Source: Crocosphaera sp. (lineage in GTDB: Bacteria > Cyanobacteriota > Cyanobacteriia > Cyanobacteriales > Microcystaceae). From it: 49,300 nucleotides of DNA. The stretch is from positions 1 to 49,300 of the forward strand of contig NZ_JASJEB010000116.1 in assembly GCF_030064895.1 (NCBI RefSeq), written 5' to 3'. The notes under the pieces were generated by a model that was not told the DNA's origin, made no database searches, and was given only the letters and a program-made list of their open reading frames with translations. Both the position numbers and the translations under genes were made by a program. Positions within the stretch are counted from its first letter, which is position 1. Each line of letters begins with the position of its first letter. Of the stretch, positions 1 through 49,300 are shown in pieces.

Positions 1-25
1 CCCCACTATTAATTTTCCTCCATTC

Positions 26-59
26 TTAAAAACTAATAAACTTCTCATAGGTTTATTAG
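26..59 (-). terminator. Intrinsic terminator of the glycan cluster
   Basis: Perfect 9-bp arms (CTAATAAAC at 33-41 and GTTTATTAG at 51-59) with a 9-nt loop. Read on the minus strand the hairpin is followed by TTTTT. It lies 50 bases past the stop of the sulfotransferase-like gene. The stem is AT-rich, so termination strength is uncertain. Confidence 0.6.
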
Positions 60-107
60 GGATGATTTTTTAAAAAAGTCTTTTCATTTTCTTTTTACAA
101 ACAGTCT

Positions 108-902
108 CTAAGATTGAGGTAAAGTAATAGAATTTAGAAAATCAGAATAAACATCAAAGTAACCTTTTTGCTTAGCTTGGTTCTTATTATTCAATTGAAA
201 ATTATCTATTTCTAGAAATTCTGAAACGGCCGTTTGAAGACAATTTTGTAAACACTCTAACTTCAAAATAAGAATATTGACATTTTGAAGTTTAATAATT
301 TGATATCCTTTCTGATGAGGAAAATTCCGTTGATACACGTCGATTCCAAAAACATCTTTAACTTGCCTATCTAACCACTTTAAGGGAATTTCATGAGGAT
401 AATTCACTAAAAAATCATCAATCAAATTTGTAATTTCTAGCTGTCCATCTTCGTAATTATCGACTAAATTAGGAATATACAAATCACTTTGTTTCCCTGC
501 ATAAGCATTTTGAAAAAACGCTGATATATTTCTATGAATTGGATCACGAATAATTGTAATTATTTTCCAAGGGTAGTCTTGAGATGCTGTATCAACAAAC
601 TTACTAATTTCTTGACTAGCAATAATATAATTTGGGAGAGGAATTTTTGAAATTTTATATTTTTTAACACAATTATCTAAAGACTGTTTTTTAAGATAGT
701 GTGTCTGACAAATAGCTATATCTAACTTATTTGTTCTCAGAGAATTAACAATAGAACTTGAAGCAACTTTACCCATTTGATGGACTAAAATAATTTTCCT
801 TTTTTTTAACTTTTCCCTCAAATACAGACGATATTTTTGTTTTTTATAATATCTTCTTCCCAATTGATAAACTTGTCTAATTTTTTGCTTAATCATGCTC
901 AT
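108..902 (-). CDS. Sulfotransferase-like / capsular polysaccharide synthesis protein
   Basis: Predicted cytosolic transferase of 264 aa. Residues 38-51 (IILVHQMGKVASSSI region) look like the 5'-phosphosulfate-binding loop of PAPS-dependent sulfotransferases. Residues 116-130 (TIIRDPIHRNISAFF) look like the 3'-phosphate-binding RDP..R..S motif. The family resembles the putative capsular polysaccharide synthesis proteins related to sulfotransferases. The N-terminus is very basic. The first ATG is only 3 nt from an AAGGAG Shine-Dalgarno. The second ATG (start 896, protein MIKQ...) has 9-nt spacing and may be the true start. It is the last gene of a same-strand run with a GT2 gene 13 bases upstream, so a role in decorating a surface glycan is inferred. 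The acceptor is unknown. Confidence 0.7.
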   Translation of the reverse strand: MSMIKQKIRQVYQLGRRYYKKQKYRLYLREKLKKRKIILVHQMGKVASSSIVNSLRTNKLDIAICQTHYLKKQSLDNCVKKYKISKIPLPNYIIASQEISKFVDTASQDYPWKIITIIRDPIHRNISAFFQNAYAGKQSDLYIPNLVDNYEDGQLEITNLIDDFLVNYPHEIPLKWLDRQVKDVFGIDVYQRNFPHQKGYQIIKLQNVNILILKLECLQNCLQTAVSEFLEIDNFQLNNKNQAKQKGYFDVYSDFLNSITLPQS

Positions 903-915
903 TTACTCCTTATTT

Positions 916-1899
916 CTATTTAGATGATGGTATTTTCTCTGAAATTATTGACTGAGTTGAATAGTCAATAATAGGGCGATTTTTATCTAGTTGGGATTGA
1001 TCATCTGGCCGTGATAATCGACGAGGATAATAAAAGGTTTCTTTTAATTGGTTATTAATCTTTCCTTGTTGCCTAAACCCTTGATAAGTTCCCCAAAACT
1101 GCATAAACCTAAAGATTGGAATTGAAGTAATATTTACCCAAAATACACCATCATGCCACGCATGAAAATAATCACTAATTAAATTAGTAATAAATAAACG
1201 CAGAAAATCCCAAAAATAAAAATGTTCTTGGGGATAAATATTTTTCAGGGCGATCGCTTCTCGACGATAGCGATTATAAGTACGTTTTGGGGTTTCATCA
1301 TGAACGTGAATAATTTCTGCTTCAGGAACATAAGCAATGCGATATCCCGAATTAATCGCGCGTTTTGCCCAGTGTAAATCTTCTAACCCCGTTAAACTCT
1401 CATCATAGGGAATTTCTTTCCAAAGCGATCGCCGAATGGCAGCATTAGCATTATTACAAAAAGGATGGGTTTTATCAAGGATCGTTTGATGATCAGGAAA
1501 CCAACTAATAAAAATTTGTTCCTCAGAATATTTTGTGGTGCTATTACCCCGTTGTTTTCCATAAGTTAATGCAATATCAGGATCATCAAAGGGAAAGATT
1601 AATTTCTCAATCCAGTCTTGATACTGAGGATAAACGTGCGCGCTGGCAATGACAATAAACTCTCCTGTTGCTGCTTGACAACCCAAGTTAAGGGATCGTC
1701 CAAAAGAAAAGTCTTCTGGTTTAATGGATACGAGTTTAATAGGGTAACAAGAAGCTATAGCAACTGTACTATCTGTTGAACCAGAGTCCACGACGATAAT
1801 TTCAATATCTTGGACGGTTTGCTGCATTAAACCACTCAGCAAACGACCAATATGTTGTTCTTCGTTATAACAGCGAATGACAATGGATACTTTAGACAT
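916..1899 (-). CDS. Family 2 glycosyltransferase
   Basis: GT-A fold glycosyltransferase of 327 aa. It opens with the GT2 signature VSIVIRCYNEEQHIGRLL (residues 4-21), followed by VVDSGSTDST (36-45), whose Asp38 should bind the nucleotide. At the usual DxD position it reads SAHVYP (86-91), a variant seen in rhamnosyltransferase-type GT2 proteins. GLEDLHWAKRA (171-181) supplies the catalytic-base ED pair. No membrane segment is evident. A GAGGT Shine-Dalgarno precedes the ATG. Its place between a sulfotransferase-like and a WbsX-like gene points to exopolysaccharide or O-antigen assembly. Donor and acceptor sugars cannot be read from sequence. Confidence 0.85.
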   Translation of the reverse strand: MSKVSIVIRCYNEEQHIGRLLSGLMQQTVQDIEIIVVDSGSTDSTVAIASCYPIKLVSIKPEDFSFGRSLNLGCQAATGEFIVIASAHVYPQYQDWIEKLIFPFDDPDIALTYGKQRGNSTTKYSEEQIFISWFPDHQTILDKTHPFCNNANAAIRRSLWKEIPYDESLTGLEDLHWAKRAINSGYRIAYVPEAEIIHVHDETPKRTYNRYRREAIALKNIYPQEHFYFWDFLRLFITNLISDYFHAWHDGVFWVNITSIPIFRFMQFWGTYQGFRQQGKINNQLKETFYYPRRLSRPDDQSQLDKNRPIIDYSTQSIISEKIPSSK

Positions 1900-2035
1900 T
1901 TAAAAATACCTCTAATATACATTTATTATTATCTATAATTACACACCCTTGTGTTTTGTCTTATTGCTATGATAAGTGTTAATTGAGCTAATGAGTAGCT
2001 GGAGAATGTCTACGATACATAATATCTTCGGGCTT

Positions 2036-3118
2036 TTAATCTCCCGTAAATATTTCTTCCTTAATGGCTTCCAAATATGCCTTACCAAATCTTTGATCGG
2101 GTTCGAGATAATTACCCTCAGCCCATTCGTTCCAAGATTTTGCAAACAGAATCCGATTTTCAAATGGTTTATCGGCTACCTTATCCAAAGCATCTCGAAA
2201 ATGTTTTCTAAATAGTTCGGGGGTAGAATTATGTAGTACGATACCTCGCTCTTGACATCTTGGTGTGCTATCCCAATTAGGAACAATAGAAGGATACTCA
2301 TTGAGGGGAGCTTTACCTGCTTTGAGGAAATAGGGCATAGCTTCTTGATAGGTATATGTAGCAGGTTTTTTAAAGACTGCCCGGTAGTTATTGACTAATT
2401 TTTTTAGTAATTTATTTTTGGGGAGCAATTGAGCTACAAGGCGATGATGAGAATAAGAGGAAGCATCAAAACCTAGTTCTTTGGCTTTTTTCGGGTTTAA
2501 AGTTCCTGCCACTAAATGTAAGCCTTTTAAACCCTCTTTTTGGGCTAACTTACGCCAAAATTCCAAAACTTCCTTAACATCAGGAATCTCCAAAGGGCGA
2601 AAAATTAAAAATAAAGGTTTACCCTCTACAGTGATATACCTGTGATCAGAAAAAGCCCGTAATAGGTAATAAAAATGTTCTTCATGATCTTCCCAACCAG
2701 GATAGGTTTGCTCAACCAATGTTTTATCGGGCGCACCAAACCATACTCCTGTCCAAGAATGGTTAGCCCAACCGAGACAAAAAGGAAAATTAGGTTCTCC
2801 TGAACTTAAAACCTCTTCAAATGGCCGCTCTAGTAACCTTTTACCCGATCCCAACCAATAGTGCCAATAGGCAAAGCCTTCGATTCCATGCTCTTTGGCT
2901 AACTCTGCTTGGGCTGCTCTAATTTCAGGAATTCGTAAATCATAAAATCCTAAGTCTGCGGGTAAATTTGGTTGATAGTGACCTTTATATAGAGGTTTAG
3001 CTTTAGTAACATTTGTCCACTCTGTAAAACCCGTACCCCACCACAAATTATTCTCAGGAATGGGATGATACTGGGGTAGATAATTGGCAATAAGCCTAGC
3101 ACGTTTGTTTTGTTTCAT
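2036..3118 (-). CDS. WbsX-like glycan biosynthesis protein
   Basis: 360-aa protein with the hallmarks of the WbsX family, linked to O-antigen and capsule loci and thought to share a GH99-like TIM-barrel. These are IANYLPQYHPIPENNLWWG near the start (about residues 9-27), GFTEWTNV, then GIEGFAYWHYW (about 79-89), FCLGWANHSWTGVW (about 112-125), and SWNEWAEGNYLEPD near the C-terminus. No signal peptide or membrane helix. Whether members act as glycosyltransferases or hydrolases is not settled. It is next to a GT2 gene and an unassigned transferase, so surface polysaccharide synthesis is the likely role. The ATG lies 11 bases after the stop of the upstream gene, suggesting co-transcription. Confidence 0.75.
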   Translation of the reverse strand: MKQNKRARLIANYLPQYHPIPENNLWWGTGFTEWTNVTKAKPLYKGHYQPNLPADLGFYDLRIPEIRAAQAELAKEHGIEGFAYWHYWLGSGKRLLERPFEEVLSSGEPNFPFCLGWANHSWTGVWFGAPDKTLVEQTYPGWEDHEEHFYYLLRAFSDHRYITVEGKPLFLIFRPLEIPDVKEVLEFWRKLAQKEGLKGLHLVAGTLNPKKAKELGFDASSYSHHRLVAQLLPKNKLLKKLVNNYRAVFKKPATYTYQEAMPYFLKAGKAPLNEYPSIVPNWDSTPRCQERGIVLHNSTPELFRKHFRDALDKVADKPFENRILFAKSWNEWAEGNYLEPDQRFGKAYLEAIKEEIFTGD

Positions 3119-3129
3119 TTTTTTAGATG

Positions 3130-4491
3130 TTATCCATAGTCATTTTTATTGACCACTTTTAGGTCATTATACGAATATTCAGCAAAATATTGATGATAAT
3201 TGTTTATGTTAATGCCTACTGTATTTTGCAGCATTTTTTGAATTTTTTCAAGCAACATAGAAGGATCTATTTGCTGGAAATACAAGATTCTTTGCACCAA
3301 TTCTTCAACTGTAGAAAAATCATCATTTTCTAATCCATAAACATTGACTGTTTGCTCTTGGTTATATCTAAAACAGGGTAATCCATAACATAATGATTCA
3401 TAATAAACTGTTGTTGTCGTATTATAAGAAATTGTAAAATCAAAGTCACTATTAATCAATAAATTGGATAAAATTTCATTGGTCTGAACAACATTTATAC
3501 TGTGTTCTTCTGTAATTTTTTTGTAGTATTTTTCATTGAGATTTTGAGGATGTAATTTAAAATAGAATTCAATATCTCCGCGTATTTTCGATAGTTTTTT
3601 GATTATCTCTATAACTTCTAAATTAATTAAATCATCTCCTTTCCCACCTAGAAATACTAGACCTTTTCTGAAAGACTGTTTTATTTCCTCAATTTTCCAT
3701 TTACTATATTTGAGATTACCCACTAATAATAACTCAGCCGATGTCATGGAAGATTTTCTGATTTGATTAATTGTATTTTGACTCCAACACAATAAGTAAT
3801 CAGTTTGCAGGTTTTCTATGTTAATTAAGTCATAAGGAGGAGAAGACTTATTAAGAAAATATCTATCCATAATAGCGTGTTGTAATGAGTAAGTAGGAAT
3901 GTCTCTCTTTTGACAAAATTTTACTAATATATTTTCATAGTTCAAGGCACCATTAAAGGCAATATACTTTTTGATTTTTACTTTATTTTCGTCAATACTC
4001 TCAAGAGCATCAATAAAATTTCTATAAAATTGTAATCGACAACTAAACATAAGAATTTCTTTTATACTTAAAAGCTTAAAAAGCTTTATAAAGTTATTGA
4101 GAAAAGTAATCAGAAATAATAAAAAGCTTTTGCTAAATAAAGGAATTGATTTACTGTCAATCTTCATGTCTAAAATAAAATTGACAGATTTGTTTATTTT
4201 TTGACTTGTTAACTCAATAAGTTCACAATAATCATTACGGCGACTTTGAGTTTTAGGTATGGTAAAAACAACCCCAGGATGCTCACAAATGTCTTGTAAA
4301 TTATCAATGTATGGATGTTGTTTGATTTGTGATAATATTATTCGATATGCTTGATCTTCAAGATCATTCTTTCTCTCAAAGTAAATATGATAAATTATAT
4401 CGAAAGCAATAATTTCACCTAAGTTATATCCTTGATACTGATAGGATAGTTTATTTTTGATTTTTTTGTATTTCTCAAAATAATTATTCAT
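3130..4491 (-). CDS. Probable GT-B-like surface glycan transferase
   Basis: About 453 aa from the ATG at 4491. The frame extends upstream to a GTG at 4527, but only the ATG has a GGAA-type ribosome site (4503-4506). The C-terminal half looks like a GT-B domain: TYSLQHAIMDRYF, then a DYLLCWSQNTINQIR strand-helix, VFLGGKGDDL, FYFKLHPQN and an SYNTTTTVYYESLCYGLPCFRY segment. The QHA, KLHP and S-T-x-x-x-E-S-L-xx-G-x-P pattern resembles polysialyl- and capsule-type transferases that use nucleotide-activated sugars. No exact family is recognised, and the N-terminal half is poorly conserved in appearance and very AT-rich. Position upstream of the WbsX-like gene supports a glycan role. Confidence 0.5.
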   Translation of the reverse strand: MNNYFEKYKKIKNKLSYQYQGYNLGEIIAFDIIYHIYFERKNDLEDQAYRIILSQIKQHPYIDNLQDICEHPGVVFTIPKTQSRRNDYCELIELTSQKINKSVNFILDMKIDSKSIPLFSKSFLLFLITFLNNFIKLFKLLSIKEILMFSCRLQFYRNFIDALESIDENKVKIKKYIAFNGALNYENILVKFCQKRDIPTYSLQHAIMDRYFLNKSSPPYDLINIENLQTDYLLCWSQNTINQIRKSSMTSAELLLVGNLKYSKWKIEEIKQSFRKGLVFLGGKGDDLINLEVIEIIKKLSKIRGDIEFYFKLHPQNLNEKYYKKITEEHSINVVQTNEILSNLLINSDFDFTISYNTTTTVYYESLCYGLPCFRYNQEQTVNVYGLENDDFSTVEELVQRILYFQQIDPSMLLEKIQKMLQNTVGININNYHQYFAEYSYNDLKVVNKNDYG

Positions 4492-4627
4492 AAGATATTT
4501 TTTCCAATATCCAATATTTCGCCTCACTAAGTATAAACTCGATTCGTTTTTATTTTCAACAAAACTAAAGTTAACTTTGAGAAGGGAACTCAGGCGTTGG
4601 CGAATTCATCGGGTTTAGATTGTATAA

Positions 4628-5380
4628 CTAAATTAGCCCTTCTAGCTCAAGATCCTCGATCATCTGCATTCCCCTGGTATCACCAAGGCGCAATAAAGCA
4701 CTTTTAGCATCTTCTTTAACGCTGTAGTCTTCATCTTCTACTAATGCTTCGATTAAAGCATCGATCGCCGTGGCATAAACCACGTTTGACGGGAGTTCTC
4801 GACAGAGTTGCCCGATGGCCCAAGCGCAGTTCCCTCGTATGGCGGCCACGGAATCTCTCCTTAATCCTTGAATTAGGGGCGGCATTGCGGCGATCGCATC
4901 TTCGTATTCTTGTTTAGCGATTTGAGCTAGGCTACTGGCCGCCCAAAGACGTACGGCAGAAATATCGGTTCTCAGAGCATGGATCAAGGGCTGAACACTG
5001 CTGCGATCGCTGCCATTGCCTAGGGCCCAAACAATGCCTTTACGGACGTATCCGTTCCAATCTCTTCCTAATAAGTCTATTAAAGCGGCTACGGCTTCAG
5101 GACTGGTATTTCTTCCCAAGGCATAGGCTGCACTAACCCGTACTAAGGGGCAAATATCATCTAGCAGTTGAATCAGTGGGGCGATCGCTCTGGGGTCTTC
5201 TAGTTCACAAAACACCCTCGCTGCCAGCATTCTCTGTGATGGATCTTCATCTCTCAATTTTGGCAACATTTCGTCTGGATCAGGACTGGTACCCTGTACA
5301 TCTACAGTTTCCAGGGGATCCAAGAGGTCATCAAATTGCTCTACACTCTCAATTACGGTGGGATCGTCGTCGGTTTGCAT
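4628..5380 (-). CDS. HEAT-repeat protein (phycobilin lyase-like repeats)
   Basis: 250 aa, strongly acidic N-terminal tail of about 40 residues (DDDP, DPDEMLPKLRDEDP), then an alpha-solenoid of about five HEAT units. Examples are DPRAIAPLIQLLDDICPLVR, SPEAVAALIDLLGRDWNGYVR, DRSSVQPLIHALRTDISAVR and a unit beginning EDAIAAMPPLIQGLRRDSVA. The spacing and the VRVSAAYALG-type helices match the PBS-lyase HEAT type found in cyanobacterial CpcE/NblB relatives. Nothing shows a lyase active site, so a protein-protein scaffold is the safe call. No phycobilisome gene is adjacent. Codon usage is GC-richer than the glycan cluster next to it and the gene contains GCGATCGC octamers. Confidence 0.75.
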   Translation of the reverse strand: MQTDDDPTVIESVEQFDDLLDPLETVDVQGTSPDPDEMLPKLRDEDPSQRMLAARVFCELEDPRAIAPLIQLLDDICPLVRVSAAYALGRNTSPEAVAALIDLLGRDWNGYVRKGIVWALGNGSDRSSVQPLIHALRTDISAVRLWAASSLAQIAKQEYEDAIAAMPPLIQGLRRDSVAAIRGNCAWAIGQLCRELPSNVVYATAIDALIEALVEDEDYSVKEDAKSALLRLGDTRGMQMIEDLELEGLI

Positions 5381-5767
5381 AGTCGTTAGAATAGCCTATT
5401 ATTAATCATTTAAGCAGGTTTCCTGTCTCTTGTCTTAATTCTGTTTCTGATCACATCATACCTTTCTGTTTATTAATAAAATGAACTTATCTTATTGCGA
5501 TAAGATATTTAATTTCCTGAATAATGCTTGCTTTTTTAGACTTGTTAAGAAACAACTTATTTTTCCTGATTTTGCTAAAATTTAGCCATATTTGCATTTT
5601 GGGCATTTTCATGATATTTTATTTTTCAGGTAGGCTGTGGGCTTAGTTTATCTACTCATAATGTTTGAATGGTCTATATTAGCCATTCTTTCGTTGAAAT
5701 GTCGATTTTTGTTAATAAATTTGAATTTAGCTTGCATTTTTTAAGATAATGTGTATCAAGGTGTAGT
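5381..5767. other. 387-bp divergent intergenic region
   Basis: No coding sequence or RNA gene is visible. It separates the divergent HEAT-repeat and pabC genes, so it must carry both promoters. A perfect 8-bp inverted repeat, TATCTTAT and ATAAGATA around TGCG, sits at 5488-5507 and could be an operator. It has no adjoining T-run. Confidence 0.5.
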
Positions 5768-6568
5768 GTGAAATATTGGTATGATGGTCAGCTATTTACA
5801 GAAGACAAAATTTGTCTATCTATTGATAATCCAGGTTTAAAATTTGGGGCAACTGTTTTTACTACAGTTCGAGTTTATCAACAATCATTAAACCACCCTT
5901 TAACGCAATGGAAAGCTCATTGTCATCGTCTTAAAAGTAGTTTACAACAGTTTGGTTGGTGTTTACCGAATTGGCAAAAAATAGCTCAAGGGGCAAACTA
6001 TTTGATTGGTACTTACCCTGTGTTAAGAATAACTGTTTTTCCTGATGGTAAAGAATGGATTATAGGACGTTTTTTACCCGAAAATTTAGTTAAATTGCAA
6101 CAGCAGGGGGTGAAAGGATGGTTGGCTAAGGATTCGTTGTTTCAACGCAGTTTACAAGCTCATAAAACGGGAAATTATTTAGGAGCTTACTTAGCTCTAC
6201 AAAAATCTAAAAAACTGGGTTTTCAAGAAGCAATTTTAGTTAATGCAGAAGATAATTGGTTGGAAACAACAACGGGAAATCTTTGGGGATGGAAACAGGG
6301 AAAATGGTACACACCAGCGTTAAATAGTGAAATTTTACCTGGTATTGGAAGATGGCAATTAATCCACTGGTTAGGTGAACAAAATATCAAAGTTGTAGAA
6401 AATCAATGGACTCCTTACTGGGTTAAATCTCTAGAAATAGTTGCCTATACAAACAGCGTTGTGGAGGTCATTCCTTTTTCTTCTATTGATTGTCAGGGAG
6501 AGTTGCTTAACTTTGATATTTTTGGGGAAGCATTAGACATATTGTATCAGTATTATGATCATAGATGA
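5768..6568 (+). CDS. pabC: Aminodeoxychorismate lyase (class IV aminotransferase fold)
   Basis: 266-aa PLP enzyme that should split 4-amino-4-deoxychorismate into p-aminobenzoate and pyruvate for folate synthesis. Seen: the fold-type IV opening MKYWYDGQL...GLKFGATVFTTVRVY (1-37), the probable Schiff-base lysine in AHKTGNYL (Lys133), and the cofactor phosphate-binding LETTTGNLWGW (165-175). The start is GTG at 5768, chosen because AAGG lies 6 nt upstream and the protein begins at the family's usual place. A branched-chain aminotransferase-like role is possible but the length and single-gene context favour PabC. It converges with the Ycf49-like gene, leaving only four bases between stop codons. 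Confidence 0.75.
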   Translation: MKYWYDGQLFTEDKICLSIDNPGLKFGATVFTTVRVYQQSLNHPLTQWKAHCHRLKSSLQQFGWCLPNWQKIAQGANYLIGTYPVLRITVFPDGKEWIIGRFLPENLVKLQQQGVKGWLAKDSLFQRSLQAHKTGNYLGAYLALQKSKKLGFQEAILVNAEDNWLETTTGNLWGWKQGKWYTPALNSEILPGIGRWQLIHWLGEQNIKVVENQWTPYWVKSLEIVAYTNSVVEVIPFSSIDCQGELLNFDIFGEALDILYQYYDHR

Positions 6569-6572
6569 GTTA

Positions 6573-6899
6573 TCAGCTATCAGTTTTTTGGGAAGAAGAA
6601 GAAGAGCGAAATATCCACCAACCAGCAAAACAAAGGGTACAGTTGCCGATAACTGTTAAAGACGCTTGTAAGGTGACTAACCAATCTAAAGAAGGTGGAT
6701 TATCAAAGAAATGCCAGGTACAAGCACACATGGCACTGACTAAACCCGGTAACATTCCCCAAGATAGCGATCGCCAATATAATTTAGCACTGACTTGGGC
6801 ATAAGTCCAAACGAATAAAATAGCCACTGTCCACTCAATGACACTGGAAACATGAACCATCCAAGTTGGAATAGAAAGTACATTCATAAACTGACTCAT
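6573..6899 (-). CDS. Ycf49-like membrane protein (DUF2499)
   Basis: 108 aa with three hydrophobic helices, roughly residues 16-36, 46-64 and 76-96. The conserved-looking core is LSIPTWMVHVSSVIEWTVAI followed by LYWRSLSWGMLPGLVSAMCACTWHFF. This matches the Ycf49/DUF2499 family known from plastid genomes and cyanobacteria, whose biochemical function is unknown. It begins only 5 bases after the stop of the ABC1-kinase gene, so both are almost certainly translated from one message. Its 3' end nearly abuts the convergent pabC. A thylakoid or plasma membrane location is inferred from the helices. Confidence 0.75.
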   Translation of the reverse strand: MSQFMNVLSIPTWMVHVSSVIEWTVAILFVWTYAQVSAKLYWRSLSWGMLPGLVSAMCACTWHFFDNPPSLDWLVTLQASLTVIGNCTLCFAGWWIFRSSSSSQKTDS

Positions 6900-6904
6900 T
6901 AACT

Positions 6905-8587
6905 TTATTTCTCTAATAATTTATCAACTTTTTCTTGTAAAAGTAAAGAGATTAAAGATTTAAACAAAAATAAACTAAAAAGTCCGGCAAAACCAAAACA
7001 GATTAAAGCAAACTTAGTATAAACCGTTGTCATAAGTATAGAAGCTGATAATAAAACAAACCCAGTTAAACAAGCATAGATTAAGCTTCTTATTCCTAAA
7101 TTAATACGTTTTAAAACCCTTTCATTTTCTAAAGAGCGAACTCGAAACTGTAACTCTCCTCTGTCTATTCTTTGCTCGAAACCTCTGAGAAACTTTTCAG
7201 ACAGATTAGCTTGATTTAAGCTAGTTTTAATAATATCTTTCGCCTGTCTGACTATGACTGTAACAACACTTCCCCCACTACCACTTAAAGCCAAATTTTT
7301 GACAAAAGGTTGACTAGCTGCTAGTAAATTATACTGAGGGTCTAACGCTCTGGCAATACCATCTAAGGTTGTCAAAGATTTCAGGATAAATGTCATTTGT
7401 GGGGGTAAACGAAAGGGCTGACTTTTGAACATTGAATAAACCTCATCACTCACTTGTTCAAAAGCACGAACATCCACAGGTTTATCACGAAAGTTTTCTA
7501 ATAAAAAATCAACAATTCTTTTTACAGGGGTCATATCGTTTAAAGGTTCAATTAAACCCATATAAACTAAGTTATCTACCACTGTATCCGTATCTTTTTT
7601 TAAGACGGCAAAAAACACTTGAATCATCTGATCCTTGGCAAAGGTTTTAACTTCGGCCATGGTACCAAAATCATAAAAAATAAGTTCTCCCCGTTGACTG
7701 ACGGCCATGTTACCAGGGTGAGGATCTGACTGAAAAAAACCATCCAGTAATAATTGTTTTAAATAGGAACAAATTCCCAATTGAATAATATTATCTAAAT
7801 TAATATTATTCGCTTCTAATGCTGCTCTATCATCTACTTTTATTCCAGGTAGATACTCCAAAGTTAAGACTTTTTTCGTGCTACATTTCCAGTAAACTTT
7901 AGGAACTTTTATTCGGGAATAACCTCGAAAATTATTGCCAAATCTCTCTGCATTTTTACCCTCATGAACATAGTCAATTTCTTGAAATAAAAGCTCAAAA
8001 AATTCTTTATGAATTGCCTCTAAATCATACTTTTTAAAAGGCTTAAAATATCGAGTTAAAATACGAATTAAACGATGAACTACTTCAAAATCTAAATTAA
8101 AAATTTTTTCTAACCCAGGCCGTTGAACTTTGACCACAACTTCTTTGCCTGTATATAATTTTGCCCTATGAACTTGTCCTAAACTTGCTGATGCTAAGGG
8201 TTCTATTTCAAAATCGTCGAATAAATCATAAATTGCTTTACCTAACTCTACTTCAATGACAGCGATGGCTTCTTCCGGACTAAAAGGGGGAACGTTATCT
8301 TGCAGTTGACTTAATTCTTGAATATATTCCAAGGGTATTAAATCAGCGCGTGTGGATAAAGACTGGCCAATTTTAATAAATGTTGGACCTAGTTGTAGCA
8401 AATTTTTAACTAACCATTTTGCTCGTTTTTTTCGTTGTTTTGAGCTATTATTTTTTAATAATTTATCCCATAATAGAAACAGTAAAAATTGACAGGTGAA
8501 TAAGGAGACTTCCCACTGACGACCAAGAGGAGAATATTGAGAATGTTGCCATCGCAGTGACTTGGAGGAACCGCGTTTTGTTAGCAT
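6905..8587 (-). CDS. ABC1/UbiB-family atypical kinase
   Basis: 560-aa member of the ABC1K (AarF/UbiB) protein-kinase-like family, which in cyanobacteria and plastids is linked to prenylquinone metabolism and photosynthetic membranes. Diagnostic pieces in order: the KxGQ motif FIKIGQSLSTRADL (about 71-84), the alanine-rich loop LASASLGQVHRAKLY (about 131-145), the lysine in VVVKVQRP (about 150-157), QEIDYVHEGKNAERF, the catalytic DPHPGN loop and YDFGTMAE metal motif. Two C-terminal hydrophobic helices (about 493-545) form a membrane anchor. The ATG has an AAAGG ribosome site. It lies 12 bases after the sensor-kinase gene and 5 bases before the Ycf49 gene. Confidence 0.9.
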   Translation of the reverse strand: MLTKRGSSKSLRWQHSQYSPLGRQWEVSLFTCQFLLFLLWDKLLKNNSSKQRKKRAKWLVKNLLQLGPTFIKIGQSLSTRADLIPLEYIQELSQLQDNVPPFSPEEAIAVIEVELGKAIYDLFDDFEIEPLASASLGQVHRAKLYTGKEVVVKVQRPGLEKIFNLDFEVVHRLIRILTRYFKPFKKYDLEAIHKEFFELLFQEIDYVHEGKNAERFGNNFRGYSRIKVPKVYWKCSTKKVLTLEYLPGIKVDDRAALEANNINLDNIIQLGICSYLKQLLLDGFFQSDPHPGNMAVSQRGELIFYDFGTMAEVKTFAKDQMIQVFFAVLKKDTDTVVDNLVYMGLIEPLNDMTPVKRIVDFLLENFRDKPVDVRAFEQVSDEVYSMFKSQPFRLPPQMTFILKSLTTLDGIARALDPQYNLLAASQPFVKNLALSGSGGSVVTVIVRQAKDIIKTSLNQANLSEKFLRGFEQRIDRGELQFRVRSLENERVLKRINLGIRSLIYACLTGFVLLSASILMTTVYTKFALICFGFAGLFSLFLFKSLISLLLQEKVDKLLEK

Positions 8588-8599
8588 ACAACCTTTAAA

Positions 8600-9976
8600 T
8601 TATGATGAGGATAATGATTGAGGAAGAACCAATCTAAATATAATTTTACAATGTTTAGGGTTTTCTGTGGGGAGACATTCAACGCTAATTTTTCCTTGCA
8701 GGAGTTTAACTAAATCTTTAACAATATTTAGTCCAACTCCAATACCAGGAATACCACTATCTATAACGATTTGTTCTCGATAGAAAGGTTCAAAAAACTC
8801 ACTAATATTGTTGTGAAACCCGTACTCACTAATGTTCGATAAAGTGATAGCAATTAAGGATTTATTATGATTATTTTCTTGGTTGACTTCTAAGGTAACA
8901 GTAGAGTTTGGAACCGAGAATTTACTGGCATTTTTTAATAATTCTTCAATAATATTAGTTAAATGTTGAACATCTGTACGCAGTGATTCTTCACCTTGAA
9001 TATTAAAGTTTGTGTTTAATGTTAGATTACTTTTTAAATTTTCTTGCCATTTTTCTTGGCAAGAATTAGTAATATTTATAAGTAGTTTAGTTAAATTAAC
9101 AGGAACTAAGTTATAGCTCATATTTTCAGATTTTAAATGTTTCAGTTGTAAGATTTTTTCGTTGATACTGTTAAGCTTATTCCAAGAATCTTCTAACATG
9201 GCAATTCTTTTGCTTAACTCTTTTGGGGATAGTTCTCTAGTCTTTAAAACAGTGATCCCCATTTTTAGAATAGCCAAAGGATTGCGAGTTTGATCACTCA
9301 TAATCGTAATCATATTATAAATAACTTTTCTATTCCATTCTAGTTGTTTTTCTAATTGTTGTCTTGTACTTTTCCACCACAGTCTTAGAATTGGATTTTC
9401 TTGTAAAAGTTGAGGAATATCACCAAGAGAAAAAGAAGAATCTTTATTAATACTTTTTTCATCAACCATTGCGTTTACTTGATTTAGATGACAAGCAATA
9501 CTAACAATATTTACTACTTCTTTTAACTTGTTTTTATCTTGACTATTCCATTGATAAGAAGTTGATTTACCTACGAGAATAATGCCATTGTTTTCTCCTT
9601 TAAAATGCGTGCTTATTCCTAGTAGTGATTCCAGTATAATGCCTTCCAATAAAACTGATAATTTATGGTATTTTTTGTGTTTTAAATCCCTAATATATCT
9701 CAAGTTTGAACCATTTTTTAATTCTTGTATCCAAGGATTTTGTATCAATTCAGATAATTTACTTTGGTGCATAATTGAATTATCTATCGGTGAATTTCTT
9801 AAGCTATAAAAGTATTGTAAGTCATTAAAATTAGTAATAATTAGACAAAAATCAACTAATAATTCTTCTCGAATTATCTCGGCTATATTTTCTAAATTTC
9901 TATCATAATCTGAGCGAGCAATAATTGCGTTAATTAAAGATTTTTCAATGTTATTATCTTTAGAAGAATTTGACAT
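8600..9976 (-). CDS. GAF-type sensor kinase lacking the phospho-acceptor histidine
   Basis: 458 aa. Residues 10-165 look like a GAF-type sensory domain. Residues 205-280 form a DHp-like two-helix segment and 285-452 an HATPase domain, with the N-box ELLKNASKF (345-353) and the G2-type loop GIPGIGVGLNIVKDLVKLL (408-426). The H-box reads MSDQTRNPLAIL, so the expected His is Asp228 (codon GAT; CAT would be His). The G1 box is also eroded (LSNISEYGF, 379-387, instead of DNGxG). No transmembrane helix is present, so it is cytosolic. It may be a pseudokinase or ligand-sensing regulator rather than an active histidine kinase. First gene of a three-gene run with the ABC1 kinase. Confidence 0.75.
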   Translation of the reverse strand: MSNSSKDNNIEKSLINAIIARSDYDRNLENIAEIIREELLVDFCLIITNFNDLQYFYSLRNSPIDNSIMHQSKLSELIQNPWIQELKNGSNLRYIRDLKHKKYHKLSVLLEGIILESLLGISTHFKGENNGIILVGKSTSYQWNSQDKNKLKEVVNIVSIACHLNQVNAMVDEKSINKDSSFSLGDIPQLLQENPILRLWWKSTRQQLEKQLEWNRKVIYNMITIMSDQTRNPLAILKMGITVLKTRELSPKELSKRIAMLEDSWNKLNSINEKILQLKHLKSENMSYNLVPVNLTKLLINITNSCQEKWQENLKSNLTLNTNFNIQGEESLRTDVQHLTNIIEELLKNASKFSVPNSTVTLEVNQENNHNKSLIAITLSNISEYGFHNNISEFFEPFYREQIVIDSGIPGIGVGLNIVKDLVKLLQGKISVECLPTENPKHCKIIFRLVLPQSLSSS

Positions 9977-10229
9977 TGTACTAATAGCATCTGGTTTATA
10001 AAAAATTTAATAGTTTCATCGACATTTACAATACCTTTATCTAAGTTCCAAGAAAAAACAGCATTTTCTTTATCGGTTTCAAATTACATTCTAACTTAGA
10101 AAAAGCAAAATGTAATCAGAAGATGACAAGTTACCGATATATACTTATCATCAGTAATAATACGATATTCTTCAACAGTAAATTCACGCAAACCAATGCA
10201 AAAAAATATAATAATTGATGGTTAATATT

Positions 10230-11750
10230 TTAGAGTCCTAGATCAACAGCGATGCGATGGCTACAAGCAAACCCTGAAAAGGCTACAGCATTCAGTCCTT
10301 GACCCGGAAAGGTACTATCCCCTACACAGTATAATCCAGGGATAACCGTGCGATTAAACGGCATTCCTAGCAAACCTGGTAACTTACGACTGGGAATAGG
10401 CCCGTAAGTGCCATCATTTCGTCCTAAAAAGCGTCGATGTGTGCGCGGTGTTCCCACTTCTTGATAGTCTAAATTATCAATTAATCCAGGAAAAATATTT
10501 TCTAACCGTTGAATTAAACGAATAGCTGCTACTTCTTTTTTCTGGGAATATTCTTGGTTAGATAGTCCTTGCCATTCGCTAATATAACTGGGGGTAAAGG
10601 TATGGATAATATGATGATTAGGAGGAGCCAAACTGGGATCAAGCAAGGTGGGAATTGAGACAAAAATGGTTCCTTGTTCATCTTCCATCGTTTCCCATTG
10701 TTCTAAAAGGATATGATGGCATTCTGTTCCTATGGGTAAAAGTTCAGATTTCACACCTAAATGTAAGCTTAAGAAACTTGGAGATTTTTCATAACGTTGT
10801 TGCCATTTTTCTTCCTTTTTTGGCATCTCGTTTTTAGGCAATAATTTTTCAAATGTATCCCAACGAGTTGCGTTAGAAACAATCCGTTTTGCTCGATATT
10901 CTTTCCCATCAGCTAATTTAACTCCCACTGCCTTACCCTTTTCCATTAAAATGTTAGTAACACGGGCTTTATATTCAACTTCCCCCCCAAATTTTTCTAA
11001 ACCTTCAACTAATTTTTCAGCAATGGTTCCCACACCCCCTTTAGGATAATTTATCCCTCCATAATGTCGATCTGAAAAAACCATTCCTGCATTGATCATC
11101 GGGGTTTTTTCTGCTGGAACTACAGACCAACAATAACACTCCATATCAATGAACTTTAGTAGTTCTGGATCACTGATATAACGACGGGCAATATCTCCTG
11201 CATTTTGTGGTAAATATTTAACTAAACCTAAACAGGCAAAAGGATGCTGGAAAAACACTCTCATCAAGTATCTAGGTTCTTCCAAGGAAAGTAAATCCAT
11301 GGCATTTAGGCAGTTAAAAACTCGCCAACATTCGTCGTAAAAGCGACGAATACCAACTTTTTCATGAGGAAATTTAGCAGTTAATTCTTCAATAAATTTA
11401 TCATAATCTTTGTGTACTTTTAGCTCTAAATTGTCAGGTAAATGGTAGTGTATTTGCACAGGATCTGGTATAGTTTCTAGGGTCATATTAACCCCATCTA
11501 AAGCACGGGTTAAAAGATTTGTGGTTCCTTCCGTTCCGAAACCAAAAATCATCGATGCACCCACATCAAAGCGATAGCCTTCCCGTTCAAAATAACCGGC
11601 ACTTCCTCCAGGAATTAAATACTTTTCTAAGACTAATACTTTCGCTCCTTTGGCTGCAAGTTGGGTGGCCGTCACTAAACCTCCCATTCCCGAACCAATA
11701 ACGATAACATCGTAGTCTTTTTTGGCGATGGCCGTCCCTGTCCTAGTCAT
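10230..11750 (-). CDS. crtH: Prolycopene isomerase (carotene cis-trans isomerase, CrtISO)
   Basis: 506-aa FAD-dependent isomerase that converts poly-cis lycopene to all-trans lycopene in the plant-like carotenoid pathway of cyanobacteria. The dinucleotide-binding motif is at [20 protein letters not shown] (13-32), continuing to [18 protein letters not shown]. The C-terminal FAD-contact region is [23 protein letters not shown] (about 471-493). Length and the end motif fit CrtISO rather than the bacterial CrtI desaturase, which is close in sequence. Peripheral thylakoid-membrane location is expected. Upstream DNA (11782-11809) is a heptamer repeat, so its promoter is probably in the 30 bases between repeat and gene or further upstream. 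Confidence 0.88.
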
Positions 11751-11781
11751 ATTTGATTACAATTTCTTAACATTTCTAGTT

Positions 11782-11809
11782 TATCAGTTAACAGTTACCA
11801 ATTATCAGT
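11782..11809. repeat. Heptamer array, TATCAGT family
   Basis: Four consecutive heptamers: TATCAGT, TAACAGT, TACCAAT, TATCAGT. The complement has the ACTGATA form also seen at 32880-32914. It lies about 30 bases upstream of the crtH start codon. Confidence 0.75.
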
Positions 11810-11868
11810 TATTGAGCCTTCAAAGTTATGTTAGTAAGCAGGATGGTCACACTCCTCACACTCCTCCA

Positions 11869-12405
11869 TCAAGCGTCTTTTAAGGGATTAAGGTTAGGAA
11901 GTAAGTAGATTATCCCAGAAACAAGAGTTAACACCACTGATAGCCAAAATACTGTGATGGAGATAGTTTCCCAAGGTTGAGGCAAAGGAGCGATCAAAAG
12001 TGCGATCGCTGTTATTTGACTTACTGTTTTCAATTTTCCCCAAATATTTGCTCCTTGAATAGCGGTATTTCCGGTTAAGTTTGGGTTAATACGCCATCCT
12101 GCGATCGCAATTTCTCGGCTTAATATTAAGAACACTCCCCAGGCCGGAACTTGTTGCAGAGAAATTAAACTTAAGAGGGGTGCAAGTACCAATAATTTAT
12201 CCACCAGAGGGTCGAGAAATTTGCCCAATTCGGTCACTTGATTTAACTTTCTAGCTAAATAACCATCTACCCAGTCTGTTGAGGCAGCAAGAAGGAAAAT
12301 AACGAGGCTAAGCCAACGATGACTAGGGGTAGGACTGGTAAGGAAATAGAAAAGAAAAGGCAGTCCTATTAAACGGGAAATTGTGATCGAATTAGGTAAA
12401 TTCAT
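11869..12405 (-). CDS. pgsA: CDP-diacylglycerol-glycerol-3-phosphate 3-phosphatidyltransferase
   Basis: 178-aa integral membrane enzyme that makes phosphatidylglycerol phosphate, the committed step to phosphatidylglycerol, a lipid required by thylakoid photosystems. The CDP-alcohol phosphotransferase signature is DWVDGYLARKLNQ followed by TELGKFLDPLVDKLL, giving D-G-x2-A-R-x8-G-x3-D-x3-D. Four or more hydrophobic helices are visible. The start is the ATG at 12405; an in-frame TTG two codons upstream is within a heptamer repeat and has no ribosome site. The heptamer array at 12404-12424 covers the start codon and forms the leader, so the normal upstream region may have been replaced. coaE lies upstream on the same strand. 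Confidence 0.88.
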   Translation of the reverse strand: MNLPNSITISRLIGLPFLFYFLTSPTPSHRWLSLVIFLLAASTDWVDGYLARKLNQVTELGKFLDPLVDKLLVLAPLLSLISLQQVPAWGVFLILSREIAIAGWRINPNLTGNTAIQGANIWGKLKTVSQITAIALLIAPLPQPWETISITVFWLSVVLTLVSGIIYLLPNLNPLKDA

Positions 12406-12424
12406 GAACAATGGATAATGGATA
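12404..12424. repeat. Heptamer array, ATGGATA family, at the pgsA start
   Basis: Three heptamers: ATGAACA, ATGGATA, ATGGATA. It overlaps the pgsA start codon (12403-12405). The same family occurs at 38370-38397 (inverted) and 44135-44162. Confidence 0.8.
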
Positions 12425-12479
12425 ATAAACCAAAAACATTAAATGTTATTGGTGAGGTATAAGAAATCTCTTCAACTTC

Positions 12480-13100
12480 TTAATTATAATTGATAGTGCT
12501 ATATTCAGAAATATTTAATGCGTCTTCAATTTGCTGATATAAAGCTTCTAATGTAGAATAATTATCTAGAACAACGTCAGCTTTTTGTATTTTCTCTTCA
12601 AGTGGTAGTTGACTTTTGATGCGGGATATCGCTTCTTGTTCGGTTAAGTCATTTCTACTCATTAATCGTTGTAATTGTTGTTTATAATAACAAGAAACAA
12701 CCCAAATTTCTGTAACTAAATGGGTTAATTTTGATTCAAAAAGTAAGGGAATGTCTAAGACGAGAATTCTTCCTTTATCTTGGGAAATTTCTTGTTTAAA
12801 TTTTTGTCTTACATAAGGATGAATTTGACTTTCTAACCATATTTTTTCTCTGGCATCATTAAAAATAATATTACCCAATTTTTTGCGATTTAATTCTCCA
12901 TTTGTAAAACAAATTTCTGCTCCATATCTTTGTTGAATTTTTTGTAAAATAGGAGAATTTTTCTCAACTGCTTCCTTAGCATAATTATCAGCATCCAACA
13001 CTCGAATATGACAAACAGTGCTTAAATAATGGGAAACCGTTGTTTTTCCTGTGCTTATTCCTCCTGTCAAACCAATAATTCTTTTTGCGTGTTCATTCAT
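12480..13100 (-). CDS. coaE: Dephospho-CoA kinase
   Basis: 206-aa P-loop kinase of the last step of coenzyme A synthesis, phosphorylating the ribose 3'-OH of dephospho-CoA. Walker A is GLTGGISTGKTTV (10-22). Next come VLDADNYAKEAV (34-45), with the family's DAD motif, a QIHPYVRQKF segment, the IPLLFESKL region (about 118-126) and the lid-type SRNDLTEQEAISRIKSQ. Cytosolic. The length is normal for the family. It is divergent from the zinc-ribbon gene, with about 86 bases between start codons, and upstream of pgsA in the same direction. Confidence 0.92.
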   Translation of the reverse strand: MNEHAKRIIGLTGGISTGKTTVSHYLSTVCHIRVLDADNYAKEAVEKNSPILQKIQQRYGAEICFTNGELNRKKLGNIIFNDAREKIWLESQIHPYVRQKFKQEISQDKGRILVLDIPLLFESKLTHLVTEIWVVSCYYKQQLQRLMSRNDLTEQEAISRIKSQLPLEEKIQKADVVLDNYSTLEALYQQIEDALNISEYSTINYN

Positions 13101-13186
13101 ATTAATAACTAAAATAAGGTTAGGTTTTCATAAATAATTTAAAAGATTTGCTAAGCTTTAGATACTCTAGAAAACTCAAAAAAGTC

Positions 13187-13582
13187 ATGAAGTCATTAAG
13201 CTGTCCTAAGTGTGGGGGAAAATTAGAACCCGTTATGTATGACATTATTGAAGTTGATCGCTGTTGTCAATGTAACGGTATTTGGTTTGACTCTTTAGAA
13301 GCAGAAAACTTGAAAAAACTTAGGGGTTCAGAAAAAATCGATATTGGAAAAGTAGATAATGAACACCAGAAAGAAGAATTAGACACTCATATTCTTTGTC
13401 CCCATTGTAATATTCCAATGATAAAAATGTTAGATTTCGATAAGCATCCTATTTGGTATGAAACCTGTCCTCAGTGTGAAGGTATTTGGTTCGATGCAGG
13501 GGAATTTAGGAAATTTAAAGATAATTTTTCTCAACCAAAGTTATTATCTAAAGCTTTGAATGTTTTGCGCTTACAAAAATAA
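13187..13582 (+). CDS. TFIIB-type zinc-ribbon protein
   Basis: 131 aa with two copies of a zf-TFIIB-like module: CPKCGGKLEPVMYD...DRCCQCNGIWFDSLEAENL (about 5-41) and CPHCNIPMIKML...ETCPQCEGIWFDAGEFRKF (about 75-112). Each has a CxxC pair plus the CxGIWFDxxE ending typical of small bacterial zinc-ribbon proteins of unknown function. The frame is open back to a TTG at 13148, but the ATG at 13187 places the first CxxC at the normal distance from the N-terminus and is preferred. Cytosolic. It converges on the HtrA-type protease gene through a shared terminator. Confidence 0.75.
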   Translation: MKSLSCPKCGGKLEPVMYDIIEVDRCCQCNGIWFDSLEAENLKKLRGSEKIDIGKVDNEHQKEELDTHILCPHCNIPMIKMLDFDKHPIWYETCPQCEGIWFDAGEFRKFKDNFSQPKLLSKALNVLRLQK

Positions 13583-13599
13583 CTAAATTAAGACTGATA

Positions 13600-13635
13600 A
13601 TAGGCAACTCAGTTAATAATAAGTCGCCTATTTTT
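13600..13635. terminator. Intrinsic terminator between convergent genes
   Basis: Arms ATAGGCAACT (13600-13609) and AGTCGCCTAT (13622-13631), 10 bp with one mismatch, followed on the plus strand by TTTTT. It follows the zinc-ribbon gene. On the minus strand the stem also ends in a modest A/T tract, so it may serve the protease gene too. Confidence 0.7.
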
Positions 13636-13640
13636 GAGAT

Positions 13641-14885
13641 TTAACTATTGGGTAAAACCCCAACTTGTACATTTAAGCTTAATGGTTTACCATCGCGCTC
13701 AACCTGTACAGGAATTACACTACCAACCTCAACTTGTTCTACTGCTTGTTGAACTCCTTCAGCAGTTCTCAGGGGTTTTTGATTAATAGATTGGATAATG
13801 TCACCTGATTTTAAGCCAGATGCTGCTGCGGGGGAATTCGGAACAACTTGGACAATTAAAATTCCGGAATCCGCATTAATATTTAAACCACTACTTGCTT
13901 GTATTCTTTGTTTAATTTCTGGGTTAATTTCTACCATCTGGATACCCAAATAAGGATGATCTACGCTACCTTTAGCAATTAATTCAGCCGCAATTTCTTG
14001 TGCCTTATTAATAGGAATAGAAAAGCCAATACCTTGAGCATTTCGGAAGATAGCGGTATTAACTCCGATGACTTCACCCCTTGCATTGAGAAGAGGACCA
14101 CCAGAATTACCAGGGTTAATGGCAGCGTCTGTCTGGATGAAATTAACTCGTTTGTCTCCTACACCAATTTGAGAACTGCTGCGTCCAGTAGCACTAACAA
14201 TTCCCGTGGTGACGGTATTATCTAATCCCAAAGGATTACCAATAGCAATCGCCCATTCGCCTACGTTAAGATTATCGGAATTTCCTGCTTTAACTGTGGG
14301 TAAATTATCGGCTTCAATATCGATAACAGCTACATCAGTAATGGAATCTGTTCCTAATACTTTCCCTGTAAAAGTTCGACCATCTTTTAAAGTAACGCTT
14401 ACCTCTTGACTTCCCGCAATCACATGAGCATTGGTAACAATTTTTCCATCTTCGCTTAAGATAAATCCTGAACCGGTTCCTCGCTGAATTTGCTCATTGG
14501 GAATGTTAGGAACTTGTGAGCCAAAAAAGCGACGGAAAAAGGGATCTTCAAACATAGGGGGAACTTCGGTTTTAACGGTGCGAGAAGCATCAATTCTGAC
14601 GACCGCAGGACCGACTTTTTTAACTACATCTGTGACAAAGTTTTCTGACGTTATCGGGGGTAAAGAAGCCCATTCTTGAGGAACTTCCGCATTGGTAGAT
14701 GGGACTATTGCTTCTGCTTGTTGGCGGAAAAGATTGGGATAACTAAAGGCAATGCTTCCCCCGATACCGACTCCCATTCCTAAGAGAATTAAGGAGATAT
14801 AAGTGATTGGTTTTTGCAAGATAGAATTTTTAGAATTGGACATTTTGGCTGAGGTATAGGATTGATTTAGACTATGGTTTTTCAT
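13641..14885 (-). CDS. HtrA/Deg-family serine protease with PDZ domain
   Basis: 414-aa periplasmic or lumenal protease/chaperone of the cyanobacterial HhoA/HhoB/HtrA group; which paralogue cannot be decided here. A single N-terminal hydrophobic segment (about 27-47) acts as signal or anchor. The trypsin-like domain carries His154 in VTNAHVIAG, Asp184 in SITDVAVIDIE and Ser261 in INPGNSGGPLL. A C-terminal PDZ domain follows (about 310-410), with YLGIQMVEI and AAASGLKSGDIIQSINQ. Such proteases degrade or refold damaged proteins under light and heat stress. The promoter region has four 11-bp-phased repeats with a -10 element placed as in PhoB-type promoters, so response-regulator control is likely. 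Confidence 0.9.
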   Translation of the reverse strand: MKNHSLNQSYTSAKMSNSKNSILQKPITYISLILLGMGVGIGGSIAFSYPNLFRQQAEAIVPSTNAEVPQEWASLPPITSENFVTDVVKKVGPAVVRIDASRTVKTEVPPMFEDPFFRRFFGSQVPNIPNEQIQRGTGSGFILSEDGKIVTNAHVIAGSQEVSVTLKDGRTFTGKVLGTDSITDVAVIDIEADNLPTVKAGNSDNLNVGEWAIAIGNPLGLDNTVTTGIVSATGRSSSQIGVGDKRVNFIQTDAAINPGNSGGPLLNARGEVIGVNTAIFRNAQGIGFSIPINKAQEIAAELIAKGSVDHPYLGIQMVEINPEIKQRIQASSGLNINADSGILIVQVVPNSPAAASGLKSGDIIQSINQKPLRTAEGVQQAVEQVEVGSVIPVQVERDGKPLSLNVQVGVLPNS

Positions 14886-14981
14886 GGTTTTTGTTTATTT
14901 ATATTGTCAACAATAAGAAAGAAAAGTCAGTCCGTATGAGGAGTGATTGATGGGAAAACGGTTATTGGACTGACATTTTTT

Positions 14982-15037
14982 ACTATAGGAGGGAGATATG
15001 ACAACCCGATGACAATGAGATGACGTTTTTATGTCAA
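14982..15037 (-). promoter_or_regulatory. Phased direct repeats plus -10: probable OmpR/PhoB-type operator
   Basis: Read toward the protease gene the units are TTGACAT, ACGTCAT, TTGTCAT and TTGTCAT, each starting 11 bp after the last (top-strand positions 15031, 15020, 15009, 14998). The last ends about 10 bp upstream of TATAGT (14982-14987). Seven-bp units with 4-bp spacers directly ahead of a -10 are the layout of PhoB-type activated promoters. The cognate regulator is unknown. Confidence 0.6.
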
Positions 15038-15047
15038 GTTAGTTCTA

Positions 15048-15107
15048 GTCTGTAGGTTGGGCAAATCTAAAAAGCAAATTATCTGGTCTGTAGAGTGGGC
15101 AAACCTA
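15048..15107. repeat. 22-bp imperfect direct repeat at the rsmD stop
   Basis: Copies at 15048-15069 and 15086-15107 match at 19 of 22 positions and share GTCTGTAG...TGGGCAAA. The second copy contains the rsmD stop codon (CTA, 15105-15107). Confidence 0.65.
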
Positions 15108-15638
15108 GATACGATAAAAGGTTAAACTGGTGTTACCATAGTTTTTTTCTCGACTGATTTTCAATCCTTTTATGACTGTTGCTTGCCAAAATTTAGGGTT
15201 ATGTTCTACGGCTATTTCTCCTTCTTCATTTAATAACTGATGAGTAACAATTAATTCTAAAACAGGTTGGTAAAGTCCACTTTGATAGGGTGGGTCAAAA
15301 TAAATCAGATCAAATTCTTGACGGTCTAAATTCTTTAATACTTTTAAAATATCTCCTTTAATAATACGAAATTCTTGTTGATGACTGCCTATTTTTTGCC
15401 AATTTTCATTGATAATCTTACAAGCTTTGCCATACTTTTCAACTCCAATAACAATAGAAGCATCACGACATAATGCTTCTGCCCCCATTGCGCCATTTCC
15501 TGCACACAAATCTAACCAACTACACCCCATAACTTCCCCTTGCCAAATATTAAATAATGCTTCTCTCACCTTAGCTGAAGTGGGACGGGTTAACTCTCCT
15601 GGTAATGTTTTTATTAGTCGATTTCCATAAATTCTCAT
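15105..15638 (-). CDS. rsmD: 16S rRNA (guanine(966)-N2)-methyltransferase
   Basis: 177-aa SAM-dependent methyltransferase that modifies G966 (E. coli numbering) of 16S rRNA. It begins MRIYGNRLIKTLPGELTRPTSAKVREALFNIW, typical of RsmD. Then come the SAM loop WLDLCAGNGAMGAEALCR (about 40-57) and the catalytic DLIYFDPPYQSGLY (about 111-124), an N6/N2-type DPPY motif. Its ATG overlaps the stop of the upstream 136-aa gene in an ATGA arrangement, so the two are translationally coupled. The stop codon lies within a short intergenic repeat unit. Confidence 0.88.
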   Translation of the reverse strand: MRIYGNRLIKTLPGELTRPTSAKVREALFNIWQGEVMGCSWLDLCAGNGAMGAEALCRDASIVIGVEKYGKACKIINENWQKIGSHQQEFRIIKGDILKVLKNLDRQEFDLIYFDPPYQSGLYQPVLELIVTHQLLNEEGEIAVEHNPKFWQATVIKGLKISREKNYGNTSLTFYRI

Positions 15639-16045
15639 TCCTGATTTCTTAATTTTCCTTCTAATTCTTGCAGTTGTTCTTTCTGTGTTTCTAGTTCTAA
15701 TTGACGACGGGTTAAATCAAGACTTTTAGCTGTAATCTCTTGTCGCCATTGTTCAACTTTTTCTTGTTCTTTTTCCACCCATTCCGGGGTAATTACCCCA
15801 TTAGTTAAATAGGTTTCAACTAAACCCATAACCCAATCTTTTGCTTCTTTAAGTTCTAAAATCTCTTGATTATTGTCTAGCTTTGCTAACACTAAAACCC
15901 CATCACAAAAACCCATCAAAATTTTACAGGAAATGACCTCATCAGAGATGATTTCCCAGAGGTTTTGGGGGGTTTGACGTGCCAGCAACAAAAGTTCCAT
16001 CTCCCCTGAATTGGGATTTTTTTTCACTTGGGCTAGGTGCAACAT
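15635..16045 (-). CDS. Conserved-looking coiled-coil protein, function unknown
   Basis: 136 aa, no family recognised. The N-terminal half is mixed alpha/beta (MLHLAQVKKNPNSGEMELLLLARQ, then LMGFCDGVLVLAKLD). The C-terminal 55 residues are a charged helix likely to form a coiled coil (EKEQEKVEQWRQEITAKSLD...QLELETQKEQLQELEGKL). No signal or membrane segment. Overlaps the rsmD start by 4 bases, which argues that it is a real, translated gene, and lies 35 bases downstream of valS. A translation-related role is only suggested by these neighbours. Confidence 0.65.
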   Translation of the reverse strand: MLHLAQVKKNPNSGEMELLLLARQTPQNLWEIISDEVISCKILMGFCDGVLVLAKLDNNQEILELKEAKDWVMGLVETYLTNGVITPEWVEKEQEKVEQWRQEITAKSLDLTRRQLELETQKEQLQELEGKLRNQE

Positions 16046-16080
16046 AGTGGGTTAAGGGGTTAGCAGGGTGGCAGTCTCTA

Positions 16081-18810
16081 TTATTGCAGACGCTTAAGAC
16101 GTTCGCGCAAAATTTCAGCCTGTTTTTCGGCTTCTGCTAAAGCATCTCTTGCCCCCTGAACAACCGCTTCGGGGGCCTTATTGACAAAACCTGGGTTGTT
16201 GAGTCGGCCTGAGAGGGATTTAATCTCAGCCTCAATTTTAGCTAAACTCTTCTCTAGTTTGGCACGAAGACCGGCAATGTCAACCACCCCAGAAAGAGGA
16301 ATTAAAGCCTGTATGGTTCCTACGACTCCAGCAACGACTTGTTCTGTCTGTTGTTCGAGTTGGGGCGTAATGGTTAGGGTTTCCACTTTCCCTAAGTCTT
16401 GGATGTATTTTCGACCTGATTCTAGGATAGTCCTTTCTTGCTCACTTTCACTCTGTAAAATGACCGATACCTTGACCCCTGGTTTAATATCGGCTTCGGC
16501 CCGCATATTTCTTAGGGTACGAATGGTTTCAAAAAGGAGGCTAAAGGAGGCTTCTAAGTCAGGATTAATTAGGGCGTTATCTACGTTAGGATAGGCTTGT
16601 AGCGCGATAAATTGCCCCTCGCTTTGACTGAGGGTTTGCCAAATTTCTTCGGTAATATGGGGCATAAAGGGATGAAGTAGCTTTAAGGTTCCATCCAAAA
16701 TGTATGCTAGGGTTTGTCTGGCAACGTCACGGGAGGGTGTTTCCTGCCAGAGACGGGTTTTCACCAGTTCGATGTACCAATCGCAAAAATCTCCCCAAAT
16801 GAACTCATATAGTCCTTTAGCTGCCTCTCCTAAGCCATAAGCTTCGATATGGTCTCTGGTTTGTTGGACGGTTTGATGGAAGCGTGAGAGTATCCAGCGA
16901 TCGCATAATTCTAATTTTTCTACATCGGGAGTGCCTAAACTTTGGGGGGTTTCTCCTTTGAGGTGCATCATCACAAACCTGGCCGCGTTCCAAAGTTTGT
17001 TGGCGAAGTTTCGGGATGCTTCTACGGACTCTGATTGGTCGGTTTTGCGATCGTATTGTAAGCTGATATCTTGTCCGGCACCAGCGACTTCTCTAATTAG
17101 GGTATAACGTAGTGCATCAGTACCGTATTTTTCGATTAAGATCAAAGGATCGATGCCGTTGTTATAACTCTTCGACATTTTCCTGCCGTTTTCGTCCCTA
17201 ACCAAACCATGAATATAAACATCTTTGAAGGGCATTTCATCGGTAAAATAACCGGCCATCATGGTCATTCTAGCGACCCAAAAGAAGATAATATCGAATC
17301 CTGTTACGAGGGTACTGGTGGGGTAATAGGTTTTTAAATCTTCTGTATTTTCGGGCCAGCCTAGTGTTGAAAATGGCCATAAACCGGAGGAGAACCAAGT
17401 ATCTAAAACATCGGGATCTTGTTCTAATTTGATGTTATCTCCGTATTCTTTTTTTGCTTTTTCTAAGGCTTCTGTTTCTGAATGAGCCACAATAAAGGGT
17501 GTGTTATCGGTAATTTCTCCATTGGTTTCGCTAATGACGTACCAAGCTGGAATTTGATGACCCCACCACAATTGACGAGAAATACACCAATCTTTTAATT
17601 TTACCAACCAATCTCGATAAACTTTTTTCCATCTTTGGGGTACAAAATTGGGGGAATTATTTTCGTCTAGAGATTTTAGGGCTTTTTGGGCTAAGGAATC
17701 GATTTTGACAAACCATTGTGTGGATAGTAAGGGTTCAACAGGAACTTTACCTCGGTCACTATAAGGAACCGCATGACTATAGTTTTCTATTTTGATTAAA
17801 AAGCCATCTTCTTCTAACTTTTCAACGACATTTTTACGGGCAACAAAACGATCTTGTCCTGCAAAGATTCCTGCATTTTCGTTTAGTGTCCCGTCTTTGT
17901 TCATAATATTAATAAATGGTAGTTTATGGCGGTTTCCCATCTCGAAGTCGTTAGGATCATGTGCCGGGGTAACTTTAACACAACCGGTACCAAATTCTGG
18001 ATCAACTAATTCATCGGCAAATATCGGTATTTCTCGCCCAACAATGGGTAAAGTTATGGTTTTTCCAATCAAATTTTTGTATCTTTCATCATTAGGATTA
18101 ACTGCTACTCCTGTATCTCCTAACATGGTTTCTGGTCTGGTAGTGGCTACTTCAACATAGCCGCTATTGTCGCTTAATGGATAACGAAAGTGCCATAAAT
18201 GACCATCTACCTCTTTACTTTCTACTTCTACATCCGAGACAGCAGACAAAGAAGCAGGACACCAATTAACTAAATAATTACCCCGATAAATTAACCCTGC
18301 TTCGTAGAGCTTAACAAATGCTGTTCTAACCGCTTTTGATAACCCTTCATCTAGGGTAAAACGTTCCCTTGACCAGTCAGCAGACAGTCCTATTCTTTTC
18401 ATCTGGTTAACAATTTTCCCACCAGATTCTTGCTTCCATTGCCAAGCTTTTTCTAAAAATTTTTCCCGTCCAATTTCCTGACGGGTTAAACCTTCTGCTT
18501 TTAACTGCTTATCTAAGATCGTATGAACTGCAATACTCGCGTGATCGGTTCCAGGAAGACAGAGGGTATTATGACCGCACATACGATGATACCGCACCAA
18601 TACGTCCATGAGACAATCGCCAAACGCATGACCCATGTGGAGAGTTCCTGTTACGTTGGGGGGAGGGATGACAATACAGTAGGAGTTTTCGTCCTTACTG
18701 TTGTCTGCTTGGAAGACTTGATGGGTTGACCATGCTTCTTGCCATTTGGCCTCGGTGGTTTTGGGGTCGTATTGGGTGGGTAGTTCGGGTATACTTGCGG
18801 TCATGGACAA
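16081..18810 (-). CDS. valS: Valyl-tRNA synthetase
   Basis: 909-aa class Ia synthetase charging tRNA-Val. Full-length architecture: N-terminal [19 protein letters not shown]; the HIGH-type motif [19 protein letters not shown] (about 50-68); an inserted editing domain with [17 protein letters not shown] (about 223-239); a [15 protein letters not shown] strand; the KMSKS loop in [14 protein letters not shown] (about 546-559). An anticodon-binding domain and the C-terminal coiled-coil arm of ValRS (about 840-905, [20 protein letters not shown]) follow. Cytosolic and essential. The Val-specific C-terminal arm and the editing domain exclude IleRS and LeuRS. Confidence 0.95.
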
Positions 18811-18952
18811 TACAAAGTGGGTGTGTTAGTAGTTACCTTGTTAAATTGTGCCATATCATCGGGGTTATATGAAGTTATTGTTTGCATAGTTAATTTTTTG
18901 ATTGACATTTTATCAATAAGAAGGACTTAATATTATTAAGCCCCTACTTAAC

Positions 18953-20839
18953 TCAGACTTTTAAATTACTATCCTTGAAATTAGCCTTTTTCTTATCTTT
19001 TAATGTTTGTTTGATTATTGGGCTTAACCAAGTAAAGTATAAGGCAATTGATAATAAAAAGAAACCTAATGCTAATACTTTTACATTTTGCCAATTTTTC
19101 ATCATAATCATCATCCCTAACAAGAATAAACAAAGTTGCCAAGGAACAGCAATAAAGGTAGAAATAATATCATATTTATGTTCTCTCGTTAGCCCATTAC
19201 TAAATTCTCCCCAAAAGCCAAACGGTTTTGTCGTATTGTAGAAATTTTCGATTACTTCTTTATCGGTTTGATAGGCTTGTGGGGCTACATAAGTACCAAT
19301 AAGACAACCTAATAAAGAACAAATTGCAGGAATAAAAAAGAGAATATATTCTTGATTTTGAGGATTATTAATTATGGGTAAAATAACAGCTTTTGTCAGA
19401 ATAGCAGCGATCATTCCTGCCAAAGTTCCCCAGGCAAAGCCATAACCATTAAACTTCCACCAATACCAACGTAATAATAAGGGAATGCCTAAACCAACCC
19501 CTAATCCTAAAGATAACCATCCCCAAATTTCGTTAATGTTACTTAGGTTAAAGCTAAAAAACAAACCAATTACTACAATAAAGACAGAGGCTAAACGACT
19601 TTGAAAAACTAATCTTTTTTCATGCTGTTGGGAATTATTAATAGGATTATTTCTCAGAAAATAAGGCTCATAAATATCCTTAGTCCAATAAGCAGCACTA
19701 GCATTAATAATTGAGGAAAAGGTTGACATGGCAGCAGCCATAAAACAAGCTACCAATAAGCCTTTGATTCCTGTGGGAATATAAGTGTTAATAACAATGG
19801 GTAAAATTAATTCTGGGTCAGTAATAGGGGAACTATGGGTCAAACCATAATGAATTCCTAAGATGGCAAAAGCAGAAATTAGTGGCCAACGAAAAGACAT
19901 TGAAAGAATCCAAAACAAGGATAAAAATGCCGTATCTCGTTCATTTCTAGCAGCAAAATATCGTTGTGCCATATATCCACCCGCACCGCTACACCCCTCA
20001 ATAATAGTTTTAAGAAGGTAAAATAATATTACCCCACCAAACAAGTTGAAGATGGCATAATCTCCTGGTAAATTAGCCGTCATAGGCGGAAAAATACTAC
20101 TCCAATCTGTAAAATTCCAATCCTTAATTAAGAAACTATCTCCATTGGGAATTGACACAGAAAATGTATCAGGTAGTGTAACAGTAGTCCAAGATAACCA
20201 AGAAATATAAATAATTGAACTGAGAATTAATAATCCTTGAAAAACATCAGTCCAAATAACCCCACTAAAGCCACTAGCAATGGTATAAGCGGCAGCTAAA
20301 ACAACTAATAAAATTGACGCAAATCTATCACTAATTCCCATCAAATTGCCAATAAATTTTCCCCCACCAATGGAAAAATAACTCATTGCACCAATGGAAA
20401 ACACAATATTAGAAATAGCACTAATAAGACGAGCAAACTCTCCTCCCTTTCCCTTGCCAAACCGAAAAATCATCCATTGCGCTGTAGTCATAACCCGTAT
20501 TTCTTTACCGTCTTCTTTAATAACTGCTCTTCTTGTCCATTTCCCCATAAATATCATTAAAAATGCCATAATTAAAACGATTCCACCCCTAATTTCGATA
20601 AAAAAGCCTTGAGTTCCCAAAGCGTAAACTAGGGCTGCGATAACCATTGTTCCGGCAATATCTACGTTAGAGGCCATTCCTGAAGCACCCAACGCCCACC
20701 AGGGAAAGTCTCCGAGGAGATATTGTGTACTGTCCCCTTGTTTGATATTTTTTTTATTACGAAATAAAAGGGGCATAAAGCCAATCATTAGGGTAAGAAT
20801 TAGATAAACAAAGATAATTAAATAATCGATTGTTTGCAT
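18953..20839 (-). CDS. Sodium:solute symporter family transporter
   Basis: 628-aa inner-membrane protein with about 13-14 hydrophobic helices and the SSF (SLC5-like) layout. Seen: YLLGDFPWWALGASGMASNVDIAGTM in the first helices (about 41-66), AISNIVFSIGAMSYFSIGGGKF, YTIASGFSGVIWTDVFQGLLIL (about 186-207) matching the SSF consensus G-G-x-x-A-V-x-x-T-D, GVGLGIPLLLRWYWW, and a hydrophobic C-terminal extension. The substrate cannot be inferred; family members carry sugars, amino acids, acetate or urea. It is the last conserved gene before the AT-rich accessory region. A short palindromic stretch (CTTAATATTATTAAG, 18926-18940) follows the stop. Confidence 0.8.
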   Translation of the reverse strand: MQTIDYLIIFVYLILTLMIGFMPLLFRNKKNIKQGDSTQYLLGDFPWWALGASGMASNVDIAGTMVIAALVYALGTQGFFIEIRGGIVLIMAFLMIFMGKWTRRAVIKEDGKEIRVMTTAQWMIFRFGKGKGGEFARLISAISNIVFSIGAMSYFSIGGGKFIGNLMGISDRFASILLVVLAAAYTIASGFSGVIWTDVFQGLLILSSIIYISWLSWTTVTLPDTFSVSIPNGDSFLIKDWNFTDWSSIFPPMTANLPGDYAIFNLFGGVILFYLLKTIIEGCSGAGGYMAQRYFAARNERDTAFLSLFWILSMSFRWPLISAFAILGIHYGLTHSSPITDPELILPIVINTYIPTGIKGLLVACFMAAAMSTFSSIINASAAYWTKDIYEPYFLRNNPINNSQQHEKRLVFQSRLASVFIVVIGLFFSFNLSNINEIWGWLSLGLGVGLGIPLLLRWYWWKFNGYGFAWGTLAGMIAAILTKAVILPIINNPQNQEYILFFIPAICSLLGCLIGTYVAPQAYQTDKEVIENFYNTTKPFGFWGEFSNGLTREHKYDIISTFIAVPWQLCLFLLGMMIMMKNWQNVKVLALGFFLLSIALYFTWLSPIIKQTLKDKKKANFKDSNLKV

Positions 20840-20860
20840 AAATTTTTAGTAATAAGGGCA

Positions 20861-20877
20861 TTAGCGCAATACGCTAA
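20861..20877. repeat. Short inverted repeat upstream of the symporter gene
   Basis: Arms TTAGCG and CGCTAA around CAATA, 21 bases upstream of the symporter ATG and within the divergent region shared with the 1016-aa gene. It could be an operator or a short dispersed repeat. Confidence 0.4.
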
Positions 20878-21038
20878 CATAAATGGTGTGAATTGAGAAT
20901 AAAGATCAATGTTACTCACTAAGTACGACGTTATTTCTTCTAAAATGTTTCGATTATCTTTATTACTGTTGATGTTAACTTTAGCTACAAATTAGGGAAC
21001 TCTAAGATTAGTATCACCTAGATGAGTTAATCTTGAAC

Positions 21039-21044
21039 TATAAT
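21039..21044 (+). promoter_or_regulatory. Candidate -10 for the two-gene operon
   Basis: TATAAT at 21039-21044, 90 bases before the ATG of the 1016-aa gene. No good -35 hexamer is at the proper distance, so the call is weak. Confidence 0.3.
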
Positions 21045-21133
21045 TTAGTACAGTACAAAATTACCTACTGACTTAAGATGGTCATAGTCTAGGAAATGCT
21101 TAATTATTACTTAGGGTCAAAGTATAGAATAAA

Positions 21134-24100
21134 ATGACAAATTCTGGATCTAACTTACGGGAAGATGGAAACGATTTAGTTAAACTAAATTACAGTGATT
21201 TTCTGGGTAAAGTTCTTGAAGTTTTAAATAGTGATACATCTCAACAACTATTTAAGATATCTGAAGATAATAAACGTCTATTAATGAATGTTGATGAACT
21301 TGCTTATCAAGTTTCTCAGTTATCTATTAATGATCCTTTTATTAGTCAACCTTTCGGAACAAAATGTGCATCAATTAATTTTATTGAAGGGACAGAAAAA
21401 ACATTTAGTGAACAATTACATTTAATCCAAGCAAAAGTCAAAGAATTATTAAAAAATGAGTTAAAACAAGATATATCTATTGAAAACTATTTAGAAAAAA
21501 TTGCAGTACCTTTAGAAAATTTAAAAGGTAAAGTCAATGATAATATTAGTTTTAATTATCCTTTTGATCAAAAATATACCAATCTACAAAAACAACGGTT
21601 AACCTTACCTAAAGATGAACAAAATATCCTACCATTACTCAGATTACATAAACTTAGTATAACTGTTAAGCAACCCACTAGATTTTTGAATGAATTAAGA
21701 AGTAGTTTAAAAAATTATGTTGAAATACATTTTGAAGAGGAAAAAGAGGATTTAATTGAGGATATTCTAGAACCCTTATTTGAAAATCAAGATAAAGATA
21801 ATAATGATATTTACAAGCTAAAAAAATTAATGAAAGAAGAATCATTAGGAAAGATAAAAAAAGCGGCAAGTATTAAATATCTAGAATTTTTATATGATCA
21901 AGTGAAAAATGATCAAGATGCAGTTTATCTAAAAGATTTAATTAGAAGATTGAAACTCCTAGAAGCTTATATTAATGATGAATCTAAACCAGATGATTAT
22001 TACAAAGTTTTCTATCAAGGGGTTGAATTTGATTTTCGACAGTTTTTCAATAATTCCTATGCTTTTGATTCATTACCTATTATTTCACAAATTGAGGGAT
22101 ATTTAGGAGAAATGAATGATAGGGATCAAGATAAGCAAGAATTTATCTTTGGAATGAAACTAAAATTAAATGGACAAGTCCAAACTTCCAAAGGAGAAAC
22201 TTCTTTTGAATATCATACTAAGTTTCTCGATTTAGATAAAAAAGAGAATAAAGATAAACTAAGCAATGAAATCGAAAAAGGAAAATTCATCAGAAAAGTT
22301 TTAAGAATTGTATTTTTATATTACTTTGTTTTTGCTTCTCGCAGTAAACCTTTAGATAAAAACAAAAAATATGACCGATCTTATGATATATCTTCAGAAT
22401 TAACTTACGATCCAGTAGAAAATTTTGAGCAGCAAATTTTACCTATTTTGAAAGGAAATGATGATCAAGCTAAGAAAAAGCTATTTAACGATATCAAAAG
22501 AGGTTTTGAACAATATAACATATCTTTTAAATTACAAAAATTAAGAGAATTGCTTATAGACTATATTGAGAGTAAAAAAATATTTAATACTAAACCATAT
22601 ACTCTAACAATTAATATCAGTCAGGGTATTTTAGAAAAAGATTCAGATAAAGTTGATAACAATAATACATTATTTAAACCTGAATTAAATAATAAAGAAG
22701 GTTTAAAGTATATTTCAGTTAATGATAGTAGTAAAATTGATACTGAAACATTATGTGGTCTATCAGTTGATATTAAGTTTACTGATATTCAGTACTTTCG
22801 GAGTAATGAACAACAGTTGTTTAGCATGAAGTATGATCTAGATGGAATTAATACAATACCTATGCTTTTAACTCCCCAAGAAGATCAATGTCGTGAAATT
22901 TATAAACAAGGATTAAAAAATCAAGCATCTTTAGTTTGTAATTATAATCATGAACGTCTCAAAGAAGAAATTTTTAATCAGGAAGATAATCCTAATATGT
23001 TTTGGTATCAGTTAACTTTTTCTTTGTTAACTTACTTGAGTTTAAAAATTTTATTATATCAATCAAAGGACAAATTATTTATTCCTTTATTACGTCTTCA
23101 TTTAACTGATAAAGATGATGCTTCACCAGAAGAAGTCTTTATGCGTTCCTTTTCCTATGTATTATCTCATATTTTAAATGAAAAATATGATTTTAGCTCT
23201 CAAGGAATTTGTATTAAAAACATTAATTTTTTCAAAAATCGTAATTCATTAAGTTCCCTTTATTCTACCATCCCTAAGATATTTCAGTTTGATAATTATA
23301 CTCCTGAGTTAGATAAACTTGCTATTATTGTTGTGTCTAGTTGGGAATGCGATCGCAAATACACCAATACCTATCAAATAAAGAACATGATAGGGGAAGT
23401 TATATGTTTAGAGCGTCAAGAAGATAAAACAATTAGGTTATATAATCAAGGAACATTCTCCAGTAATTATGATACTGAAGATATCTACAAAAAACCTGAT
23501 ATTTTGGTTAATAAAATAAGTGAACTTTATGATCAAGGATATCGTCATTTCTTGTATATTGCTAAATCTCCATACTCTAACTACCTAAATATTACAGGGG
23601 AAAATAGAGAACTGTATTTTATGTCACCGGATGTTATTAAAGAATTAAAATCAGGTAAAAATGATATACATATTTATCCTATTTTCTTCGACAAGTATTA
23701 TGTCGTTAAACTACAAAAAATTAATGCAGCTTCTCTGTATATTCAAGATACTACTGAACTAACAAACTTAGTCAATGATAAAGCAGATGCAAGTCAAAGA
23801 TCATTAGTATTTTTCAATTTGTTTAATGGTATTACTGTGGTAAATGATAACTCATATAATGGGGTTATATCTTATATAACCTTATTGAATATTTATAATG
23901 ATACTGAACACGAAAAAACGATTTATCAGGGACTAATTAATGATACTCAATTTAAAAAAGATATATTGAATTATCTTACTTTATTTCATTTTTCTCGTTA
24001 TCAAGCAACAGCTACAAGAAATAAACCAATTAGTTTAAAGTTAGATCCTTATCAAAATTTAATAGGAGACAAATCAGTGGGTCAATTATCAGTTTTCAAT

Positions 24101-24184
24101 CATATTAAAGGGAATAGAAAGATTGAGTTTAATTCTCTTGCTTTTCTCACGGAAGTAAGAAAATATTTGTACGATAAACCATAG
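21134..24184 (+). CDS. Large protein of unknown family, helicase partner
   Basis: 1016 aa, no family firmly recognised. There is no signal peptide, and a single hydrophobic patch (RIVFLYYFVFAS, 391-402) is too short for a sure membrane helix. The N-terminal 700 residues are Lys/Glu/Asn-rich and mostly helical. Residues 620-700 have a compact hydrophobic block (MFWYQLTFSLLTYLSLKILL, LFIPLLRLH). From about 727 the pattern changes to alternating strands and helices: LAIIVVSSWECD, EVICLERQEDKTIRLYNQG, an ILVNKISELYDQGYRHFLYI helix-strand unit, IHIYPIFF, RSLVFFNLFNGITVV. This order is reminiscent of an RNase H/PIWI-like fold, but conserved catalytic acids are not evident. The ribosome site is weak. 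Its stop is 17 bases before the helicase gene, with which it forms an operon. Confidence 0.6.
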   Translation: MTNSGSNLREDGNDLVKLNYSDFLGKVLEVLNSDTSQQLFKISEDNKRLLMNVDELAYQVSQLSINDPFISQPFGTKCASINFIEGTEKTFSEQLHLIQAKVKELLKNELKQDISIENYLEKIAVPLENLKGKVNDNISFNYPFDQKYTNLQKQRLTLPKDEQNILPLLRLHKLSITVKQPTRFLNELRSSLKNYVEIHFEEEKEDLIEDILEPLFENQDKDNNDIYKLKKLMKEESLGKIKKAASIKYLEFLYDQVKNDQDAVYLKDLIRRLKLLEAYINDESKPDDYYKVFYQGVEFDFRQFFNNSYAFDSLPIISQIEGYLGEMNDRDQDKQEFIFGMKLKLNGQVQTSKGETSFEYHTKFLDLDKKENKDKLSNEIEKGKFIRKVLRIVFLYYFVFASRSKPLDKNKKYDRSYDISSELTYDPVENFEQQILPILKGNDDQAKKKLFNDIKRGFEQYNISFKLQKLRELLIDYIESKKIFNTKPYTLTINISQGILEKDSDKVDNNNTLFKPELNNKEGLKYISVNDSSKIDTETLCGLSVDIKFTDIQYFRSNEQQLFSMKYDLDGINTIPMLLTPQEDQCREIYKQGLKNQASLVCNYNHERLKEEIFNQEDNPNMFWYQLTFSLLTYLSLKILLYQSKDKLFIPLLRLHLTDKDDASPEEVFMRSFSYVLSHILNEKYDFSSQGICIKNINFFKNRNSLSSLYSTIPKIFQFDNYTPELDKLAIIVVSSWECDRKYTNTYQIKNMIGEVICLERQEDKTIRLYNQGTFSSNYDTEDIYKKPDILVNKISELYDQGYRHFLYIAKSPYSNYLNITGENRELYFMSPDVIKELKSGKNDIHIYPIFFDKYYVVKLQKINAASLYIQDTTELTNLVNDKADASQRSLVFFNLFNGITVVNDNSYNGVISYITLLNIYNDTEHEKTIYQGLINDTQFKKDILNYLTLFHFSRYQATATRNKPISLKLDPYQNLIGDKSVGQLSVFNHIKGNRKIEFNSLAFLTEVRKYLYDKP

Positions 24185-24201
24185 AAGGAGGAAAAAGAAT
24201 A

Positions 24202-27200
24202 ATGTCAAATATCGGTAAAGATATTGAACTTGGAGAAAAGTTAGGATTTTTGTTTGAAGTTGGGTTTAATATTGGACTCCTTACCTACATCAAACAAAAT
24301 AATATTAAGCATCATTATGACGACTTATATTCTCAAGATTTAAGAGAATTAAAGTTTACTAGGATTATTGATAGATTAGCAATAGATGAAAGAGTTGTTA
24401 GTGACTCAAATCGTAAAATTATTAAAGATTGGGTTTTGTTTTTTCTGCAAAAAGCTTTTTTATCAGGACTGAACTTTTTACAAGAATATTTTGCAGCAGT
24501 TGAGATTAAACCCAAGCATTACAAAAAGCTAGATATTCTTTATTATCAATGTTATTTTCATGGGAATAATAGTTTAGGAACTTATACAAAAAAAACAGAT
24601 AGAGACGCATACAAGTCAAGTCTTCAACAGTTAGAGAATATTGATGATTTTGATCAATATATTGCTCAAAATAAGGGAAAAGGAGAATTTCTAAAAGCTG
24701 ATAGTTTAATGTTTGTTCAGTATAAAGATAGAAAGTATATTATATCAATTGATTATTCTATTTTTGCTATTCGAGAAATTCAAGATTTAGATAATCTTCA
24801 TAGTGTTGAAGTCTTAAAAAGAATATTGCTTAAAGAAATTGCTTATTTAAGAAAAAAGAGTGTTTTTGCTACTTTGGGACTGGATAGTAAAACACCTAAA
24901 ATTAATTTATCTGAGAGTTTAGCGAGTCATTATAAAGCATTTGTTACCAAGGATAAAGAAAGCATGAAAATGATCCAAGCAGGAAGTTATGCTTATAGTT
25001 TTTATTGTTTTCTTCAATCACAAAATTTACTGGAAGATCAAGAATCTGTCAATATAAATATTTTTGGATATAGCGATCGCGGAATTAGTTCTCTAACTTT
25101 AACTAATACAGAAGAACATATCAAAATACTTAAAACTTGTCACCATATTTATAAACATAAAGATAACAAACAAAAAGAACTATCAACAGCGCGTGAAGAT
25201 ATATTAGATGTAATTAAACGTAAAGCAGCAAAAAGTTTTATTAATGGAAAAAGTTTCTTTAATGAACTAATGGAAACAAAAAATAATAATAAACAAATAC
25301 ATTCGTTAACTCATACAGAAACAATTGATAATTTTTTGAGTCCCATTGATACTATTCCTATAGAAATCTCTGACAACTTAAATTTAGACCCGAAACTAGA
25401 CTTAAGAAATGCACATAAAGAACTGATTCAAAGAGAATTAGAATCTGATAAACATTATTTATTTTTAACAGGAAATCCTGGAATTGGTAAAACTACTGCT
25501 ATCACAGAGTTTCTGAAACAACCAAAAATTTTAAATGAGGGATTTTTATTTTTTTATATTAGTCCACGAATACAAGTTAATCTGGATATTATAGAGAAGT
25601 TTACTGATAAAAATACAGGTGAACTTTATGATGATAGAATTTTTGCTATTACAAGTAATGCTACTCTTATTCGATCTAATAATCGTAATATAACGGTTAA
25701 TTATCGTTCAAATATTTATCAGGATAAACGTTTTAAGCATCACAATGTCCATTTTATTCATCAAAATGAGGAACTAGAATATAATCCATCCAATATTGAT
25801 GAAGTTATTCGTCAAAATGAAGATACTTTAAGAGATCAGAATATCAATAGTAGTGGAGTTTTACAGAGTATTTGTGAAGCAAGCGATACTCTAATTAAAA
25901 GTGAAATATCTAATAATATTGTTGCTACTGTTTCTATGCAATCATATAAAAAAACGAACCGAGGTAATACATTTAAGAAGCATTTTCCAAAAATATTTAA
26001 TAGTGCTTATAGTTCTATAAAAGAAAAATTTTTAGAAGACAATATGAGAGAGATATCTAGTCGAATTAAACATATTTTTGTCATGGTTGATGAGATTACA
26101 GGGGATGAAAATGGGGTTAACCTTCTTCATGAAATTAGTAAATTTTTTAAACATTTTCAAGAAGAATATGGATTTAATTATAAAATTATTGTTGCTGATG
26201 CTTCTATTGTTAATCCTGATGTGATTAATCAGCATTTTTCTTCTACTGTTCCTGAACCTAATAAAATATTTTTTAGACAAAGCTTTGCTAATAATTCACC
26301 TTTATCAATTGAAAATTTTAGATTTAAAAATAAACCAGCAACGATTATTAATAGTAATGCTTATCCTGCAAGAAATTTAAAGATAACTTATAAATTATTT
26401 ATCGAATCTATCGAATTTCATGAAGAATTATATTTACAAAAAAATCAAAACCTAAAAGACGCAGTACAAAAGCAACTTATTAAAGACATTAAATATACCC
26501 TCAAAAATCATCCTTCTGAACAAATTATTGTTTATATTCAAAATAAGGAAAAACTAGCAGAATTAATTACACAAATTAAAGCATCTCGAAAATTTGAAGA
26601 GAAACAAGACTATTTAGAGATTCATGCAAACTTAGGAGATAAGGATAAAAAAGAGGTTAAAAAATACCTTGATCAAGAAACAATAAAAGTCATCTTTATG
26701 ACATCTTCTGCAAGTCGAGGTTTATCTTTTCCAAATGTTAAACATATTTTAGTAGAAATTCCTAGATTTGAAGTAGAAAGAAATTTAATGGAAGTGATAC
26801 AAGTTATTTATCGAGGGAGAGGAAACGATGAGATTGATAAACAAGAAAAACAGTTAATATTTTATCTTAGTGAACAAGCAATATATGATCAAGAAGAAGA
26901 TGAAGAAAAACGTCAATTAGCGATACAAGAAAGTATTTTATCGTTTATCAATCTCCTGTTAATCTTGAAAACTTCAATTATGACAAGGATTCAAGGTTCT
27001 GGTATAATCGGAAACGATGAATTTTTAATGATTCCTGTCAGTGGAAAATCTGTTTCTGCTGCTGGTGAAACTTTTAGCAGTAAACTCAATAATTTAATTG
27101 GACAACTTAAAAGAGAAGCGAGAAAATCTTGCGATACGGAACGACTGATAGAAGTTTCTACTTGTTTAGAAAAGCTTTTACAAGAGTGTGAAATTACTCT

Positions 27201-27888
27201 CAAAAAAATGTTTAAAGATCCAGAAAAAGCAGGTATATCACCTCTTGACTTACGCACAGAATTATGCAATGAATTCTTAAAATTAATGGATAATAGTTTT
27301 GAGGAATTATTAAATTATTATCCCATTGAATACTGTCACATCAATGGTAGTTTATTGTTTGTTCCTATTAAAAATAAAGGAATTGAAGAAAGATATAAAA
27401 TAAGAACTGATCAGAATTCAAACACCTTAAACTATGAAAAAATTATCAATAATTTACAGTATATTAATAAACATCCAAAATTACCAGAAACCATCACCAG
27501 AACAGTTCCAGATATAATTAAATTTGTCGATATTATTTTTGAAAAAGATAATAGTGTTCAAAACTACGAACAAAATAGTCAGTATGATGATCAATATTAT
27601 GCTATTCCATTATATGCTTTTATTATTCCTGAACTCCTTGAAGAGTATTTTCAGTGTGATGATGATCAAACCGAACAATATAGCTTTAAAGATATTTTAA
27701 AATTATATCTTCGTTCTCTTTATCCTGTTTCCAGTCTTTTACCTATTGGAAATAAATACGAACATTTCCCTTTTATTATTTTCCGTAGCTACAGTTTAAA
27801 CGAACTGAGAAGTAAACTTTTTACAGATAAATATTTATTAAACTCCCATGAAATTAATGTTTTAAGTTTAATTTTGGCTAGAAAGTAG
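24202..27888 (+). CDS. SF2-type helicase/ATPase with novel N-terminal region
   Basis: 1228 aa. Two RecA-like domains are inferred from the motifs: Walker A LTGNPGIGKTT (422-432), motif Ia-like FYISPRIQVN (451-460), motif II FVMVDEITG (626-634), motif III-like IIVADAS (662-668), motif IV IIVYIQNKEKL (775-785), motif V VIFMTSSASRGLSFP (830-844), and motif VI VIQVIYRGRG (865-874), a variant of Q-x-x-G-R-x-x-R. The first 400 residues and last 300 match no domain I can name. Residues 160-190 contain ADSLMFV...YIISIDYS, resembling a PD-(D/E)xK core with a changed second motif. Strong AAGGAGGA (24185-24192) 9 nt before the ATG. The gene is AT-rich but has a GCGATCGC octamer (25075), so cyanobacterial residence is likely. 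Its dependence on the 1016-aa protein is inferred from operon layout. Confidence 0.7.
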   Translation: MSNIGKDIELGEKLGFLFEVGFNIGLLTYIKQNNIKHHYDDLYSQDLRELKFTRIIDRLAIDERVVSDSNRKIIKDWVLFFLQKAFLSGLNFLQEYFAAVEIKPKHYKKLDILYYQCYFHGNNSLGTYTKKTDRDAYKSSLQQLENIDDFDQYIAQNKGKGEFLKADSLMFVQYKDRKYIISIDYSIFAIREIQDLDNLHSVEVLKRILLKEIAYLRKKSVFATLGLDSKTPKINLSESLASHYKAFVTKDKESMKMIQAGSYAYSFYCFLQSQNLLEDQESVNINIFGYSDRGISSLTLTNTEEHIKILKTCHHIYKHKDNKQKELSTAREDILDVIKRKAAKSFINGKSFFNELMETKNNNKQIHSLTHTETIDNFLSPIDTIPIEISDNLNLDPKLDLRNAHKELIQRELESDKHYLFLTGNPGIGKTTAITEFLKQPKILNEGFLFFYISPRIQVNLDIIEKFTDKNTGELYDDRIFAITSNATLIRSNNRNITVNYRSNIYQDKRFKHHNVHFIHQNEELEYNPSNIDEVIRQNEDTLRDQNINSSGVLQSICEASDTLIKSEISNNIVATVSMQSYKKTNRGNTFKKHFPKIFNSAYSSIKEKFLEDNMREISSRIKHIFVMVDEITGDENGVNLLHEISKFFKHFQEEYGFNYKIIVADASIVNPDVINQHFSSTVPEPNKIFFRQSFANNSPLSIENFRFKNKPATIINSNAYPARNLKITYKLFIESIEFHEELYLQKNQNLKDAVQKQLIKDIKYTLKNHPSEQIIVYIQNKEKLAELITQIKASRKFEEKQDYLEIHANLGDKDKKEVKKYLDQETIKVIFMTSSASRGLSFPNVKHILVEIPRFEVERNLMEVIQVIYRGRGNDEIDKQEKQLIFYLSEQAIYDQEEDEEKRQLAIQESILSFINLLLILKTSIMTRIQGSGIIGNDEFLMIPVSGKSVSAAGETFSSKLNNLIGQLKREARKSCDTERLIEVSTCLEKLLQECEITLKKMFKDPEKAGISPLDLRTELCNEFLKLMDNSFEELLNYYPIEYCHINGSLLFVPIKNKGIEERYKIRTDQNSNTLNYEKIINNLQYINKHPKLPETITRTVPDIIKFVDIIFEKDNSVQNYEQNSQYDDQYYAIPLYAFIIPELLEEYFQCDDDQTEQYSFKDILKLYLRSLYPVSSLLPIGNKYEHFPFIIFRSYSLNELRSKLFTDKYLLNSHEINVLSLILARK

Positions 27889-27947
27889 AATTTATAAAAA
27901 GTAATTATTAATCTTCGTTTTTTGTTTATAACTTTTCTGCGATCGCT

Positions 27948-27969
27948 AACAGTCATAGTTACACTTTAT
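27948..27969. repeat. Copy A of 22-bp direct repeat flanking the TA wreckage
   Basis: Matches 28845-28866 at 20 of 22 positions, same orientation. In the second copy this stretch is the ribosome-site region and first codons of the 79-aa antitoxin gene, read on the minus strand. Copy A keeps ATGACTGTTA on the minus strand, then diverges into a GCGATCGC octamer. It looks like the severed 5' end of a second antitoxin gene. Confidence 0.6.
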
Positions 27970-28000
27970 TAATTCAAGATGACTCCTGTAATAAATATTG

Positions 28001-28006
28001 TATAAT
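28001..28006 (+). promoter_or_regulatory. -10 hexamer of the Phd/PIN module
   Basis: Perfect TATAAT 35 bases before the antitoxin ATG, with a poor -35 (ATGACT, 27979-27984) 16 bp upstream. A leader of about 29 nt is predicted. Confidence 0.45.
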
Positions 28007-28041
28007 ACGAAAAAGAATAATTTAGTCAAAAATTAATCCCT

Positions 28042-28293
28042 ATGCTCCAAGTTTCTGCATCAGAACTGCCTAAAGATATTGATAAAATTATGGATACTGC
28101 ACAAAAAGAAGCTGTTATTGTGCGTAAAAATTCTCTTGATTATGTAGCGATTATTTCAATGGAAGATTATGAGGAATTAATTCGTTTGAAGAATAAACGT
28201 CTTAAAAATTTGGCAGATGAAATAGGTTATGAAGCAAGAGAAAAAGGATTAACACCAGAAATGTTAGAGGATATTCTTAATAGTGACGATTAA
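28042..28293 (+). CDS. Phd/YefM-type antitoxin
   Basis: 83 aa with the Phd/YefM architecture: LQVSASELPKDIDKIMDTAQKEAVIVRKNSLDYVAIISMEDYEELIRLK, a DNA-binding N-terminal fold, then a flexible toxin-neutralising tail (GLTPEMLEDILNSDD). It should bind its own promoter and neutralise the PIN toxin encoded next. The toxin gene begins at a GTG inside the antitoxin's 3' end (11-base overlap), the usual coupled order. The toxin is truncated here, so the antitoxin is probably a relic acting, if at all, on related toxins elsewhere. Confidence 0.85.
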   Translation: MLQVSASELPKDIDKIMDTAQKEAVIVRKNSLDYVAIISMEDYEELIRLKNKRLKNLADEIGYEAREKGLTPEMLEDILNSDD

Positions 28294-28507
28294 ACGTTAT
28301 GTCATTGATACTAATGTGTTGATTAGTGCTATTCTTTTGCCTGAGTCAACTGCTTATAATGCTTATATTAAGGCTCTTGATACTGGGATATTACTCGCTT
28401 CATCCTCAACTTTAGCAGAGTATAGTGAGGTAATTCTCCGCTCAAAATTTGATCGTTATTCAAGTCAAGAACGTCGCCAAATTTTTCTTATAAAGGCAAT
28501 TTATTAA
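28283..28507 (+). pseudogene. 3'-truncated PIN-domain toxin
   Basis: 74 aa. It starts with the PIN signature YVIDTNVLISAILLPEST, whose first Asp is an active-site acid, followed by ASSSTLAEYSEVILRSKFDRY with the second conserved Glu. PIN toxins of this type are about 130-140 residues; here the frame ends just after QERRQIFLIKAIY, before the third and fourth catalytic acids. The tail enters DNA belonging to a mazF gene on the opposite strand (28488-28507), so a deletion removed the toxin's 3' half. An active RNase is not expected. Confidence 0.8.
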
Positions 28508-28610
28508 TAGTATTAACAGATAAGACTAAAACGGGTCTTTTTCCTGCTTGTTCCTTTCCCTGAACAGGATTAAGATTAATAAAATAAATATCTCCTCTTT
28601 GAATGGTCAT
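28488..28610 (-). pseudogene. 3'-truncated MazF/PemK-type toxin fragment
   Basis: A 40-residue minus-strand frame. It begins MTIQRGDIYFINLNPVQGKE and continues QAGKRPVLVLSVNTINKLPL before a TAA. The RGDIYFxxLNP and GKRPVLVLS motifs are the N-terminal third of MazF/PemK endoribonucleases, normally about 110-120 aa. The ATG is 3 bases after the stop of the 79-aa gene, the normal antitoxin-toxin spacing. It ends within the last codons of the oppositely oriented PIN fragment, so the same event broke both toxins. Confidence 0.8.
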
Positions 28611-28613
28611 AGG

Positions 28614-28853
28614 TTAGGCTAAACCGTCCATATCTGTAGACTTAAATTCTTCGTTAATCATAGCTAATTCTGCTTGGATATCTGGATCATTTGCCATCCT
28701 TTGCAATTGTTCTTCTATAGAGTCTAAAGCGATTTTATCAGAGGGTTCTGGCTTATGTTTGCTTTTATGACACAGCAAGAAGTTTAACACCTCTTCCACC
28801 AAAGAATCAGGTGCTTTTTCGATTTCTTGGATTAATTGTTCTTTAACAGTCAT
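28614..28853 (-). CDS. Probable antitoxin of the broken MazF-type toxin
   Basis: 79 aa, starting MTVKEQLIQEIEKAPDSLVEEVLNFLLCHK, a pattern common in small cyanobacterial proteins of DUF2281-like type encoded just before MazF or PIN toxins. The C-terminal part (residues 38-79) is acidic and probably disordered (NDPDIQAELAMINEEF), as expected for a toxin-wrapping tail. It is intact while its toxin is truncated. Assignment as an antitoxin rests on the neighbouring mazF fragment and size. Confidence 0.65.
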   Translation of the reverse strand: MTVKEQLIQEIEKAPDSLVEEVLNFLLCHKSKHKPEPSDKIALDSIEEQLQRMANDPDIQAELAMINEEFKSTDMDGLA

Positions 28854-28866
28854 AATTACGCTTTAT
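28845..28866. repeat. Copy B of 22-bp direct repeat
   Basis: Covers the start codon and leader of the 79-aa antitoxin gene. It matches 27948-27969 with 2 mismatches, about 0.9 kb apart, so the two copies bracket the Phd-PIN/MazF segment. Confidence 0.6.
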
Positions 28867-29046
28867 GGCAGTTTTTAGATAGTTCTATCAATATTCTAGT
28901 CCAAGGAAACAGCAATCACGAAAATTGACGGATAACGTTACACGTCATTTAAGTGTAATCCTAAAATTGTTATTTCAAGGAACCAGGAATCTCTGTAAGG
29001 GAGCAAAAATGAAAGATGATCGAGAGAATGACATAAAATAGAAACA

Positions 29047-29072
29047 GTCCCCCAAAAAGCCATTTAGGGGAC
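29047..29072. other. Hairpin in the leader of the coiled-coil pseudogene
   Basis: Arms GTCCCC (29047-29052) and GGGGAC (29067-29072), 14-nt loop, no T-run on either strand. It lies 37 bases upstream of the ATG and could be an RNA structure or leftover repeat. Confidence 0.4.
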
Positions 29073-29108
29073 AGAAAAAAGATAATTAACTAATAAGGAG
29101 TATAACTC

Positions 29109-29495
29109 ATGAGCCAAACACCAATAACGGTAAAGTATCCCTTGGAAGAGGTATTGGGGGAGCTAAAACAGAGTATCAAAGAGGTTAATCAGAATCTAGC
29201 CAACATTCAAAAGGATATGGATGAAAAATTCGATACTCTTCAAAAGGATATGAATCAAAAATTTGATACTCTTCAAAAGGATGTCAATGATTTAAAAGTA
29301 GGACAAATGGAACTAAAGACAGAGGTACGCAATTGAAAGGAAGATGTGAAAGAAATAAAAACTGTTCAAAATTCTTTAATTAACGAAGTCTCAAACTTAA
29401 AAGGGGTAAAATCTTTAATTATTCCTATTGTGGTGGCTGTATCTACTGCACTATTAACATTATTGGTGCGTTTGATTCCTAATGTACCTCGTTGA
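29109..29495 (+). pseudogene. Coiled-coil membrane protein interrupted by TGA
   Basis: The first 75 codons encode a helical protein with heptad-like repeats (NIQKDMDEKFDTLQKDMNQ, FDTLQKDVNDLKVGQMELK). A TGA follows at 29334-29336. The same frame stays open for 52 more codons, continuing KEDVKEIKTVQNSLINEVSN and then a hydrophobic anchor (SLIIPIVVAVSTALLTLLV) before TGA at 29493-29495. The reconstructed protein is about 128 aa: coiled coil plus C-terminal membrane helix. Trp (TGG) is the simplest ancestral codon. An AAGGAG ribosome site precedes the ATG. Function unknown; small coiled-coil proteins with an anchor are common in cyanobacteria. Confidence 0.75.
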
Positions 29496-29597
29496 TTAAA
29501 CGTTATGTGATTGTCATTGGTGAGGAACGAGGAATCTCTATACTCTCAAAACATTATACAAACAAAAATCCCCCCACACCCCCCACACTCCGCACAC

Positions 29598-32588
29598 TCA
29601 TGACTCCTCTTCCTTCAACTCAGGATTTTTCAACTCTGCATACACTGTTAAAACCTTAGACAAAGACTCTACCCGACAGTCATGACTAGGACATTGTTTG
29701 GTGCTATGGAGTGCATCTCCCCATCGTTGTAGCTTGGCTTGTGCTTCGGCAATGTCTGTTAATGCTTTGGCTTTGGAGTCGGAAGAATCTATCTGTTGCG
29801 CAACAGTAAGAGCTTGTTGTAAGAGGGTAACTGCTTCTTTGCTGTCTGATAGTTTACTGGAAGCTTGGGCGATCCCTCTTAATGCTCTGGCTTTGTTGTC
29901 GGAATCATCTATCTGTTGCGCAACAGTCAGAGCTTGTTTTAAGAGGGTAACTGCTTCTGTGCTGTCTGATAGTTCACTGGAGGCTTCGGCGATCTCTGTT
30001 AATGCTTTGGCTTTGGAGTCGGAAGAATCTATCTGTTGCGCAAGAGTCAGAGCTTGTTTTAAGAGGGTAACTGCTTCTGTGCTGTCTGATAGTTTACTGG
30101 AGGCTTCGGCGATCCCTCCTAATGCCCAGGCTTTGTAGTCGGAATCATCTATCTGTTGCGCAAGAGTCAGAGCTTGTTTTAAGAGGGTAACTGCTTCTGT
30201 GCTGTCTGATAGTTCACTGGAGGCTTCGGCGATCCCTCCTAATGCCCAGGCTTTGGAGTCGGAATCATCTATCTGTTGCGCAAGAGTCAGAGCTTGTTTT
30301 AAGAGGGTAACTGCTTCTGTGCTGTCTGATAGTTCACTGGAGGCTTCGGCGATCCCTCTTAATGCTCTGGCTTTGTTGTCGGAATCATCTATCTGTTGCG
30401 CAACAGTCAGAGCTTGTTTTAAGAGGGTAACTGCTTCTGTGCTGTCTGATAGTTCACTGGAGGCTTCGGCAATCTCTGTTAATGCCCAGGCTTTGGAGTC
30501 GGAATCATATATCTGTTGCGCAAGAGTCAGAGCTTGTTTTAAGAGGGTAACTGCTTCTGTGCTGTCTGATAGTTTAATGTAAGCTTCGGCGATCGCTCTT
30601 AATGCTCTGGCTTTGGAGTGGGAAGAATCTATCTGTTGCGCAAGAGTCAGAGCTTGTTTTAAGAGGGTAACTGCTTCTGTGCTGTCTGATAGTTCACTGG
30701 AGGCTTCGGCGATCTCTGTTAATGCCCAGGCTTTGGAGTCGGAATCATCTATCTCGTCTAATAGTGCCTTCATCTGCTTTATTTCTCCATTTTTAGCGAA
30801 AGCAATGGCTGCTTTTGACTGATAATTATCATCTCGTACTTTTTCACTCCAATAAGCCAAATCTTGCCGAATCTGCCATAGTTGTCCGGGGGTGGTATAG
30901 TGCAACAATCCCCACCCTGTCATCAATAACAGTAAGATTGTCCCCAAAATACCCAAGTTTCGATACAGTCGTCGTTTACTTTGTTGCAAAAATTTTTGTT
31001 TTTGTCGTTCTTTATTTCCCCAGATTAAATACCGTTTATGGGATTCAATCAACCATAATTCTCTTATTCCCAATAAATACCGAGAACTATAATTATTTTC
31101 CATCCACACTCTCACCTTTTTATTGAGTAAATCATTGGCTTTATAAGCTTTCGGTAAAATCTTCCCTGACAGTTTCATCACCGCAGGAATCATCTTCTCA
31201 TGTGCTAATTCGTAGGCGGTTTTTTCTTCTTGTTGAATAGGAGTAATTAATCGCTCTAAAGCCAACCATTTAATGGCTTCACTGATTTCTTGAGGTGGTA
31301 TTATTTTTAACTTTTCTTGTAACTCTTTGATAGTCAAAGCACCCGATCTAGTCAACTCATTCCCATCTACAAATTCTAATAAAACCTTCATTAATTTTTC
31401 TGTTTGGGATGTGGGTGTTGATTTTTCTCGCAATTTTAATTGCTCTTCTAAATATTGATATAATAATCCTTCTACCTCTCCTATTTTTTGCATTGCAGTC
31501 TTTTTAAAGGCTCTTTTTTCTGATATCTTCTGACTACTAATAACTAAGGATAGTATTTGTAAGTCAACAGGTGAAATTAGAGTATCTTTTCCCATAAAGT
31601 TTGTTTCAAAAAGATATTTTATATAGTCCCGTTCAAAGTCTATATTTTCTATCTTCGCAATCGTTTCTAGAATATTGGTTGCTTCTTCAGCAGAAAACTT
31701 TTTTAACTCAAAACTATTAGAAGAATAAAGGGGATAATCTAGCTTATGTTGAATATCCGATTGAAAATAAAATAAATCTGAGCGTAAACACATCAAAATT
31801 TTGACATCAATTTGATCTTGCTCATACCACTGTTTTAAACTGTCAAGAAATTGTTCATAAACATCAGGAAATTTATAACGATGGACAAAAACTTGCTCAA
31901 ACTGATCAAAGAAAAGTATCAAAGGTTTCCCAACTGTTTTAATTCCTTGTTCACAAACTCCTAAAAAATCTAAATTTTCAGCCTCTTGAATATTTAACTT
32001 TAAATCCCTAATAATTTCTTTTTTAACCTTTTCTAGAGGATTTTTATCACTAAATTTAATATATATACCTCGATACTGACTTTCTTCTGTGGTCAATTTT
32101 GACATTAAACCCGCTTGAATAAAAGAACTTTTTCCACACCCAGACTCTCCCCATAAAATACCAATGCGAAACTCTCTATCTTGCAACATAGATAAACAAG
32201 CATTAATACTTTTATTTCGTTCCAACTTACTAAAAACTTCAGCATCCTTTTGTGTAAAGGGACGTAACCCTTTAATAGCAACTTGTTCTTCAACTGGACC
32301 ATCTGAGATCAGTTTCGGTTTATTAAAAACTGCAATCAATACCGCAACACAAAATAATAGTATTAATCCCAAACATCCCCAGATAAACCATTGAGGATAT
32401 TCTTGTATCCCGAAAATACTTTTAATAGGTTCCCGTGAAACCCAACCAACAATAATAACCGCTAAAATTAAGCAGATTAACTCAACCCATTTCTTTTCCC
32501 GTATCAACTCTGCTACCATCTGTACCAACGAGACAAGACTTTTCATTGTCTCGGTAATACTCTCCAAAATACCCTTAAAATTCTCCAT
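29598..32588 (-). CDS. Membrane-anchored STAND NTPase with TPR-like repeats
   Basis: 996 aa. Two N-terminal membrane helices (about 35-51, 67-87) precede an nSTAND1-like NTPase: RPFTQKDAEVFSKLERN, Walker A GESGCGKSSF (147-156), Walker B LILFFDQFEQ (223-232) and a helical region to about 470. A third membrane helix lies near 545-565. Residues about 606-948 are eight 40-residue TPR-like units with the core LSDSTEAVTLLKQALT.AQQI, nearly identical at DNA level. STAND proteins are signal-gated oligomerising switches, used in bacterial signalling and anti-phage defence. The effector here is not recognisable; the membrane helices may serve. The start ATG lacks a good ribosome site. The gene ends just before a GTGTGGGGG tandem repeat. 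Confidence 0.8.
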   Translation of the reverse strand: MENFKGILESITETMKSLVSLVQMVAELIREKKWVELICLILAVIIVGWVSREPIKSIFGIQEYPQWFIWGCLGLILLFCVAVLIAVFNKPKLISDGPVEEQVAIKGLRPFTQKDAEVFSKLERNKSINACLSMLQDREFRIGILWGESGCGKSSFIQAGLMSKLTTEESQYRGIYIKFSDKNPLEKVKKEIIRDLKLNIQEAENLDFLGVCEQGIKTVGKPLILFFDQFEQVFVHRYKFPDVYEQFLDSLKQWYEQDQIDVKILMCLRSDLFYFQSDIQHKLDYPLYSSNSFELKKFSAEEATNILETIAKIENIDFERDYIKYLFETNFMGKDTLISPVDLQILSLVISSQKISEKRAFKKTAMQKIGEVEGLLYQYLEEQLKLREKSTPTSQTEKLMKVLLEFVDGNELTRSGALTIKELQEKLKIIPPQEISEAIKWLALERLITPIQQEEKTAYELAHEKMIPAVMKLSGKILPKAYKANDLLNKKVRVWMENNYSSRYLLGIRELWLIESHKRYLIWGNKERQKQKFLQQSKRRLYRNLGILGTILLLLMTGWGLLHYTTPGQLWQIRQDLAYWSEKVRDDNYQSKAAIAFAKNGEIKQMKALLDEIDDSDSKAWALTEIAEASSELSDSTEAVTLLKQALTLAQQIDSSHSKARALRAIAEAYIKLSDSTEAVTLLKQALTLAQQIYDSDSKAWALTEIAEASSELSDSTEAVTLLKQALTVAQQIDDSDNKARALRGIAEASSELSDSTEAVTLLKQALTLAQQIDDSDSKAWALGGIAEASSELSDSTEAVTLLKQALTLAQQIDDSDYKAWALGGIAEASSKLSDSTEAVTLLKQALTLAQQIDSSDSKAKALTEIAEASSELSDSTEAVTLLKQALTVAQQIDDSDNKARALRGIAQASSKLSDSKEAVTLLQQALTVAQQIDSSDSKAKALTDIAEAQAKLQRWGDALHSTKQCPSHDCRVESLSKVLTVYAELKNPELKEEES
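29745..30765 (-). repeat. Eight 120-bp in-frame tandem repeats
   Basis: Period of exactly 120 bp, so units line up at 29821, 29941, 30061 and on to 30661. Units differ at a few positions only (for example IDDSDNKARALRG, IDSSDSKAKALTE, IDDSDSKAWALGG). The same variants recur in non-adjacent units, which points to recent duplication or conversion. The repeats lie inside the STAND gene. Confidence 0.9.
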
Positions 32589-32879
32589 CGTTATAACAGT
32601 CTACAGTTTCACCTAGATTGTAGCTACAAACTCCAACTGAATGTAGGATGCAGAATTTAGAAATAATTAAATACTGATATACTACTCCATCTAAGCAGCG
32701 ATCGCTTTTCAAAGGGGAATATTGGGAATTGAAAAATACTGTTTCTTTTTGCTACTTCTCGGACTTAACTAGGGGTTTTGTAAGCGCACGCCTTTTCCAC
32801 TATTTATAGAATATCATGTCAAGTCAAGCAAAAGCAAGTTTTTTTTACATTTCTTGCCAATAAGTTCTTACAAGTGGTA

Positions 32880-32914
32880 ACTGCTCACTGCTCACTGGTA
32901 ACTGATAACTGAGA
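32880..32914. repeat. Heptamer array, ACTGNNN family
   Basis: Five heptamers in phase: ACTGCTC, ACTGCTC, ACTGGTA, ACTGATA, ACTGAGA. Same family as 11782-11809 on the other strand. Confidence 0.75.
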
Positions 32915-32973
32915 ATGGGAACAAAGAAAAAACATCCAGGGTCAATCTAACTCGGCACCTGTTCAAGCGTTGA

Positions 32974-33021
32974 GGGGAGGAATTTTTCCCATATGAACCT
33001 CCCCCAATTCTTTTTATTTTT
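32974..33021 (+). terminator. Orphan plus-strand intrinsic terminator
   Basis: Perfect arms GGGGAGG (32974-32980) and CCTCCCC (32998-33004), extended by TTG/CAA across one mismatch, then a T-rich tract TTCTTTTTATTTTT. No plus-strand gene lies upstream (the STAND gene is on the minus strand), so it may end a small RNA starting somewhere after 32700. Confidence 0.5.
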
Positions 33022-33078
33022 CATGCAGAGTTAAATAATAAATAGCAGCAATATTTTTGGCTACTGCCTCCTGCTATA

Positions 33079-33186
33079 TATAGCACTTCTCATACTTGTG
33101 AGGTACATAGGTTATCTCTTTGAGGCAGGAGGCAGGGGGCAGGAGGCAGGAGTTCGGTGTACCTCATGAGTCCGAGAAACGCTATA
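33079..33186. mobile_element. Miniature inverted-repeat element, copy 1
   Basis: Ends 33079-33107 and 33158-33186 are 29-bp inverted repeats matching at 23 of 29 positions. Both begin TATAGC, share TTCTC and end TGAGGTACA. The core is a heptamer array (33122-33156): GAGGCAG, GAGGCAG, GGGGCAG, GAGGCAG, GAGTTCG. No coding sequence. Copy 2 lies at 43805-43929 in the opposite orientation. Confidence 0.7.
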
Positions 33187-33206
33187 ATAAATGAAAAAAT
33201 AAACAA

Positions 33207-33233
33207 GAAAAAACCCCCTAAACATTCAGAGGG
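33207..33233 (-). terminator. Intrinsic terminator of tkt
   Basis: On the minus strand a CCCTCTGAA / TTTAGGGGG stem (9 bp with two G-T pairs, tight loop) is followed by TTTTTT. It starts 35 bases after the tkt stop. Confidence 0.7.
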
Positions 33234-33267
33234 CTTTGATTAATTAATAATAGTAATTAGGCATTAA

Positions 33268-35277
33268 TTAACCTAAAACAGCCTTAGCTTTAGCCAAAAC
33301 ATTATCAACACTAAAGCCGAATTTTTCCATACAAGTTCCACCAGGAGCAGAAGCACCAAAAGTATCAATACTGACGCTATAGCCTTCAGGTCCAACGTAT
33401 TTTGACCAACCAAAGCTAACACCAGCTTCCACAGATAAACGCTTGGTTACAGCTTTGGGGAAAACAGACTCTTTATAAGCTTCGTCTTGTGCTTCAAATA
33501 ACTCCCAAGAAGGCATAGAAACCACGCGAACTTTCTTACCTTCGCCAGTTAATTTTTCAGCAGCAGCCACACAAAGACTGACTTCTGAACCGGTTCCCAT
33601 GAGGATAATATCAGGAGTTCCATCACAGTCAACAATAGGGTAAGCACCCTTAGCCACTCCTTCCATAGAAGTTCCAGGGAGGTTAGGCACTTTCTGACGG
33701 GTAAAGGCTAATAAACTAGGAGCATGAGCTTTCGCTTTCTCAACCGCTACCTTATAAGCTCCAGAACACTCATTTCCATCAGCAGGACGAAAAACAGTTA
33801 AATCAGGAATAGCTCGTAAAGAAGCCAAAACCTCTACAGGTTGGTGAGTAGGACCATCTTCACCTTGTCCAATGGAGTCGTGAGTCATAACCCAGATAGC
33901 ACCAACTTGAGACAAAGCTGATAAACGGATAGAAGCCCGCATATAATCAGTAAAGATTAAGAAAGTAGCACCGTAAGGAATTAAACCTGAACCATGTAAA
34001 GAGATTCCGTTACAGATAGCACCCATACCATGCTCACGCACCCCAAAGTGGACGTTACGGTTAGCATACTCTCCTTTTTGGAAGTCCCCAGAAACTTTTA
34101 ATTCTGTTAAGTTAGAGTGGGTTAAATCAGCAGAACCACCAATTAACTCAGGTAACACAGGAGCTAAGATGTTGAGGATAGCGGCGGAATGCTTCCGAGT
34201 AGGTAGTCCATCATCATCAGGAGTAAACTTAGGTAAGTCCTTATCCCAACCATCGGGAAGTTGACCACTTAAATAACGTTCAAACTCAGCCGCTTCTGCG
34301 GGATATTTAGCCTTATAAGCTGCAAACGCTTGATCCCATTCAGCTTCATAACTAGCACCCTGTTCAGCCTTATTCATGTGGCTAAGAACATCTTGGGGAA
34401 TATCGAAGGGTTCATAGTTCCATCCTAAGTTTTTACGGGTTAAAGCCACTTCATCCGTACCTAAAGCAGCACCGTGAACACCGGCGGTGTCTTGTTTGTT
34501 GGGAGAACCATAACCGATTGTGGTGGTAACCTTGATCATCGTAGGCTTATCGGTGACTTTTTTCGCCTCTTCGATGGCCTTAGCAATAGCATCTAAATCG
34601 GTGTTACCATTTGGTACATGGAGAACGTGCCAACCGTAAGCTTCAAAGCGTTTGGATACATCTTCGGTAAAGGCTACATCTGTAGAACCATCAATAGAAA
34701 TGTGGTTATCATCATAAAGAGCGATCAGTTTGCCTAAACCCCAGTGTCCAGCAATAGAACAAGCTTCACCGGCCACACCTTCCATATTGCAACCATCCCC
34801 TAAAATAACATAGGTGTAATGGTCAACGATGGTGGCATCGGGTTTGTTAAAAGTAGCTGCTAAATGGGCTTCTGCTACGGCTAAACCTACTCCATTAGCG
34901 ATCCCTTGTCCTAAAGGTCCGGTGGTAACTTCTACCCCTTCGGTTTCAAAGTTTTCTGGGTGTCCAGGGGTTTTCGATCCCCATTGACGGAACTGTTTAA
35001 TGTCTTCGATGGTGACACTATCGTAACCGGTCAAATATAGTAAGGCGTACTGTAACATACAGCCATGACCAGCAGATAGGATGAAGCGATCGCGGTTAAA
35101 CCATTTGGGGTTTTTGGGGTTAAACCGCATGAACTGATTCCAGAGGACATAGGCCATGGGAGCCGCACCCATAGGCAGTCCGGGGTGTCCTGATTTAGCT
35201 TTTTCTACAGCGTCAACTGCTAAAAAACGAATAGAATTAATAGAAAGTTCTTGAAGTGACTGGGTGGCAGCAACCAT
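33268..35277 (-). CDS. tkt: Transketolase
   Basis: 669-aa TPP enzyme that moves two-carbon units between sugar phosphates in the Calvin cycle and the pentose-phosphate pathway. Seen: [16 protein letters not shown] (27-42), the TPP/magnesium motif [15 protein letters not shown] (about 158-172), [18 protein letters not shown], the second-domain [17 protein letters not shown] (about 467-483) and a C-terminal regulatory-type domain with [10 protein letters not shown]. Full length. Codon usage is conspicuously clean (many ACC, GGT, ATC), as in highly expressed genes. Cytosolic homodimer by family knowledge. It has its own terminator and a 162-base gap to the pentapeptide gene, so is probably monocistronic. 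Confidence 0.96.
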
Positions 35278-35439
35278 AATTTTTCTTGAAATAAACTACG
35301 ATAAGACAACAATCAGTGTGGAGTGGGCAACTCCTGGTCTGTGATTTGCCCCAAGGTTTGTATTTATCATCCCACTCTTGGGTAACGATGGGAAGATAGA
35401 GTGTAATAATTTTCTGAATAACTTAATAAACTACTTCGG

Positions 35440-36108
35440 TTATTGATAAGCCCCAAACTTAGACACATCTCCACGGTAGATGGTGTCATTAGGCATTCTT
35501 GCACGAAATAAATCTACAACCGAGAAATTTGCCTCTGTCAAGATAGCATTTGAAAGTGTTATGTCTCTCATCGATGAACCTTCAAAATCAGCACTGGACA
35601 AATTAGAACCAGACAAAATTGCTTGATCAAAGTTGGCAGATTGAGCGATCGCACCAATTAAATCAGCCTCAATAAGAATAGCACCTTCAAGATCCGCCGC
35701 AGTAAGGATAGCTTCTGATAAAGTGGCGTGGTCCATTTCAGCATTAGATAGTTTAGCATCAGAAAGATCGGCACCAGTTAAATCAGCATCGGATAGTTTA
35801 ACACCTGATAACTCTGCATAAGAGAGATTTGCTCCAGTAAGATTGGCCCCTGCTAGTTTAGCCTCTATCAATAGTGAATCAGATAAATCTGCTCCTGATA
35901 GATCTGCACCAATCAGTACGCTACCATATAAATCTTTTCCAGATAAATCTGCCCCTGTGAGATCGCATCCATTACATTCATTTGTTTGCAACAAATGGTC
36001 ATAATCTGAGGAGGAAAAAGCATGAGCGGGTAGATTAAAAGTAGTTAAGCTCAGAAAAACAGTCAAGACTAACGCACAAAACCAAAGTAAACCTGATTTA
36101 ATCTTCAT
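35440..36108 (-). CDS. Secreted pentapeptide-repeat protein
   Basis: 222 aa. An N-terminal signal peptide (GLLWFCALVLTVFLSLTTFNLPAHA, residues 6-30, cleavage likely after AHA) directs it to periplasm or thylakoid lumen. Residues about 48-205 are more than 25 pentapeptides of the A(D/N)LSG type (GADLSGADLSDSLLIEAKLA), which fold as a right-handed quadrilateral beta-helix. A short segment with two cysteines (NECNGCDLTG) precedes the repeats, a common cap in cyanobacterial lumenal members. No function is known. It is close to gyrB, but the signal peptide argues against a Qnr-like gyrase-protecting role. Confidence 0.85.
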   Translation of the reverse strand: MKIKSGLLWFCALVLTVFLSLTTFNLPAHAFSSSDYDHLLQTNECNGCDLTGADLSGKDLYGSVLIGADLSGADLSDSLLIEAKLAGANLTGANLSYAELSGVKLSDADLTGADLSDAKLSNAEMDHATLSEAILTAADLEGAILIEADLIGAIAQSANFDQAILSGSNLSSADFEGSSMRDITLSNAILTEANFSVVDLFRARMPNDTIYRGDVSKFGAYQ

Positions 36109-36130
36109 AGAGTTAATTGTCGGAAGTTAG

Positions 36131-36175
36131 AAAATAAAATTTGGTAGAGATATTCAAGGCAAAATCTCTACCAAA
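36131..36175 (-). terminator. Intrinsic terminator of gyrB
   Basis: Perfect 12-bp arms (36140-36151 and 36164-36175, ATCTCTACCAAA) with a 12-nt loop, followed on the minus strand by TTTTATTTT. It starts 25 bases after the gyrB stop. Confidence 0.85.
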
Positions 36176-36200
36176 GCAGTTTAACTTGCTAGAGTAACGA

Positions 36201-38138
<1,938 letters not shown>

Positions 38139-38369
38139 TTATAATCGCTTTTGATGTGCCTTGTTCCGACTCAATGGCAAAATCTTTAAAAATTGTAGCA
38201 CATAAGGGTTAAAGGCTGCTTAAAGTTGAATTGAGAATATTTATATCATGGGATACAGGGTCTATATCATCATAGCAGATATGGCAGGGTGAGACTGGGG
38301 GATGGGGAGAATTAGCAAAAAGCGCATTCTTATCCATCTTTGAAAGAAGAGGTTTTATCCAGACTTAAT

Positions 38370-38397
38370 TAATTATCTATTGTCCATTATCCATTAT
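38370..38397. repeat. Heptamer array, ATGGATA family (inverted), at an LD-carboxypeptidase stop
   Basis: On the minus strand the heptamers are ATGGATA, ATGGATA, ATGGACA, ATAGATA. The stop codon of the LD-carboxypeptidase gene (38394-38396) falls within the first heptamer. Confidence 0.75.
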
Positions 38398-39446
38398 CCA
38401 TTAATAACCCCTGATTCTAAATAGTTAATTGTTCCTGTATTGGCATTAATTTCCACTTCTACTCCCATAGGAAAGGTTAAAATTGGTTCAATATGTCCAA
38501 TTTGTGCGCCCATCCAAGCTGGAATTTCTAATGGTTTGATATGGTCATTTATAACTTGTTCTAAGGTTAAAGAAGCATAACCACCACTAGGTAAACATTT
38601 GGTACACTGACCAAAAATAAACCCCGATATTTTATCTAAAATTCCAGCTATTTTTAAGTGAGTCATCATGCGATCAATACGGTAAATATCTTCTCCAACA
38701 TCTTCAATGAATAAAATATGTCCTCTAAAATCTGGTACATAAGGAGAACCAATAATTGCTGATAAAACTGATAAGTTTCCACCTATTATTTTTCCTCTGG
38801 CTGTTCCTGAGTTGATTGTTTTTATTCTATTTTTTACTTGCATTAAGCGGTTATTATCATCAGTATCTCGTTCATTTTGAAAGCTAATTTTTTGTTCAGT
38901 AAATAATGCTTGTTTGAAAGAATTTACTTGTTTTGGTCGCCAAGAACTAAAACCATTGGGACCATGAAAGGTTACTAATCCTGATTTGGTATAAATGGCC
39001 ATTAATAAGACTGTTATATCACTAAAACCAACAATAATTTTAGGGTTATTTCTAATTACATTATAGTCTAAATAAGGTAAAATTCGAGCGCATCCCCAAC
39101 CACCACGAATGGGTAATAATAAGTCAATTTTTGGGTCGGCAAAAAACTGGTTAATATCATCGGCACGATCTCGATCTTTTCCTGCAAAATAACCATATTG
39201 ATCTAAAACATGATTACCTAAATAAGGGACTAATCCTAATGCTTTGATGGCATCTTGTACAATATCAATCTGTTCTGTAATATAAGTTTTTCCTGCTGGA
39301 CTAACTAAGCCAACTCCTGAACCTGGTTTAAGTTTTCGGGGTTTAATAAGAGAAGCATTTTGAGCAGATGCTGTAAAATAAAGAGAAGTTAAAAGGCTTA
39401 AACTTCCCAGAGATGCGCTTAAAAATTGACGACGATTTAAAGACAT
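38394..39446 (-). CDS. LD-carboxypeptidase / MccF-like S66 peptidase with Tat signal
   Basis: 350 aa. It starts MSLNRRQFLSASLGSLSLLTS, a twin-arginine signal (RRQFLS), so export as a folded protein is predicted. The S66 fold is recognised by GSGVGLVSPAG (about 42-52), LLLPIRGGWGCARILPYLDY (about 110-129), the nucleophile Ser in IIVGFSDITVLL, a Glu in LFIEDVGEDIYRIDRMM and the His in IGHIEPILTFPMG near the C-terminus, completing Ser-Glu-His. Members cut the L-D bond in murein tetrapeptides (recycling) or hydrolyse microcin C-like compounds. Export favours a cell-wall role. Its last codons run into a heptamer repeat array, which supplies the stop. Confidence 0.88.
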   Translation of the reverse strand: MSLNRRQFLSASLGSLSLLTSLYFTASAQNASLIKPRKLKPGSGVGLVSPAGKTYITEQIDIVQDAIKALGLVPYLGNHVLDQYGYFAGKDRDRADDINQFFADPKIDLLLPIRGGWGCARILPYLDYNVIRNNPKIIVGFSDITVLLMAIYTKSGLVTFHGPNGFSSWRPKQVNSFKQALFTEQKISFQNERDTDDNNRLMQVKNRIKTINSGTARGKIIGGNLSVLSAIIGSPYVPDFRGHILFIEDVGEDIYRIDRMMTHLKIAGILDKISGFIFGQCTKCLPSGGYASLTLEQVINDHIKPLEIPAWMGAQIGHIEPILTFPMGVEVEINANTGTINYLESGVING

Positions 39447-39585
39447 TTTTAGAATTAATTAGAGCCAATTTATTGTTATAAATGGAGTAAAATTATTAGC
39501 TAGGTTATGTAATGAAACTAAACAAGTTAAAGAATAGAATAAGGGTACTTCTATTCATTGTTTGTGTCAAGTCAATTATCTAATA

Positions 39586-40596
39586 TTATTGTTGAAGAAT
39601 AAAATTAATAGTTAGTATTTGTAAGGTAATTCCCGAAAACATAAAAGAGATAGCTAAGGCTAACTGAATAATACTTAAAATTAAACTTAAAATTTGTAGT
39701 AATGTCGGTTGAAGAACAGTTAAAATTTGTCTTGCGTATAGCATAGAGAGTAAGTTAAGAATCATTATAACCATAATTAATCCCAAAATTTTATAAACAT
39801 TATTGTCAAGTCTTTGTGCTACAGTCATAGATATCATTACTAATGCTATACCTTGAGGAGTTAAAATTGTCGGAAAAGTAAGTGGGGAAACTAATGCTGT
39901 CAAGGGATTTTCTGGTATAGGAAAAGAATTATTTGTTTGAGGATCATATTGTTGTAAAAGCATTTTTAGGGAAAGTAAAAATAAAACAATTCCTGCGGCT
40001 ACCATTAAAGAACTGAGACTAATTTTGTATTTATTTAAAAGATTTTCACTGGTTAAAGCAACTATAATAATAGATAAAGTTGATAAAATAAAACTTCTGA
40101 TAGCTAACTGAATTCTGACTTGTTTGCTAGCATTTTTAGTCAGTCTGGCAAACACTGGAATAATTTTTATAGGTCCAATTGTCATAAATAAAATTATAGT
40201 TAATCTAGACCAAGAGTCCTTACCATAAATTTTTCTAAGATCCCGAATAAATTGTATTTGGTGTTCTATTATATTTCTTAAATCTGTTGTTTCACTAATT
40301 ACGTCATCATTTTGGGTTCTGTTTGAGGCAATCTTACATTCATCAACATTCCAACAAATATTATTTTTAAACTCTGTGGTTAAGGACAGGGTATTATCAA
40401 GAGCGTTTATTCTGGAAAATTCTTGTAAAGGTTGCGCAAAAGAGTTAACTGTGAATATTGTGAAATTACCCCATAAAATTAGTACATAAATTAATAAAAT
40501 TAAGCCAATAGAAATTAATTTTTTATGTAAATACATCCATTTTTTTTGTTTTAGTTTTACCAATAAATTTTTAGCTCTATCTTTGATTAAATTCAT
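39586..40596 (-). CDS. MarC-family membrane protein with long N-terminal extension
   Basis: 336 aa. Residues about 132-330 match the MarC-type six-helix fold: LTIILFMTIGPIKIIPVFARLT, then a VRIQLAIRSFILSTLSIIIVA helix, LSSLMVAAGIVLFLLSLKMLL, and PLTALVSPLTFPTILTPQGIALVMI, the P-L-x-P-x-x-x-x-P-G-x-I signature. MarC proteins were once tied to antibiotic resistance but their function is unknown. Unlike typical members (about 200-220 aa) it has about 130 extra N-terminal residues: a signal-like helix (28-53) and a non-membrane stretch with two cysteines (CWNVDEC). Related fused forms occur in cyanobacteria as far as I recall; this is not verified here. Confidence 0.7.
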   Translation of the reverse strand: MNLIKDRAKNLLVKLKQKKWMYLHKKLISIGLILLIYVLILWGNFTIFTVNSFAQPLQEFSRINALDNTLSLTTEFKNNICWNVDECKIASNRTQNDDVISETTDLRNIIEHQIQFIRDLRKIYGKDSWSRLTIILFMTIGPIKIIPVFARLTKNASKQVRIQLAIRSFILSTLSIIIVALTSENLLNKYKISLSSLMVAAGIVLFLLSLKMLLQQYDPQTNNSFPIPENPLTALVSPLTFPTILTPQGIALVMISMTVAQRLDNNVYKILGLIMVIMILNLLSMLYARQILTVLQPTLLQILSLILSIIQLALAISFMFSGITLQILTINFILQQ

Positions 40597-40711
40597 TGTT
40601 AATTGTCCTATTTTACTATTGGGAATAAAATCAATTGCTTCTAATTATTTCATTCTAGTTTAAATTTTTTTGCTTATTTTGTAATAGTTCATTCTTGATT
40701 GCTATATATTT

Positions 40712-40739
40712 GTAGGGTTCAACGGCCGTTGAACCCTAC
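40712..40739. repeat. Perfect 28-bp palindrome
   Basis: Half-site GTAGGGTTCAACGG followed directly by its exact reverse complement. It lies 9 bases past the mutT stop and upstream of the MarC-like gene. No T-run follows on the minus strand, so it resembles a dispersed REP-like unit more than a terminator. Confidence 0.8.
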
Positions 40740-40748
40740 TATTATTTT

Positions 40749-41159
40749 TTATCTATTTTTCAACATCTCAATGATCTTTATATTGGCTTCAGGAAAAGTA
40801 AACTTATCAATTTCTTTTAAAGTTACCCAACGTATTTCCTGACATTCGATGGGTTTGGGTTCCCCTCTTAAATAGCGACAAATATGAACACATAAAGTTA
40901 CTTTAAAATCAGTATAAGTATGCTCTAAATTAACTAGATTTTCTCCGACTTCAATATCAATATCAATCTCTTCTTTAATCTCTCGTTTGATACAATCTTC
41001 TACTGTTTCACCTGGTTCTATTTTTCCCCCAGGAAACTCCCATAAACCTCCTAATAAACCTTTATCAGGACGACGATCTATTAAAATTAAACCAGTGTCA
41101 TTATAGATGACAGCGACACCAATTTTTTTATGGGTAAGGGGTTTAGTAGTTTCAGTCAT
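40749..41159 (-). CDS. mutT: NUDIX hydrolase, MutT-like 8-oxo-dGTP diphosphatase
   Basis: 136-aa NUDIX protein. The Nudix box is GGKIEPGETVEDCIKREIKEE, preceded by GLLGGLWEFP, which together fit the G-x5-E-x7-REUxEExGU pattern except that Ile-Asp replaces the final Gly pair. MutT-type enzymes remove 8-oxo-dGTP from the nucleotide pool. The RRPDKGLLGGLWEFPGGK context and length support MutT over other NUDIX families, but substrate specificity is inferred. Cytosolic. A perfect palindrome sits just past its stop codon. Confidence 0.8.
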   Translation of the reverse strand: MTETTKPLTHKKIGVAVIYNDTGLILIDRRPDKGLLGGLWEFPGGKIEPGETVEDCIKREIKEEIDIDIEVGENLVNLEHTYTDFKVTLCVHICRYLRGEPKPIECQEIRWVTLKEIDKFTFPEANIKIIEMLKNR

Positions 41160-41237
41160 GGAAAGTTAATTTTGTTGGCCTTGGTAACAATATAGCGTAA
41201 TATAACGATAAAATCTTCCCTTTAACATCAATATATC

Positions 41238-43760
41238 TTAGAATTTATTGACACTGAGTTGTGCGTCTTTTTGGACATAATCTTTGAGTTTAATGGGAAC
41301 CGGAGAAGCATTCCAAATCTTATCACAATAATCTTTTATGGAGCGATCACTGGAAAATTTACCCATTCTAGCCACATTCAAAATAGACATTTTACTCCAA
41401 TTTTCCTGGTCTTTATAAGCTTGAGAAACCTTATCTTGACATTCAATATAAGACTTATAATCCGCTAATAAAAGATAGGGATCTTCGTACATTAAATTAT
41501 CTACAATAGGCTTAAATAATTCGGGATCGCCATGAGAAAAGAATCCAGACTCGATTAAGTCTAAAACTCCTCTTAATTCGGGAATAGAAGCATAATACCG
41601 ACGAGGAACATAACCTTGTGCTTTTAAGTTTAAAACTTCTGGAGTTGTTAACCCGAATAAAAAGAAATTTTCGGCTCCAACTTCTTCACGAATTTCTACG
41701 TTTGCCCCGTCTAATGTACCAATAGTTAAGGCACCATTCATAGAAAATTTCATATTTCCGGTTCCAGATGCTTCTTTTCCTGCTGTAGAAATTTGTTCTG
41801 ATAAATCAGCCGCCGGATAAACTCTTTGACCAAAGGTAACGTTATAATCTGGTAAGAAAATTACCTTCAAACGATCGCCTATATCTCCATCATTATTAAC
41901 CACATCCCCTACTGCTGTGATCAATTTAATCATACGTTTGGCCATAAAATAACCAGGGGCTGCTTTACCACCAAAAATGAAGGTACGGGGGGGAACATCT
42001 AGGTTAGGATCGTTCTTAAGACGCTTATACAGAGTAATAATGTGTAAGACGTTTAAATGTTGCCGTTTATATTCATGAATGCGTTTCACCTGTACATCAA
42101 ATAAGGATTCAGGGTTAACAACAATTCCTACTTTTTGTTGAATATGATTAGCTAAATCTTTTTTAACCGCCTGTTTAGCTTCTCGCCATTTCTTCCGGAA
42201 AGTTTTATCTTCTGCGTAGCTTTCTAATTTCTTTAATTCCTGTAAATTATTAATCCAATTATCGCCAATTTTTGAAGTAATTAATTCACTCAAACGAGGG
42301 TTACTTTGAACCACCCAACGACGAGGGGTAACACCATTAGTAACATTGGTAAATTTTTTAGGCCAAAGTAGATAAAAGTCGTGAAGAATAGTATCTTTTA
42401 CCAATTGGGAATGTAACTCAGCCACCCCATTAATATGATGGGAACCAATACAAGCTAAATGCGCCATTCTGACATATCTTTCCCCACTTTCATCGATAAT
42501 AGAAAGAGCAGAAATTTTGCTATCATCGTTAGGAAATTTAATGCGAACTTGATCTAAGAAACGACTATTAATTTCATAGATAATTTCGAGAACACGAGGT
42601 AATAAATTACCAAAAATTTCAATAGGCCATTTTTCCAATGCTTCTGGTAATAAAGTATGATTAGTATAAGCAAAAGTCTTCTCAACAATATTCCAAGCTT
42701 TGCCCCATTCATATTCATAAATATCCACCAATAAGCGCATTAATTCAGCTACAGCAACCGCCGGGTGAGTGTCATTTAATTGTACTGCCCATTGTTCATA
42801 AAAATTATCTAAATTTGGATTATTTAATAAATGAATCCGAATCATATCTTGTAAAGAACAAGAGACAAAAAAGTATTGTTGTTTTAATCTTAATTCTTTA
42901 CCTTCGATTTGTTCATCGTTAGGATAAAGAACTTTTGTCAGGTTTTCTGAACTAACTTTATCATCCACTGCCCCATAATAATCTCCCACATTAAAGCGTT
43001 GAAAATCGAAAGATTCACAAGCTTCTGATCGCCATAATCTCATAGTGTTAACTGTGTTAACTTTATAACCAGTAATAGGGGTATCATAGGGAATTCCTTT
43101 AACTATATATTCGGGAACCCAACGGATATGAAACTGATCATGTCCATCGACATAAGGTTCAGTATGACCGCCAAAATTAACAGTAACAGAAGCTTCAGGA
43201 CGACAAATTTCCCAAGGGTTTCCATACTGTAACCATTTATCCGTTATTTCTACTTGCCAACCGTCTCTAATTTCCTGATCAAAAATGCCGAATTCGTAGC
43301 GAATTCCATAACCAATGGCCGGTACTTCTAAACTGGATAAAGAGTCCATATAACAAGCAGCTAAACGTCCTAAACCACCATTACCAAGTCCAGGTTCTTC
43401 TTCTGCTTCAATCAATTCTTTTATGTTTAAACCTGATGCTGTTACAGCTTCTTTTACTTTTTCAGCAATACCTAAATTAATTAAATTGTTTTCTAAATGT
43501 GGTCCCACTAAAAATTCTGCTGATAAGTAACAAACTTTTTTTACATCTTTTTCTAGTTTAGTTTGTATGGTGTTTAACCATCTTTGTTGAAGGCGATCTC
43601 TGACGGTGTAAGCTAAGGCTAAATAAAAGTCATTTTTGGTGGCAATTTCTGGAAATTTACCTTGAATATAGAAGAGATTATCTAAAATTGCTCGTCGTAA
43701 AGTTTGGATCTCTAAACCAGTGCGATCATCTTCAACTTTGACAGGATTTTTTTTAATCAT
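41238..43760 (-). CDS. glgP: Glycogen phosphorylase
   Basis: 840-aa GT35 enzyme releasing glucose-1-phosphate from glycogen, the main night-time carbon store of cyanobacteria. Seen: YLSAEFLVGPHLENNLINLG (about 79-98), EEPGLGNGGLGRLAACYMDSL (about 121-141), QLNDTHPAVAVAELMRL, KFTNVTNGVTPRRWV, DVQVKRIHEYKRQHLN, and the PLP-lysine segment EASGTGNMKFSMNGALTIGT. Full length. A strong GGAGGG ribosome site precedes the ATG, with a small inverted repeat (TCTCCT / AGGAGA) just upstream of it. Copy 2 of the miniature element ends 45 bases from the start codon and must overlap or displace the promoter. Confidence 0.96.
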   Translation of the reverse strand: MIKKNPVKVEDDRTGLEIQTLRRAILDNLFYIQGKFPEIATKNDFYLALAYTVRDRLQQRWLNTIQTKLEKDVKKVCYLSAEFLVGPHLENNLINLGIAEKVKEAVTASGLNIKELIEAEEEPGLGNGGLGRLAACYMDSLSSLEVPAIGYGIRYEFGIFDQEIRDGWQVEITDKWLQYGNPWEICRPEASVTVNFGGHTEPYVDGHDQFHIRWVPEYIVKGIPYDTPITGYKVNTVNTMRLWRSEACESFDFQRFNVGDYYGAVDDKVSSENLTKVLYPNDEQIEGKELRLKQQYFFVSCSLQDMIRIHLLNNPNLDNFYEQWAVQLNDTHPAVAVAELMRLLVDIYEYEWGKAWNIVEKTFAYTNHTLLPEALEKWPIEIFGNLLPRVLEIIYEINSRFLDQVRIKFPNDDSKISALSIIDESGERYVRMAHLACIGSHHINGVAELHSQLVKDTILHDFYLLWPKKFTNVTNGVTPRRWVVQSNPRLSELITSKIGDNWINNLQELKKLESYAEDKTFRKKWREAKQAVKKDLANHIQQKVGIVVNPESLFDVQVKRIHEYKRQHLNVLHIITLYKRLKNDPNLDVPPRTFIFGGKAAPGYFMAKRMIKLITAVGDVVNNDGDIGDRLKVIFLPDYNVTFGQRVYPAADLSEQISTAGKEASGTGNMKFSMNGALTIGTLDGANVEIREEVGAENFFLFGLTTPEVLNLKAQGYVPRRYYASIPELRGVLDLIESGFFSHGDPELFKPIVDNLMYEDPYLLLADYKSYIECQDKVSQAYKDQENWSKMSILNVARMGKFSSDRSIKDYCDKIWNASPVPIKLKDYVQKDAQLSVNKF

Positions 43761-43804
43761 TTTCCCTCCGTTTCTCCTTAAATTTAGGAGATGATAAGTT
43801 TTTA

Positions 43805-43929
43805 TATAGCCTTTCTCGGACTCATGAGGTACACCTAATATCTAACTCCGAACTCCTAACTCCGAATTCCGAACTCCGAACTCCTAAAACTAGAAAACTC
43901 TGTACCTCACAAGTATGAGAATTGCTAGA
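43805..43929. mobile_element. Miniature inverted-repeat element, copy 2 (inverted relative to copy 1)
   Basis: 29-bp imperfect terminal inverted repeats at 43805-43833 and 43901-43929, the same end sequences as copy 1 but swapped left to right. The core is a different heptamer array (43843-43884): TAACTCC, GAACTCC, TAACTCC, GAATTCC, GAACTCC, GAACTCC. It is immediately upstream of glgP. Confidence 0.7.
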
Positions 43930-44134
43930 TTTACCCGATTATAAAATTTTTTGTCATTAACCATTTAAAACTTTTAATAATCTTAACCTTTGCTTTTATA
44001 GTTTTGTTAAGAATATATTAATAATGAATTAATTTATAACTAAAATTATAATTTTTTATTGCCAAATCAAGAAAAAATTAATATTATTTTAAGGTGGTTT
44101 AAAAAAAAATGTCTCAATAGAAGTTAGTTTAGTA

Positions 44135-44162
44135 ATGGACAATGAACAATGGATAATGGATA
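44135..44162. repeat. Heptamer array, ATGGATA family
   Basis: Four heptamers in phase: ATGGACA, ATGAACA, ATGGATA, ATGGATA. About 135 bases upstream of the pyk start. Confidence 0.75.
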
Positions 44163-44296
44163 ATAAAACTTAATTCTTACTTCTGACTTTCCTCTAAAAA
44201 ATAAAAAGAAAGTATTTCAACAGAATTAATTATTTATCTATGTGAGAAAATTTAAACTACAAAACAAAAAGAATTTAAGCAAAAATCAGGAAACTT

Positions 44297-45724
44297 ATGA
44301 AACCGTTAACTTTTCGCACCAAAATTGTTGCCACTATTGGACCAGCTTGTTATTCTGCCGATGTATTGCGTCAAATGATGTTGGCAGGAATGAACGTAGC
44401 TAGATTAAACTTTTCTCACGGAAGCTACGAAGATCATGGAAAAATGGTCAAATTACTGCGTCAATTGTCCCAAGAATTAGACCTTCCCTTAACCATTTTA
44501 CAAGACTTACAAGGGCCAAAAATTCGGGTGGGAGACATCCCTAATAACGGCATGACTTTAACAGAAGGTTCCTCTTTAACTATCGTTCCTTTAGAAGAAT
44601 GGAACGGTCAAGAAAACACCGTAGGGATCGATTATCCTTATGTAGCCGAAGAAGCGCAACCAGGGACACAAGTTTTGTTAGACGATGGTCTACTAGAGTT
44701 AACCGTGGAAACCGTCGAGGGTAAAGCAGTGACTTGTAAAGTAGTTGAAGGGGGTATTCTCAAAAGTCATAAAGGGGTCAACTTTCCCTCTCTGAATTTA
44801 CGACTGCCTTCCATGACCGAAAAGGATAAAAAAGACTTGGAATTTGGTATCTCTCAGGGTGTAGATATCATTTCCTTGAGTTTTGTTCGTCAAGCAGCCG
44901 ATATTCAAGCACTCAAAGCCTTTTTAGCTGCGAGAAATGTGGACATTCCCGTGTTAGCAAAAATCGAAAAACCCCAGGCCATCGAACATTTAGAAGCAAT
45001 AGTCGATGAATGTAATGCCATCATGGTGGCCCGTGGAGACTTAGGGGTGGAGATGCGTCCCGAAAAGGTTCCCCTACTGCAAAAACGTATTATTCGGATG
45101 TGTAATCAAAAGGGTATTCCTGTGATTACTGCGACGCAAATGCTAGATAGTATGATTCGTAACCCTCGTCCTACCCGCGCTGAGGCCAGCGATGTGGCTA
45201 ATGCTATCATTGATGGAACCGATGCAGTTATGCTCTCAGGAGAGTCTGCTGTGGGGGACTTTCCTGTGCAAGCGGTGACCATGTTAGCGAGTATTGCCCG
45301 TGATATTGAGTCGGAAATTACCTTTACTAATTATGCTCCACGAAATCTAGATAAAGCTCATGCCTTAGCCGAGGCCCTCAACTCCATTGATAAGGTGCTG
45401 GCTCTACAATGTATTGTAGCTTTTACAGAAACGGGATATTCCGCTAAACTTGCTGCTGCTGAGCGTCCCAAAGTTCCTGTGGTGGCTTTGACCCCTAGCA
45501 TAGAAGTTTATCACCGTCTTAACCTAGTTTGGGGTGTACGTCCAGTTCTGTTTGAATGCGATTACCTAACCCTAGAAGAATTACTTAAACAGATGGAAGC
45601 CTTATTATTAGAGCGAAATTTCGTCAGTCAAGGGGATCAAGTTTTGATTTTGGGTGGTTTACCCTTGAGACAAAGCAGAAGCACCAGTTTCCTTAATATT
45701 CATACTATTGGAAACCCCAATTAG
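44297..45724 (+). CDS. pyk: Pyruvate kinase
   Basis: 475-aa glycolytic enzyme converting phosphoenolpyruvate and ADP to pyruvate and ATP. Seen: [14 protein letters not shown] (7-20), [19 protein letters not shown] (30-48), [15 protein letters not shown], then [44 protein letters not shown] with the catalytic Lys and metal ligands, and [26 protein letters not shown] with [15 protein letters not shown]. The C-terminal allosteric domain is short and there is no PEP-utiliser-type extension, as in the shorter cyanobacterial pyruvate kinase. The only plus-strand metabolic gene in its neighbourhood. GC-richer codons suggest good expression. Confidence 0.95.
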
Positions 45725-45734
45725 GATCAAAGCG

Positions 45735-45753
45735 GGACGCAAACCTTGCGTCC
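45735..45753. terminator. Hairpin after pyk
   Basis: Perfect 8-bp arms GGACGCAA and TTGCGTCC around ACC, 10 bases after the pyk stop and just before the convergent RHH gene end. There is no T-run, so it may be a weak terminator or an RNA 3' end stabiliser. Confidence 0.45.
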
Positions 45754-45760
45754 TCAACTG

Positions 45761-45991
45761 TTAATCGTTCCATTCTCCTCGCGGTGGTAAAGGAGGGTTA
45801 CGACGAAAGGTACGAGTCAAGTCATCATCTCTATTTCGTTCCCCGTTTAACCATTGCTTAATCGCTGTTTCAATAATGCGACTAGGATCATTGGTCAGGT
45901 GTTTGATTTGTTCTAGAACTTCTGCATCAATGTTAATAGAGATTTCCACTTTATCAGCGTTTCGCTGAGTAGAGGTCGCATTATCGTTCAT
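45761..45991 (-). CDS. Ribbon-helix-helix antitoxin-like protein (orphan)
   Basis: 76 aa. Residues 13-50 (KVEISINIDAEVLEQIKHLT...PSRIIETAIKQWLN) have the pattern of an RHH DNA-binding fold: a short beta-strand KVEISINID then two helices. The tail (RNRDDDLTRTFRRNPPLPPRGEWND) is basic-acidic and unstructured, as in CcdA/CopG antitoxins. No toxin gene is adjacent: downstream is the convergent pyk and upstream is rnhA. It is either a solitary antitoxin or a small transcription factor. Confidence 0.6.
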   Translation of the reverse strand: MNDNATSTQRNADKVEISINIDAEVLEQIKHLTNDPSRIIETAIKQWLNGERNRDDDLTRTFRRNPPLPPRGEWND

Positions 45992-46081
45992 AATTTTTTT
46001 CCAATCTTCTATATCTTATTGTACAAGCAAGGGAATTCCTTTTTTTCGTTGATCCATTGATCTTCAAAAATGTTAAATTAC

Positions 46082-46552
46082 TTAATCTTGTTGTTCATAA
46101 ACTGCATCAATAGATAATTCTAGTTGTTGACAAGCGGCCACTGCTAAGCGATCGCATTGTTCGTTTTCAGGGTGTCCGGCGTGACCTTTAACCCAGATAA
46201 ATTCTACTTGATGTTGTTCACAGAGGTCCAATAATTTTTGCCATAAATCAGGATTTTTGGCTTGTTCTTTTTTGTTTCTTTGCCAATCATTGGCTTGCCA
46301 TTTTTTTGCCCATCCTTTGGTTATAGCATCGACTAAGTAACGCGAATCAGTATATAAAGTAACATCACAGGGTGTATTTAGGGCTTCGAGGCCAATAATA
46401 GCGGCCATCATTTCCATGCGGTTATTGGTGGTTAAACGATAACCTCCTGAGAGTTCTTTTCTGTGTTCATTGTAGCTTAAAATAATCCCGTAACCGCCTT
46501 TTCCTGGGTTGCCAGAACAAGCACCGTCGGTGTAAATTTGTACCTTTTTCAT
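46082..46552 (-). CDS. rnhA: Ribonuclease HI
   Basis: 156-aa enzyme removing RNA from RNA-DNA hybrids. Active-site signatures: [20 protein letters not shown] (4-23), first Asp at 9; [16 protein letters not shown] with the catalytic Glu (about 43-58); [16 protein letters not shown] with the second Asp (about 66-81); [18 protein letters not shown] with His and the last Asp (about 119-136). Complete, with the basic handle helix ([15 protein letters not shown]) found in E. coli-like RNase HI. Cytosolic, monocistronic by appearance. Confidence 0.95.
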
Positions 46553-46608
46553 GGAATTATTAGCCCTGTAGACATTATAATTTTTAATGTGATTTCTCGG
46601 TTAATATA

Positions 46609-46884
46609 TTACCAGATTCTTTCTAATTCTAAGACAAAATCCACTAACACATCTTCTCCTGATAATGTTTCAGGATTATTTAATATGTCTACTTGTTTTT
46701 CTGGTCTATAAATTTCGACTTGTTGCTCTTGACGATTAATTAACCATGCTAATTTTGTCCCATTCTCTATGTATTCTTGCATCTTTTTTTGCAAGGACTT
46801 TAAATTATCACTAGGTGAATGTAATTCTACGACAAAATAAGGTAATTCTAACCTCATTTTTTCCATTGACGATATTAGAAACAA
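46609..46884 (-). pseudogene. C-terminal fragment of a Uma2-family endonuclease-like protein
   Basis: 91 aa containing the second half of the Uma2 fold: LPYFVVELHSPSDNLKSLQKKMQEYIENGTKLAWLINRQEQQVEIYRP...LSGEDVLVDFVLELERIW. Uma2 proteins are usually about 180-200 aa and have a PD-(D/E)xK-like core. Here VVELHS (the E-x-x/S part) remains but the N-terminal half with the first catalytic Asp region is absent, and no matching frame is found upstream. The start used is only the first available codon. Likely a decayed gene. These proteins are abundant and mobile in cyanobacteria. Confidence 0.7.
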
Positions 46885-46971
46885 CCAGTGACGTTTTGGA
46901 ACTAGGTATTAGGAATAGGAGATAGGGTTTTGAGCCAGATTGTCCAGGTGACAGCCTGGCTAGTTTTAGCC

Positions 46972-48255
46972 TTAAAAGGCGATTATCTCACCCTCAAAAG
47001 TTTCCTCGTACTTTACAAAATCAACAATATTGCCGGTGGCATCAAGCAGTTCAACAGTATCTCCATTATTATTCAATGCCATTGACTGCCCGTTACGGCG
47101 AAACTCTACTCTTTCTCCAGGAGCGACTGTTCCAGAAAGGTTCCACATTTGGTTAGCCACATCGCGGAACTTCCAACCTGACAAATCTACTGCTTCGGTA
47201 CCGAGGTTTTCGATAGTAATAGCTTCATTTTGTGTCTCGACTTGATTATTCCCCAATGGATTGGGGAAAATCTCTACAATCTTTACGGAAGTATTAGGAA
47301 TAATAATTGGTCTTGTTCGAATCGGGTAAGTCAAGGTAGCTAATACGGGACGATGATCGGTGTCTCCTTCAGGATCTAAAGAGCAATAATCGCGATCTGC
47401 TTTGAAACCAATTTCGGATGTTCCTTGCCAATCAGAAGAAGCAAGACCGCCGAGAAATACAAAGTCCAGGATGCTATTGAAGCAAGGTAGGAAACAACCT
47501 GTTCCTTCAATAGGACAGGTTCCATCACTTAAGCATTTGGGTTGAATCCATCTAATGTCGCTAGAAGTTGTGAATGTCTCGTAGGCTTTATTTCCTAATT
47601 TGTTCAAGTCCCTATTCCGACATTGACCCTCAGGACGTCTACTATTGAGAGAAGGATCGACACTGTAGTCCATATTAAAATCTCCCATAGCTACTACAGG
47701 AAGCGTTTGTCGCTCGATCCACTCACGCAGTTTTTTTGCTTGACTGTTTCTAGAGTCCTCATTACCTCTTGCAAAATGATTGGCAACCGCCCAGAATTCA
47801 GTATCATCGCTTAATTTAAAGCGCACAGCCAATGGATCGCGATCGCCTCCAACCTCATCAACCAGTTCTTGTTCTCTCCCAACTATAGACATACGCTCGT
47901 TATCGTAAAGAATAGCTAGCTTATCTTGGCACCTACCTTTAGTCCCCATTATGACCTTGAAATCAGAACCTGGATAACTTGCAGCTTGAGCATATATCTC
48001 TGCGGTATCTTTGTCTGGGACTTCTGATAATGCCCAAAGCGCAGGTCCAGCCAATGCTTCAAAACGTTTTTTAACTATCTGAGGATTGGTTTCCACAATA
48101 GTCTCACCGTTACAGAAACGAGGGGATTCTACGTTGAATGTAGCTATCTCTAGCATATCTGTAGATTGCGCCAGTGCTGAGGGTGTAAATGTACAACTGA
48201 AGAACAACCAACATCCTATGATTAAGGCTGAGAAACAGTTTTTTAAAATAATCAC
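46972..48255 (-). CDS. Secreted EEP-family phosphodiesterase with C-terminal lamin-tail domain
   Basis: About 427 aa. The start is GTG at 48255, placed 7 nt after AAGGAGG (a TTG just upstream is too close). Signal peptide FSALIIGCWLFFSCTFTPSALAQ near the N-terminus. The endonuclease/exonuclease/phosphatase domain shows LEIATFNVESP, ALWALSEVPD, FWAVANHFARGNEDSR, VVAMGDFNMDYSVDP and a terminal DTDHRPVLATLTYP, the N-x(n)-E-x(n)-GDFN-x(n)-DHRP series. Six cysteines in the middle may form disulfides. Residues about 325-425 resemble a lamin-tail domain (VKIVEIFPNP...AITIENLGTEAVDLSGWKF...NGDTVELLDATGNIVDFVKY), often found in secreted nucleases. An extracellular nuclease is likely; substrate unproven. 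Confidence 0.8.
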   Translation of the reverse strand: MIILKNCFSALIIGCWLFFSCTFTPSALAQSTDMLEIATFNVESPRFCNGETIVETNPQIVKKRFEALAGPALWALSEVPDKDTAEIYAQAASYPGSDFKVIMGTKGRCQDKLAILYDNERMSIVGREQELVDEVGGDRDPLAVRFKLSDDTEFWAVANHFARGNEDSRNSQAKKLREWIERQTLPVVAMGDFNMDYSVDPSLNSRRPEGQCRNRDLNKLGNKAYETFTTSSDIRWIQPKCLSDGTCPIEGTGCFLPCFNSILDFVFLGGLASSDWQGTSEIGFKADRDYCSLDPEGDTDHRPVLATLTYPIRTRPIIIPNTSVKIVEIFPNPLGNNQVETQNEAITIENLGTEAVDLSGWKFRDVANQMWNLSGTVAPGERVEFRRNGQSMALNNNGDTVELLDATGNIVDFVKYEETFEGEIIAF

Positions 48256-48315
48256 CAAAATTCCTCCTTGTAAAAATATAATTAATGGTTATCAAAGAAA
48301 AAAAAGCCAATCATT

Positions 48316-49155
48316 CTAAAAATCAAAATCACGAACAACCGCCATGTGCTGCATATTTGGCGCGCCACTATCCTCTTTCCGAATAGGTGTTACTTCAGAG
48401 AGAGGAGAATAGACCCGACTATCAAATACGAGTCCATTGGGAAAAGTGTTACTGCCAATTACAACTGGAACCTCTTGCTCTTCTAAATCTACATCAGTAT
48501 AGATAGCATCATATGGCTTTTTCCTACTCGAATTGGTATCAGGATCTCCAGAGCGATCTACTGGATAGTTGGGACCAGAAGTATTTACCAAAGTATTTAG
48601 AGATTTCAAGGCTTGTTCGGAGCGGTTTGAAGTATTGAAATCTCCACCAATGATTAAGTAGTCTTCAGGAGGAACTAGATCTTTTAACTCATCGATCAAG
48701 CTATTTGCCTGAGCATTCCTCCTACTTTTTGAATCGTTACTTGCTTTAAAGTGAACGCTTACAACCCACAAATCAGTATCCCCAGGAATATCAATCTTTG
48801 CCCAGGGAAAATCCCGATTGCTGATATTATTGTCCTCAATCTCACCCGTATCTACTATGGGGTATAGACTAACTATGCCATTAGGAAGAGGGTTGCTTGT
48901 ATCCCCTTGTGTATCTTCCCTATAAAAAAATGCATCTGGACCAAATGCATCTTCAACGAGCTGTTCGATGGTTCCTTGCTCGTAAGAGAACTCTTGAATA
49001 AGAACAATGTCTGGCTTTAAGCCTTGAAAAATCCGAATACCTGGATTTTCATAGGCTTGCTGGTTACCGCTAGAAGTATTGGCAGCCATAATACGAACGA
49101 TTTCTGCTTGGGATGGTTGACAGGGAAGTGCAAGCAGTAGCACTATTGCTAGCAA
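48316..49155 (-). CDS. EEP-family phosphodiesterase, 5' end lost to an insertion
   Basis: 279 aa from a TTG at 49155. The EEP motifs are VRIMAANTSSGN, IVLIQEFSYE, LWVVSVHFKASND, YLIIGGDFNTSNRSEQ, PYDAIYTD and QHMAVVRDF. The N-terminus is only the hydrophobic half of a signal peptide (LLAIVLLLALPCQPSQA); the positively charged n-region and any ribosome site are missing. The frame runs back through FNSIS to a stop at 49171-49173, where an IS200/IS605-like end begins. It is therefore probably a gene truncated by insertion, and its expression is doubtful. Same family as the neighbour downstream but without the lamin tail. Confidence 0.7.
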   Translation of the reverse strand: MLAIVLLLALPCQPSQAEIVRIMAANTSSGNQQAYENPGIRIFQGLKPDIVLIQEFSYEQGTIEQLVEDAFGPDAFFYREDTQGDTSNPLPNGIVSLYPIVDTGEIEDNNISNRDFPWAKIDIPGDTDLWVVSVHFKASNDSKSRRNAQANSLIDELKDLVPPEDYLIIGGDFNTSNRSEQALKSLNTLVNTSGPNYPVDRSGDPDTNSSRKKPYDAIYTDVDLEEQEVPVVIGSNTFPNGLVFDSRVYSPLSEVTPIRKEDSGAPNMQHMAVVRDFDF

Positions 49156-49170
49156 GCTGATTGAATTGAA

Positions 49171-49300
49171 CTACCCCAACTTTAGAAGTTGGGGATTCTT
49201 TACACGATAAAGTATCGTCTTGGAGCGTCCAAAAGCCCCTCTAATACCTCTCTCTTTTCAAAGAGATTGGCTTTACTTTTACGTCCAATGTTAGCAGAAC
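49171..49300 (-). mobile_element. End of an IS200/IS605-like insertion element (partial)
   Basis: A 9-bp perfect hairpin, CCCCAACTT and AAGTTGGGG around TAG (49174-49194), of the kind at the end of cyanobacterial IS200/IS605-IS1341 elements. On the minus strand a frame enters the window at 49298 and ends at 49200-49202 (last residues LLDAPRRYFIV), just before the hairpin. It is probably the C-terminus of the element's TnpB-type or other protein. The rest lies beyond the window, so the exact IS is unresolved. Confidence 0.55.

Follow-up and report, generated by a model that had tools for sequence, protein, structure and literature searches.

Genes A and B, which lie 17 bp apart on the forward strand of the window (the whole stretch of 49,300 nucleotides that was analysed), are a conserved pair whose members have diverged in step and are under purifying selection. 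We propose, giving the idea about an even chance of being right, that their products form a two-protein nucleic-acid interference system in which an inactive Argonaute-like sensor would load a nuclease-helicase onto invading DNA. The features on which this proposal is built are collected in Table 1.

Table 1. Coordinates of the A/B pair and of its proposed domains in the window
Feature	Position	Strand	Description	Basis
Gene A	21134..24184	+	1016 aa; Argonaute-like protein (proposed)	Open reading frame, full-length homologues
Q690-G691 of A	23201..23206	+	Proposed MID-type guide pocket	Conservation; QG in ApsB motif
A residues 725-1012	23306..24169	+	Predicted RNase H-fold PIWI-like domain	AlphaFold2 secondary structure, Foldseek, column counts
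AAGGAGGA, ribosome-binding site of B	24185..24192	+	Precedes ATG 24202	Sequence
Gene B	24202..27888	+	1228 aa; SF2 helicase with N-terminal domain	Open reading frame, Helicase_C, homologues
B residues 1-404	24202..25413	+	Proposed PD-(D/E)XK-type nuclease domain	Kept residues; order of motif
B residues 413-890	25438..26871	+	Helicase core: motifs I, II, III (ADAS), V, VI	Pfam, motif residues

Conservation and genomic setting of the pair

An earlier note on this DNA had described two co-directional genes, a strong ribosome-binding site in front of the second and a marked AT-richness relative to the flanks, and all three were recovered as claimed; the GC content is 26.3% for A and 27.2% for B, whereas the window as a whole has 35.2% and the 5 kb on each side 37.6%. 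On the 3' side of the pair the window holds an antitoxin of the Phd/YefM kind together with an nSTAND1-TPR protein, and the frame behind the antitoxin looks by eye like a truncated PIN-type toxin.

Among 244 cyanobacterial genomes, B was found intact or nearly so in 35, and A is present in the same 35 (co-occurrence 35/35), which bears out the suspicion that the two genes travel as a pair. The order A then B is kept in all 40 linked loci, and in one genome (G131) the genes are unlinked and both retained. The homologous forms comprise two subfamilies and proteobacterial plasmid versions. The divergence of A matches that of B with r = 0.991 over 40 pairs, and within subfamily I with r = 0.962 over 28 pairs, a value that none of 2000 permutations reached. 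Purifying selection is evident from dN/dS ratios of 0.21-0.24 in five comparisons (0.21-0.22 for A, n = 2; 0.22-0.24 for B, n = 3). Because it has been kept across genera and phyla under such ratios, the pair is more than a chance association. Among viral contigs, one partial relative of A_II was found and none was confirmed for B_II, B_I, A_I or the Acinetobacter B, and a phage search with the Cupriavidus B as its only query gave no match.

The setting in a defence island, which had been taken as typical of such helicase pairs, does not hold as a general rule. Many copies are surrounded by housekeeping genes, glyS and polA adjoin two copies of subfamily II, and one gene, which on inspection by eye looks like purQ, stands immediately 5' of A in each of seven f5 genomes. 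The expectation fits only some loci, at which the pair adjoins restriction, DISARM, HmaC or Hhe-type genes; the pair is also present on six conjugative cyanobacterial plasmids. No constant third gene was found, the neighbours common to the compared loci being mainly confined to related genomes. Such housekeeping neighbours, together with the strong purifying selection, would suit a chromosomal nucleic-acid maintenance complex acting on R-loops, replication forks or repair intermediates, with B as motor-nuclease and A as a guide-free RNase H-fold binding subunit, and with no role in defence. We regard this as unlikely, however, given the patchy occurrence (35/244 genomes), the presence in G030, G051, G127, G143 and G199 of copies that are broken or reduced to remnants, and the location of several copies on plasmids.

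Helicase core and N-terminal domain of B

The helicase motifs reported earlier in B, including the unusual motif VI, were found in their places: GNPGIGKTT (424-432), DEITGD (630-635), motif V (about 833-844) and VIQVIYRGRG (865-874). Motif III is ADAS, at 665. Judged by its Walker A, DExx, V and VI motifs on two RecA-like parts, B is an SF2 helicase, and since the key motif residues are kept in at least 40 of the 42 homologues, the unusual motif VI is a trait of the family. In Pfam searches Helicase_C was above the cut-off in the window B (E = 1e-9) and in two of three distant B proteins, and just at the cut-off in the Acinetobacter B (23.5 bits); P-loop matches in the window B were found only below the cut-off. 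Beyond the generic helicase domain, B was matched by no Pfam, NCBIfam or PADLOC model.

For the first 400 residues of B, the earlier statement that no known family fits still stands where model matches are concerned, but a nuclease-like motif pattern can now be proposed. Eight positions (E19, D167, D/E184, S186, K252, K256, Q259 and Y263) are each kept in 42/42 sequences, with D in 30 and E in 12 at position 184, and form the pattern E...D...(D/E)xS...K...QxxxY 5' of the helicase part. Their order is, we take it, that of PD-(D/E)XK/RecB-type nucleases; the lysine of (D/E)xK is replaced by serine in all 42, and invariant lysines stand at 252 and 256. By this pattern, we read the N-terminus as a putative nuclease of the PD-(D/E)XK type. 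The AlphaFold model of residues 1-404 was uninformative (mean pLDDT 34.9), and Foldseek returned 60 matches for it with a best E of 0.99, which gives no fold support for a nuclease; the model is as poor as that of A, yet, unlike the latter, it gave no Foldseek signal.

Gene A and the Argonaute question

Searches with Pfam, NCBIfam and PADLOC models left A unplaced, so that its lack of a known family, remarked on before, persists at this level, whereas its fold can now be proposed. The AlphaFold2 model (mean pLDDT 35.8, pTM 0.28) has the strand and helix order of RNase H, and the C-terminus is predicted to adopt this fold. With Foldseek against the PDB, 49 of 50 among the matches listed were RNase H-like, five of these 49 being Argonaute/PIWI, and only one PDB entry among the matches listed had E < 0.001. 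Ahead of the C-terminal RNase H-like domain, at a spacing like that of Argonautes, stands the QG pair, of which Q690 is kept in 42/43 and G691 in 43/43 sequences, and two predicted strands follow the RNase H-like core. We infer that this domain is of the PIWI type and that A binds a guide. The usual catalytic acids of a PIWI-like domain appear to be missing from the sequence; D740, right behind strand 1, is kept in 40/43, so that A could be active if the register is off.

An RNase H-fold protein outside the Argonautes, for instance one like endonuclease V or an integrase, might also be paired with the helicase and recognise invading DNA by its structure, free of any guide. RNase HI and reverse-transcriptase RNase H entries outrank the Argonautes among the Foldseek matches listed, which also hold many endonuclease V entries, and the profiles carry no PIWI signal. 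The length of A (about 1000 aa), the C-terminal place of its RNase H-like domain, the spacing of QG and the two strands behind the core speak against this reading, which we hold to be rather improbable.

Profile comparisons bear on the same question. With full-length profiles, A gave no signal against pAgo or pPIWI-RE, and the control of pPIWI-RE against pAgo reached an E of only 0.14. The C-terminal profiles were compared with pAgo and pPIWI-RE in six tests, with 40 column-shuffled controls each. Five were negative, shuffles scoring at least as high as the observed alignment in 20, 12, 4, 3 and 19 of 40. The sixth, subfamily I against pPIWI-RE (0/40 shuffles, E = 0.13), was not counted because it is out of register, pairing the later half of A with the start of the pPIWI-RE domain; one A profile alignment that was inspected was not colinear. 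The C-terminal control of pAgo against pPIWI-RE performed slightly better than the tests of A (E = 0.07, 1/40 shuffles as high). Profile-profile comparison thus has little power in this case, and it lends the PIWI assignment no support.

Proposed mechanism and comparison with known systems

In the interference system that we favour, with a mechanism modelled on DdmDE and ApsAB as working analogues, A would be an Argonaute/PIWI-like sensor, far diverged and without catalytic activity, whose MID-like QG pocket and RNase H-fold PIWI-like domain hold the guide. It would locate complementary foreign DNA, whereupon B would be recruited, the SF2 motor unwinding the target and the N-terminal PD-(D/E)XK-type domain cutting it. 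As the likely net outcome, invading DNA would be lost, plasmids foremost; the nuclease activity of B, its recruitment and its target are all putative. The anti-plasmid or anti-phage module, or nucleic-acid processing complex, suggested in the earlier note would fit this proposed anatomy of Argonaute-like protein and nuclease-helicase.

The Argonaute-like gene comes first in A/B, whereas ddmD is said to precede ddmE. DdmDE is described as a two-gene operon of an inactive Argonaute-like protein and an SF2 helicase-nuclease (PMC12409362), which is the composition proposed for A/B; in DdmD, however, the helicase comes first and the nuclease is C-terminal, while the nuclease-like pattern of B (19-263) precedes its helicase motifs (424-874). 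The antiplasmid system ApsAB, reported also from some cyanobacteria, likewise combines an Argonaute-like protein bearing a QG MID motif with a helicase/nuclease (PMC11096173). In that source ApsA has GFGKS at 218, DELH at 532, SAT at 823, QAVGRVER at 1140 and a C-terminal D...DVK nuclease at 1420-1435, in contrast to GKT (429-431), DEIT (630), ADAS (665) and QVIYRGRG (867) in B, so that motifs, their spacing and the nuclease position all differ. Of the ApsB motif Y[X]3K[X]nQG[X]nK given there, A keeps QG, but the Tyr-x3-Lys part is not conserved.

That A/B is a DdmDE- or ApsAB-family system proper, diverged beyond the reach of the models used, would agree with the similar division of labour, the shared QG and the cyanobacterial ApsAB-like systems. 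We find it very improbable in view of the motif differences, the N-terminal place of the nuclease-like pattern and the gene order, reversed with respect to both systems; moreover, searches of PADLOC and NCBIfam models and of PDB chains bearing the names of these systems gave no match, and the comparison with both systems was made through their published descriptions. The reversal of both orders, of domains and of genes, is the reason why the pair was not filed under either system; no curated system model names A or B, in line with the earlier view of an undescribed system.

More tentatively, and with somewhat less than even confidence, the pair may represent a widespread class of Argonaute-based immunity that has no name so far. 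It would be made of a dead PIWI-like protein of about 1000 aa, whose sequence shows no detectable kinship with pAgo or pPIWI-RE, and of a nuclease-first helicase with motifs unlike those of ApsA, and its inheritance in cyanobacterial chromosomes would be partly vertical. On that reading the guide-sensor and nuclease-motor principle would have been invented here independently. If the proposed mechanism is right, the few Argonaute-like systems that pass their target on to a helicase-nuclease gain one more lineage, its parts in reverse order, which suggests that the principle came about, or was built anew, on more than one occasion. The pair would also be a candidate reason why some cyanobacterial strains refuse or lose plasmids. 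Two genes would suffice for transfer to a laboratory host, with Q690 of A and E19, D167, D184 and K430 of B as targets for mutation.

Like A/B as proposed, pPIWI-RE joins a divergent prokaryotic PIWI protein, active or inactive, to a helicase, in what PMC3702460 describes as a triad of REase, DinG and PIWI; it has three genes with a DinG-type helicase, against two genes with the PIWI-like one first. Membership of A in pPIWI-RE, our first hunch, was ruled out: five A proteins had no match to the Pfam pPIWI-RE domains at E up to 1, and gene number, gene order and helicase type differ. In SPARTA and other short pAgo systems, a separate effector stands beside an inactive MID-PIWI sensor, a division likewise proposed here. 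The SPARTA chains among the Foldseek matches listed for A measure 452-507 aa, against about 1000 aa for A, and the partner of A is a helicase.

Conservation and linkage of the gene pair

The two plus-strand genes, A (encoding a proposed Argonaute-like protein of 1016 aa) and B (an SF2 helicase of 1228 aa with an N-terminal domain), were found at the coordinates and the 17 bp spacing recorded in the earlier note, and the AT-richness described there was also recovered, with GC contents of 26.3% for A and 27.2% for B against 37.6% in the 5-kb flanks. Among relatives, the pair was AT-richer than its own 6-kb flanks in 36 of 39 loci, with a mean difference of 5.1 points over all 39, after 10 of 49 loci that were broken, cut or unlinked had been excluded; low GC alone is therefore no sign of recent arrival. 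Behind the pair, the PIN-type frame that follows a Phd/YefM antitoxin is apparently a decayed toxin.

Features of the gene pair and of the region behind it in the window
Feature	Position	Strand or place	Type or remark
Gene A	21134-24184	+	ORF
AAGGAGGA	24185-24192	ahead of B	sequence
Gene B	24202-27888	+	ORF
Phd/YefM antitoxin, then PIN-type frame	28042-28504		PIN-type frame ends after ~70 residues
nSTAND1 protein	29598-32588		C-terminal half with a series of near-identical TPR units

With the window proteins as queries, matches to A were obtained in 33 and to B in 42 of 244 cyanobacterial genomes, 6 of the 42 being 18-bit matches to generic RNA helicases; profiles of subfamily II of the pair matched B in 38 and A in 13 of the 244. 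After exclusion of remnants and weak matches (genomes G030, G051 and G101 for B; the same three with G063, G070 and G143 for A), B was intact or nearly so in 35 of the 244 genomes, and A in the same 35. The two genes thus co-occur in 35 of 35 genomes with B, as expected of the conserved pair that had been proposed. The Fisher value for this co-occurrence takes no account of kinship among the genomes and does not stand for a probability. This count includes G093, G155 and G207, in which the pair was pieced together across contig ends (in G207, B is frameshifted near its end), and G127 and G199, which enter via subfamily II; their subfamily I copy is damaged, with A whole and B truncated in G199.

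A lies upstream of B in all 40 loci with both genes, separated by at most 129 bp or overlapping in 36 and by 397, 471, 1991 and 7469 bp in the remaining four. Within the ~7.5 kb gap in G187 (locus L099, 3772-18080) lie a restriction enzyme of type IIG (PADLOC E 9.5e-291) and small genes that appear toxin-antitoxin-like by eye, and in G131 a whole A and a whole B stand on separate contigs (L095, L096), with unrelated genes around each. Distances for A and B correlate at r = 0.991 (40 pairs) and, within subfamily I alone, at r = 0.962 (28 pairs), a value reached by 0 of 2000 permutations. The dN/dS was 0.21-0.22 for A (two comparisons) and 0.22-0.24 for B (three comparisons).

Protein A: predicted fold, proposed pocket and catalytic positions

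The Pfam, PADLOC and NCBIfam scans covered both proteins of the window and of subfamily II, those of Cupriavidus and Acinetobacter, Acetobacter A and Nostoc A. In these libraries no family was found for A, whose matches stayed at chance level (best E 0.065), while B returned Helicase_C together with weak hits that were mainly to P-loop families. Among PDB sequences, nothing matched A better than E 0.33; the best match for B was the MSS116 RNA helicase motor (E 6e-4), followed by weak helicase, P-loop and chance matches.

The AlphaFold2 model of A, built with seven sequences, had a mean pLDDT of 35.8 and a pTM of 0.28, with block means of 31-80 over residues 721-850. Residues 728-853 follow the RNase H order (strand-strand-strand-helix-strand-helix-strand), and a crude propensity profile of subfamily II alignments gave a similar order, in which the third strand was not seen. 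Foldseek of this model against the PDB yielded 578 matches (E <=10), one of them below 0.001, with large rmsd and with matched ranges not given in the output. Among the 50 matches listed, 49 have an RNase H-like domain, including RNase H, reverse transcriptases, endonuclease V, an integrase, SPARTA pAgo (8u72, 8j7s, 8isy) and PIWI (9ij2, 7yfx); the other is pantothenate kinase. RNase H-type proteins were also numerous in the viral library, alongside matches of other kinds. A poor model might attract such matches in general, but the equally poor model of the B N-terminus gave 60 matches with a best E of 0.99 and a top printed probability of 0.16, which argues against such an artefact. An RNase H fold in A is very probable on the predicted model, and a PIWI domain proper is somewhat favoured. 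Profile tests of A for PIWI were negative. The propensity profile places two more strands behind the core; according to PMC3702460, a beta-sheet extension typifies the PIWI/endonuclease V clade. Away from the pair, a pPIWI-RE gene occurs in the genome of the window (locus L120, G000:C47:13934-14794; Pfam PF13032, E 6.5e-19), and such a gene is present in 5 of 146 cyanobacterial genomes.

The catalytic residues of human Ago2 are D597, D669 and H807, which follow Q545 at successive spacings of 52, 72 and 138; in A, S735, K811 and D971 follow Q690 at 45, 76 and 160. According to PMC4504477, Q545 lies within the 5' pocket of Ago2, and D597, D669 and H807 are among the residues listed as guide contacts. 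Q690 is kept in 42 and G691 in all of 43 A sequences; the ApsB MID motif, according to PMC11096173, is Y[X]3K[X]nQG[X]nK, and plasmid loss requires its K413. Among the 43 sequences, strand 1 (728-737) carries acids in the Acetobacter row only (733, 735), and positions 806-814 carry none. Directly behind strand 1, position 738 (E in the window protein) is acidic in 28 of 43 and D740 is kept in 40 of 43. The lack of acids in strand 1 and at 806-814 suggests a catalytically 'dead' A, but D740 could be catalytic if the register were shifted.

Protein B and comparison with known systems

B has a helicase core. In the ~400 residues before it, all 42 sequences share E19, D167, S186, K252, K256, Q259 and Y263, and position 184 is always acidic (D in 30, E in 12). 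The motifs run GxxFE, ADxL, (D/E)xS at the end of a predicted hairpin (taken from a model with pLDDT 35) and QxxxY, which we take to be the order of PD-(D/E)XK and RecB-type nucleases. The weak point is Ser where Lys is expected, a loss for which K252 or K256 might compensate. Since the acids are invariant, an active site is favoured over a relic, and the balance tips slightly towards a PD-(D/E)XK-type nuclease as the predicted identity of this domain.

By analogy, the pair probably works like DdmDE or ApsAB. However, both the nuclease/helicase order and the gene order are reversed here relative to those systems, and the helicase motifs of B and their spacing are unlike the published ApsA set; the pair was therefore filed under neither. 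Some cyanobacteria are reported to carry ApsAB-like systems (PMC11096173). No published description of such a pair was found in the open-licence PMC literature, which is weak evidence of absence.

Neighbourhoods, plasmids and relations between groups

In seven genomes of group f5, A is immediately preceded by one and the same gene (by eye, purQ) and other neighbours are shared, so vertical inheritance is probable there. Two subfamily II copies adjoin glyS and polA. Elsewhere, copies lie near DISARM drmD, near a Hhe/PDC-S37-type gene (L041), near HipA and Fic genes, or near HNH endonucleases and a WYL protein. Among 144 scanned of 194 listed neighbour frames, no PADLOC model matched more than four at E 1e-10 and Uma2 was the commonest Pfam family (9), counts that lack a background control and carry no claim of enrichment.

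A search of 72,556 plasmid records gave 11 matches to B and 6 to A of the window, the latter six plasmids all typed conjugative. Cupriavidus A retrieved itself and three further plasmids, two from Acinetobacter and one from Acetobacter; B is present on all of them. A Stanieria plasmid holds a B fragment only, adjoining a transposase gene, and no A was found there. On profile comparison, all B groups aligned at E <= 9e-45 (Acetobacter B being a short frame). A of subfamily I aligned with A of subfamily II at E 8e-20 over 927 columns and weakly with Acinetobacter and Acetobacter A (E 0.006 and 0.03); A of subfamily II aligned with those of Cupriavidus, Acinetobacter and Acetobacter at E 1e-134, 5e-34 and 7e-36. 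As a negative control, A against B profiles gave E 0.04-0.6 (25 comparisons).

At L114 (G093:C97, 32,413 bp), where a HmaC/DUF499 protein adjoins the pair, B extends past one end of the contig and its C-terminus is found at the opposite end, which makes a circular plasmid probable. A viral-collection contig (L115, 3-881) encodes a partial subfamily II A (residues 150-394, 32% identity), whose reading frame departs from A homology after the matched part, possibly through misassembly.
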